41,360 nucleotides of DNA, taken from NCBI GenBank assembly GCA_024542975.1, contig JAMXCZ010000006.1:1-41360 (forward strand). The letters run 5' to 3'. Shown piece by piece: positions 1 to 41,360 of this stretch. Made by a program: the position numbers and the translations under genes. The number at the start of each line of letters is the position of its first letter. The first letter of the stretch is position 1. The notes under the pieces are model-generated. The model saw only the letters and a list, made by a program, of their open reading frames with translations. It searched no databases and had not been told where the DNA came from. The stretch is from Candidatus Omnitrophota bacterium. Lineage in GTDB: Bacteria > Omnitrophota > Gorgyraeia > JABMRN01 > RBG-13-46-9.

Positions 1-155
1 GAAATAAGGAAACCCTATACATTTCTCCTGTCAGAGTGGATCTTCGGCCAGAATTTTTGCAATGCACCCCGGAGCCATACCCTTACCGGGGCGCGCAGCG
101 AATGTGCACTTCCCTGCCGGACCGGAGGGGTGTGACGTAACTCTTCAAATATTAC
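1..155 (-). repeat. Long palindromic repeat, copy A (truncated by window start)
   Basis: This is part of a three-copy family (with 17718-18000 and 41129-41360). It carries the shared blocks tttctcctgtcagagt, ggatcttcggcc, aatgcaccccgg, ccatacccttacc and, towards its outer end, ccggaccggaggggtgtgacgtaactcttcaaatattac with small differences. The other half lies outside the window. It runs in the same orientation as the copy at the far end and opposite to the middle copy. No ORF of note is present. The outer end is set at attac (151-155), where similarity to the other copies stops. Confidence 0.8.
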
Positions 156-174
156 AGTATCACCCACATTTTTC

Positions 175-203
175 TTTACAAACGGGGTTGAGCGGAATAT
201 AAT
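175..203 (+). promoter_or_regulatory. Sigma-70-type promoter for the gspA-gspB pair
   Basis: TTTACA (175-180), a 17-base spacer, and a perfect TATAAT (198-203). The expected start near 210 gives a short leader with a GAAAGG-type ribosome-binding site just before the ATG at 236. The promoter begins 20 bases after the repeat ends, so the repeat sits immediately upstream. Confidence 0.7.
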
Positions 204-235
204 ATTTGCGTTGGCGCTAGAAGAAGAAAGGTGTT

Positions 236-1066
236 ATGTATTTGCGATATTACGGGTTGCGGGAAAATCCATTTAACGTGACGAGCGACCCTAATTTCCT
301 TTATTTGAGCAAGGTTCATAAGGATGCCATTGCGCATTTGATGTATGGCATAAATGAGAGGAAAGGATTTTTGGAGATAACCGGGGAGGTCGGGGCCGGA
401 AAAACTACGCTATGCAAAGCATTGCTCAAGCGCCTCGCCGGTAACACCAAAACAGCGTTCATTCTGAATTCTAACCTTTCCGAACTCCAGCTCCTGGAGG
501 CGATTTTGATAGATTTTGGTTTGCAGCCTAAGCGAAGGGCCAAAATAGCGCTCTTTCGACAACTTAACGATTTTCTTCTTGATGAGTTACGGAAAAATGC
601 TAATGTGGTTCTTATCCTGGATGAGGCGCAAAACCTTACGTTTTCTACACTCGAAGGCATAAGGCTTCTTTCGAATCTTGAAACTGACAAACAGAAACTT
701 TTTCAAATCGTGTTGGTAGGCCAGCCACAGCTCAGGCAAAAACTGAATTCCCCTTCGCTGCTTCAGCTCCGCCAGAGGATCGGAGTGCGTTTCCACATAG
801 GCCCGTTGGGGGAAAATGAAACGGAGCAATACATATACCACCGTATCAACGTTGCGAGTTTTGAGGGAAAAAACAATATACGCTTTGCGCAGCAAGCGCT
901 CGAGAAAATATTCAAATATTCCGGTGGCATACCAAGGCTGATAAATCTTGTCTGCGATAAGGCACTCCTTACGGGGTTTGTTTTCGAATCCAGGCTTATA
1001 GACGGCAACGTTATCGACAAAAGCATTCATGAAATCGAAGGAAAAGCAGTGGAGGTAGGCGTATGA
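236..1066 (+). CDS. GspA/ExeA-type AAA ATPase
   Basis: A 276-residue ATPase of the GspA/ExeA family, which in type II secretion works with GspB to place the secretin through the peptidoglycan. The N-terminus has the family's Y-x-L-R-E-N-P-F-N start. Walker A is GEVGAGKTT (50-58) and Walker B is LILDEAQ (126-132), followed by a sensor-like VGQP and arginine-rich RQRI segment. It lacks the C-terminal membrane and peptidoglycan-binding parts of classical GspA, so it is an ATPase-only form. It overlaps the next gene by ATGA, indicating translational coupling. No other secretion genes are in the window. A general AAA_22-type ATPase is the alternative. Confidence 0.85.
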   Translation: MYLRYYGLRENPFNVTSDPNFLYLSKVHKDAIAHLMYGINERKGFLEITGEVGAGKTTLCKALLKRLAGNTKTAFILNSNLSELQLLEAILIDFGLQPKRRAKIALFRQLNDFLLDELRKNANVVLILDEAQNLTFSTLEGIRLLSNLETDKQKLFQIVLVGQPQLRQKLNSPSLLQLRQRIGVRFHIGPLGENETEQYIYHRINVASFEGKNNIRFAQQALEKIFKYSGGIPRLINLVCDKALLTGFVFESRLIDGNVIDKSIHEIEGKAVEVGV

Positions 1067-1587
1067 GTATTATTTCGCAGGCGCTCGAGAAGGCCGAAAA
1101 ATCCACTCGAGTTAAGGGTGAAGCAAGAAGATTTAGGCCGGAAAGGACCGGGGCAAAGAAAATCAAAACGCAAAAACGTCTTCCTTTCCTATGGCGAGTG
1201 GCGGTTATTTTCTTCGTTTTCTTAATTGTTGCTGCGGCATATACGGTGAATCGAAGCTGGATGGCGGGTGAGGTTACCACGGAAATGCCGGTGGCGCGCG
1301 AGATTTCGGAAGTTCGCGACATAGCTGATGCGCTGCTTGCAGCGGAGACCAAAGAAAGCGCAAAGATTTTGCCCGTTGCTCCAAAGGCGCTTTCGCTGGA
1401 TGAGGTTAACGGCATGGTGCGGCTTACCGGTATTATGTATACTCCGCAAAGGCCGCTCGCCGTTGTAAATGATGCAGTCTGGTCGGAAGGCGAGCATGTA
1501 GGTGAGTTTAAGATATTGAAGATCGGTGAAAATTTTCTTAGGGTTGATCGAAACGGATCCGAATTCGTTCTGAGGCTTAAACGCTGA
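1063..1587 (+). CDS. GspB-like type II secretion protein
   Basis: A 174-residue protein beginning MSIISQALEKAEKS, the typical start of GspB-type proteins. It has a basic cytoplasmic N-terminus, one membrane segment (about 43-60) and a periplasmic part. The C-terminal ~60 residues (VNGMVRLTGIMYTP onward, ending in EFVLRLKR) match the small beta-rich T2SSB domain with its L-x-G-I-x-Y pattern. Its start overlaps the GspA-like ATPase stop by four bases, and the two are expected to form the membrane ATPase-anchor pair. Its 3' end overlaps the convergent thioesterase gene by 11 bases, leaving no room for a terminator between them. Confidence 0.78.
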   Translation: MSIISQALEKAEKSTRVKGEARRFRPERTGAKKIKTQKRLPFLWRVAVIFFVFLIVAAAYTVNRSWMAGEVTTEMPVAREISEVRDIADALLAAETKESAKILPVAPKALSLDEVNGMVRLTGIMYTPQRPLAVVNDAVWSEGEHVGEFKILKIGENFLRVDRNGSEFVLRLKR

Positions 1588-1969
1588 TAATTCTTTTTAC
1601 CTTTTCCGGAATTTTAATGGGTTTCCACTGTTCATTGGTAAAGACGTGCGCGGTTTCACCTGTTGAAACAAGGCGTCCGCTTGAATGTATTTCGTAGCCG
1701 AAAATAAAACTCGTGTTCTTTGCGCTTAGAATTCGCGTTTTTACGGTAATCAGGTCGTCATACGAAACCGGTGCCTTATAGCTGCACCTGGCGTCTACAA
1801 CCATTAGCCTTATGCCCTCATTTTCCAACTCGGCATATGAGATGCCCCCCGCCCTAAAAAATTCTGTTCTTGCCACCTCGAACCAGACAAGGTATTTGCT
1901 GTAATAGACAACCCCCATTCTGTCGGTTTCTTCATATCTTGCGCGTATCGTAGTTTCGTGCACTTTCAT
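1577..1969 (-). CDS. Acyl-CoA thioesterase, YbgC/FcbC family
   Basis: A 130-residue single hot-dog-fold protein, the usual length for 4-hydroxybenzoyl-CoA thioesterase/YbgC proteins that hydrolyse acyl-CoA. The family signature is clear: YEETDRMGVVYYSKYLVWFE with the catalytic Asp in ETDRMG, then the conserved R-x-EFFR and GETAHVF segments. In proteobacteria YbgC accompanies Tol-Pal; no tol-pal genes are here. The start ATG overlaps the stop of the acetyltransferase gene by four bases, so the two are probably cotranscribed. Confidence 0.87.
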   Translation of the reverse strand: MKVHETTIRARYEETDRMGVVYYSKYLVWFEVARTEFFRAGGISYAELENEGIRLMVVDARCSYKAPVSYDDLITVKTRILSAKNTSFIFGYEIHSSGRLVSTGETAHVFTNEQWKPIKIPEKVKRIISV

Positions 1970-2424
1970 TTTAATTTCAGCACAAACTTGTGTATGTGGA
2001 AACCGCTGACCTCAAGGTCTTCTTTTTCCTCGAATCCCATCGTTTTACACAGTTTCATCGCTTCTCGCATTCTGCCTGTCGCCTTGAACACTATTTCTTC
2101 GTAGTTGTTTTCCTTGCAGAATTCTATCGCTTTTTCGAGAAGTATCGTTCCTAAGCCCTTTTTCCTGTAATCCTCACCCACAAATAATCTGCGCACAAGG
2201 GCAGAGCTCGAGTCATCCTTTTTTATTCCAAGCACTCCGGCAATTTTACCGTTTCCCTCTATTACGAAGAACCCGTTGCCTCTACCGCTGTAAGTTCCCG
2301 TAATATCATATATGTCGCTGTCCTGGTAAGCGGAGCGGTCAAAGGGATATTCTTTTTCCAATATGGATAGGACAAAGTTTTTTACGTTGGCACTGTCTTC
2401 GGGTTTATAGTTCCTTACCACCAT
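1966..2424 (-). CDS. GNAT-family N-acetyltransferase
   Basis: A 152-residue GNAT protein. Acetyl-CoA-binding motif A is visible as VRRLFVGEDYRKKGLGTILL with the R-x-x-G-x-G core, followed by a helix (LEKAIEFCKENNY) and the motif-B-like KLCKTMGFEE. The substrate cannot be predicted from sequence. It lies 25 bases downstream of aroB and is coupled to the thioesterase, so it is part of the pckG-aroB-GNAT-thioesterase run. Confidence 0.83.
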   Translation of the reverse strand: MVVRNYKPEDSANVKNFVLSILEKEYPFDRSAYQDSDIYDITGTYSGRGNGFFVIEGNGKIAGVLGIKKDDSSSALVRRLFVGEDYRKKGLGTILLEKAIEFCKENNYEEIVFKATGRMREAMKLCKTMGFEEKEDLEVSGFHIHKFVLKLK

Positions 2425-2449
2425 ACTCTAATCCTCCGTAGTTTCGTTT

Positions 2450-3538
2450 TTAGCGAACGCCCTCCCTCAGCACTTCTTCTATTAACTTCTGCGGTATGTT
2501 TTCGACGATTTTGACGCGCCCGATTTTTTTCGGCAGGATAAACTTGTTGACACCGCGAACAAATTTTTTGTCGTACAGAAGTGCGCTTAGAATGGCTTTC
2601 GGCCGCACGCCTTTTATCTTCGGCGACAGCACTTTTCTGATAAGCGCGTTTATTTTGTCATTATCTTCCTTTTTTAGTATTCCCATCCGAAGCGCGATAA
2701 GGCTGGCTGCGAGCATCCCGTACGCTACGGCGCGGCCGTGCGCAACGGACCTTGAATAGCCCGAGGCAGCCTCGATTGCGTGGCCGATGGTGTGGCCAAA
2801 ATTGAGGATTACGCGCAAATCTTTGTTGTCAAATTCGTCCCTTCCTACTATTCGGGCCTTGATGCTCGACGCTGCATAAACGATATATTCAAGCGAGGCA
2901 TGGTCAAGGGAAAGTATTTTTTTTAAGTTTTTGTCGATAAACGAAAAAAGCCGAACGTCTTTTATAATTCCGTATTTTAAAGTCTCAACAAGGCCGTTGC
3001 GTAACTCCTTTTCAGGAAGCGTCTTTAAAAACCGAAAATCGCATGCGACTGCAGAAGGCTGATAAAAGTTTCCTATGATATTTTTTGCCCCTTTTATGTC
3101 TATGGCTACTTTGCCGCCTATGCTTGAATCTACCTGCGCGAGAAGCGTCGTGGGTATATTTATGTAAGGAACTCCTCTCCGATAGGTACTGGCAAGGAAT
3201 CCCGCAAGGTCCCCTACCACCCCGCCTCCGAATGCGATTACGAGCGGCCTTATCTTCCTTGCAAAATGCGCCAGGACGCTTATCGCTTTTGTGTAAACCG
3301 AAAAGGATTTAGCTTTTTCCGAATCCGGGACTTCGTAAAACCGTATGCGCCTCGTTAAAGGCCTAAGAAATTTTTTGAGTTTTCTACCATGCAGGGTGTT
3401 TATTTTTCGGTTGGTCACTACAAAAATGGGCCGGTTATCTATGCGTGACGTTATATGGGAAAAGAGCTTCTCCGTGGCGCCTTTTCCGATATATATCGGG
3501 TAGCTTCTTTTACCGAGACGCACTTTTACGGTTTTCAC
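2450..3538 (-). CDS. aroB: 3-dehydroquinate synthase
   Basis: A 362-residue AroB, which converts DAHP to 3-dehydroquinate in the shikimate pathway using NAD and a divalent metal. The nucleotide-binding loop GGGVVGD is at 104-110, followed by Y-R-R-G-V-P and NIPTTLLAQVDSSIGGK. Metal-ligand regions are LVETLKYG and NFGHTIGHAIE. Length is normal. It overlaps the pckG stop by four bases. The other shikimate gene in the window, aroQ, is at 25.6 kb in a different run, so the pathway is not clustered. Confidence 0.95.
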   Translation of the reverse strand: MKTVKVRLGKRSYPIYIGKGATEKLFSHITSRIDNRPIFVVTNRKINTLHGRKLKKFLRPLTRRIRFYEVPDSEKAKSFSVYTKAISVLAHFARKIRPLVIAFGGGVVGDLAGFLASTYRRGVPYINIPTTLLAQVDSSIGGKVAIDIKGAKNIIGNFYQPSAVACDFRFLKTLPEKELRNGLVETLKYGIIKDVRLFSFIDKNLKKILSLDHASLEYIVYAASSIKARIVGRDEFDNKDLRVILNFGHTIGHAIEAASGYSRSVAHGRAVAYGMLAASLIALRMGILKKEDNDKINALIRKVLSPKIKGVRPKAILSALLYDKKFVRGVNKFILPKKIGRVKIVENIPQKLIEEVLREGVR

Positions 3539-5328
3539 TTATGTGTTCCCAGGCGTTTGCCGAACGCGCGATATTCTTTTAACAATTCTCCTGGCAATCC
3601 CTTTCCGAATCTATCGAGAAATTTTTTCTGCGCCTGCAATTCTTCGCTCCATTCAGCCTTGTTTACAAAAAACAACTTATTCCATTTTCTCTCGGGGAAA
3701 TCAAGCCCGGCCATATCTATGTCACGATATCTGGGGACGTAACCAAGAGGCGTCTTGATTGCATCAACCTTTCCCTCGGTGCGGTCGAGTATCCAGTTGA
3801 GTATGCGCAAGTTGTCCCCAAAGCCCGGCCAAATAAATTTACCTGCCTTATCTTTCCGAAACCAGTTGACAAAGAATATCCTGGGGGGCGGCGACATTTT
3901 TTTGCCCATTTTAAGCCAATGCCGGAAATAGTCGGCCATATCGTAGCCGCAAAACGGAAGCATCGCCATAGGGTCGCGCCTTATTTCGCCCTGTTTTCCG
4001 TACTGCGCGGCTGTGCGCTCGGACGCCATGGTAGCCCCTACGTAGACGCCGTGCTGCCAGCTCAATGATTCATAAACAAGTGGCGCAAGGCTTGTGCGCC
4101 GTCCTCCAAAGATAATAGCTGAAATAGGGACGCCACTGTGATGCTTGGAACCGGAAGGCGCAGATGGGCATTGGGAAAAAGGCGCCGTAAAGCGGCTATT
4201 CGGATGAGCGCCTTTTACGGGTTTTCCGTCTGCATCCATAAGGCCAGGCCGCCAAGGCTTCCCTGTCCAGTCAGTTCCACTTGCGGGAGGGGGGCCGTCT
4301 CCGTCTTCCCACCATACGGTGCGGTCGGGTTTCAGGAGCACATTGGTATAGATTGCGTTTTTGCGTATCGTAGCCATCGCATTGGGGTTTGATTTTGAAT
4401 TTGTGCCCGGTAGGACGCCAAAAAACCCACTTTCCGGATTAATTGCCCGGAGGTCGCCATTTTTGCCTATTTGCATCCACGCGATGTCATCCCCCACGGT
4501 CCAGACCTTGTAGCCTTTTTTCTTTAGCGCTTCGGGCGGTACAAGCATCGACAGATTCGTCTTTCCGCAGGCACTCGGGAATGCGCCTGAAATATACCGG
4601 ATAGCTCCGCGAGAGTTCTCAATGCCCAGAATCAGCATGTGTTCTGCCATCCAGCCCTCTTTTTTTGCGAGAAAACTCGCTATGCGCAAAGAAAGGCACT
4701 TTTTTCCCAAAAGCACGTTTCCGCCGTAGCCCGAGCCGACGCTCCAGATTGCGTTATCCTCCGGGAAATGCAGAATAAGGCGTCTCTTTATGTCTAAATC
4801 GGCTTTGCTGTGAAGGCATTTCGTAAAAGTTCCTCCCGGACCGAGAGACTTAAGGGTTTTCGTACCGACCCGCGTCATTATTAGCATGTTGAGGACTACA
4901 TAAATGCTGTCGGTCAATTCCACGCCTATTTTACTAAAAGGTGAGCCCACCGGTCCCATGGAAAACGGTATTATATACATCGTACGGCTTTCCATCGAGC
5001 CTTTAAAAATGGCGGATGCCTTGCGGTAAGCAAGATCTGGCCTCATCCAGTTATTGGTTGGGCCTGCGTCTTTTTTCCGCTCTGTGCAGATGTAGGTGAG
5101 GCCTTCGGTGCGGGCCACATCATTTAATGCGGTTCTGTGGTATGAACATCCCGGGAGTTTTTTTTCATTTAATTTTATGATCTCGCCCGCAGAAAAAGCT
5201 TCCTCCTCCAATTTTCTCTTTTGCCGGTCACTACCGTCTATGAGGACAATATTATCGGGACGGCACATACAGGCCATCCTCTTTATCCATGAGCGTAATT
5301 TCTTGTGTTGTAGGCTGATTTCCTGCAT
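3535..5328 (-). CDS. pckG: Phosphoenolpyruvate carboxykinase, GTP-type
   Basis: A 597-residue GTP-dependent PEPCK, interconverting oxaloacetate and PEP. The GTP-type P-loop FPSACGKTNL with its reactive Cys is at 250-259, and SRTMYIIPFSMGP, WSVGSGYGGN and the C-terminal WFRKD/PGFGDN nucleotide-site segments are all present. Size matches the family. An AGGAGC ribosome-binding site precedes the ATG. It is preceded by the terminator of the small secreted-protein gene, so it probably has its own promoter, though no convincing one was seen. Together with a PPi-type phosphofructokinase at 21 kb it suggests reversible glycolysis/gluconeogenesis. Confidence 0.95.
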   Translation of the reverse strand: MQEISLQHKKLRSWIKRMACMCRPDNIVLIDGSDRQKRKLEEEAFSAGEIIKLNEKKLPGCSYHRTALNDVARTEGLTYICTERKKDAGPTNNWMRPDLAYRKASAIFKGSMESRTMYIIPFSMGPVGSPFSKIGVELTDSIYVVLNMLIMTRVGTKTLKSLGPGGTFTKCLHSKADLDIKRRLILHFPEDNAIWSVGSGYGGNVLLGKKCLSLRIASFLAKKEGWMAEHMLILGIENSRGAIRYISGAFPSACGKTNLSMLVPPEALKKKGYKVWTVGDDIAWMQIGKNGDLRAINPESGFFGVLPGTNSKSNPNAMATIRKNAIYTNVLLKPDRTVWWEDGDGPPPASGTDWTGKPWRPGLMDADGKPVKGAHPNSRFTAPFSQCPSAPSGSKHHSGVPISAIIFGGRRTSLAPLVYESLSWQHGVYVGATMASERTAAQYGKQGEIRRDPMAMLPFCGYDMADYFRHWLKMGKKMSPPPRIFFVNWFRKDKAGKFIWPGFGDNLRILNWILDRTEGKVDAIKTPLGYVPRYRDIDMAGLDFPERKWNKLFFVNKAEWSEELQAQKKFLDRFGKGLPGELLKEYRAFGKRLGTHK

Positions 5329-5370
5329 ATTGCTCCTGATTTTTTAGCTTATCTTGAGAAAACGTATAAA

Positions 5371-5408
5371 GAACAGGCGATTCCGGTATTAATCAGAATC
5401 GCCTGTTC
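5371..5408 (-). terminator. Terminator hairpin after the small secreted-protein gene
   Basis: A perfect 12-bp stem, gaacaggcgatt with aatcgcctgttc, around a 14-base loop. It starts 21 bases after the stop of the 5430-5714 gene and is followed on the minus strand by a modest T-rich stretch (tttatacgtttt). It separates that gene from pckG. Confidence 0.6.
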
Positions 5409-5429
5409 GACCCTTTAAGATTAAAATCG

Positions 5430-5714
5430 TTATTTTACGTATTTTCGCTTTGCAAGTTTGCTTTTGTTTTTTCGCAGAGATAACGCTTTTGCGTTGCGAG
5501 ACGCTGCGTCCAGATCCTGCAGATTCGATTGCACCTCTTCAAACAGGGTGATGTCACCCCATGGTTTTTTTTCGCGCTCCTGATCGGCCTTTACGATGCT
5601 GTCGTATACGATCTGGAATAACGTAGGTTCATGCGTCGAGCCACTTTGGGCAAATGCCGGAAAAGCCGCTGCGAAGAATGAAAGAATAATAATAAGAACA
5701 CCTATTTTTTTCAT
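5430..5714 (-). CDS. Small secreted protein of unknown function
   Basis: A 94-residue protein with a clear signal peptide: MKK start, hydrophobic core IGVLIIILSFFAAAFPAF, likely cleavage after AFA (about residue 22). The mature part is hydrophilic and ends in a strongly basic tail (KNKSKLAKRKYVK). No family recognised. It stands as its own unit: an extended -10 promoter, a consensus AAAGGAGGT ribosome-binding site and a strong terminator, so it is probably well expressed. Confidence 0.7.
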   Translation of the reverse strand: MKKIGVLIIILSFFAAAFPAFAQSGSTHEPTLFQIVYDSIVKADQEREKKPWGDITLFEEVQSNLQDLDAASRNAKALSLRKNKSKLAKRKYVK

Positions 5715-5744
5715 ATTGTCACCTCCTTTGTTACTCGTTTCGTA

Positions 5745-5753
5745 AGTATACCA
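5745..5753 (-). promoter_or_regulatory. Extended -10 promoter for the small secreted-protein gene
   Basis: On the minus strand TGG-TATACT forms an extended -10 element, with no good -35. It lies 30 bases upstream of the ATG and is followed by the near-perfect ribosome-binding site AAAGGAGGT (5721-5729). It lies just after the stop codon of the upstream epimerase gene. Confidence 0.5.
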
Positions 5754-5762
5754 TATAATCCG

Positions 5763-6419
5763 CTATTTTAAAAGGGCTATCGGAAATCCTATGTCCTTCA
5801 CAACGACTTTTCCGAGATAGGGCCCGGCGGCCACATTTGAGAATCCGGTTTTCGGCAGTCCGAACGTAATCGTTTTGTAAGCCCTTACGCAAAGTCCCCG
5901 CGTCTCCCCGGTTGTCGCATCAAGCCCGCTCGGCACATCAAGCGCAAATATCGGCTTTTGCACAGCGTTCATAAATTCTACCACACCTCGCGCAGGCGCG
6001 GAAAGCGTCCCGGCAAATCCGATCCCGAAAATTGCGTCAACAATGAAATCACACTCAGGCTTCGCCTTAAATCTTATTTCGTCTTCTTGGGTGAGAATTT
6101 CATCTACGCGCTGGTTTAGCTTTTTTAATCTATCAAGGTTGACGAGCGGGGCGCGATTTTTTATGTGAGAGGCCTTCCCCAACAAAAAAACATTTGTTTT
6201 TATTCCGCGCTCCCTAAGATAACGCGCTAAAACAAACCCGTCACCCCCATTATTCCCTTTTCCGCAAAATATAGAGCCCTTCCCCGTCTTAAAGCGCTTG
6301 AATATTTCTTCGGCGCTTGCGCGACCGGCATTTTCCATAAGTCGAAGAGGCGAAATTCCATATTCTTCCCGCGCCAGCCGATCAATTTCCTGCATCTCTT
6401 TCGCGGTCACTGCCTTCAT
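5763..6419 (-). CDS. nnrE: NAD(P)H-hydrate epimerase (YjeF N-domain only)
   Basis: A 218-residue YjeF_N protein, which epimerises damaged NAD(P)HX so that a dehydratase can repair it. Signatures: EMQEIDRLAREEYGI, LMENAGRA, FCGKGNNGGDGFVLARYL, DAIFGIGF and LDVPSGLDATTGE. The usual C-terminal ADP/ATP-dependent dehydratase (NnrD) domain is absent and no separate copy is in the window. It is directly adjacent to the tRNA-binding-domain gene (its ATG shares a base with that stop). Confidence 0.9.
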   Translation of the reverse strand: MKAVTAKEMQEIDRLAREEYGISPLRLMENAGRASAEEIFKRFKTGKGSIFCGKGNNGGDGFVLARYLRERGIKTNVFLLGKASHIKNRAPLVNLDRLKKLNQRVDEILTQEDEIRFKAKPECDFIVDAIFGIGFAGTLSAPARGVVEFMNAVQKPIFALDVPSGLDATTGETRGLCVRAYKTITFGLPKTGFSNVAAGPYLGKVVVKDIGFPIALLK

Positions 6420-6739
6420 CAGGAAACAGGACTGCCGACCTTTACCTCTTTTTCCGGCACCAGGAGCGCCAGTTTCCCGCCATCTTTAGTTGCCAGGGCC
6501 ATGCCCTCTGACTGGACGCCTCTTATCGTAGCAGGCTGTAGATTATTAATTACGACAACCTCTTTGTTGACCAGCTCTTCTTTGGTGTAATGCTCTTTTA
6601 TGCCTGCTACGAGTTTTTTTGTGCCTTCCCCTACCTCGACGGTTAAAACATACAATTTGTCCGCATTGGGGTGGTCTTCTGCAGAAACGATTTTGGCAAT
6701 GCGAATATCAATAGCTTTAAACTGGTCGAATGTTATCAT
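6419..6739 (-). CDS. Stand-alone tRNA-binding domain, MetRS beta/C-terminal type
   Basis: A 106-residue OB-fold tRNA-binding protein equal to the C-terminal domain of bacterial methionyl-tRNA synthetase: F-x-x-IDIRIAKIVSAEDHPNADKLYVLTVEVG, then NLQPATIRGVQSEGMALA and a short tail. It normally helps MetRS hold tRNA; as a separate gene it may be a detached beta subunit. CsaA-like chaperones share the fold. The start overlaps the small basic protein stop by four bases. No metG catalytic gene is in the window. Confidence 0.85.
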   Translation of the reverse strand: MITFDQFKAIDIRIAKIVSAEDHPNADKLYVLTVEVGEGTKKLVAGIKEHYTKEELVNKEVVVINNLQPATIRGVQSEGMALATKDGGKLALLVPEKEVKVGSPVS

Positions 6740-7050
6740 TTCTTGCCCTCCTTTTTAGGTTGCGTCTCTTTCTTTGGATGAGTTTCGCCTTTTACGCCCG
6801 GAGCGGCCCCTGCCTTGGCTTCCGCGGGTGCGGCGGCGCCCGCGGTGGAAGCTCCTTCTTCCGCTGCCGGAGCGGCCTTGTCCTTCTTCAGCTTGAATTT
6901 TAGTATCTTGAGTTTAAGTAAGCCAAAGACGGAATCACCCGCTTTCCATTTTTCTTTTTCCTTGAGTTCCCGCACCCTTTCATAGCGTTTGAGAACCGAC
7001 CTGTGCTTTTTCCCTTTTTGTTTTGACCGCAAACTCGGATGCTGTGACAT
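6736..7050 (-). CDS. PVC-type small basic protein with Ala/Lys/Pro tail
   Basis: A 104-residue, very basic protein. The first ~58 residues (MSQHPSLRSKQKGKKHRSVL, then KRYERVRELKEKEKW and GDSVFGLLKLKILK) resemble the short basic protein family found across Planctomycetes, Verrucomicrobia and Chlamydiae, whose role is unknown but often assumed to be nucleic-acid or ribosome linked. The remainder is a low-complexity tail rich in Ala, Glu, Lys and Pro, ending in repeated KKE(T/G) units. It is useful as a lineage marker. Family assignment is from memory of the N-terminal pattern. Confidence 0.75.
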   Translation of the reverse strand: MSQHPSLRSKQKGKKHRSVLKRYERVRELKEKEKWKAGDSVFGLLKLKILKFKLKKDKAAPAAEEGASTAGAAAPAEAKAGAAPGVKGETHPKKETQPKKEGKK

Positions 7051-7079
7051 TTTTTCCCTCCAATTTCAATTTTGCTTCG

Positions 7080-7736
7080 CTATGTGCTCCCTAATATCTT
7101 ACCATCTCCCGCACTATTCCGTATAAAACAACCGCTATATGCCCCTTTAAACCCTTCAAGCGCTATTTTTGCCTGCTTTATGTCTTTGTAATTTCCGGTG
7201 CAAACCTGGTACCAACCGTTGGCTTTGATCAAAAAGGCGTCCATTTTTTTCTTTGCCAGCCTATTTTTCTCCCGAAGCGCAAGGCGTTTTCGTTTATATG
7301 AAATAAGCTGTATGGTGTAGAGCGTCTTGTCGGGCTTGGCGGCTGAGACAGGGCTTTTCGCGTTTGCGAGCTTTACAGGAACAGAACTTTCCCCGGCGCC
7401 ATTCTTGTTTATTGAAAGATTGCGTCCTGCGCGAGTTATATTCCGGCGCACCTCGATAGGTGCAACTTCGATCTGTGATAACTCAATTTCGTTTTCCGAG
7501 GTTTTAGACACCTCCTGCGTTTCTACCCGGGCCAGCCGCTTTCCGCGCTCTACCCCCAGAGCGAACGCCGTTACGATAACCATTATGGCAATGATAACCG
7601 CAAAGACGATGTTTTCAACGGGCACCGTAGCATAAAGCGACTTTCTTTTTTCCGTCATTTTTTCGGCAATTTTTTCAAAACCACCCTTTTTTCTCACAAA
7701 TTCCCCGAAAAGTTCATTTTGGCGTTCTATACTCAT
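7080..7736 (-). CDS. Membrane-anchored SPOR-domain protein
   Basis: A 218-residue protein with a basic cytoplasmic N-terminus, one membrane helix (about 42-61), a periplasmic linker, and a C-terminal SPOR domain (about 140-208: YTIQLISYKRKRLALREKNR ... GWYQVCTGNYKDIKQAKIAL). SPOR domains bind denuded peptidoglycan at division sites. It lies 22 bases after the helicase-nuclease gene. A divisome or envelope role is inferred from the domain only. Confidence 0.83.
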   Translation of the reverse strand: MSIERQNELFGEFVRKKGGFEKIAEKMTEKRKSLYATVPVENIVFAVIIAIMVIVTAFALGVERGKRLARVETQEVSKTSENEIELSQIEVAPIEVRRNITRAGRNLSINKNGAGESSVPVKLANAKSPVSAAKPDKTLYTIQLISYKRKRLALREKNRLAKKKMDAFLIKANGWYQVCTGNYKDIKQAKIALEGFKGAYSGCFIRNSAGDGKILGST

Positions 7737-7758
7737 ACGAGCGCTTGCCTCTTTTTAC

Positions 7759-10700
7759 TTATTCCCAACAAATAGAATCGTATGCGCAATTCCTGCATTT
7801 TTTTGTATCCCTTTCGGAGAACTTATCAAACTCCAGGTTATTGAGCTGTTTCCATACCTTATATATGATGCCTTCAAGCTCCTCGACCATATCATCGGTG
7901 ACGGCAACTTTTTTGTCTATATAGTCGCCTTTGGTTAGGCTGTATTTCGGAGAGGTCTTTGCCGCAGGTTCCAAAAATACAAGGACGCCGTGGCTCACTT
8001 TGTATTGTGGCTTCTCGCGGCTATCTTTTTCGTACAGCATTTTGTAAGCGACAAGTTGCCTGAAGTAATCGTCGCAGTCTTCACTCGCAAGCCTTGGTGC
8101 GTTTTCGATACTTCTTATGTGATTATCCGGCTTTCCCGTTTTATAGTCGATTACCCTGATCGTGCGGCTTTTTTCATTTTCAAATTCCACCTTGTCGTAC
8201 TTACCGGAGAAGATTATACCACCCTTTAGCGTAATTGTTTTCTTTTTTTCCAGGTTTATCGGGAGTATGGGGTTTTTTGACGCCTTTTCGAACCATCTCT
8301 TGATCTCCCGCAATTTTGTAACGGAAGAATTTTCGATTGTTTTGTTTACCCCCTGGAATTTGAGTTCCCGAAGAAAGGCGTCCTCAAAAAAAGCGAAATC
8401 GGGGAACCTCCCGCCTTTTTTGTACGTGCAATAGGTGTCCTCGAGCGCCTTGTGCGCGCAATTCCCGACTACCAGGCTCGAAGTTTTTTTACCGGGCAGG
8501 AGCAGCAAGCTGTCGTAGAGAAATTGCCTTTTGCACCTTAGGAACTTGTTAAGTTTTGTCGGGGTGAGAACAAGGTTCTTTACCAGGTCGCTAAGAATGC
8601 CCTCGGTGTTTTTTCCGGCGTCAACCTTTTTTTTCGTTTCGAAAAATTCTTTTAGAATGATATCTTCGCTTTCTACGTGGCCTGCGAGGTCGGTGCCGAG
8701 GTTGTTGAAAAACGAACTCGACAGGCTGTTTTCCGTGGGGCTGGCGGTAAAAAAAAGGCCGGACTTTGCGCGGCTCGCGGCAACATAAAAGAGTCTTGTC
8801 TCATCGAAAAAAGAAAGGCGCGCGCGTTCTCCTTTACTTTCAACATTCTCTTTCCTGCTCAAAATGCCCGGCGGCAGAGGAAGCCTCTCCGGATACGGCT
8901 TGAGCGGCCAATTTTTATCCTGTATGCAGAACGGTATAAAGCAGGCGTGGAATTCAAGGCCCTTGGAGGCGTGGGCCGTGATTACCCTTACGCCGTCTTG
9001 CGTTGCCGTGACGACTTGCCCCGCAATCGGCATGCCGTGCGCTTTCATCGTTTCGAGTTCACCCAGGAACTCGGTTAACTTAAGGCCGGGCCGCGCGAGG
9101 GCCAGGTTTTTGGCCATATTTATGAACGAGGTGAGGCTTCGCAGTTCCCTTGTTATCACGATCTTGTTTTCGCCGCACGCTTTAAGAATGTACCTGTAAA
9201 TGCCGGCATCCTCGACAAGCGACATCAATATGTCGTGCAGGGGCCTGGCGTCCGAATCCCGGAGAAGCCTGTGAATGACCCAGGAGGCAATGTGCAGCCT
9301 GTGTAAGCTTTCCCGCGGTATTTTTTTTGCAACAGGGAGGCCATTCGAATCGGAACGGGTAGGCTTTTTGCGCATGTCTTTTATATGGAATGAAGCGATG
9401 AATTCTTCAAGAATGCTCGAACCGGATTCCCGCCTTTTCGTTTTTGAAAGGGTGATGAATCTGAATAGGCCCTCCTGTGATATTTCGAAAAAATCGCATG
9501 ATAAAAACCTGAAAAGCGCTATGTCTTTTTCTTCCCTGTCATATATTGCCGGCTTTGCGAGCTTCAGCGCGTTGATAACCTGCCTGACGCGCTTGTGGGC
9601 GCTTATGTCTTCTTTGCCGTCAGTGGCGTACGGGATGCCACTTTTTAAAAGGCCTTCTATTACCTTAAGGATTGACTTTCTTTTTCGGACGAGGACCGCA
9701 ATTTGATTATACGGCTTTTCCCGTTCATTCGCGGGGATTTCAGAGGAATGCTCTATTATCTTTTTCAATTCTTTTATCTTTTTTACGATATACATTATCT
9801 CTTCGTCTTCGGTGGTAAATTTTGCGAACACTATTGTTTTGTTTCGGTAGTCTTTCCGGGGAATCAATTTCTTTTGTTCGTCCAGCCTCTCCTTGCCGGG
9901 TATCTGTTTTATTATGGCGGAAGAGAGGCTTATGATCTCTTTTGTGGACCGGTAGTTCGCTCTCAATTTTACAATGCGCATTTTTGGGAATTTTTTCTTA
10001 AGTTTCTGGAAATTCGATATGCTTGCGCCCTGAAACCGGTATATCGACTGGTCATCGTCCCCTACGCAACAGAGGTTCGGGTGGTCTCCGTCACAGAGAG
10101 AAAAAAGAAGTTTGAGCTGTGAGCCGTTTGTATCCTGGAACTCGTCTACCATGATAAACTTGAATTTTTCCCGGTACGCGCGCTCGAGAAACGGTTCTTT
10201 CTTTAGCATGTTGACCGCGAGTATTATCATGTCGTCATAATCATAGCGGCCCCTCTCGTCGAATATGTTTCTGTCGCAGCCGGTCTTCAGCTCTTCGTAT
10301 TTTTTATATATGAAAGCGAGCTCCTCGAGCCTCGGCATATGCTTTTTCTCGATATAAATCCCGTCCGGCGCCACGCTTTTTAGGTACTTTTCGAATTGCC
10401 CGGGCGTTATTCCTTCATTTTTCAGGTCGCTTATCCTGTGCTGGATGTCCGTTACATAGAAATAAGGTGAGCCGAAAGGACGCAGGGCTTTTATGTGGTC
10501 CGTAAAACGGTTCAGTATATATTCCAGGCACCTTATTTTTTCAAGGCCTTCCATTTGCACGCGTTCACGTATATGTTCCGGTGCTTCCTCGGAATCCAAT
10601 ATTATGGAATTCGCGAAGCCATGGAAGGTTTCAGAAGATATTTTATATCCCTCAAACCCCACTATTTTTGCAAGCCGCTCTTTTACGGATTTTGCCGCCG

Positions 10701-10887
10701 CATTAGTGTAAGTCAGGATCAGGATTTCCTCACCCGGGATATTTTTTTCACGTATCAGATTCGCGGCCCTGGCGGAAAGAAGCTGCGTTTTTCCGGTTCC
10801 CGGCCCGGCTATTACAAGGACCGGCCCCACGAGCGCCTGACTGGCCTCTTCCTGTTCTTTGTTAAGTGTGATGCTCTGCTCTATCAT
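7759..10887 (-). CDS. UvrD/PcrA-type helicase fused to a Fe-S PD-(D/E)XK nuclease
   Basis: A 1042-residue fusion. The helicase part carries all superfamily 1A motifs: GPGTGKT (28-34), VDEFQD (247-252), GDDDQSIYRFQGA (276-288), ANYRST (310-315), THASKGLEF-like (637-646) and YVAASRAK (701-708). The C-terminal nuclease has D898, the DYKTGK core (D914, K916) and QxxxY (Q944, Y948). Four cysteines (785, 1031, 1034, 1040) are spaced as in AddB/Cas4-type nucleases that hold an Fe-S cluster. This suggests end-resection or replication-fork repair in one polypeptide. It overlaps the upstream gene by four bases. Confidence 0.9.
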   Translation of the reverse strand: MIEQSITLNKEQEEASQALVGPVLVIAGPGTGKTQLLSARAANLIREKNIPGEEILILTYTNAAAKSVKERLAKIVGFEGYKISSETFHGFANSIILDSEEAPEHIRERVQMEGLEKIRCLEYILNRFTDHIKALRPFGSPYFYVTDIQHRISDLKNEGITPGQFEKYLKSVAPDGIYIEKKHMPRLEELAFIYKKYEELKTGCDRNIFDERGRYDYDDMIILAVNMLKKEPFLERAYREKFKFIMVDEFQDTNGSQLKLLFSLCDGDHPNLCCVGDDDQSIYRFQGASISNFQKLKKKFPKMRIVKLRANYRSTKEIISLSSAIIKQIPGKERLDEQKKLIPRKDYRNKTIVFAKFTTEDEEIMYIVKKIKELKKIIEHSSEIPANEREKPYNQIAVLVRKRKSILKVIEGLLKSGIPYATDGKEDISAHKRVRQVINALKLAKPAIYDREEKDIALFRFLSCDFFEISQEGLFRFITLSKTKRRESGSSILEEFIASFHIKDMRKKPTRSDSNGLPVAKKIPRESLHRLHIASWVIHRLLRDSDARPLHDILMSLVEDAGIYRYILKACGENKIVITRELRSLTSFINMAKNLALARPGLKLTEFLGELETMKAHGMPIAGQVVTATQDGVRVITAHASKGLEFHACFIPFCIQDKNWPLKPYPERLPLPPGILSRKENVESKGERARLSFFDETRLFYVAASRAKSGLFFTASPTENSLSSSFFNNLGTDLAGHVESEDIILKEFFETKKKVDAGKNTEGILSDLVKNLVLTPTKLNKFLRCKRQFLYDSLLLLPGKKTSSLVVGNCAHKALEDTYCTYKKGGRFPDFAFFEDAFLRELKFQGVNKTIENSSVTKLREIKRWFEKASKNPILPINLEKKKTITLKGGIIFSGKYDKVEFENEKSRTIRVIDYKTGKPDNHIRSIENAPRLASEDCDDYFRQLVAYKMLYEKDSREKPQYKVSHGVLVFLEPAAKTSPKYSLTKGDYIDKKVAVTDDMVEELEGIIYKVWKQLNNLEFDKFSERDTKKCRNCAYDSICWE

Positions 10888-11573
10888 TTTACTTCCAGCT
10901 TCTCAAAATTTATTCTAAACCGGTCACTTTCAAGCTTAAAGGAGGAGTTCTCACTACCGCCTTCCACGTGCGCGTAATAGCTTAACCATCCCCGGGATTC
11001 TTCCGTCAAAACGGCCTTTAGCTCTTCCGGGAAATCCCGGACGATTTCGGGAGAGAAAAACATTTTTGCGCGTATATTAAAACTTCCGGATTCAGTCGCA
11101 TAGCCTTTTGCGTATAACTTGCAGTCCCGGGCGTAAGCCGCGAAGTGCGGAAACTCAATTGTTTCGCCGTAAATAATAAGCACGGTGTGTATGCTATCAA
11201 AAGTTAAGTCGGTCAATTTGTCAAACAATAACGGGAGTGCCCCTTGAAAAAAAGCCGCAAACTCGCCGTTTTTCTGAATTTTTTCCCGAAGGCTAAGGAG
11301 CGATGCGTTTTTCAGCGTGCAGTTTAGAATGATCTTTTTTTCGCTTAATAGCTTGCCAAACCCGGGCCGGATCAAGGCTTTTTCACATCCGAGCGCAAGG
11401 TCAAAATCCTTTAGTAGAACGACGGGCTTCTCTAGCGCGATATGCCTTAAGAGGAAACAAGAGACAAAGCCCGCATGGTTTTTATAATCGAATTTTACGT
11501 GGATCTTTTTTCCGATAAATGCCAAAAAGGCGTCCCCTGACCTCGAAAGCCCCAAGCCTACCGCCAGGCACAC
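10884..11573 (-). CDS. Membrane-anchored protein of unknown function, start uncertain
   Basis: 229 residues from the GTG at 11573; not recognised. That GTG falls inside a hydrophobic stretch. The frame stays open to a stop at 11619-11621 and reads (I/M)PKKQRLATYIIVSIVCLAVG, a typical basic-then-hydrophobic anchor, so translation may begin at an ATT codon (11613-11615). The rest is probably beta-rich and periplasmic, vaguely like AsmA-type or other envelope proteins (KPVVLLKDFDLAL, GETIEFPHFAAYA), but this is not secure. It overlaps the helicase start by four bases. Confidence 0.6.
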   Translation of the reverse strand: MCLAVGLGLSRSGDAFLAFIGKKIHVKFDYKNHAGFVSCFLLRHIALEKPVVLLKDFDLALGCEKALIRPGFGKLLSEKKIILNCTLKNASLLSLREKIQKNGEFAAFFQGALPLLFDKLTDLTFDSIHTVLIIYGETIEFPHFAAYARDCKLYAKGYATESGSFNIRAKMFFSPEIVRDFPEELKAVLTEESRGWLSYYAHVEGGSENSSFKLESDRFRINFEKLEVK

Positions 11574-11653
11574 GATTGAAACAATTATATATGTTGCAAG
11601 CCTTTGCTTTTTAATTGGTTATGTATCTTTCTTGTGAGTTTTTATTCCGGGGA

Positions 11654-13174
11654 TTATTTGCGGCCGTATCTGTCTTTGTTTATTAGATTGATTATGTCTT
11701 TCCTTCGCAGGGTCTTTAGAAATGCGCGTACGACCTTTGGATCGAATTGCCTTCCGGAATATTTTTTAACTTCCTCAATCGCCTTCTTTAATGAAAGGGA
11801 GCCCCTGTAAGGCCTCTTTCCGATCATTGCCTCAAATGAGCCCACAACGGCCATGATCCGCGCGCCCAGAGGGATTTCAGCGCCCTTAAGCCCCTTCGGA
11901 TACCCTGTGCCGTTAAAATTTTCATGGTGGTACATTATGATGGGCGCAACCTGCTTGAGCGACCTTAGCGACTTTATTATTTTCGCGCCCTTGAGAGGGT
12001 GCTCTTTTATTAATCTATATTCTTTTTCCGTGAGCTTTCCTCTCTTTCTGAGCACGCTTTCCGGTACCATGAGCTCCCCGGCGTCGTGCAGGAGCGTGGC
12101 ATATTGAAGAATTTTAAGGTCATGCTCACGGAGGCCAAACTCCTGCCCCATAAGCTGCGCGATTCTTAAGAAGCTCGATTTGGGGGTGCATATTCCCGCG
12201 CTTCGGCTCTCGATAATCTGCGCCAGGGCCTTGATGCTGCCCATCGTAAGTTTTTCCTGTTCCTTGTATAGTTGGGCATTTTTGATCGCAATGGCAGCCT
12301 GCTCGCACATGGTTCGCATTATCTCTACGTCAAAATTATTAAATGGCTGCTTATCAGCCTTGTCGTAAAGCGTAATAACGCCGATAACCTCTTCGTCTAT
12401 CAGGGGCGTGGCAAGGTATGTATCGCCTTTTATGGATTTTCCGTATTTGACAGCCTTGCCGGGCGCCCACCTGCCGATCTTTACTTTTTTTAATCTGGCC
12501 TTTGCTTTTCTGTGGTCTACGGTGACCTTAGGGAGAAGCGTTTTCTTCTTGCTGTCAACCAGCTTAATGGAGCACCTTTGGGCATTTAAGATTTGCATGG
12601 AAAGCCGCGCTACGCGCATCAGGAGTTCATCGAGATAGAGGGAGGAACTTATCAGTCTGTGAACCGTATGTACGGTTGAAAGGGCAATGGCGCGCGGCTT
12701 AATTGTTTTATAGAGCTCCGTGAGCTGCGTCTCTTTCCTGATGCAGCTTAAGATTGTTTCGGCAAAGTAGCCGAAAAGGTCGAGATGCGCTTGAGAAGGT
12801 TTTTCGCTCATGTGACAGCCTACGACATATCCTAACGCGGTACTTTCTTTTTTCAAGGCGTAGCAGAAACCGTAGCCGGAAACAGGGCACTGAAAAACTT
12901 CGACACCGGTGGACTTTTTTGCTTTTCGAATACTTTCCTTAACAGCATCGATGCAGGAGAAGCTTGCGCATTTACCGGATTTACCCGGCCTGCATAGTCT
13001 CTCCGAGACTTTTTCATCGCTCGCTCCGGCATTTGCGCCTATGAGGTGCAGCGTAAAACCCGCGCCGAGGATCTTGGAGAGCGCACTTTCCGCTTTTTTC
13101 AGATTCAGGTCTCCGGCAAAATCAGCAAGCATTTTTTTCTGTTCTCCGAAATTTAACGCATAAAAATCCGTCAT
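11654..13174 (-). CDS. GAF plus degenerate HD-GYP signalling protein
   Basis: 506 residues. The N-terminus (about 20-145) is Cys-rich and resembles a PocR-like sensory domain. A GAF domain follows (about 165-300), then an HD-GYP domain (about 315-490). HD-GYP proteins hydrolyse cyclic di-GMP. Kept here: H363-D364, H392, H416-H417 and GTGYP (422-426). Changed: the first metal-ligand His is replaced by Ser (SFLRI region, 333-338), HDIGK reads HDAGE, and the late Asp of the VADVFDAL-type motif is Gly (G445 in VVGSFEAM). It may bind rather than hydrolyse its ligand. It ends 38 bases before the possible start of the next gene. Confidence 0.85.
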   Translation of the reverse strand: MTDFYALNFGEQKKMLADFAGDLNLKKAESALSKILGAGFTLHLIGANAGASDEKVSERLCRPGKSGKCASFSCIDAVKESIRKAKKSTGVEVFQCPVSGYGFCYALKKESTALGYVVGCHMSEKPSQAHLDLFGYFAETILSCIRKETQLTELYKTIKPRAIALSTVHTVHRLISSSLYLDELLMRVARLSMQILNAQRCSIKLVDSKKKTLLPKVTVDHRKAKARLKKVKIGRWAPGKAVKYGKSIKGDTYLATPLIDEEVIGVITLYDKADKQPFNNFDVEIMRTMCEQAAIAIKNAQLYKEQEKLTMGSIKALAQIIESRSAGICTPKSSFLRIAQLMGQEFGLREHDLKILQYATLLHDAGELMVPESVLRKRGKLTEKEYRLIKEHPLKGAKIIKSLRSLKQVAPIIMYHHENFNGTGYPKGLKGAEIPLGARIMAVVGSFEAMIGKRPYRGSLSLKKAIEEVKKYSGRQFDPKVVRAFLKTLRRKDIINLINKDRYGRK

Positions 13175-13177
13175 GTT

Positions 13178-14332
13178 CTAAACCTTCTTGTAAGGGTCAA
13201 ATAATTTTTTATACTCATCAAGAGCATACCGGTCCGTCATCCCCGCTATATAGTCGCATACAACCGTATATATATCGCTTTTTTTGCCCCGGGAAGCGTG
13301 CGAAGGAGGAAGCTGTTCGGGATTTTTGATATAGGTACAGAATAACTCCCTTATGATCCTTGCTGCTTTCTTGGACATGCGTATTACGCGATAATGGCTG
13401 TATAGATGCTTTACCAGGAATTCCCTGAGCGGTCTTCTCAAAGCGGAAATTTCGCCGCTGAAACTCATGATTCTTTCGGGAAAGTTCCGCACCCCGTTTG
13501 GGGATGCGATTTTAAATTTTTTGAGCCTTTTTTCCGTATTTTTTATAACGTCTGTCACCTGCAGGTCGATAAGGCAGCGTATTATTTGCGATTTCCGTAT
13601 CTTCTTACTTATCCTTGGGTAATTCTTTTTAGTAATAGAAGCCACTTGTTTCCACAGGGCGGTATTTCCCAGTTCTACATCGCTTAAAAGGCCGCTCGCC
13701 AGGCCATCATCAAGGTCGTGGTTATCATATGCTATTTCATCTGCAATGTCCACAACTTGTACTTCCAGTGGCGGCGACCCCTTGCTTTCGAAGGGTATGT
13801 ACGGGCGGGGCTTGTCAAAAGGTGTAGAGTGCTTAATTATGCCTTCTCTTACTTCATAGGTCAGGTTAAGGCCCGGGAAATCAGGGTAGATTTTTTCCAG
13901 AACGTCAACAACTCTTAGGCCCTGAGAGTTATGTTCAAAACCGCCGCGGTCTAGCATTAGCTCTCCCAGCGCATCTTCTCCCGAATGCCCAAAAGGCGTA
14001 TGCCCCAAGTCGTGCGCAAACGCAATCGCTTCTACGAGGTCCGTATTCAACATCAGCGCGCGCGCGATTGTTTTGGCTATTTGAACTACCTCCAGCGTAT
14101 GGGTAAGGCGGGTTCTGTAATGGTCGCCTTCATGATTTACGAACACCTGCGTTTTATATTCCAGCCTGCGAAAAGCGGTTGAATATACGACCCTGTCTTT
14201 ATCCCGCTGGTATACAGTCCTGTATGCATGTTCTTTTTCTTCATAAACGCGTCCTTTGGTTTCGGCCGATTTTGTTGCATAAGGCGCCAGTATCGAATAT
14301 TCCCTTTTTTCTATTTCTTTTCTTGTTAACAT
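13178..14332 (-). CDS. dgt: Deoxyguanosinetriphosphate triphosphohydrolase-like dNTPase
   Basis: A 384-residue HD-superfamily dNTP triphosphohydrolase, releasing triphosphate from dNTPs. Signatures are FRRLEYKTQVF, HEGDHYRTRLTHTLEVVQIA (first metal His) and AFAHDLGHTPFGHSGE (HD pair), with VVDIADEIAYDNHDLDDG downstream. Length fits the dNTPase-like class rather than the 500-residue E. coli Dgt. The ATG abuts the TAA of the HIT gene with no spacing, indicating coupling. Confidence 0.92.
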   Translation of the reverse strand: MLTRKEIEKREYSILAPYATKSAETKGRVYEEKEHAYRTVYQRDKDRVVYSTAFRRLEYKTQVFVNHEGDHYRTRLTHTLEVVQIAKTIARALMLNTDLVEAIAFAHDLGHTPFGHSGEDALGELMLDRGGFEHNSQGLRVVDVLEKIYPDFPGLNLTYEVREGIIKHSTPFDKPRPYIPFESKGSPPLEVQVVDIADEIAYDNHDLDDGLASGLLSDVELGNTALWKQVASITKKNYPRISKKIRKSQIIRCLIDLQVTDVIKNTEKRLKKFKIASPNGVRNFPERIMSFSGEISALRRPLREFLVKHLYSHYRVIRMSKKAARIIRELFCTYIKNPEQLPPSHASRGKKSDIYTVVCDYIAGMTDRYALDEYKKLFDPYKKV

Positions 14333-14803
14333 TTAACCTTTGAGGCTCTCCCACATTTCGTCTAAGGAGTGCGATATGACCTTTGCGTCGCATATGGCCG
14401 GCATAAAATTTGAATCGCCCTGCCACCTGGGCACTATATGCATATGAACGTGGCCGGGAAATCCGGCGCCGGCGACACGCCCTACGTTTAATCCTATATT
14501 ATAACCAGCCGGCTTAAGCAGCCTATCTATTTTTTTCTTTGTATGATTTACAAGCGCCATCAAAGCCGAGAGCTCTTCTTCGCTTAAGAACTCGAGGCTC
14601 TTTACATGCCTTGCGGGAGCAACCATAACGTGCGCGTTATTGTAGGGATAAAGGTTGAGCATCGAGAAAGCGTGGCGGTTGCGCTTCAACACGTACCGCT
14701 TTTTACCTGTGCCTTTCGCTTTGAGAGCGGAGCAAAATATGCAGCCTCTGGGTTTTGTTCGCGTCACATAGCTTTTTCTCCACGGCGCCCAGATCCTTTC
14801 CAT
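14333..14803 (-). CDS. HIT-family nucleotide hydrolase
   Basis: 156 residues from the ATG at 14803 (MERIWAPWRKSYV), the typical start of Ap4A-phosphorylase/HIT-like proteins and preceded by an AAAGGA ribosome-binding site. A longer frame from GTG at 14836 lies in repeat sequence and is rejected. CIFC (21-24) looks like a zinc-binding pair, NAHVMVAPARH is conserved, and the catalytic histidine triad is HVHMH (118-122). It likely hydrolyses dinucleoside polyphosphates or nucleotide phosphoramidates. Confidence 0.9.
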   Translation of the reverse strand: MERIWAPWRKSYVTRTKPRGCIFCSALKAKGTGKKRYVLKRNRHAFSMLNLYPYNNAHVMVAPARHVKSLEFLSEEELSALMALVNHTKKKIDRLLKPAGYNIGLNVGRVAGAGFPGHVHMHIVPRWQGDSNFMPAICDAKVISHSLDEMWESLKG

Positions 14804-14823
14804 GCCAAATCCTTTCTGTTTTG

Positions 14824-14863
14824 TTAACCGGCTCACCGGCTTACAGGCTAACCGGTTAACCGG
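14824..14863. repeat. Degenerate (a)ccggtta short tandem repeat
   Basis: About five imperfect units of the type aaccggct/caccggct/aaccggtt in 40 bases. It contains the stop codon and last codons of the phosphoesterase gene (IRLTG ending) and the intergenic gap before the HIT gene. The same unit type recurs in frame inside the giant gene at 34143-34173 and 35349-35370. Confidence 0.7.
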
Positions 14864-15336
14864 ATGATTGTCCCTTTTACCTCTTTCCCCACTTCAAGTA
14901 TTCCTATACTATTGTACGGCGCAAAAATCTTATCCGTAGGGCTTCCGGGATTAAAAAATAGTTTATTTTTAATCCTTATTGAGAGCGGAGAGTGGGAATG
15001 GCCGAATACTATGGCATCTACCCCGCTAAATTCTTTTGATACGGTCTCTACGATCTTGCCCGGAGGGCCGTAGCCGTGGATAAGGCCGATCTTGAATCCA
15101 CCTACATCAATTATGTCTTTTTGCGGAAAAGCCGCCTGCACCTCATGCATATCCATGTTGCCGCATACAGCGCGCGTGGGCGCGATTTTTTTTAACTTTT
15201 CAAACACGGATATTTCCACGAGGTCGCCCGCGTGAAGTATCAGGTCTACGCCCCGCAACTCTTTATATACGCTTTCGGGTATATCCGGTGCTGATTTTGG
15301 AATATGCGTGTCTGAAATAACTCCTATTCTTTTCAT
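14848..15336 (-). CDS. YfcE/MJ0936-family metallophosphoesterase
   Basis: A 162-residue calcineurin-like phosphoesterase. Metal-ligand motifs appear in order: GVISDTHIP, HAGDL, GNMD, LIHGYG and FGHSHSP, with FNPGSPTD near the end. The family hydrolyses phosphodiesters in vitro; the natural substrate is uncertain. Its start overlaps the AAA ATPase stop by four bases. Its last codons lie in a ccggtta repeat, so the C-terminus (IIRLTG) has probably been altered by that repeat. Confidence 0.92.
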   Translation of the reverse strand: MKRIGVISDTHIPKSAPDIPESVYKELRGVDLILHAGDLVEISVFEKLKKIAPTRAVCGNMDMHEVQAAFPQKDIIDVGGFKIGLIHGYGPPGKIVETVSKEFSGVDAIVFGHSHSPLSIRIKNKLFFNPGSPTDKIFAPYNSIGILEVGKEVKGTIIRLTG

Positions 15337-16967
15337 CGATAAACCAGATTGCGCTTTTTATAGAGCCTGAGAAGCGCGTTTGTGCTGTCAATGTCCCATA
15401 CCCAAACATTCTTTTCCTTGGCGAGAAGAAGAGCGTTTGTGTCTATGCCGCCTAAGGCCATACAAACCTTCTTTGTTACCTTTTCCCGCATGGGGCGCGA
15501 GCGCTCGATCAAGTCTGATATGGCGGCCTCATCTACCGTGTTTCGAAAAATTTCACAAACCCAGTATCTATCCGCCGTTTGATAGGCGAGAAACCCGTCG
15601 CACTTTCCGTATTTGCGCGATTCGATCTTTACAAATTTGGGTAACCTGCGTTTTTTTCTTTCGATTTCCACCATTTCTCCGTTAAAAAGCAAAAATAGCC
15701 CCTCTAGGCGCTCAAGCGAAGATTTTTTACTCTGCCGAAGATATTCGTTGGCGTCGATTTCGACCTCTTTTACAAAGTCGTTCGCCCTGTTTACGATGTC
15801 ATCTACGAGAGACATTTTCTTTTCGTGATATACCGTGCGCAGCCAGAATTTGAATACCCTGTCCCGTACTTCGTAAAAAATACCGTTTTTGATAACCATA
15901 TCCAATTCGATCAGGTGTTCCAATTTTTTAGAGAGCTCTGATGTGCTCTTTTTATTGAACCAACCTGCGATATCTTTAAGCTTGTTGAAGCCCAGGGCCA
16001 GGGCCGCTAGAATATCCAGGTACTCTTTTCTCAAAGCCCTCTCGATAAGGTTCATTATGTTATTTGTGAAATACTGGTTGATGGTTCCGCTGGTTGTGTA
16101 TATGAGCGACGTAAAGGCCTCGGTTATTAAGCCCTCGTCCGCCTGAGTTAGTTTCCGGAAATTTGCGATTTCAATTATTTTTTTTGATATAACATCGAGA
16201 TAAAACGGGTTTCCGTCCGTAAAGTCAATCAGGTAATCGATATGATTTTGCGGTATGTCCAGGCTTTGAAGCTTTTCTTGAAGAAAATTCTCTGCGGTTT
16301 TACCGTCAAACCCGGAGATCTCTATTACCTCAAAATTGCCGTAAAGAAGCGCGAGCTTCTCGGACAGTATCCGCTTTATTGCGTTTATCTGCGAGCTGGA
16401 AACTATATACATGGTATCTTTCTGAATCATCATAAACTTCCCGAAATGGAGATACGGCTTTTTTATCTTATGAAATTCCAGATTGTGGAATTCATCCAGG
16501 ATGACCACGCAAGATTTGCCTGTTTCCTTTTTCAGGATGGACGTAAGATCGAGTAGATTTTTATAGGCCTCGGTATATTTTTTTCTGGCGATCTTACCCT
16601 GTAATTTTTTTACGGCGTATACGGTATGCGGTATGAGAGACTCCGCTCTTTTTATCAGGTTTGGAAGGTCCCGCTCCGTATCCCGGGCTTCGGATTTGAG
16701 ATAGCTATAAAGGAGGGTTGCGACAAATTTGTCGGCAAACGATGAAAACGACTCTTCGACAACCTCCACGTAAACCGGAATGAGAGAGGTGTCTTTCAGT
16801 GTATACAGGAATTGGTATAAAATGGATGATTTCCCGGATAGCATCTGACCGGTGAGGGCGACGTTCTGTCTGTATCCGGCCTTAAGCGCATTTACGCGCT
16901 TTCCGAGTGTGTCCAGCACTTCTTTTCTGCCGAAAAAGGCGCTTCCTACAGCCGGTTCGCTTATCAT
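15333..16967 (-). CDS. Archaeal-type AAA ATPase with winged-helix and C-terminal nuclease-like domain
   Basis: 544 residues. The N-terminal FFGRKEVLDTLGKR entry, Walker A GQMLSGKS (40-47), Walker B CVVILDEFHNL (153-163) and YIVSSSQ sensor resemble the ATPase_2/STAND-like class common in archaea. A winged-helix region follows (about 310-375: LDILAALALGFNKLKDIAGW). The C-terminus (about 410-544) resembles the DUF234/restriction-endonuclease-like domain of such ATPases (KCDGFLAYQTADRYWVCEIF), but the usual (D/E)xK lysine is not obvious. Function unknown. It lies 16 bases after the NlpD-like gene. Confidence 0.72.
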   Translation of the reverse strand: MISEPAVGSAFFGRKEVLDTLGKRVNALKAGYRQNVALTGQMLSGKSSILYQFLYTLKDTSLIPVYVEVVEESFSSFADKFVATLLYSYLKSEARDTERDLPNLIKRAESLIPHTVYAVKKLQGKIARKKYTEAYKNLLDLTSILKKETGKSCVVILDEFHNLEFHKIKKPYLHFGKFMMIQKDTMYIVSSSQINAIKRILSEKLALLYGNFEVIEISGFDGKTAENFLQEKLQSLDIPQNHIDYLIDFTDGNPFYLDVISKKIIEIANFRKLTQADEGLITEAFTSLIYTTSGTINQYFTNNIMNLIERALRKEYLDILAALALGFNKLKDIAGWFNKKSTSELSKKLEHLIELDMVIKNGIFYEVRDRVFKFWLRTVYHEKKMSLVDDIVNRANDFVKEVEIDANEYLRQSKKSSLERLEGLFLLFNGEMVEIERKKRRLPKFVKIESRKYGKCDGFLAYQTADRYWVCEIFRNTVDEAAISDLIERSRPMREKVTKKVCMALGGIDTNALLLAKEKNVWVWDIDSTNALLRLYKKRNLVYR

Positions 16968-16983
16968 GATAGTTTCCCGTGAA

Positions 16984-17646
16984 TCACGGTAAATAATAAA
17001 ATGGGTTTTGGGGTTTGTGATTTTTTCTTATTTCAAAATGAAGCGTGGGTTTTCTCACCCTTCCGGTATTCCCTACCCGCGCGATTACGCTTCCCCTCTT
17101 TACGTTTTCGTTTACGCCGACAAGGTTTTTGGCATTGTGAGTATAGACGGTCTGAAACCCGTCGTGATGATCGATTATGATCGTTTTGCCGTAGCCTTTC
17201 ATAAAATCACTCGCGAACGTTACTTTGCCACTTCGCGATGCCAGGACATTTTTCCTTTTAGGGGCTTCTATGTCTATGCCGCTATTTTTGGTCATATCTT
17301 TCGTGGAGCCAAAATAAGAAACAACGACACCTTTTACAGGCCAAATAAAGCTTTCCAGTTTTGCGGGCGGAAGCGCTGCGTTCTTACGCGCTTCCTCGCG
17401 TATTTCAGGCACAAATATAAGCTGCCCGACTTCAATTTTACTCGCGTTCGGCAGGCGATTCGCATCAATAATTCTCTTAAGGTCGACTTTGTATATCCTG
17501 GATACGTACCACAGAGTCTCGCCCTTTTTAACCTCGTGATATATTCCCGGTACAGCCGGCTTGTCCATGTCCGCGCGATAATGCGGTCCCGTAGCGCACC
17601 CCGAAAGGAAAAATGCCACTAAAATAAAGCCAAATAGTATTCGCAT
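16984..17646 (-). CDS. NlpD-like LysM/LytM lipoprotein, degenerate peptidase site
   Basis: 220 residues from ATG 17646 (MRILFGFILVAFFLSGC), chosen because the -10 box touches an upstream ATG at 17670, which would lie at or before the transcript start. The lipobox LSGC gives a lipid-anchored Cys17. LysM spans about 36-80. The LytM/M23 domain spans about 100-215. The first zinc His of HxGxD is Asn (N121 in NSGID) and the first His of HLHFE is Thr (TLHFE, 201-205). Only H170 and H203 remain. E. coli NlpD/EnvC are likewise inactive and activate amidases, so an amidase-activator role is inferred. Confidence 0.85.
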   Translation of the reverse strand: MRILFGFILVAFFLSGCATGPHYRADMDKPAVPGIYHEVKKGETLWYVSRIYKVDLKRIIDANRLPNASKIEVGQLIFVPEIREEARKNAALPPAKLESFIWPVKGVVVSYFGSTKDMTKNSGIDIEAPKRKNVLASRSGKVTFASDFMKGYGKTIIIDHHDGFQTVYTHNAKNLVGVNENVKRGSVIARVGNTGRVRKPTLHFEIRKNHKPQNPFYYLP

Positions 17647-17670
17647 AATTAAGCTTACGTACAGCTGCAT

Positions 17671-17698
17671 ATTATAACAAATAAATAAATTATGTCCA
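17671..17698 (-). promoter_or_regulatory. Promoter of the NlpD-like gene run
   Basis: TGGACA (17693-17698), a 16-base spacer and a perfect TATAAT (17671-17676) on the minus strand. The expected start lies near 17664, leaving an 18-base leader to the ATG at 17646. It lies directly beyond the palindromic repeat. Confidence 0.65.
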
Positions 17699-17717
17699 CC
17701 CTAAAGTTGGGAACGTC

Positions 17718-18000
17718 TATAGTATGTGAACAGTTACGTCACGCGCCCATCCGGTCCGACAGGCAGGCTTCCCTGCTGGACAAAAGCGCACGTTAGCTGC
17801 GCACACCGGTAAGGGTATGGTTCCGGGGTGCATTGCAAAAATTCCGGCCGAAGATCCACTCTGACAGGAGAAACGTATAGGGTGTCCTTACTTTGGTTTT
17901 CTCCTGTCAGAGTTAGCTGAGGCCGGAATTTGCTGCACCCCGGAACCATACCCTTACCGGTGTGCGCAGACAGGATGTAACGCGGCATCTAAAGTATTAC
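17718..18000 (-). repeat. Long palindromic repeat, copy B (complete)
   Basis: The only complete copy. The core is a perfect 36-bp inverted repeat (17797-17832 with 17934-17969). Inside are a second paired block (gcaaaaattccggcc with ggccggaatttgc, two-base bulge), an asymmetric internal loop (gaagatcc against tagctga), a perfect 16-bp stem (17858-17873 with 17898-17913) and a 24-base apical loop. Outer regions carry gttacgtc (17733-17740) and gatgtaac (17974-17981). Direct copies of aaagttggga lie just outside (17703, 18002). The 84-residue ORF in it is not credible. Confidence 0.88.
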
Positions 18001-18025
18001 AAAAGTTGGGATGTCCCTTTTAAGG

Positions 18026-18099
18026 TGGAGCGGCTAGCGGGAATCGAACCCGCGTAACTAGCTTGGGAAGCTAGCACACTACCATTGTGTTATAGCCGC
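18026..18099 (-). tRNA. tRNA-Gly (anticodon CCC)
   Basis: A complete 74-base cloverleaf with encoded CCA. The acceptor stem is gcggcta/tagccgc. The D arm is acac-aatggta-gtgt. The anticodon stem is ctagc/gctag with loop ttcccaa, giving CCC. The T arm is gcggg-ttcgatt-cccgc, and the end is T-CCA. The first ten bases overlap the 3' end of thiC, including its stop codon. The 3' end is 26 bases from palindromic repeat copy B. No separate promoter was seen, so it is probably processed from the thiC operon transcript. Confidence 0.95.
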
Positions 18100-19349
18100 A
18101 TGCCGGGTTTTAGGCGTTTTTCGCTTATTTTGAGTGAGCAGTATTCACTGCACATTGTGCAGACGTCTTCGGTTCGTGGCGTGGAACTTTTTCGGTAGAG
18201 TTTGCATTTTTCAGGATCTATTGAAAGCTTGAATTGTTTCTTCCAGTTGCGTAAGTAGCGCGCTTTGGATATGGCTTTGTCTTTTTCGATGGCTCCGGGC
18301 ACGTTTTTGGCGATGTCCGCGGCGTGGGCGGCGATTTTTGATGCTATTACGCCCTCTTTTACATCCTGAATTGTAGGAAGTCGGAGGTGCTCTGCGGGTG
18401 TTACGTAGCATAGGAAGTCCGCCCCGAAAGCGGCAGCCATGGCACCCCCTATAGCGCTTGTTATGTGGTCATAACCCGGCGCAATGTCGGTTACAATGGG
18501 CCCCAGGACGTAGAAAGGCGCGCCGTTGCAAATGGATTTTTCCAATTCGACATTTGTTTTTATATGGTTTAACGGAATATGGCCCGGGCCTTCTATTATG
18601 ACCTGAACGCCTTTTTTGAGGGCCCTTCTTTGCAGCTGTCCCAGGATTAGGAGTTCGTCGATTTGCGGGTTATCGGTTGAATCTGCTATGGCGCCCGGCC
18701 GCATGCTGTCTCCAAGGCTTAATGTTACGCCAAACTCTTTTGCGATATCGATTATTTCGTCAAAGCGGTTGTAGAGAGGATTCTCTTTGGAATTTTCGAT
18801 TATCCAGTCCAGGAGTATCGCCCCGCCTCTTGACACAATACCCATGGTGCGGTTTGCGGATTTTAAGGAATTTACGGTCTTTCGCGTAATACCTGAGTGT
18901 ATCGTAAAAAAGTCTACCCCTTCCCTCGCCTGCTCCTCGATAACTTTTAGAAAAAAGCTCTCCGGAATTTTTCCTATGCTACCATATTTTTTGGTTCCGA
19001 GGATTGCGATTTCGTACATCGGGACTGTGCCCAGAGGTATATTTGAGCGCTCGAGGATCTTTCTCCTTACTTTCTTGAGGTCCCTGCTCGTGGAGAGGTC
19101 CATAACGGCATCCGCGCCCAACTCCTCGATAGCTTTTAGCTTTTGCAATTCGAAATTAATGCTCGCGTAGTCTTCGGATGTTCCTATGTTGGCGTTTATT
19201 TTTGTTTTGAGGCCTTCGCCGATCGCGCAGGGGGTTTTAAGCGATCTTAACTTATTTTTGGGAATGACGACCGTCCCCTTCTCTATGTTTTGAGTTATAG
19301 TTTTTGCGGGGACGCCTTCGAGTTTTGCAATTTTTTCTACTAAAGTCAT
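18090..19349 (-). CDS. thiC: Phosphomethylpyrimidine synthase ThiC
   Basis: A 419-residue radical-SAM enzyme converting AIR to HMP-P, the thiamine pyrimidine. It is the short form lacking the extra N-terminal domain. Recognisable segments are MDLSTSRDL, TIHSGI, SRGGAILLDW, SLGDSMRPGAIADSTD, EGPGHIPLNHI, GPIVTDIAPGYDHITSAIGGA and the C-terminal Fe-S cysteines CTMCSEYC. It overlaps thiD2-like by four bases, and its final codons (ATG CGG CTA TAA) run into the tRNA-Gly gene. No TPP riboswitch was seen next to it. Confidence 0.96.
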   Translation of the reverse strand: MTLVEKIAKLEGVPAKTITQNIEKGTVVIPKNKLRSLKTPCAIGEGLKTKINANIGTSEDYASINFELQKLKAIEELGADAVMDLSTSRDLKKVRRKILERSNIPLGTVPMYEIAILGTKKYGSIGKIPESFFLKVIEEQAREGVDFFTIHSGITRKTVNSLKSANRTMGIVSRGGAILLDWIIENSKENPLYNRFDEIIDIAKEFGVTLSLGDSMRPGAIADSTDNPQIDELLILGQLQRRALKKGVQVIIEGPGHIPLNHIKTNVELEKSICNGAPFYVLGPIVTDIAPGYDHITSAIGGAMAAAFGADFLCYVTPAEHLRLPTIQDVKEGVIASKIAAHAADIAKNVPGAIEKDKAISKARYLRNWKKQFKLSIDPEKCKLYRKSSTPRTEDVCTMCSEYCSLKISEKRLKPGMRL

Positions 19350-19768
19350 TTTGTAATGTTTTCCATTTTTATGCAGGATTTTTTCTCAAGCTCGTAAACC
19401 CTGAAGCGTATTTTTTTAAATTCCTGCGATGTTTTTTTATCCAAAAGCTTGGACATCTCTTCTAATACCCTTAGAGATTCCTTGACCCGCTCTATGTTGG
19501 CGCGAAAAACGTCAGCGATATTTTTCCGCCTGACTTCACGGGCAGATGTTTTTTTACCGACATCTTTTTTGACATTGCGCGATTTAAGAAGCGCAGCTTT
19601 TTTTGAATAGAGCGCCCGCCCTATTTTTGTGATTTTATGCCGAAGGGATTTGAAATAAGCCGAAAGCTTTTTATCGTCTAAAATAAACCTTACTATGTCC
19701 TCGCAGACCCGGAGCCCTTCCCGTGTCCTGTTCAGGTTGGCATCGATGAGTCTGGGGAGCCTATGCAT
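19346..19768 (-). CDS. thiD2: ThiD2-like protein (HMP-P kinase candidate)
   Basis: 140 residues with the signature RLIDANLNRTREGLRVCEDI near the N-terminus, which defines the ThiD2-like domain also found N-terminal to some ThiE proteins. ThiD2 has been proposed to phosphorylate HMP-P to HMP-PP as an alternative to ThiD. That fits its place just before and overlapping thiC, which makes HMP-P. The protein is helical and basic; a second helix pair NIERVKESLRVLEE echoes the first. No ThiE domain is attached. Confidence 0.8.
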   Translation of the reverse strand: MHRLPRLIDANLNRTREGLRVCEDIVRFILDDKKLSAYFKSLRHKITKIGRALYSKKAALLKSRNVKKDVGKKTSAREVRRKNIADVFRANIERVKESLRVLEEMSKLLDKKTSQEFKKIRFRVYELEKKSCIKMENITK

Positions 19769-20231
19769 TCTTGATGCGCTTTATCATGCGTGTCGTGGAA
19801 TAGCCTTTGACAAACGGGACGGTAACCACCCGGCCGAGGCGCTTTTTTACGTCCTTTGCGCCGACTATGTCTTTTACGCGCCAGTCGCCGCCTTTTACGA
19901 GGATATCCGGGCCAATTTCCTTTATTAGCTTCTCGGGCGTTTTATCGCTAAAAAGGACTACGAAATCAACAAATTCCAGCGCGGAAAGAATCGCAATACG
20001 CTCTTTCTCGCCCGTTACGGGCCGGTTTTTTCCTTTGATCTTTTTTACCGAGGAGTCGTTATTTAGCCCTATGACAAGTATGTTTCCCAAGCGCTTGCAT
20101 TTTTCGAGGTACTTTATATGCCCGTAATGGAGGATGTCGAAACAGCCGTTTGTAAAAACAATTCTTTTTCGCTTCTTCCTGAGTCCGGATACGATTTTTT
20201 TTATTTCCCTCAGTGTCTTTACTTTGTTCAT
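19761..20231 (-). CDS. rfaE2: D-glycero-beta-D-manno-heptose 1-phosphate adenylyltransferase
   Basis: 156 residues from ATG 20231 (MNKVKTLREIKK). A longer frame from GTG at 20264 would run into gmhA and has no ribosome-binding site. It is the nucleotidyltransferase half of HldE as a separate protein: VFTNGCFDILHYGHIKYLEK with the H-x-G-H site, then NRPVTGEKERIAILSALE, LVKGGDW and VPFVKGYSTTRMI. It makes ADP-heptose for the LPS inner core. The kinase half (RfaE1) is not in the window. It follows gmhA by five bases. Confidence 0.93.
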   Translation of the reverse strand: MNKVKTLREIKKIVSGLRKKRKRIVFTNGCFDILHYGHIKYLEKCKRLGNILVIGLNNDSSVKKIKGKNRPVTGEKERIAILSALEFVDFVVLFSDKTPEKLIKEIGPDILVKGGDWRVKDIVGAKDVKKRLGRVVTVPFVKGYSTTRMIKRIKNA

Positions 20232-20236
20232 TGTTT

Positions 20237-20803
20237 TTACAGGCTGTTTTCGATGAGCTCGCACAGGATATGTATGATCAATATGTGCGCTTCCTGTATT
20301 CTGGGCGTGTCCTTGGATTTTACGACGATCGAGATGTCCGCTATACTTTTGAGCTTACCCCCGTCTCGGCCGGTGAGAGCAATAGTTACGAGCCTCTTTT
20401 TCTTTGCGGCCGCCAGAGCGGCGATCACGTTTTTTGCCGTTCCGCTCGTGGATATGCCGATTGCAACGTCTCCCCTCTTGCCGAGCGCATCAAGTTGCCG
20501 TTTAAGGGCTATGTCGTAGCCATAGTCGTTGGAAAGGGCCGTTAGGGTTGAGGTATTTGTCGTAAGGGCAATCGCTGGAATGGCTTTCCGCTCTTTTTTG
20601 AAACGGCCGACAAGCTCTGCTACCATGTGCTGACTGTCAGCGGCGCTTCCTCCGTTTCCGAATACAATGGTCTTGCCGCCGCTTTTTATGGATTTGGTAA
20701 TTTTCCCTGCTACCTTTTTGATCAGGTCAGTACTTTCCGGCAACAAAAGGGAAGTTATTGTAGTCCTATTTTCCTCAATTGCTTTTTTTATTTTATCCTG
20801 CAT
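20237..20803 (-). CDS. gmhA: Sedoheptulose-7-phosphate isomerase
   Basis: A 188-residue SIS-domain protein making D-glycero-D-manno-heptose 7-phosphate, the first step of LPS heptose synthesis. GmhA marks are FGNGGSAADSQHMVAELVGR, LTALSNDYGYD, GISTSGTAKNV and the active-site helix RIQEAHILIIHILCELIE. It is followed by rfaE2, the adenylyltransferase of the same pathway. The pair supports an outer membrane with heptose-containing LPS. Confidence 0.93.
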   Translation of the reverse strand: MQDKIKKAIEENRTTITSLLLPESTDLIKKVAGKITKSIKSGGKTIVFGNGGSAADSQHMVAELVGRFKKERKAIPAIALTTNTSTLTALSNDYGYDIALKRQLDALGKRGDVAIGISTSGTAKNVIAALAAAKKKRLVTIALTGRDGGKLKSIADISIVVKSKDTPRIQEAHILIIHILCELIENSL

Positions 20804-20830
20804 ACCGGCCTTTCTTGTCTTGGAAGTGTT

Positions 20831-21865
20831 TTATCCGAAAAATATTTTTGCGATTTCATATAATTTCATATCAACGGTTTTTAGCGTGCCGACAGCGCTC
20901 TTGAGAGGGGCGCTTACGATTTTGTTTCCTTTTAAGGCCACCATTTGGCCGAAATCATCTTTTAGCGCAAGCTCAACGGCTTTCACGCCGAAGCGCGTTG
21001 CAAGCACCCGGTCGAATGCGCTCGGTGTACCGCCGCGCTGGACGTGCCCGAGCACGGTGACGCGCGTCTCGAACCCGGTAGCTTCTTCCAGTTTTTTGCC
21101 GATTATATGCCCTATGCCGCCCAGGAGCACATTCCCGAAAGCGTCCTTTGCGTTCTTCTTTAACACAGGGTTCTCGCCTTTAAGCTTTGCTCCTTCTGCG
21201 ACAACCACAATACTGAAGTCCTTCCCTCTTTTGTGCCTTTTTTTTAGGCTCTTGCAAACCTCGTTTATGTCAACGGGGACCTCCGGTATCAATATCATGT
21301 CGGCGCCGCCGGCTATACCGGCATAAGTTGCTATCCATCCGGCGTGCCGGCCCATTATCTCTACGACCATTATGCGGTGGTGGCTTTCCGCTGTAGTGTG
21401 CAGCCGGTCTATGGCTTCGGTGGCGACATTGACGGCTGTGTCGAACCCGAACGTGAAATCCGTACAGGATAGGTCGTTATCTATGGTTTTCGGCACCCCG
21501 ATAATGTTGAGCCCCTCCGCGTATAATTTTGACGCTGCCCCCAGCGTGTCGTCGCCCCCTATCGCTATCAAGGCATCCAATTTCAATACTTTAAAATTCT
21601 TTTTTACTTTTTCGACGCCTTTTTCATTTTTATACGGATTTGTCCGGCTTGTCCCTAAGATCGTCCCGCCTTTATGCAGTATGCCTGATACCGATTTGAG
21701 GTCCAGGTCAACCGTATTTTGTTCTACAATGCCCTGCCAGCCGTTTAGTATTCCTACTACGGATATACCTTCGCTAAGCGCCTTTCTCGTAATAGCCCGT
21801 ATCGTAGGATTTAGGCCCGGGCAGTCGCCGCCGCCCGTCAATACACCGATTTTTTTAACGCTCAT
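20831..21865 (-). CDS. pfkA: 6-phosphofructokinase, probably PPi-dependent
   Basis: 344 residues from ATG 21865, which has a GGAGGT ribosome-binding site; a frame from 21895 overlaps the upstream gene and is rejected. The start MSVKKIGVLTGGGDCPGLN is typical. GGDDT (103-107) has Asp where ATP-PFKs have Gly, and PKTIDND (125-131) has Lys where they have Gly. These two residues mark pyrophosphate-using, reversible PFKs. MGRHAGWIA and GHVQRGG are also present. The donor assignment rests on these residues. Confidence 0.93.
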   Translation of the reverse strand: MSVKKIGVLTGGGDCPGLNPTIRAITRKALSEGISVVGILNGWQGIVEQNTVDLDLKSVSGILHKGGTILGTSRTNPYKNEKGVEKVKKNFKVLKLDALIAIGGDDTLGAASKLYAEGLNIIGVPKTIDNDLSCTDFTFGFDTAVNVATEAIDRLHTTAESHHRIMVVEIMGRHAGWIATYAGIAGGADMILIPEVPVDINEVCKSLKKRHKRGKDFSIVVVAEGAKLKGENPVLKKNAKDAFGNVLLGGIGHIIGKKLEEATGFETRVTVLGHVQRGGTPSAFDRVLATRFGVKAVELALKDDFGQMVALKGNKIVSAPLKSAVGTLKTVDMKLYEIAKIFFG

Positions 21866-21887
21866 AGCCGTAAACCTCCTTGATTTT

Positions 21888-22493
21888 TTAGTCAACTCCT
21901 GCGAAAGGCATGCGCCTGGACGCTTCCTTGTGCTCCCTGATAGGGACAGGCATCTCGCCTTTTCCTCTTGAAGAAATTTTTGTTATATGAATTTTTATGT
22001 TAATCGTCTCTTCCACGCCCAGCATATCATGAACTTTTGATTTGACGATGCTTTGGATCCTTTCGGTTGTTTCGGGTATGTTTGAATCGGAAAATATCGT
22101 GGCTTTGCAGGTTATGCTTATTCCTTTTTTGCTCGCCGTGACATTGGACCGCATTTCTTTGACTTCAGGCATCTGGCGCACGCTCTTTTTTATGAAATCC
22201 TCTATGGCTGATAGTGAAACTGTTACCTGGCCTTCGGGGTTTTCGAATGCGATCGTCTTTTCCATTTGCAATCTTCCCAGGCTAATGTGGGCCGTAAGGA
22301 GGCCCCCGAGTATAACTATCGCGCCGATTATACCCAACGCGAGTTTTAAATTGGGGCCGCTATCGATATAATTTATCGCGTTCATAATCTCACCGGAAGA
22401 CAAAAGGTCCAAAGACAGAAGTATCAGAGTTCCACCTAACAGAAGAAAAACAAGCGTATGTATGGTTATCGCTAAACGTCTTATAAAATTCAT
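21888..22493 (-). CDS. amaP: AmaP-like alkaline-shock membrane protein
   Basis: 201 residues with two membrane helices (about 8-30 and 50-70) followed by an Asp23/AmaP-type domain (VTVSLSAIEDFIKKSVRQMPEVKEMRSNV, then a V-x-E-x-I-N-I-x-I ending). In Firmicutes AmaP anchors Asp23 under the membrane; here it stands alone between accC and pfkA, an order I believe is common in related lineages. The C-terminal tail is basic and unstructured. Confidence 0.8.
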   Translation of the reverse strand: MNFIRRLAITIHTLVFLLLGGTLILLSLDLLSSGEIMNAINYIDSGPNLKLALGIIGAIVILGGLLTAHISLGRLQMEKTIAFENPEGQVTVSLSAIEDFIKKSVRQMPEVKEMRSNVTASKKGISITCKATIFSDSNIPETTERIQSIVKSKVHDMLGVEETINIKIHITKISSRGKGEMPVPIREHKEASRRMPFAGVD

Positions 22494-22506
22494 TTTTACC
22501 CCCTTG

Positions 22507-23862
22507 TTATAGTTCTTTTGTTTTTTCGAGCAGGTTCTCCGCGAAGTCCGTAGTGTGTTTTCCGCGGAGGAATGACGGATTTGCCAGGACTTTTTTGTGG
22601 AACGCAGCCGTCGTTTTGATCGGCTCTATAATGAATTCGTCGAGCGCCCGTTGCATAACAGATATCGCGAGTTTGCGCGTACCGGCGTAGGATATAAATT
22701 TTGCGATCATGGAATCGTAATACGGTGAGATCTCATATCCCGCATAGATATGCGTATCCACCCTTATGCCGGGCCCTCCCGGAAGATTTAAAGACGCAAT
22801 CCTGCCGGGACATGGCCTGAAATCGTGATCCGTATCCTCGGCGTAGATGCGGCATTCGACCGAGCTTCCCTTAAATTCTACGTCATCCTGTTTTCTGTTC
22901 AGTTTTTCGCCGTTTGCGATCCTTATTTGCTCTTTTACGATGTCGATACCGGTTATCATCTCCGTTACGGTGTGTTCCACCTGCACCCTGGTATTCATCT
23001 CCATAAAATAAAAATTATTGCCCTTGTCAACGAGAAATTCTATTGTTCCGGCGTTTACATATCCTATGGACCTGGCGCATTTTACCGCGAGTTCCCCCAT
23101 TTTTTTTCTCAATTTTTTATTCATGATGGGTGAAGGCGCCTCTTCGATCAATTTTTGATGCCGTCTCTGGACAGTGCAGTCTCTTTCACCCAGGTGAATA
23201 ACATGGCCGTGCGCATCGCCCAAAAGCTGGAATTCTACGTGACGTGGTTTTTCCACGTATTTTTCAATGTAAACATTGGGGTTTCCGAAGGCCGCTTCAG
23301 CCTCTCTCTGTGCTGTCAAAAAGGCGCTCACAAGCCTAATGTCATTATGACATATGCGCATTCCCTTGCCACCGCCACCACGGGTAGCTTTTATTATGAC
23401 AGGGTATTTTAGTTTCTTCGCAATTTTTAGCGCCTCTTCTTTTGTGTTGATAACGCCCGGACTTCCGGGTATGGTAGGGAGGCCGAGTTTTTTTGCGATT
23501 TGCTTGGCCGCCATCTTGTCGCCCATAAGTCGTATATTCTCAGGCGTGGGCCCGATAAAGCGTATCTGGCAGGACTCGCATATTTCGGCAAAATGCGCGT
23601 CTTCGGCCAGGAAGCCGTAACCCGGATGTATGGCTTCGACGTCCGTTATTTCGGCTGCGCTTATTATACTCGGTATATTGAGATAACTTTCGCTTGCAGG
23701 CGCCTTGCCGATGCAAACAGCTTCGTCAGCCAGCCTCACATGAAGGGAGCTTGAGTCTATTTCAGAAAAAACCGCGACAGTTTTTATTCCCATCTCTTTC
23801 GCGGCTCTTATGATTCTGATTGCCACTTCACCGCGGTTGGCTATCAATATCTTAGAAAACAT
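22507..23862 (-). CDS. accC: Acetyl-CoA carboxylase, biotin carboxylase subunit
   Basis: A 451-residue AccC, which carboxylates biotin on AccB using ATP and bicarbonate. It has the start [29 protein letters not shown], the glycine-rich ATP-grasp loop [43 protein letters not shown] and [13 protein letters not shown]. Length is normal. It lies 34 bases after accB. The carboxyltransferase genes accA and accD are not in the window. Confidence 0.97.
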
Positions 23863-23896
23863 AACCCCTCTTTTGTAACCAGGTTACAGATTTGCG

Positions 23897-24343
23897 TTAA
23901 CTTGGCTCTACGAGAAAAAGTACCTGTCCGAATTCGATCGGCTCGCCGTTCTCTACCAGCACGTCAACGACCTTGCCGCTCACTTCGGATTTTATTTCGT
24001 TCATAAGTTTCATAGCTTCGATTATGCAAAGTATGTCGTCCTCTTTTACGGTGCTTCCTACATCCACAAATGGCGCCGCGTCCGGCGTGGGTGATTTGTA
24101 AAACGTTCCGACCATCGGGGCTTTTACCTCTATCGTATTTTTTACTTCTTCTTTCTCCGGCGCAGATTCGGTTTTGTGCCCGGGATGGGTTAAAAGAGAG
24201 GATGGCATATGCAAGGCTTTTTCTATGTGGTCTCCTGTGCCTTTTTGGAGGTGAATTTTCATTCCCTCCTCTTCTATCGTGATTTCCGTAAGATTATGTT
24301 TTTCCATAAGGCGGACAACTTCCTCGATCTTCTTTATGTTCAT
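23897..24343 (-). CDS. accB: Acetyl-CoA carboxylase biotin carboxyl carrier protein
   Basis: 148 residues: a helical N-terminus ([20 protein letters not shown]), a Pro/Glu-rich linker, and a biotinyl domain with [11 protein letters not shown] and the biotinylation motif EAMKLMN (Lys112). It carries the activated carboxyl for malonyl-CoA synthesis. It sits between efp and accC in the widely conserved aroQ-pepQ-efp-accB-accC order. Confidence 0.96.
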
Positions 24344-24356
24344 ATTTGTCTCCTTG

Positions 24357-24914
24357 TTACGCGCGGCCGGCGTAGAGGCTCGTTCGCGTATCGACCTTGA
24401 TTATGTCGTCTGTGTTTACAAACAGGGGAACGCGTATCACAGCCCCCGTTTCCAGAGTGGCGGGCTTTGAGCCGCCTTTCGCCGTGTCGCCCCTTATCCC
24501 CGGCTCGGTATATGTAACCTTCAAAGTAACAGTCACGGGAACCGTTACATCCACTATCGTTTCGTTATGAACGGAAGCCGTGACCTCCATACCGTCTTTT
24601 AAAAATTTGACTATATTCCCCAGTACGCTTTTGTTTATGCTCATTTGTTCATAAGTCGCCTGGTCCATAAAGTGATATATGGTTTCGTCGTGGTAAAGAT
24701 ACTGAATTATTTTTTGCTCGATGTATGCCTGCCGGAAGCTTTCATCCGGCCTGAATGTGCGCTCTGCGATCGCGCCGCTTTTCAGGTTTTTTAATTTTGC
24801 TCTGACAAATGCCCCACCCTTGCCGGGTTTTGTGTGCTGGGATTCCAGGATCTTAAAAATATCTTTGCCTATTTCGATGGCGGAGCCGTTTCTGAACTGG
24901 CGCGCGGTAATCAT
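24357..24914 (-). CDS. efp: Translation elongation factor P
   Basis: 185 residues from ATG 24914, whose ATGA overlap with the M24 peptidase stop fixes the start over an upstream in-frame ATG. EF-P relieves stalling at polyproline. All three beta domains are present. The modified-lysine loop [11 protein letters not shown] places Lys32 at the tip, so lysylation or another modification is possible; no epmA-like gene is in the window. The C-terminus has the [19 protein letters not shown] signature. Confidence 0.96.
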
Positions 24915-25576
24915 GTTGCCAGCACCCTGGCCCCGTTTTTGGTTATACATACGGCGTCTTCGATTCTTACGCCGCCTTTGCCGTCTACATATAGCCCGGG
25001 CTCTATTGTTACCACCATGCCCTCTTTGAGAATGCGGTTATTTTTTTCCGACAATTTCGGCCCCTCATGAATTCTCGTTCCGATCCCGTGTCCTAAGGTA
25101 TGCCGGATGTGTTTTTCGAAGCCTTTTTTTCTCATATATCTGTTAATGCTCTGCACAAAATCCGAGATCTTTATTCCCGGCCGAATTTTTTTTATAGCCA
25201 TTTTGTGAGCAGTAGCCACAGCATTATACAGTTCTCGCATGCGTTTTTCCATTTTACCTATGATTACAGTCCTTGTCATATCTCCGCGCTGTCCCTTGTA
25301 GATCGCGCCAAAATCCACAACAACCAGGTCGTTCTTTTTAATTTTTCTATCTGTTAATTTCGCATGCGGTTTTGCAGCATTTGGCCCGCTTGCAACAATT
25401 GTCGTAAAAGAACGCCTAAGGCCTCTTTTCATTATGAGATTTTCGATTTTTCGCGCTATCTCACGTTCGCTCGCGCCCGGCTTTATTTCCGGCCGAACAG
25501 CAGTAAAAATATTTTTTGTTATTTTAGCCGCTTCCGTGAGATTTCTTATCGCATTCTTACTTTTTCGCAAGTTCAA
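24911..25576 (-). CDS. M24-family Xaa-Pro aminopeptidase, catalytic domain only
   Basis: 221 residues. The pita-bread fold has the metal ligands [26 protein letters not shown] and RIEDAV, and the Xaa-Pro signature [10 protein letters not shown]. The usual N-terminal creatinase-like domain (about 120 residues) is missing, so it is methionine-aminopeptidase-sized. The start is uncertain: the TTG at 25576 overlaps aroQ by 20 bases and a second TTG follows two codons later; no ATG is in frame nearby. Confidence 0.87.
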
Positions 25577-25997
25577 TCGCCGCTTCGAGCCCTAAAAGAT
25601 AGCTCGTTTTACCAAAGCCCGAGACCTGCCCTTTCGCCACAGGCGCGATGAGCGAGGTATGCCGGAACTCCTCCCGCGCATATATGTTGGAAATGTGGAC
25701 TTCGACCGCCGGCACTCCGCATGCTGCTATCGCGTCCCTTATGGCAACACTCGTATGCGTGTAAGCGGCAGGGTTTATCAATATTGCGTTTATTTTATTT
25801 TTCTTGGCTTTCCCGATAACGTCCACGATTTCACCTTCGTGGTTGGACTGCATTATTTCGATATCGGCGTCTTTTTCTTTTCCCGATTTTTTTAAAGCGC
25901 CGTTTATTTCATCAATCGTTATTTTGCCGTATACATCGATTTCCCTTGCGCCCAGGAGGTTGAGATTCGGCCCATGAATTACCAGTATTTTTGGCAT
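25557..25997 (-). CDS. aroQ: 3-dehydroquinate dehydratase, type II
   Basis: A 146-residue class II dehydroquinase, the third shikimate-pathway step. Signatures are [17 protein letters not shown] (catalytic Tyr), [27 protein letters not shown] and [18 protein letters not shown] (catalytic His and substrate Arg). Length is normal. It is the first gene of the conserved aroQ-M24-efp-accB-accC block, 15 bases after the flippase gene. Confidence 0.96.
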
Positions 25998-26012
25998 ATA
26001 TACACCCCTTTG

Positions 26013-26993
26013 TCAGACGTTATAGGTTTCTATTTTCGAGATCTCCACTTTTTTCATTTTAAACTGCGCGGCAAAAACATAAATAAGCGCTCCTATAAGG
26101 CTTAAGACCAAAAGCGATGCCAGAAGAAGTATGCTTAGCGAAAATGCCTTCTCAACTCCGATTATCGGCCCGAAAAGCGCTACGATCGCGCCTTCCCGAA
26201 GTCCAAGCCCTCCCAGGGAAGGAAGCATGCTCACGACGCATACGATCGGCATTAATAAAAAAACTGTTTTGAGCAAAAAGTCCGCCCCAAGGGATTTCCC
26301 CAATAGGTAAACAACCGAAAAGTATATGCTTTGTGTAATCAGTGAAATTGCTATTACAGCAAGGATGATGCCTTTTTTATTTTTATATTCGTGCACGGCC
26401 TTGTAGACCTTGGAGATTCGCTCGCCTATGTTCCAAAGTTTAAACTTTGCAAGCGCCCCAAAGATTACCTTTGCGATGCTATCGTTCAGAGTAAGAAGAA
26501 ACCCCGCTATGCCTGCTATGGCAAAAATGAGGACGATTTTCTTTAACGCAAAATCTATAGTTTGCCAGGAAAGAAGGAGCGCGAGGACAGCAATGCATAT
26601 AAAAGAAAAAAGCCCGATAAACCTGTCCATAAAAACGGCTATAAATGATTTTGCCGTTTTCCCGGTTTGCTTGTGCGCGTAATACGCCTTTACAATATCA
26701 CCGCCGACCGCCGTAGGCATAAAGTTATTGAAGAAAAATCCTATAAAGTTAAGCTGTATCACCCTGCCAAGCGTTATACGAAGCCCTTCCCCCGCAAACA
26801 ACAGGTTGAGCCGTACGGACAAAAGCGCTACAGTAAATAAAAAAAGCCCAACAGCCAAAGAAAATAGCGCAAGGCTCGTTTCCGTAAGGGTATCGGCAAT
26901 GCGCGGGAAATGCCCCCTCATGTTCCATATCAAAAGCGTAAGAAATCCCAGACTCACCGCCACCCGCAAAACCATCATGATTTTTGCCTTCAT
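26013..26993 (-). CDS. Flippase-like / lysylphosphatidylglycerol synthase TM-region protein
   Basis: A 326-residue integral membrane protein with about eight hydrophobic segments, of the UPF0104/LPG_synthase_TM family. Typical blocks are the FNNFMPTAVGGDIVKAYY motif after the second or third helix, FMDRFIGLF, and SLGGLGLREGAIVALFG near the end. Members lacking the cytosolic domain are thought to be lipid or glycolipid transporters; the substrate is unknown. It appears to lead the aroQ-thiC run, with a promoter very close to the ATG. Confidence 0.88.
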   Translation of the reverse strand: MKAKIMMVLRVAVSLGFLTLLIWNMRGHFPRIADTLTETSLALFSLAVGLFLFTVALLSVRLNLLFAGEGLRITLGRVIQLNFIGFFFNNFMPTAVGGDIVKAYYAHKQTGKTAKSFIAVFMDRFIGLFSFICIAVLALLLSWQTIDFALKKIVLIFAIAGIAGFLLTLNDSIAKVIFGALAKFKLWNIGERISKVYKAVHEYKNKKGIILAVIAISLITQSIYFSVVYLLGKSLGADFLLKTVFLLMPIVCVVSMLPSLGGLGLREGAIVALFGPIIGVEKAFSLSILLLASLLVLSLIGALIYVFAAQFKMKKVEISKIETYNV

Positions 26994-27003
26994 AATAGGA
27001 CAT

Positions 27004-27032
27004 AATATATCACGATATTACGTGTAAAACAA
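27004..27032 (-). promoter_or_regulatory. Possible promoter of the flippase-to-thiC run
   Basis: TTGTTT (27027-27032), a 17-base spacer and TATATT (27004-27009) on the minus strand, with the ATG only ten bases further. It would give an mRNA leader of a few bases and there is no ribosome-binding site. The AT-rich context weakens the call. Confidence 0.4.
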
Positions 27033-27060
27033 GAGCAAAAAAACATCGTTGGTTAAAATG

Positions 27061-27111
27061 CAGACCGCGTAGGCGGGGCACCCTTTCAGGGCGCCCCGCC
27101 TACGCGGTCTG
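27061..27111. repeat. GC-rich 51-bp palindrome
   Basis: A perfect 19-bp inverted repeat (cagaccgcgtaggcggggc with its complement at 27093-27111), extended by ccct/aggg inside, leaving a tiny loop. It lies between the nucleotidyltransferase stop and the flippase promoter. No T-run follows on the minus strand, so it looks more like a REP-type element than a classical terminator. Confidence 0.75.
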
Positions 27112-27123
27112 AAAGCGGTGGGT

Positions 27124-27555
27124 TTAACGCAAGCGGCGTAAATACTTAAGGTCTTCCTTATCCTTCGCGCGGCCCGCAGCGTGTTTCATCTCTATAAGGT
27201 CGTCTAATGAAGCAAAATTAACGAATGTGCCGCCAAATTTGGCCCTTACGCGGTTTTTCCAGACTTTCTCAAATGTCGTTCCTTTCGCAAACGGGTGTAT
27301 ATCCGTTTCAACCGCATATTGGCGGATTAAAAGCTTTTTTGTAAGGAGGTCCGCTATGCTAACATCAGTCATGTCATATCCGAATGCCTTAAGCGCTTTC
27401 CATGTTTTTTCTGCGTTAGATTTTTCGGCTTTTATAAAAATATCGATGTCTAAGGTGGCTCTGGAATAGCCGTGCACAGGGAAAGCGGTCGCCCCGATTA
27501 CAACAAACTTGACCCTACACTCTTTTAATAACCTGAGCAGTTTTTCGGTATCCAT
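27124..27555 (-). CDS. Nucleotidyltransferase-fold protein (AbiEii/MNT-like)
   Basis: 143 residues. The motif VIGATAFPVHGYSRATLDIDIFI (split here: GATAFPVHGYSR 21-32, DIDIF 36-40) is the polymerase-beta nucleotidyltransferase core, G-x-A-x-x-x-H-G-x-x-R-x-T-x-D-I-D. TDIHPF and a C-terminal DDLIEMKHAAGRAKDKEDL helix match DUF1814/AbiEii-like proteins, many of which are toxins or partners in two-gene systems. It overlaps the upstream small gene by 41 bases, so the two are translated together. Confidence 0.82.
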   Translation of the reverse strand: MDTEKLLRLLKECRVKFVVIGATAFPVHGYSRATLDIDIFIKAEKSNAEKTWKALKAFGYDMTDVSIADLLTKKLLIRQYAVETDIHPFAKGTTFEKVWKNRVRAKFGGTFVNFASLDDLIEMKHAAGRAKDKEDLKYLRRLR

Positions 27556-27697
27556 GTGCTTTAAGCAGATTTCTGATCTCTTTGGTCTTTCTGATCATCA
27601 TTTGAAATCGCTGTTTAGTACTAAGCGACTTGAGGTATCTCAACTCAAATTCTATTTCCTTGCGGGGATTGGACTTTCTTAGTTTTAGTATCGGCAT
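27515..27697 (-). CDS. Small basic partner of the nucleotidyltransferase
   Basis: 60 residues from ATG 27697 (MPILKLRKSNPRKEIEFEL), preceded by an AGAGGA ribosome-binding site; a 66-residue frame from 27715 lacks one. It is basic and helical (YLKSLSTKQRFQMMIRKTKE, LLKAHGYRKTAQVIKRV). Not a named family that I can assign with certainty. The 41-base overlap with the nucleotidyltransferase and its own promoter suggest a two-gene toxin-antitoxin-like module in which this would be the antitoxin or specificity partner. Confidence 0.65.
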   Translation of the reverse strand: MPILKLRKSNPRKEIEFELRYLKSLSTKQRFQMMIRKTKEIRNLLKAHGYRKTAQVIKRV

Positions 27698-27729
27698 TTT
27701 TTTCCTCTGCGGCATATGTACTAAACCAT

Positions 27730-27738
27730 ATTATACCA
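27730..27738 (-). promoter_or_regulatory. Extended -10 promoter for the nucleotidyltransferase module
   Basis: TGG-TATAAT on the minus strand, an extended -10 with consensus hexamer, 32 bases upstream of ATG 27697 and immediately after the giant gene's stop. No recognisable -35. Confidence 0.5.
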
Positions 27739-27762
27739 TATTTTTTGACATTTGTGGCATTT

Positions 27763-30700
27763 TTACAACGCCATTCCCGTCCGGTGTTCGCGCTTGCGGT
27801 ATTCACGCATGGTAGCTTCCATATCCTCGGATTCGATATCAGGCAGGTCCAGTATCAGTAAGCCGTTAAATACGCTCTTAATCTCTGTCGGGTCCAAAGA
27901 GCGAAGCTTCGATTCAAATTCAGGGTGTGCTTTTTTAAAATCTGTTCCGATTATTATACTGAAAGATTCTATCAGGTTGTCTGTGGCGGTTTTGATGAGT
28001 TCTACATTCCAATCCTGCTCTGTAACATTGTTTAAATCATTAAGATGCGCCGCCTGTAGCCCTACCAGCATTTCCCACCACTCTGGGGTATGGTTGCTAT
28101 TTAAGCCGATCATATGAGCAATACCCTTTAGGGAATCCGATATGTTGTAATCGTCCAGCATGCATGCGACAATTACTTCCTTAGGATTTTTCCTTTTAAT
28201 TTCTGCAAGTTCGCGCCGAAGATCGCCTATATATACGGTGTCTTCTGTCTTTTCGCTACTATATAATATAAAGTTTATATGCCCTTTGTCACTATCAGTA
28301 ACTCCTGCTTCGCGTTTTACATTTCTAACGATGCGCCTTGCGGCAATTCGCAATCGGTTCCGGCGGTTCTCAAATTCCTCGTCCGTTTTCCCCCGGTCTC
28401 TTTCCACAGCCACGGCAATGGTATAGTTGGCGTATTCCCAGTATTTGGTATTTTCCCTGCATGCGGCGCCTTTCAGGTTGTCATACAGTTTCACTATACT
28501 TTTCTCGAATTCATCAAGGTCCATAGTTGGTTTTCCCACTGCTGGCTCTTCTTTTGGCTTCTCGCCTTTCGGCCGGTCTATTTCTTCCGCTGAAGAACCG
28601 GGTGACTGTGGCGATGTTGGCTGTGGCGAAGTCGATGACCGACTGCCTGTCACATCAGCGGCGGGTGACGTGGGGGTGGTTCCTGCGGCGGGTTTTGCTT
28701 TTTGCCTAATTCTTACGCGCCACCCATAGCGCGCTCTATCGCTCTCTGGCGCAACACGCCCCGAAGGATTAACATACAGGATAAATTTTTCAAAAGCTGC
28801 TCCATCCGGAATGGCTACATCTACCACCTCGTTTTGAAGCGGAAAATGGCTACCGTAATCCGTATATGTAATTTCGGAGAGCGTATAATCTAATGTGGCG
28901 GCGCAATCATCTGTAACAAAAAAACCTCCTTCATTAAGAAGTTCATGCATCTCATATAAAAAGCAACTGGGTTCTGTATAAGTAATAGGCACTTCTTGCG
29001 CGGCACGCTGATAGTACAGATCTATTTTCCCAAATTCCGATAATTCCCTCACGGTATCCATGTAGTTTTCAGGCTTCGTAATATCGGCGTCGATAAAGGT
29101 TATGGCATAGTCTTGTTGATTCGCGCCTTTATAAGACCATTTAAAGCGTATCATAGGACATGTACCGTTTGTCTCAATTTTTACCTTTGATACGCCTAAC
29201 CCATTTAATTCAGCCGCTAAGGCACCTATTATCTTTTCTTTTGTGTCTAAGTCATAACCAGCGGCGTAACCATGGCGGAACTTGTATTGTGTATATAGAA
29301 CAACGTAATCTTTATAGTATTCAGAGAAATAACGCTCGTCTTCGAGTATTTTAAGGTCTTCTATTGAAATCCCATGGTAATTTGATACAAAGTAACCTTC
29401 CGTAGCATTAGTGGACAAAAGAAAATTTGAAACATTAGCACCGGCAGCGCCGTAAACTGCGCGAAGCGGCATATTACCAGGATTTACTACCTGTCTTACC
29501 GCCATATCGTGCATGGCATATACACTGTGTAGCAAACCCGCGTTGACGGGTCTTGAATCAACTGCCTCCGCTTCAAAAGGTTGTCCTTCGGGTATTTTCG
29601 CGAGGTCGGGCACTCTACCCTCTCGATCCTGTAGTCTTCTTGCACTTTCAACTGCACCGGCATCTGCATCCAAAAGCACCTGAGCGCTTGGGAGTATTAT
29701 GTCCGATTCTGGGGACACACTACTTAGTTCGCTTGTGTCCCCAGAAGTCGTAAATTCGGAAAGTTCCCTGCGAAATATTATTTGTGTACCATTGGAGACA
29801 GGGACCGCTTCTAACACCTCTTCTGTTAAAAAACCCGTCTTCCAATAATAGGCTTTGCTCTTTCCTTGTATTCTGTCTCTATTCACTGTGATAATTTGAA
29901 GTTGATCGCTTATGTCGTTTATCTGATAAAGTCCAAAGCCTTTATCTCTATTTGTCGCCCGTGGTGAAAAAGATATTCCGCGTTGAATAGCTCTATGTAT
30001 CGGCGCGTGACTTCCGTCCGGGGTGACAAAACCATTACCGCGGTCTAAAATTATAAATGAAAAAATCCGCTTATTATCTATCAATTGAGAACGTAAGAGC
30101 AAAGCGCCATAATATCTACCGTGTTCATAAAGATTATCTAACGCGTGCCTTATAGCAGTTCTGCAATCACCATATTCTTTTGTCATTCCTAATGTTTTGA
30201 GCATAAATTCAGAAAGTTCATAATGATTCCCGATTTCGATTGCTTGAAAATCGTTCGGATGTTTTTTTGTGAATTTTTCCTGAATTACTCGAGTTAACTG
30301 TCTACAATGTTCCTCGTTAGTGTGGGATAAATCTTGCCATAATTTATTAATAAGTTCTCTTTCTTCTTCTGTAAATCCTTCTCCGAGTGTACTTGGGGCT
30401 GGTTCCCGCTCCTCGCTTTCCGGCTCAACATGCTCCGGGCCATCCGTCATACGATGCCGTTCTATCCCTCCCATGCCACGCAGGGGGTTTCCGATTGGCT
30501 TATCCACGCCTGCGAATGGATTCGCTTCCATTGCCACTTCTCGCATAATCCTTGGCGGCGCCGGGTACTTATGCGTGCCGTCATCCCTATCCCGAATCTT
30601 GCCGCCTTTGCCTTTCTTTTTCGCATCCGACGCGGCTTCTCCTTTTTTCCCGTCAGGCAGATCAGCTGCAGATGCGGGTTCGGATGATTCTATGCGTTCG

Positions 30701-33700
30701 GCTACAGGTAACATGTTATCTACCTCTGCAAAATATCCTCGCGAACCCAGGCGCACATCTGTTATTCCTAGATCATTAAGGAGTTTAGCTATAACTCCCA
30801 GGACTTGCCCTAATATTGCATCTGCCGTTTCGCTATTAGAGAATGCGCCGGATGCTGTAACCGTCACAATATCTCCATCCTCCACATCCAACGCTAGTAA
30901 CGCTAAAACATCATCACACTGCGCGCCAACGTGAAGCTTTTTGTTTTCGGCATGCAGCGATACGCGCAATTTTTCCTCTATATGCCTGGCCAATTTCGCC
31001 ATTGCGCTGCTTGGCCTTGCGTGGAGCCGAATAGAAGGTAAGTCTCTTGTGCGACTGTATTGAGAAACATCTCCCGGCTGCTTTCTGGCAGATCCACCAG
31101 TCTGTGCACCTGTCCTTTCTGGGACTTCTGGGGACACAGCACTTAATTTGGGAGGAGTAAATACTGTGCCCCCGGAAGTCACTGGGACAGATGTAAGTTC
31201 AGCGCGAGAACCGTTACTGGCATTTGTGCGCCTAAGTAGACGGGCATCGATAGTATTTTTTGTAACACTTATGTCTACTTCCCACTCTCCTTGCTCCAAA
31301 ACATAGGTTAATTCTTCCAGAGAGTCAGCATTCTCCGCTTTCGTTGTATTTAATAATCCACACATAAAATACCAAGAAAAATCGTAATTCCTTAACAAGT
31401 AATCGTGAATTCCAAAGTACGAACTTTTTGTTTCATCAGGCATTATGAAGTGATTGGGCGATGCCATATTTGCAATAACAACACTAGCTTCCCCTATGCC
31501 AGGTACGGTTTCATACCCCAAGAGCCCTTGCACACACCGCACATTATCGACTTTATTCAAAACAAGATATTCTTTTGCTTCGGTAATTGAGAACTCCGAG
31601 TTATCAACTGCTATAACATTCTTTGCGCCAAGGCGTGACGCTAGCGTAGCCAGAATTGCATCATTGCCGCATCCAGCATCCAGGACAACCTGATTTCTTA
31701 GGCCGTGTGAACCTGCTTGCAATAATAGGAGTGACATGTTAGTTAATTCACCAAATTTAAAGTAAGCGTATGCATCGTCAAGAAGAACAAGTTTACATAT
31801 GATTATATTGTTTCTATAGGCTTGGAGTTTGCCTTCATGTAGTTTCCACTCTTCTTTATCTATGAAAAGAAAATCTCCGACAATTACATAATTCCTGGAA
31901 AATATTGTTTTGCAAATAACGCCGTTTATTTCATCCTCTTCTACCAACTGAAAATCTTTGGGCCAGATTCGCCTCGCGAGTTCACTTAGTGGAAAAAATG
32001 GGGACGGCTCTGACTCCGCTAATAATATTGCGATCTCGTCGCCTGGATAAATAACGCTTATGGCTGTATAATCCACGCCGTCAACCATGACAGTCACGTG
32101 GCCGGATGTTATGTCGTCAAGCGTAAGGCCTGGAACTATCTCGCAGATGGCTGGCAATAAGTCCCCCAACGTAGTTGGAGAGCTAAGGTTTATGTCATGC
32201 CTTGTAACCGTTGGTCCCGGACCGGAGTATAACAGGGTAACTTTATCTTTCACATCCCGGCCAGCGCCTGTCTTTTTCTCTTTACCCGCTTTTATACCTA
32301 TGCCAAATTCGTGAGGTACGTCTACATCTTCTGCCTGGTTAGCAGCTTTGTAATACTCTTCGGCTTTTTTCAGCATTCTTCGGATTTTCTCAAGGGCAAT
32401 TGAATGCTGTTTTTCCGCACGTGGTATTGGTATTGCCGCCATATATCGATTGACATCCTCCTGGCAAATATTCACAACCTCCTGCCAGGCAGATCTATGG
32501 TTTTCGTTGAAAAAATACAGCGCCTCATCGAAACCAAAGTCTTTATCAAAATATTCTCCATCGCGCCATCCGACCATCTTTTCCATGGGCCACCCGCGTT
32601 TTATAGCTTCGCCATGCGCAAGAATATATTCTATCTCCTCATGCATAACGTCCAGCTCGACTTCGATTTCGTCTCTATCGGCTGCAACCCAGATAACACC
32701 TTCTTTTTTCCTGTTTTTCCACGTAAACCCTAAGTGGGCAGTAAAAGGCTCACCATCTATTTCACCCAATTTCTCGACAGGCAATTCTACAACCCATAAT
32801 TTTCTTTCCCACCCGCCCTGTCCGACTTGTATGGAATACGAAGCAAGTTTTTCAATATCTATCTGCGCAACAGGCGGCACATCATCGCCAGGCTTTCTTT
32901 CCTTTCCAAACCAGGCCTTAAACACTTTTACATCATATTTATCAAGCCCACCCTCGGTTATTTTGACAAGCTTCGCAAAAAGGCCTCTATCCTTTACACA
33001 ACGTGCCAGTGTTTCTACGATCTGGTCGTTCATTGTCCCGCCTTCTCTATCCCCTCTATGCGGAAGTATCCCCGTCTGGGAAATACCGATACCTGCGCTT
33101 CCTTCGGGTGGTTTTTTTGGTTTGCCTTTCTTCTTCTTTTCCGCATCCGGCTTCTCGTCTTCTGGCTCAACCTTCTCCGCATCCCCTTCCTTCTCCATGT
33201 CCCCCGAATCGTGCGCCGAACTGGCTGGGACTGCTCCGTCCTCGGCAACCTCGATGACTTTTTCGTCCTGCCAAAGATCAATACCTTCAAAGATTTCATC
33301 AAATTTGGGAGTGTGGAAAATTGGGGACGATTCTGCGTCTTCATCTGTATCACCCGCCCCGCTCCCGGGCTCCGTAGCCCACATCCCGAACACATTCTGA
33401 AAAAACGGCCCGAACATTCGCCCAATCAGCGTTTCTCCCCCACGCCGCCCGGAAGGCATAAATTGCATTCCCGGGATAGTTGGCAAAGTATCGCCTTGGT
33501 GTGAATTGCCCTCCTGCAGCAGTTGGGTACGTTCTTCTCTTCTCCAACCCTTTGGCTTGCTTGAAGTTATAGCAAGGCGTTTTTTACTTTGCTTAACAGT
33601 ATCCTTGAATGCGACATCTGTAAGCACAAACGTATGCTCGGCCTTCTTTTCGCCTGCGTCATCGCTTATCTCCCTCCAGCCGTATTTGTCATTTTCATGT

Positions 33701-35586
33701 GTAAAGAGTACCGTTTTTAGTCTTCCTTCTTTGTCGATTATGTTTAGCGGGAGAGGCTCTCCTATTTCCATTGCTTCTCTCAGCAACACCATAAACGTGT
33801 TTACCTCATGCGGAAAAGGCTCGCGGTCTACGAGCTTGCTGAACATGGAGCGGATGGCGAGGTTGTTCGAGGTTCGCTGGAAGTGCTTTCCACCTCCGAG
33901 GTTTCTATGTAAACCTCTTTCATCAACCGCGGAGGTGGAACGCAAACCTCCTAATGACGCTATCGCCTCCCGAATAACCTTCTCCTCCTTAAGCATCTCC
34001 CCATTTAAGAGCCTGAAGTAAGGAGATTCTTCCCGATTCCCCTCAAACTTAGGCATAATGCTTATATATGAGTACCCCTTATCAGTAATAAGCTTCTTTA
34101 AGTTATCTCCGTGGAAGCCGCCGGTTACGATTATTATGGTTTGCCGGTCAGCCGGTAAGCCGGTTAGCCGGTTGTCATTCCCGCGAAAGCGGGAATCCAA
34201 GGTTTGCTCAGTATGGATTCCCGCTTTCGCGGGAATGACAGGGGTAAGATGCTGCTCAATATTTCGCATGAACGCGAAGTCGCGCTCGAAAGCGAGTTCG
34301 TAAGAGCGTTCTGCGAGTTTGAGGTAAGGCGCAAGAGCTTTGAAGGTTGTATCGAAGCCGAGTTCTGATAGAGTCCGGTAATGGTCGTACTTATCGCGCG
34401 TTATCGTAAGATTGAATAGGTCTTTCAATATTGCAAGGTGCTTGGATTCTTTATAGAGCTTCTTTTGCTTGTCGTTAGTAGCGAGAGTATTAAATAATTC
34501 ATCTTCAAGGGCTTCTATTTCACGGAAGAGAAGGTATTTGTCTATGGAATCGTATTTATCGAGGTATTCTTTGTATCTTGAGACATTGGGGTATTTCTCA
34601 TGGGGGTTTATACCTGCTACTTTCATCTTATCCAGTAGATATGTATAGAAATAAACGGGCTTTATCTTGTTTTCTTTGAAGAGGGCTGACTTCTCAACAA
34701 GGGTCTCTATCTCTCCCTTGGACAGGCGCTTGGTCAGTTTGTCTATGAGCCTCTTTCTCTCGGAGTTAGCGCGGCGGTAGTCTATGGCTTTTTCGAGTTC
34801 GAGGACATGGGTTAGCTTGGTTAGGTTTTCGTATGAGATGCCCGGCTTATCGGCGCCTTTTAACGAGAGGAGATACTTCACATACCCGCTTAACTTAAGC
34901 CTCTCGTTTGCAAAGTCTTCTTTCTTCCAATCGAGCTTCGTAAGCTCCTCTGAATAGATACGCTTCTTTTGCTCATCTAAACTCTGGGTTATATCGTTTA
35001 GTATTTCTTCTACCTCGGGCTTTACCTTCAGGCTTTCTCTGTAGGCATTGAGGTTTGCTGTGTAGGCTTCCGGATCTTCTAAGCCTTTCAGGGTGATCTT
35101 TTTGGGGTTCATGATCGCGAAAAGCTCGGCTCCGTTAATTCGCCCCTCTTTTACGAAGTAGTCTGCAACCTTTTCACGTAGGGCAATGTCTTCAATTTCC
35201 GTAAATACTGATAAATCATAATTTCCCGCTCCGCCTTCAAGTAGTGCTAAATCTACCCCGTATTCGCGATTTATATACTCGACTATCCCTTTTATCGCAT
35301 GTTGGCACGCGTAATCGCAGTGGGCGTCTTTTATGTGGATTATGGTTTGCCGGTTAGCGGGTTCGCCGGCTGGTGGGCTTTCTTGTTTTACTTCTCCGAG
35401 ATGGTGGGGGAGTTTAAAAGAACCTGAACCGCCGGTCCTGTTAGGGCCAGTGCTCGTTGGCCCTAACGGTGTTCCGGCAGCCCAGGCAATATTAGACACA
35501 AAAAAGGACCAGAGGGTGATAGAACAAACTATTACCCTAAATGGTCCTTTACTACGAAATATACTATTAGATCGAGCACTAAACAT
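27763..35586 (-). CDS. Giant multidomain mosaic protein with signal peptide
   Basis: 2607 residues. A signal peptide (hydrophobic 17-35, likely cut at AWA/A near 36) leads. Residues 80-530 resemble ChaN/TraB-like proteins (IIHIKDAHCDYACQHAI, ALLEGG, VTGGFHGDNL). After an acidic/Lys-rich linker (740-830) come a possible metalloprotease-like helix (HEEIEYILAHGEA, 982-994), a MoaD/ThiS-like beta-grasp fold (1115-1190), a class I methyltransferase (VLDAGCG 1301-1307, AVDNS 1326-1330), an HPr-like domain (1515-1600, His1522 in LHARPSS), a GHKL-type ATPase (1740-1940: N1818, DRGNGF 1848-1853, GFGL 1883-1886), a second methyltransferase-like fold (2010-2290) and a helical C-terminus (2356-2607). REP-type repeats are translated at 449-480, 1469-1488 and 1948-1960. 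AGGAG ribosome-binding site. Function unknown; domain calls are by motif. Confidence 0.85.
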   Translation of the reverse strand: MFSARSNSIFRSKGPFRVIVCSITLWSFFVSNIAWAAGTPLGPTSTGPNRTGGSGSFKLPHHLGEVKQESPPAGEPANRQTIIHIKDAHCDYACQHAIKGIVEYINREYGVDLALLEGGAGNYDLSVFTEIEDIALREKVADYFVKEGRINGAELFAIMNPKKITLKGLEDPEAYTANLNAYRESLKVKPEVEEILNDITQSLDEQKKRIYSEELTKLDWKKEDFANERLKLSGYVKYLLSLKGADKPGISYENLTKLTHVLELEKAIDYRRANSERKRLIDKLTKRLSKGEIETLVEKSALFKENKIKPVYFYTYLLDKMKVAGINPHEKYPNVSRYKEYLDKYDSIDKYLLFREIEALEDELFNTLATNDKQKKLYKESKHLAILKDLFNLTITRDKYDHYRTLSELGFDTTFKALAPYLKLAERSYELAFERDFAFMRNIEQHLTPVIPAKAGIHTEQTLDSRFRGNDNRLTGLPADRQTIIIVTGGFHGDNLKKLITDKGYSYISIMPKFEGNREESPYFRLLNGEMLKEEKVIREAIASLGGLRSTSAVDERGLHRNLGGGKHFQRTSNNLAIRSMFSKLVDREPFPHEVNTFMVLLREAMEIGEPLPLNIIDKEGRLKTVLFTHENDKYGWREISDDAGEKKAEHTFVLTDVAFKDTVKQSKKRLAITSSKPKGWRREERTQLLQEGNSHQGDTLPTIPGMQFMPSGRRGGETLIGRMFGPFFQNVFGMWATEPGSGAGDTDEDAESSPIFHTPKFDEIFEGIDLWQDEKVIEVAEDGAVPASSAHDSGDMEKEGDAEKVEPEDEKPDAEKKKKGKPKKPPEGSAGIGISQTGILPHRGDREGGTMNDQIVETLARCVKDRGLFAKLVKITEGGLDKYDVKVFKAWFGKERKPGDDVPPVAQIDIEKLASYSIQVGQGGWERKLWVVELPVEKLGEIDGEPFTAHLGFTWKNRKKEGVIWVAADRDEIEVELDVMHEEIEYILAHGEAIKRGWPMEKMVGWRDGEYFDKDFGFDEALYFFNENHRSAWQEVVNICQEDVNRYMAAIPIPRAEKQHSIALEKIRRMLKKAEEYYKAANQAEDVDVPHEFGIGIKAGKEKKTGAGRDVKDKVTLLYSGPGPTVTRHDINLSSPTTLGDLLPAICEIVPGLTLDDITSGHVTVMVDGVDYTAISVIYPGDEIAILLAESEPSPFFPLSELARRIWPKDFQLVEEDEINGVICKTIFSRNYVIVGDFLFIDKEEWKLHEGKLQAYRNNIIICKLVLLDDAYAYFKFGELTNMSLLLLQAGSHGLRNQVVLDAGCGNDAILATLASRLGAKNVIAVDNSEFSITEAKEYLVLNKVDNVRCVQGLLGYETVPGIGEASVVIANMASPNHFIMPDETKSSYFGIHDYLLRNYDFSWYFMCGLLNTTKAENADSLEELTYVLEQGEWEVDISVTKNTIDARLLRRTNASNGSRAELTSVPVTSGGTVFTPPKLSAVSPEVPERTGAQTGGSARKQPGDVSQYSRTRDLPSIRLHARPSSAMAKLARHIEEKLRVSLHAENKKLHVGAQCDDVLALLALDVEDGDIVTVTASGAFSNSETADAILGQVLGVIAKLLNDLGITDVRLGSRGYFAEVDNMLPVAERIESSEPASAADLPDGKKGEAASDAKKKGKGGKIRDRDDGTHKYPAPPRIMREVAMEANPFAGVDKPIGNPLRGMGGIERHRMTDGPEHVEPESEEREPAPSTLGEGFTEEERELINKLWQDLSHTNEEHCRQLTRVIQEKFTKKHPNDFQAIEIGNHYELSEFMLKTLGMTKEYGDCRTAIRHALDNLYEHGRYYGALLLRSQLIDNKRIFSFIILDRGNGFVTPDGSHAPIHRAIQRGISFSPRATNRDKGFGLYQINDISDQLQIITVNRDRIQGKSKAYYWKTGFLTEEVLEAVPVSNGTQIIFRRELSEFTTSGDTSELSSVSPESDIILPSAQVLLDADAGAVESARRLQDREGRVPDLAKIPEGQPFEAEAVDSRPVNAGLLHSVYAMHDMAVRQVVNPGNMPLRAVYGAAGANVSNFLLSTNATEGYFVSNYHGISIEDLKILEDERYFSEYYKDYVVLYTQYKFRHGYAAGYDLDTKEKIIGALAAELNGLGVSKVKIETNGTCPMIRFKWSYKGANQQDYAITFIDADITKPENYMDTVRELSEFGKIDLYYQRAAQEVPITYTEPSCFLYEMHELLNEGGFFVTDDCAATLDYTLSEITYTDYGSHFPLQNEVVDVAIPDGAAFEKFILYVNPSGRVAPESDRARYGWRVRIRQKAKPAAGTTPTSPAADVTGSRSSTSPQPTSPQSPGSSAEEIDRPKGEKPKEEPAVGKPTMDLDEFEKSIVKLYDNLKGAACRENTKYWEYANYTIAVAVERDRGKTDEEFENRRNRLRIAARRIVRNVKREAGVTDSDKGHINFILYSSEKTEDTVYIGDLRRELAEIKRKNPKEVIVACMLDDYNISDSLKGIAHMIGLNSNHTPEWWEMLVGLQAAHLNDLNNVTEQDWNVELIKTATDNLIESFSIIIGTDFKKAHPEFESKLRSLDPTEIKSVFNGLLILDLPDIESEDMEATMREYRKREHRTGMAL
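29708..29745. repeat. In-gene REP-type palindrome 1 (ggggacaca family)
   Basis: A perfect 12-bp inverted repeat, tctggggacaca with tgtgtccccaga, around a 14-base loop. It lies in the giant gene and is translated as SGDTSELSSVSPE (1948-1960). It shares sequence and encoded peptide with 31123-31180. Confidence 0.75.
31123..31180. repeat. In-gene REP-type palindrome 2 (ggggacaca family)
   Basis: A 16-bp inverted repeat, gacttctggggacaca with tgtgcccccggaagtc (two imperfect pairs), around a 26-base loop. In the giant gene it encodes VTSGGTVFTPPKLSAVSPE (from 1469), matching TSGDT...LSSVSPE of the other copy. Confidence 0.75.
34143..34173. repeat. ccggtta short repeats in the giant gene
   Basis: Four units, gccggtca/gccggtaa/gccggtta/gccggtt, in frame as RLTGLPADRQ. 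It abuts the VIPAKAGIH-type palindrome. Related runs are at 14824-14863 and 35349-35370. Confidence 0.7.
34174..34239. repeat. VIPAKAGIH-type REP palindrome in the giant gene
   Basis: A perfect 25-bp inverted repeat, gtcattcccgcgaaagcggg plus aatcc, with its complement at 34215-34239. Translated on the minus strand as VIPAKAGIH...LDSRFRGND (450-471), the well-known protein reading of a widespread bacterial REP-type element. It interrupts the ChaN/TraB-like region just before the VTGGFHGDN strand. Confidence 0.9.
35349..35370. repeat. ccggtta-type repeat near the giant protein N-terminus
   Basis: gccggttagcgggttcgccg (plus gc), translated in frame as PAGEPAN (72-78). The preceding 16 bases attatggtttgccggt (35339-35354) are identical to 34133-34148, so two inserts sit before equivalent RQTII strands. 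Confidence 0.6.
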
Positions 35587-35743
35587 ATCTAACAGTCTCC
35601 TAACTTACTTACTAATGGCCTAACAAAAGCGGCTAAAAAATAATCCTACTCCGTGAGCACTTTATTATCAGAATAGGACCTAATAGGCCTTATACTTATA
35701 TAATCCCCTAAATGGCTGAATAATTCAGAAAAAAGGACGTTTT
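35587..35743 (-). other. Leader region of the giant gene
   Basis: The 157 bases between the rmuC stop and the giant gene ATG. It holds an AGGAG ribosome-binding site ten bases before the ATG, a possible hairpin (tcctactc 35644-35651 with gaatagga 35671-35678) and AT-rich -10-like boxes (TATATAAG, GTATAAGG on the minus strand) near 35690-35703 with no good -35. A separate promoter for the giant gene is plausible but not proven. Confidence 0.35.
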
Positions 35744-36781
35744 TTACTTGCTTGCGGATTTCTCGAGAACGGGTGTTTTTGGGGGGTCCGGGAGGTCGAG
35801 TTTTATGGTGGTGTCGATAGTGTCTTTAAAGCGTTTTATGTGGGCATCGCCGACTTTGTAGGCGTTTTGAGCTTTTTCGAGTGAGGCGCCAATATCTTCA
35901 TATTTGGCGTAGAAACGCTGGAAATTTCGTTCGATTTTTATAAGCGCTTCCTGCAGTTTTTTGGCGCTTTTTATGATGTCTATGTTTCTTACGCCCATCA
36001 TTATGATCTGCAGGAATGCGTAGAAGGTGTTGGGGCTTACGGGGATTACTTTGTTCTCTCGCGCGTATTTATAGAGGTTGCATGGTTCGCCCAGGTGGTT
36101 TTTTTCCGAGATGGTTTCGTAATATATGGATTCGGAGGGGATGAACATGAGCGCAAAGTCGGAGGTTCCTTTGTGCGGCTTTATGTACTTATTTCGTATC
36201 AGGTTTATCTGAATCTTTAATCCGTCTTCGTATGATTTCCACGCCGTTCTTTTCTTTTCTTCCGTTTGGGCATTCAGGTATTTTTCGTAGATTTCTCTCG
36301 GGAATTTTGCATCGATCGGTATTATGACATCCTTATATTTTACCACAGCGTCTACCCTCTCGCTTCCGTCAATGGTGTACTGCCTTTCCCATAATTTGGG
36401 TGCAATCCTATCCAGCATTTCTTCCAGCATTTCTTCCGCGTAATTTCCCCTGAGTTTTGGCGTCTGGAGGAGGTATTTTAAGGAATTTCCGAGTTCCTGT
36501 GTTTCCTTCTGTTGCTTGAGCATTTTTTCCACGGTGTTGCCCATGTCCTTTATTGTCTTAAGCGTCTCAATGGCGTGGCCCGATATTACGTCTTTGGACC
36601 TTTCAACCTCGCTTCTTGCGCTTTCCATGCTTTTGTGTATCTTGGACTGAAAGTCCACGAACTTATCGCTGATCATAGACTGTATTTTTTCTTCGATCGA
36701 CGATTTCCCGACGGGCTTGAATATCGCAAATACGACAAGGCCCACAATTATTACGAGCAGAGCGACTATTAACGCTTCCAT
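35744..36781 (-). CDS. rmuC: RmuC-family DNA recombination protein
   Basis: 345 residues: an N-terminal membrane helix (about 2-22), a coiled-coil region (about 35-100), and the RmuC nuclease-like domain with LRGNYAEEMLEEMLDRI, VDAVVKYKDVIIPIDAKFP (PD-(D/E)XK-like core), FALMFIPSESIYYE and VSPNTFYAFLQIIMMG. RmuC limits DNA inversions at short repeats in E. coli, which is notable beside so many palindromes, though the exact role is unclear. It overlaps the patatin gene by 13 bases. Confidence 0.93.
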   Translation of the reverse strand: MEALIVALLVIIVGLVVFAIFKPVGKSSIEEKIQSMISDKFVDFQSKIHKSMESARSEVERSKDVISGHAIETLKTIKDMGNTVEKMLKQQKETQELGNSLKYLLQTPKLRGNYAEEMLEEMLDRIAPKLWERQYTIDGSERVDAVVKYKDVIIPIDAKFPREIYEKYLNAQTEEKKRTAWKSYEDGLKIQINLIRNKYIKPHKGTSDFALMFIPSESIYYETISEKNHLGEPCNLYKYARENKVIPVSPNTFYAFLQIIMMGVRNIDIIKSAKKLQEALIKIERNFQRFYAKYEDIGASLEKAQNAYKVGDAHIKRFKDTIDTTIKLDLPDPPKTPVLEKSASK

Positions 36782-37575
36782 GAATTCGGATTTAACCCCA
36801 ATTTTTTTCTGATTTCAGGGAGGGCTTTCCTGGCTGCTTCTTCCCCGTCCCATATTGCCTGTTTTGATCTGTGGAATGCAAACTGGTCTATATTGTGCAA
36901 TTTCGGCTTTATAACAATATCCGCATGCTTCGACTGGTAGTTGTCCAGTTCCTCTCCCAGGATCTGTATTGACTGGATAAATGCCTGGAATATATTATTC
37001 AGTCTGCCTTTTTTGACGCAGAAACCGATGTCGACCGCGATAATCTTTGTTGCCCCCAGGCGCTTGGCCATCTTTGCGGGTATGCTGTTTCGTATGCCGC
37101 CGTCCGTAAGCTTTCTGCCCTCTATGGTTACCGGAGGAAAAATACCGGGCCAGGAGCAACTCGCCTTGATGAGCCTCTGGAGGTTGCCTTTCGTGTGAAC
37201 ACGCTCCTCGCCGGTTTCGATATCGGTCGTGGTTATCGCCAGCGGAATTTGCGCGTCCTGGAAACCTTTTGTATCCGTAAAGTTGGCTATCATGTTCTCC
37301 AGCTTCTTTCCTTTCAATATCGATAGCCTCGATATGTGAAAATCAGCCAGCTTGTCCCATGAAAATTTTAAGGCCGCTTTTTCTATCCGGTAAATCGGCA
37401 CACCCAGGCTGTAGGAAGCGCCGACTAAGCTTCCAATGCTTGAGCCGACAATGAGATCGATAGGAATGCGCTCTTTTTCCAAAACTTTTAATACTCCGAT
37501 ATTGGCTATTCCTCTGGCGGACCCGCCACCGAGCGCTAGCGCTATTTTACGTTTTTCTTTTTTGAATAAAGACAT
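36769..37575 (-). CDS. Patatin-like phospholipase (RssA/YchK family)
   Basis: 268 residues from ATG 37575, chosen for its GGAG site nine bases upstream and because homology begins at KIALALGGGSARG; a frame from 37755 adds 60 unrelated residues and overlaps the Memo gene. Oxyanion loop GGGSARG (16-22), nucleophile G-S-S-I-G (Ser46) and catalytic DGG (Asp158) give the Ser-Asp dyad of patatin lipases. It is probably cytoplasmic since no signal peptide is seen. Confidence 0.92.
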   Translation of the reverse strand: MSLFKKEKRKIALALGGGSARGIANIGVLKVLEKERIPIDLIVGSSIGSLVGASYSLGVPIYRIEKAALKFSWDKLADFHISRLSILKGKKLENMIANFTDTKGFQDAQIPLAITTTDIETGEERVHTKGNLQRLIKASCSWPGIFPPVTIEGRKLTDGGIRNSIPAKMAKRLGATKIIAVDIGFCVKKGRLNNIFQAFIQSIQILGEELDNYQSKHADIVIKPKLHNIDQFAFHRSKQAIWDGEEAARKALPEIRKKLGLNPNSWKR

Positions 37576-37607
37576 TTCTTTACACTCCGTTTTATTGTTA
37601 ATCTCAA

Positions 37608-38411
37608 TCAGTATACCACAATACCTGCGTATCCTACAACTGCAGAATAATCGCCTGACGCTTCGGCGCTTGTTGCGTATTTTATAAGCTTGGCCTTTGT
37701 TGCCCCGAGTTCGATGACGGAAGCGAGCATTACAGCCGTAGGCGCGGTACCACACATGCTTATGTTGTATTTCTCTACCGTGCCGAGAAATCCGTCTATA
37801 TCAAGCGCCAATATTTTTTCTATAGCCAGCATGTCCTTCTTTTCTGCCTCCCGGTGCGGCTCATAGTGAGTCATGTCGCTTGAGGCAATAATCACAATGT
37901 CTTTCTTTAGTTTTTTTTGAGCACGCGCAAGCCCCCGGCCGATATCTTTATAGGCCTGGCCGCTTGCCTGCGAAATCTCGATGGGCACAAAGGTGAAATT
38001 TTTATTTAAAAACTGCAAAAAAGGAAGCTGGACCTCTATGGAATGCTCACCGTCATGACACAGGAAATCCTTTTCGATATATCGGGAATCTTTCAGTATG
38101 GCCTCTGCCAGTTCACTGTCAACAGTAACTTCACCCAGCGGTGTTTTCCATGCCCTTTCGGCGTCCAGCCCGAACGGTTTTCCCGCGCCTGTATGGTTGG
38201 TCCCCAGAATTACGTATGTGGGCTTGGGCGCAATCGAAGATAGCACGCGTCCCGCGACACCCCCGGAATATACGTAGCCTGCGTGAGGAGATACGACGCC
38301 CAACGCCTCTATTTTCTTTTCTTTTTGTGCCGTAAAATCAGCCAGTTGTTTTTTCAGCGACCCTTCGTTAGCGGTATAGAACCGGCCGGCAACAGCAGGT
38401 TTTCGTATCAT
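37608..38411 (-). CDS. amrB: Memo-family protein (AmmeMemoRadiSam system protein B)
   Basis: 267 residues starting MIRKPAVAGRFYTAN, the exact family opening. Conserved blocks are VSPHAGYVYSGGVAG, VILGTNHTG, HDGEHSIEVQLPFLQ, ASSDMTHYEP, MCGTAP and ASGDY, which include the presumed metal-binding His and Cys residues. Its usual partners (AMMECR1 protein and radical-SAM protein) are not in the window. It overlaps the M16 gene stop by four bases, so the two are coupled. Confidence 0.92.
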   Translation of the reverse strand: MIRKPAVAGRFYTANEGSLKKQLADFTAQKEKKIEALGVVSPHAGYVYSGGVAGRVLSSIAPKPTYVILGTNHTGAGKPFGLDAERAWKTPLGEVTVDSELAEAILKDSRYIEKDFLCHDGEHSIEVQLPFLQFLNKNFTFVPIEISQASGQAYKDIGRGLARAQKKLKKDIVIIASSDMTHYEPHREAEKKDMLAIEKILALDIDGFLGTVEKYNISMCGTAPTAVMLASVIELGATKAKLIKYATSAEASGDYSAVVGYAGIVVY

Positions 38412-41071
38412 GGCCGAAATGCCTCTCCTTCTCCCGTAATTTCTACGATGACAAAGTTTTCCAGATCAATGTATTTTTGAGCAGCTTTCACGATGCCTTC
38501 TTTCGTTATGCTTTCGATGGCCCGGGGATAATTCAGGTAAGCGTTGTAACCTGTCTCATAGAACTCGTCAAAAAGCATCCTGTAAGCAAGGGCGCCGGCG
38601 CTTTGCAGGGATATCTTATCCCTTCCGATAAGCGAGGATTTTGCCATGGCAACCTCTTCCTCTTCGATCGCCCCGTTTTTGACTTTTTTCAGTTCTTCGA
38701 GCAAAATGTCTTTGGCCTCTTTCAGGTGCGCCTTGTCCGTGGCGGCATACGCTGCGATGTATCCGGTATCCACGCCGGGCACTGAGAAAAATCCCAGGGC
38801 ATACGAAAGGCCCGCCTTATTGCGCACCGCCTGATAAAGGCGTCCGTTTTCTCCGGAAAGAATAGAGCTAAGAAGCGAAAGTGCGTACTTATCATGGCGT
38901 GCCCCCTGGGTAGTTCCCCTGAAACCCACGAGTATGAGCGACTGCTCACGTGGCACACTGAAGCCGGCGTCCGTAAGGCCGCGAAGGGCGGCGGGCGGCT
39001 TTATGTCTAGATTAAAGGGGATTTTGGTTAGCGACACAAGCCGCGCTTCGATTTCCCGGCGCATATCCCGGGTTTCAAAGTCACCTACAACGGATATTAT
39101 CATGTTTTGGGGCGCACCGAATTTTTTGTAGAAGTCTTGTATGTTTTCCCGCGTTATTGCCTTGAGCGAATCGGCCTCTCCGATTTCCCTTAAGCCATAC
39201 GGGTAAGCCGGAAATAAAGCTTTCCTGAGTTTAAGAAAACCAAAACCGTAGATATCATCGTCCTGGCTTTTTATGGCGGCGTATAATTTTTCCTTTTCTT
39301 TGTTTAGCTCTTCATCCGGGAAGGATGGATTTTTGATGATGTCAGCAAATAAGTCGAGTGCCCCATTTGTGTTTTCGGTTAAAAAATCCATGGATATACC
39401 GAAAGAATTCTTGCCGCTGAAGTGGCCTATCCCTCCGCCTTTCTTTTCAAGAAAAGGCCTTATTTCGTGCTCTTTTCTGGATTTGGTGCCCTTTAAAAGC
39501 ATGGCGCTTGTAAGATTGGATATTCCGTTGTTACCTGTATTCTCAACCCTCACACCCCCCGTAAAAGCGCACGCTAAAGATATCTTAGGCAACCTCCGGT
39601 CCTCTTTAAGTATAAGCCGTATCCCGCTGGGAAGGGTTACTTTCTCCGGCAAGTTCTCACGCGCAAGAACCGTAGCTCCACCTGCCAGGCGGGATTGGGG
39701 CAGGTTTGTGGTTTCAGGATAGAGGTACGAAATTGTTAAGTTGGTTTTTCTCAAATATTTTTGCGCTACATTTTTGACGATATCGCTATCGGTTTTTTTT
39801 ATGTTGTCCACATACTTTTTAAAAAACATGGGATCGCCCGCCAGGAACTCGCTTTGTGAGATCGCTCCTGCGAGCCCGCTTGTTGTCTCAAGCGAACTTA
39901 TATAGCCGGATATTACGAGATTTTTAGCCGCCGCGAGCTCATCCGCGCGTATCCCCTCCCTGGATATTTTTTCTACCTCGCGCAGTATTTTTTCTTTGGC
40001 GCGCTCCAGTTTTTTGGGGTCGCCCGTACCGGAAATTATAAAGAGGCCCGGATATTTCGGAGTATAGCTATAAGAGCCTACCACGTATAGGAGTTCATCC
40101 TCCTTTACAATTTTTTTGTTAAGCCGCGAGCCGTCCCAGTCACCCAGGACAATACCGAGGACATCCAGGGCATATAAGTCATCGCTTGATAGCCCTACTG
40201 TGTGATACCCCATCGCAAGATACCCCAGATTGATCCGGGCAAAGCCCTTTAATTCCCGTAAAGAGTTCTGCTCCGGTTCGCGAGGCACCGTTATGAGGGG
40301 ATTTCTTTGTCTTTCATATTTTTTAAATATGGACTTTGCCGCAGCAAGGATTTCGTCCGTATCGACATCTCCTGCGATAGTAATCGCGATATTGTCGGGA
40401 ACATAGCGCCGGGCGTGATAATCGAGGAGATCGTCACGCTTGAGTCCCTTGAGAAGGCCTTCGTATCCGATTATGGGCAGCTTGTATGGGTGCTCGAGAT
40501 ATGATACCCCCCAAAGCTGGCGTCCGATGCGCCTCTTAGGATCATCGCGGTTCAATCTTATCTCCTTCAGTATCACATCCCTTTCCTTTTCCATCTCTGT
40601 GGAATCAAAAAGCGGATTAAAGAGTATGTCGCCAATGAGTTCGAGCGCTTTTTGGGCATATTCGCTCGGAACGGTTATGTAATAGTTTGTGCTGTCGAGG
40701 CCCGTCGAGGCGTTAATTCCGCCCCCCATGGACTTCACCTCTTCTTCGATGCTCCCCGGCTTTCTCTTTTCCGTGCCCTTGAAGGCCATGTGCTCAACAA
40801 AATGAGATATCCCGGTGCCGACGTATTTCTTTTCAGAGGAAAGCCCAGCAACTACTGTGGCCATAACCGTAACAACTGCATGCGAGTGTTCCTCTTTAAT
40901 TAATACGGTCAGGCCGTTATTAAGGATTTCTTTTGTTACGGTTGGATCGGGTATGCTATTTAAGGAGGATAGGCCCTCGGTGTTTGCGGTATCTGTAACT
41001 TGCCGGCATGAGCAGCCAAGAAGCACTATAAAGACACTTGCGAAAGCAAGCGCGCATTTCCTGTTTTTCAT
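38408..41071 (-). CDS. Tandem M16 zinc peptidase lipoprotein
   Basis: 887 residues: signal peptide with lipobox LLGC (lipid-anchored Cys20), then two M16 halves. The first has the inverted zinc motif HFVEH (90-94) with a downstream ERDVILKEI glutamate region; the second (from about 475) has lost HxxEH (NLTSAM at the equivalent place) and should be the inactive partner half. Fusing active and inactive halves in one periplasmic chain is known for pitrilysin-like proteins. It heads the M16-amrB-patatin-rmuC run. Confidence 0.93.
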   Translation of the reverse strand: MKNRKCALAFASVFIVLLGCSCRQVTDTANTEGLSSLNSIPDPTVTKEILNNGLTVLIKEEHSHAVVTVMATVVAGLSSEKKYVGTGISHFVEHMAFKGTEKRKPGSIEEEVKSMGGGINASTGLDSTNYYITVPSEYAQKALELIGDILFNPLFDSTEMEKERDVILKEIRLNRDDPKRRIGRQLWGVSYLEHPYKLPIIGYEGLLKGLKRDDLLDYHARRYVPDNIAITIAGDVDTDEILAAAKSIFKKYERQRNPLITVPREPEQNSLRELKGFARINLGYLAMGYHTVGLSSDDLYALDVLGIVLGDWDGSRLNKKIVKEDELLYVVGSYSYTPKYPGLFIISGTGDPKKLERAKEKILREVEKISREGIRADELAAAKNLVISGYISSLETTSGLAGAISQSEFLAGDPMFFKKYVDNIKKTDSDIVKNVAQKYLRKTNLTISYLYPETTNLPQSRLAGGATVLARENLPEKVTLPSGIRLILKEDRRLPKISLACAFTGGVRVENTGNNGISNLTSAMLLKGTKSRKEHEIRPFLEKKGGGIGHFSGKNSFGISMDFLTENTNGALDLFADIIKNPSFPDEELNKEKEKLYAAIKSQDDDIYGFGFLKLRKALFPAYPYGLREIGEADSLKAITRENIQDFYKKFGAPQNMIISVVGDFETRDMRREIEARLVSLTKIPFNLDIKPPAALRGLTDAGFSVPREQSLILVGFRGTTQGARHDKYALSLLSSILSGENGRLYQAVRNKAGLSYALGFFSVPGVDTGYIAAYAATDKAHLKEAKDILLEELKKVKNGAIEEEEVAMAKSSLIGRDKISLQSAGALAYRMLFDEFYETGYNAYLNYPRAIESITKEGIVKAAQKYIDLENFVIVEITGEGEAFRP

Positions 41072-41081
41072 CTATCTGTCA

Positions 41082-41109
41082 AGTATACGGAAAATAACCC
41101 CAGAGTCAA
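41082..41109 (-). promoter_or_regulatory. Promoter of the M16 peptidase gene
   Basis: TTGACT (41104-41109), a 16-base spacer and TATACT (41082-41087) on the minus strand. The ATG at 41071 lies only ten bases beyond the -10 box, predicting a leader of about four bases and no ribosome-binding site. Confidence 0.6.
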
Positions 41110-41128
41110 GCATCAAGACTTTCTTCGT

Positions 41129-41360
41129 ATAATATTTGAAGAGCTACGCCTACACCCCTCCGGTCCGGCAGGGAAGCCCACCTCCCTACCGGCAGGTGGG
41201 CTTCCCTGTTATACCGGAGTGCACCTTCGCCTGCGCACCACGGGTAAGGGTATGGCTCCGGGGTGCATTGCAAAAATTCCGGTCTCAGCTAACTCTGACA
41301 GGAGAAAACCAAAATAAGGAAACTCTATACATTTCTCCTGTCAGAGTGGATCTTCGGCCG
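41129..41360 (-). repeat. Long palindromic repeat, copy C (truncated by window end)
   Basis: It shares with copy A the outer block aatatttgaagag, then cacccctccggtccggcagg, and with copy B ctgcgcacc, ggtaagggtatgg, ccggggtgca, attgcaaaaattccgg, tcagctaactctgacaggag, the apical region and the start of the returning arm, where the window stops. It carries an extra perfect 15-bp hairpin (41169-41183 with 41194-41208) not seen in full in the other copies. Same orientation as copy A. Confidence 0.82.

What the first reader, a model, noticed from the sequence alone, without database searches (positions are those of the whole stretch)
27763..35586. Giant exported-looking protein combining cytosolic-type domains
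One 2607-codon frame joins a signal peptide, ChaN/TraB-like region, MoaD/ThiS-like fold, two methyltransferase-like folds, HPr-like domain and GHKL ATPase-like domain. Methyl donors, PEP-dependent phosphorylation and ATP are normally cytoplasmic, so export of this set is puzzling. The combination may be a new modular system or a fusion of former separate genes.
Basis: partly seen in the sequence, partly recalled or inferred. Interest (0 to 1): 0.85.

Follow-up and report, generated by a model that had tools for sequence, protein, structure and literature searches.

The report
Exported giant protein with swappable parts
The window holds one member of a large, undescribed family of giant exported proteins in the uncultured bacterial phylum Omnitrophota: all share the same front end, most of the complete long ones share a short tail, and the middle is built from changing sets of enzyme-like domains, as if one export kit carried many different cargoes.

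Summary
The frame is real: minus strand, 27763-35586, 2607 codons, coding bias throughout, ribosome site, Sec-type signal peptide. The genome is Candidatus Omnitrophota. Residues 80-545 are a conserved 'header', probably a divergent TIKI (ChaN/EreA/TraB) domain: AlphaFold pLDDT 90; D-x-H, E, R, H conserved; the first Foldseek hits are TIKI proteins but not significant. The header occurs in 78 of 117 genomes across the phylum, up to 30 matches per genome, essentially always N-terminal, before 0 to thousands of residues. Bodies change independently of it: in this genome the header is 88% identical to that of a 4567-aa paralogue whose body is mostly different (dN/dS 0.16). Bodies carry cytosolic-type domains (methyltransferases, HPr, GHKL, PPDK, PGK, PGM, LpxC, kinases), several with intact active-site motifs. 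Complete long members mostly end in a shared C-terminal tag, roughly '[LI]xIxPIDxxEIxxWxxAxxEVLRSL'. Giant Omnitrophota ORFs are known; I found no description of this header or tag. Best reading: a polymorphic exported multidomain protein, possibly aimed at host or prey; the function is inference.

The parts
27763..35586 (-). 2607-codon open reading frame (P0001), modular exported giant protein
   Evidence: coding bias and ribosome site
35597..35601 (-). AGGAG, ribosome-binding site 10 nt before the ATG
35479..35586 (-). Sec-type signal peptide, residues 1-36 (...ITLWSFFVSNIAWA)
   Evidence: like segments before the header in 118 of 120 family members
33952..35349 (-). Header domain, residues 80-545, probable divergent TIKI/ChaN-EreA-like domain, with D-x-H, E, R and GGFH conserved
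34249..35076 (-). All-helical insertion inside the header core, about residues 171-446
   Evidence: model
34174..34254 (.). 81-bp in-frame insertion (27 codons, residues 445-471) holding a perfect 27-nt-arm palindrome that reads VIPAKAGI...DSRFRGND; absent from the paralogue L043
   Evidence: disordered in the model
32251..32964 (-). Module 875-1112, no known family, shared with paralogue L043 and with L099; conserved HE..E residues
32002..32250 (-). Possible ThiS/MoaD-like module, residues 1113-1195, no C-terminal GG (weak)
   Evidence: E 0.16; one search gave no supporting structure
31267..31986 (-). PrmA-like methyltransferase module, residues 1201-1440, intact DAGCGND motif
30817..31044 (-). 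HPr-like domain, residues 1515-1590; phosphorylatable His in LHARP kept, regulatory Ser position is Asp
29752..30369 (-). GHKL ATPase-like domain, residues 1740-1945
   Evidence: homologues in L045 and in a 44,856-aa frame
28678..29559 (-). Methyltransferase-like module 2, residues 2010-2303, shared with frames up to 70,450 aa
   Evidence: fold hint only
27766..28434 (-). C-terminal domain, residues 2385-2607
   Evidence: model pLDDT 73.5
27766..27855 (-). C-terminal tag, last 30 residues (strand plus final helix)
29707..29746 (.). Palindromic linker element TTCTGGGGACACA...TGTGTCCCCAGAA between the GHKL and MTase-2 modules
31126..31138 (+). Third copy of TTCTGGGGACACA, in the linker between MTase 1 and HPr

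Best explanation
A member of a phylum-wide family of polymorphic exported giant proteins of Omnitrophota. Shown from sequence: a signal peptide and a conserved header, a body of varying, largely enzyme-like modules, and in most complete long members a conserved C-terminal tag. Inferred: the protein crosses the inner membrane by Sec; the tag and the domain before it serve sorting, outer-membrane passage or surface attachment; the header is a TIKI-type hydrolase acting on the envelope, on a partner cell or on the chain itself; the enzyme domains act where SAM, ATP and PEP exist, that is in the cytoplasm of a host or prey cell, while housekeeping copies such as HPr stay in the cell. Repeated joining of headers to new bodies makes the repertoire polymorphic.
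For: Header in 40 of 59 near relatives and 78 of 117 genomes across the phylum, up to 30 matches per genome, frames up to 35,113 aa; all 77 loci from the species-wide genome scan are Omnitrophota. In 126 header frames it is N-terminal, the one exception being a gene split by an in-frame TAA. Signal-like segment before it in 118 of 120, against 43% of control ORFs. Bodies change: of 320 pairs with 50-60% identical headers, 96% have bodies aligned over less than 30%; P0001 and L043 share header DNA at 88-92% from about codon 5 to 543 with no homologous flank, dN/dS 0.16. Cytosolic-type cargo in header or tag proteins: PCMT, CheR, HATPase, PPDK, receiver, PGK, PGM, UDPGP/NTP transferase, radical SAM, protein kinases, LpxC, APH, with intact kinase, PGM and PPDK active-site motifs in some. 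Tag: leave-one-out AUC 0.95; most of the best-scoring non-header ORFs are themselves large proteins; none of 13 header-only proteins scores like it; in whole genomes 27 of 29 hits lie within one residue of the C-terminus. Ordinary HPr is separate in this genome.
Against: No direct evidence of secretion, transfer into another cell or activity. No immunity genes or dedicated secretion operon were seen; neighbours in the window are housekeeping-type ORFs (read by eye). The TIKI assignment is not significant by Pfam (best E 0.0016) or Foldseek (E 0.086, top probability 0.54). Some complete long members lack the tag, and the tag is seen mainly in this order and a few other families of the class. 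Active sites are judged from motifs only. A signal segment could also be a membrane anchor. The tag profile was built from 42 sequences, 10 of which recur among the 29 hits.
Confidence: 0.5

Rival explanations
1. Surface or periplasmic scaffold: the enzyme-derived domains are former enzymes reused as binding or structural modules of a coat or adhesin, with no activity.
For: HEAT and TPR repeats are frequent in bodies; published readings of Omnitrophota giants as coats or adhesins (PMC10066038); the HPr domain has lost its regulatory Ser; GHKL and MTase 2 are far from solved structures.
Against: Active-site motifs of several kinases, a phosphohexomutase and a PEP-utilising domain are kept; the HPr His is kept; very diverse catalytic families rather than repeated binding folds.
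Confidence: 0.3
2. Polyprotein: the header hydrolase or other proteases cut the exported chain into separate periplasmic enzymes.
For: TIKI superfamily members include endopeptidases (PMC6254334); peptidase M48 and intein splicing domains occur in some bodies; long low-complexity linkers, some with inserted repeats, between modules.
Against: No conserved cleavage motif was looked for or found; header-only proteins exist in other genomes, so the header need not serve a body; cofactors are still missing in the periplasm.
Confidence: 0.12
3. Chance fusion or decaying gene: housekeeping domains joined in frame, or an assembly error.
For: Short palindromic repeats have inserted in frame; one relative carries an in-frame TAA.
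Against: dN/dS 0.16 in the header; coding bias throughout; header recurs in dozens of genomes and header plus C-terminal region in one frame in several; frames up to 70,450 codons stay open.
Confidence: 0.05

Closest known systems
Giant ORFs of Omnitrophota (Seymour et al. 2023, PMC10066038; Ca. Velamenicoccus archaeovorus 39,678-aa protein)
   Same: Same phylum; header and MTase-2 module occur in frames above 20 kb.
   Different: This one is 7.8 kb; the paper reports few annotated domains and poor conservation, whereas a shared header and tag are found here.
Omnitrophota giants with Skillet-clade lipocone domains (eLife 2025, PMC12419801)
   Same: Giant proteins combining methylases, histidine-kinase-type domains, peptidases; proposed use in predation.
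   Different: The passages read mention neither a TIKI header nor a C-terminal tag; no lipocone domain was found here by Pfam.
TIKI superfamily (ChaN, EreA/BcR135, TraB, HopBA1)
   Same: Predicted alpha/beta core; H, E, R, H in order; first Foldseek hits are BcR135.
   Different: Large helical insertion, D instead of the first Glu, no significant database match.
Polymorphic toxin systems (constant N-terminus, variable C-terminus)
   Same: Constant exported header with swapping bodies.
   Different: Bodies are long and multidomain, the C-terminus is conserved rather than toxic, no immunity gene was recognised.
Type IX secretion substrates (C-terminal signal domain, PMC11285876)
   Same: Sec signal plus conserved C-terminal domain.
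   Different: Predicted alpha/beta domain with a final helix, not a beta-sandwich; no SprA match in this genome.

Membership tests
TIKI superfamily | 2His/2Glu catalytic residues (PMC6254334) | tested here: inconclusive
   Aligned in order as D25-x-H27, E55, H430 (A1 numbering): H27, E55, H430 invariant in 53 of 53, D25 in at least 90%, so one Glu is Asp. The correspondence was read from motif order, not from a superposition.
TIKI superfamily | Conserved basic residue near the active site | tested here: inconclusive
   R373 invariant in the alignment; its place next to the other residues in space was not measured.
TIKI superfamily | Parallel beta-sheet core flanked by helices | tested here: inconclusive
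   Confident model with five strands alternating with helices; BcR135 ranks first in Foldseek but E 0.086, probability 0.54, TM 0.11.
TIKI superfamily | Match to Pfam ChaN family PF04187 above its cut-off | tested here: not met
   Weak match in 11 of 53 members, best E 0.0016; none in the window protein.
HPr domain | Pfam PTS-HPr above cut-off and phosphorylatable His | tested here: met
   32.8 bits against 23; LHARP kept.
HPr domain | Regulatory Ser of HPr | tested here: not met
   Asp in the alignment with the genome's own HPr.
SAM-dependent methyltransferase (module 1) | Class I motif and family score | tested here: met
   PrmA 39.7 bits against cut-off 22; DAGCGND motif.
SAM-dependent methyltransferase (module 2) | Family score | tested here: not met
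   Methyltransf_31 E 0.08, below cut-off; no PDB relative with a 20-sequence profile.
ThiS/MoaD | Family score and C-terminal GG | tested here: not met
   E 0.16, no GG (sequence).
GHKL ATPase | N-box, DxGxG and GxGL motifs | tested here: met
   HALDNLYEH, DRGNGF, GFGL, aligned in relatives.
GHKL ATPase | Pfam score above cut-off | tested here: not met
   17.4 bits against 27.4.
Polymorphic toxin system | Constant N-terminus with variable C-terminal parts | tested here: met
Polymorphic toxin system | Cognate immunity gene next door | not tested
   Neighbours in the window were only read as an ORF list and look like housekeeping genes.
Polymorphic toxin system | Delivery into a target cell | not testable with these tools
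   Needs experiment.
Type IX secretion substrate | SprA channel in the genome | tested here: not met
   No match in this 92% complete genome; the control genomes gave only one match, below cut-off, so the test's sensitivity is unproven.
Omnitrophota giant ORF (over 20 kb) | ORF longer than 20 kb | tested here: not met
   7.8 kb; same modules in longer frames.

The most novel reading that the evidence does not exclude
A phylum-wide polymorphic multi-enzyme delivery family with its own header and its own C-terminal sorting signal, using an unknown route to place whole sets of metabolic and signalling enzymes inside host or prey cells.
Probability: 0.3. Interest if true: 0.92.

Novelty: new variant of a known kind. 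Interest (0 to 1): 0.73.

Why it matters
Giant genes of Omnitrophota are described as poorly conserved with few annotated domains (PMC10066038). A shared header and tag give a handle for recognising, counting and sorting them, link small members such as this one to frames of tens of thousands of residues, and turn 'what do the giants do' into testable questions: is the header a hydrolase, is the tag a sorting signal, are exported enzymes active.

Tried and rejected
Misassembly or a decaying frame: rejected on recurrence, dN/dS and coding bias. Simple housekeeping fusion: rejected, since ordinary HPr and a nearby PEP-utilising enzyme are separate in the genome. Type IX secretion: no SprA match and a different predicted C-terminal fold. 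PDB profile searches with the header, MTase 2 and GHKL alignments gave no credible relative; I take the header hits as helical chance matches. Foldseek against viral structures gave no TIKI-like match, and the C-terminal model only generic alpha/beta matches. A viral-contig scan gave one locus in which a 2116-aa tag-bearing header protein lies a few kb from ORFs that look like phage genes, read by eye; probably an Omnitrophota contig with a prophage. A phylum-wide alignment was too divergent for the genome scan, so closer sequences were used. Two literature searches for the header or tag found nothing relevant.

Full report
Observation. The finding gives no strand; the frame lies on the minus strand, 27763-35586, ATG to stop, 2607 aa. 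Codon bias favours this frame in 25 of 26 blocks of 100 codons and an AGGAG sits 10 nt before the start. The genome is an unnamed 1.55-Mb draft; named loci with the same header are all Candidatus Omnitrophota, so I place it there.

Header. Residues 80-545 recur in 40 of 59 relatives and in 78 of 117 genomes drawn from the phylum, up to 30 matches each, in frames from about 500 to 35,113 aa. In the fetched DNA 126 frames hold it, N-terminal in all but one gene that an in-frame TAA splits, with 0 to 4811 residues after it; many of these frames run off a contig end, so lengths are lower bounds. A hydrophobic segment precedes it in 118 of 120 cases against 43% of control ORFs. The alignment keeps D-x-H, E, R and GGFH, the order of the TIKI catalytic residues as described for another superfamily member (PMC6254334), with Asp for the first Glu. 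AlphaFold gives 89.7 pLDDT; strands and helices alternate around a long helical insertion. The first Foldseek hits are BcR135, an Ere-type TIKI protein, but E is 0.086 and TM 0.11; Pfam ChaN matches 11 of 53 members weakly. I call it a probable, not a proven, TIKI domain.

Variable bodies. P0001 and the 4567-aa paralogue L043 of the same genome share header DNA at 88-92% from about codon 5 to 543 and no homologous flank on either side; dN/dS is 0.16. Their bodies share only a piece of about 200 residues and part of the C-terminal domain. Over 320 pairs with 50-60% header identity, 96% have bodies that align over less than 30%. Modules of P0001 recur in other giants in other surroundings: 875-1112 in L043 and L099, GHKL in L045 and in a 44,856-aa frame, the second methyltransferase-like module in frames up to 70,450 aa, the C-terminal domain in six more proteins.

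Cargo. Pfam on other header or tag proteins shows PCMT, CheR, HATPase, PPDK, receiver, PGK, phosphohexomutase, nucleotidyl transferase, radical SAM, protein kinase, ABC1, SpoIIE, GNAT, LpxC, APH, FHA, M48, transglycosylase, HEAT and TPR. Three proteins with kinase motifs, one with a phosphohexomutase serine motif and one with a PEP-utilising His motif keep these active-site patterns. In P0001 the PrmA-like methyltransferase and HPr pass cut-offs; the HPr His is kept, its regulatory Ser is Asp; GHKL motifs are kept; ThiS and the second methyltransferase are hints.

C-terminal tag. Complete long header proteins mostly end in a shared stretch of about 30 residues. A leave-one-out position matrix separates their C-termini from those of other ORFs with AUC 0.95; most of the best-scoring 'negatives' are themselves large proteins (sizes listed), among them L046 and L045 of this genome; 13 header-only proteins score low. 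About 200 residues upstream form a domain in three families; two are homologous by profile comparison, the third shares only the last 44 positions. A profile of the last 70 residues searched over 39 genomes hits 9 of them; of 29 distinct hits 27 end within one residue of the C-terminus, and 19 of the 29 are at places not used to build it (my count). The tag is therefore narrower in range than the header. The model of the P0001 C-terminal domain is moderate (pLDDT 73.5): alpha/beta, with the tag as a strand and the last helix.

Mechanism. Signal peptide, header, varying enzyme-like body and conserved tail are shown from sequence. Export, sorting by the tail and action in another cell are inference from the cofactors these enzymes need and from the host-associated life proposed for the phylum (PMC10066038, PMC12419801). 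Secretins are present in this genome, so an outer-membrane exit exists in principle, but nothing links it to these proteins. A periplasmic or surface scaffold of inactive domains is the main rival.

Known or new. Giant Omnitrophota ORFs and their mixed domains are published. In the papers I could search no header, tag or header-body swapping is described; the library lacks most subscription papers and bioRxiv, including the giant-gene preprint cited, so priority cannot be claimed with certainty.

Noticed in passing
window 34174-34254: A palindromic VIPAKAGI-type repeat inserted in frame into the header of P0001 and absent from the 88%-identical paralogue header; similar repeats elsewhere in the genome.
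   Followed up: partly
window 29707-29746 and 31126-31138: TTCTGGGGACACA occurs only three times in the whole genome, all in interdomain linkers of this frame.
   Followed up: partly
G230:C2 (L167), G205:C6, G121:C3 (L179), G185:C8 (L178): Open frames of 70,450, 57,099, 44,856 and 38,661 aa that hold stretches related to modules of P0001.
   Followed up: no
L219 (IMG/VR contig): A 2116-aa header protein with the C-terminal tag, a few kb from ORFs that look phage-like by eye; probably an Omnitrophota prophage border.
   Followed up: no
members of alignments A4 and A5: Intein splicing and M48 peptidase domains in bodies of header proteins, possible self-processing.
   Followed up: no
L046: A 2107-aa protein of the same genome with a related signal peptide, PPDK_N and receiver domains and a tag-like C-terminus.
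   Followed up: partly
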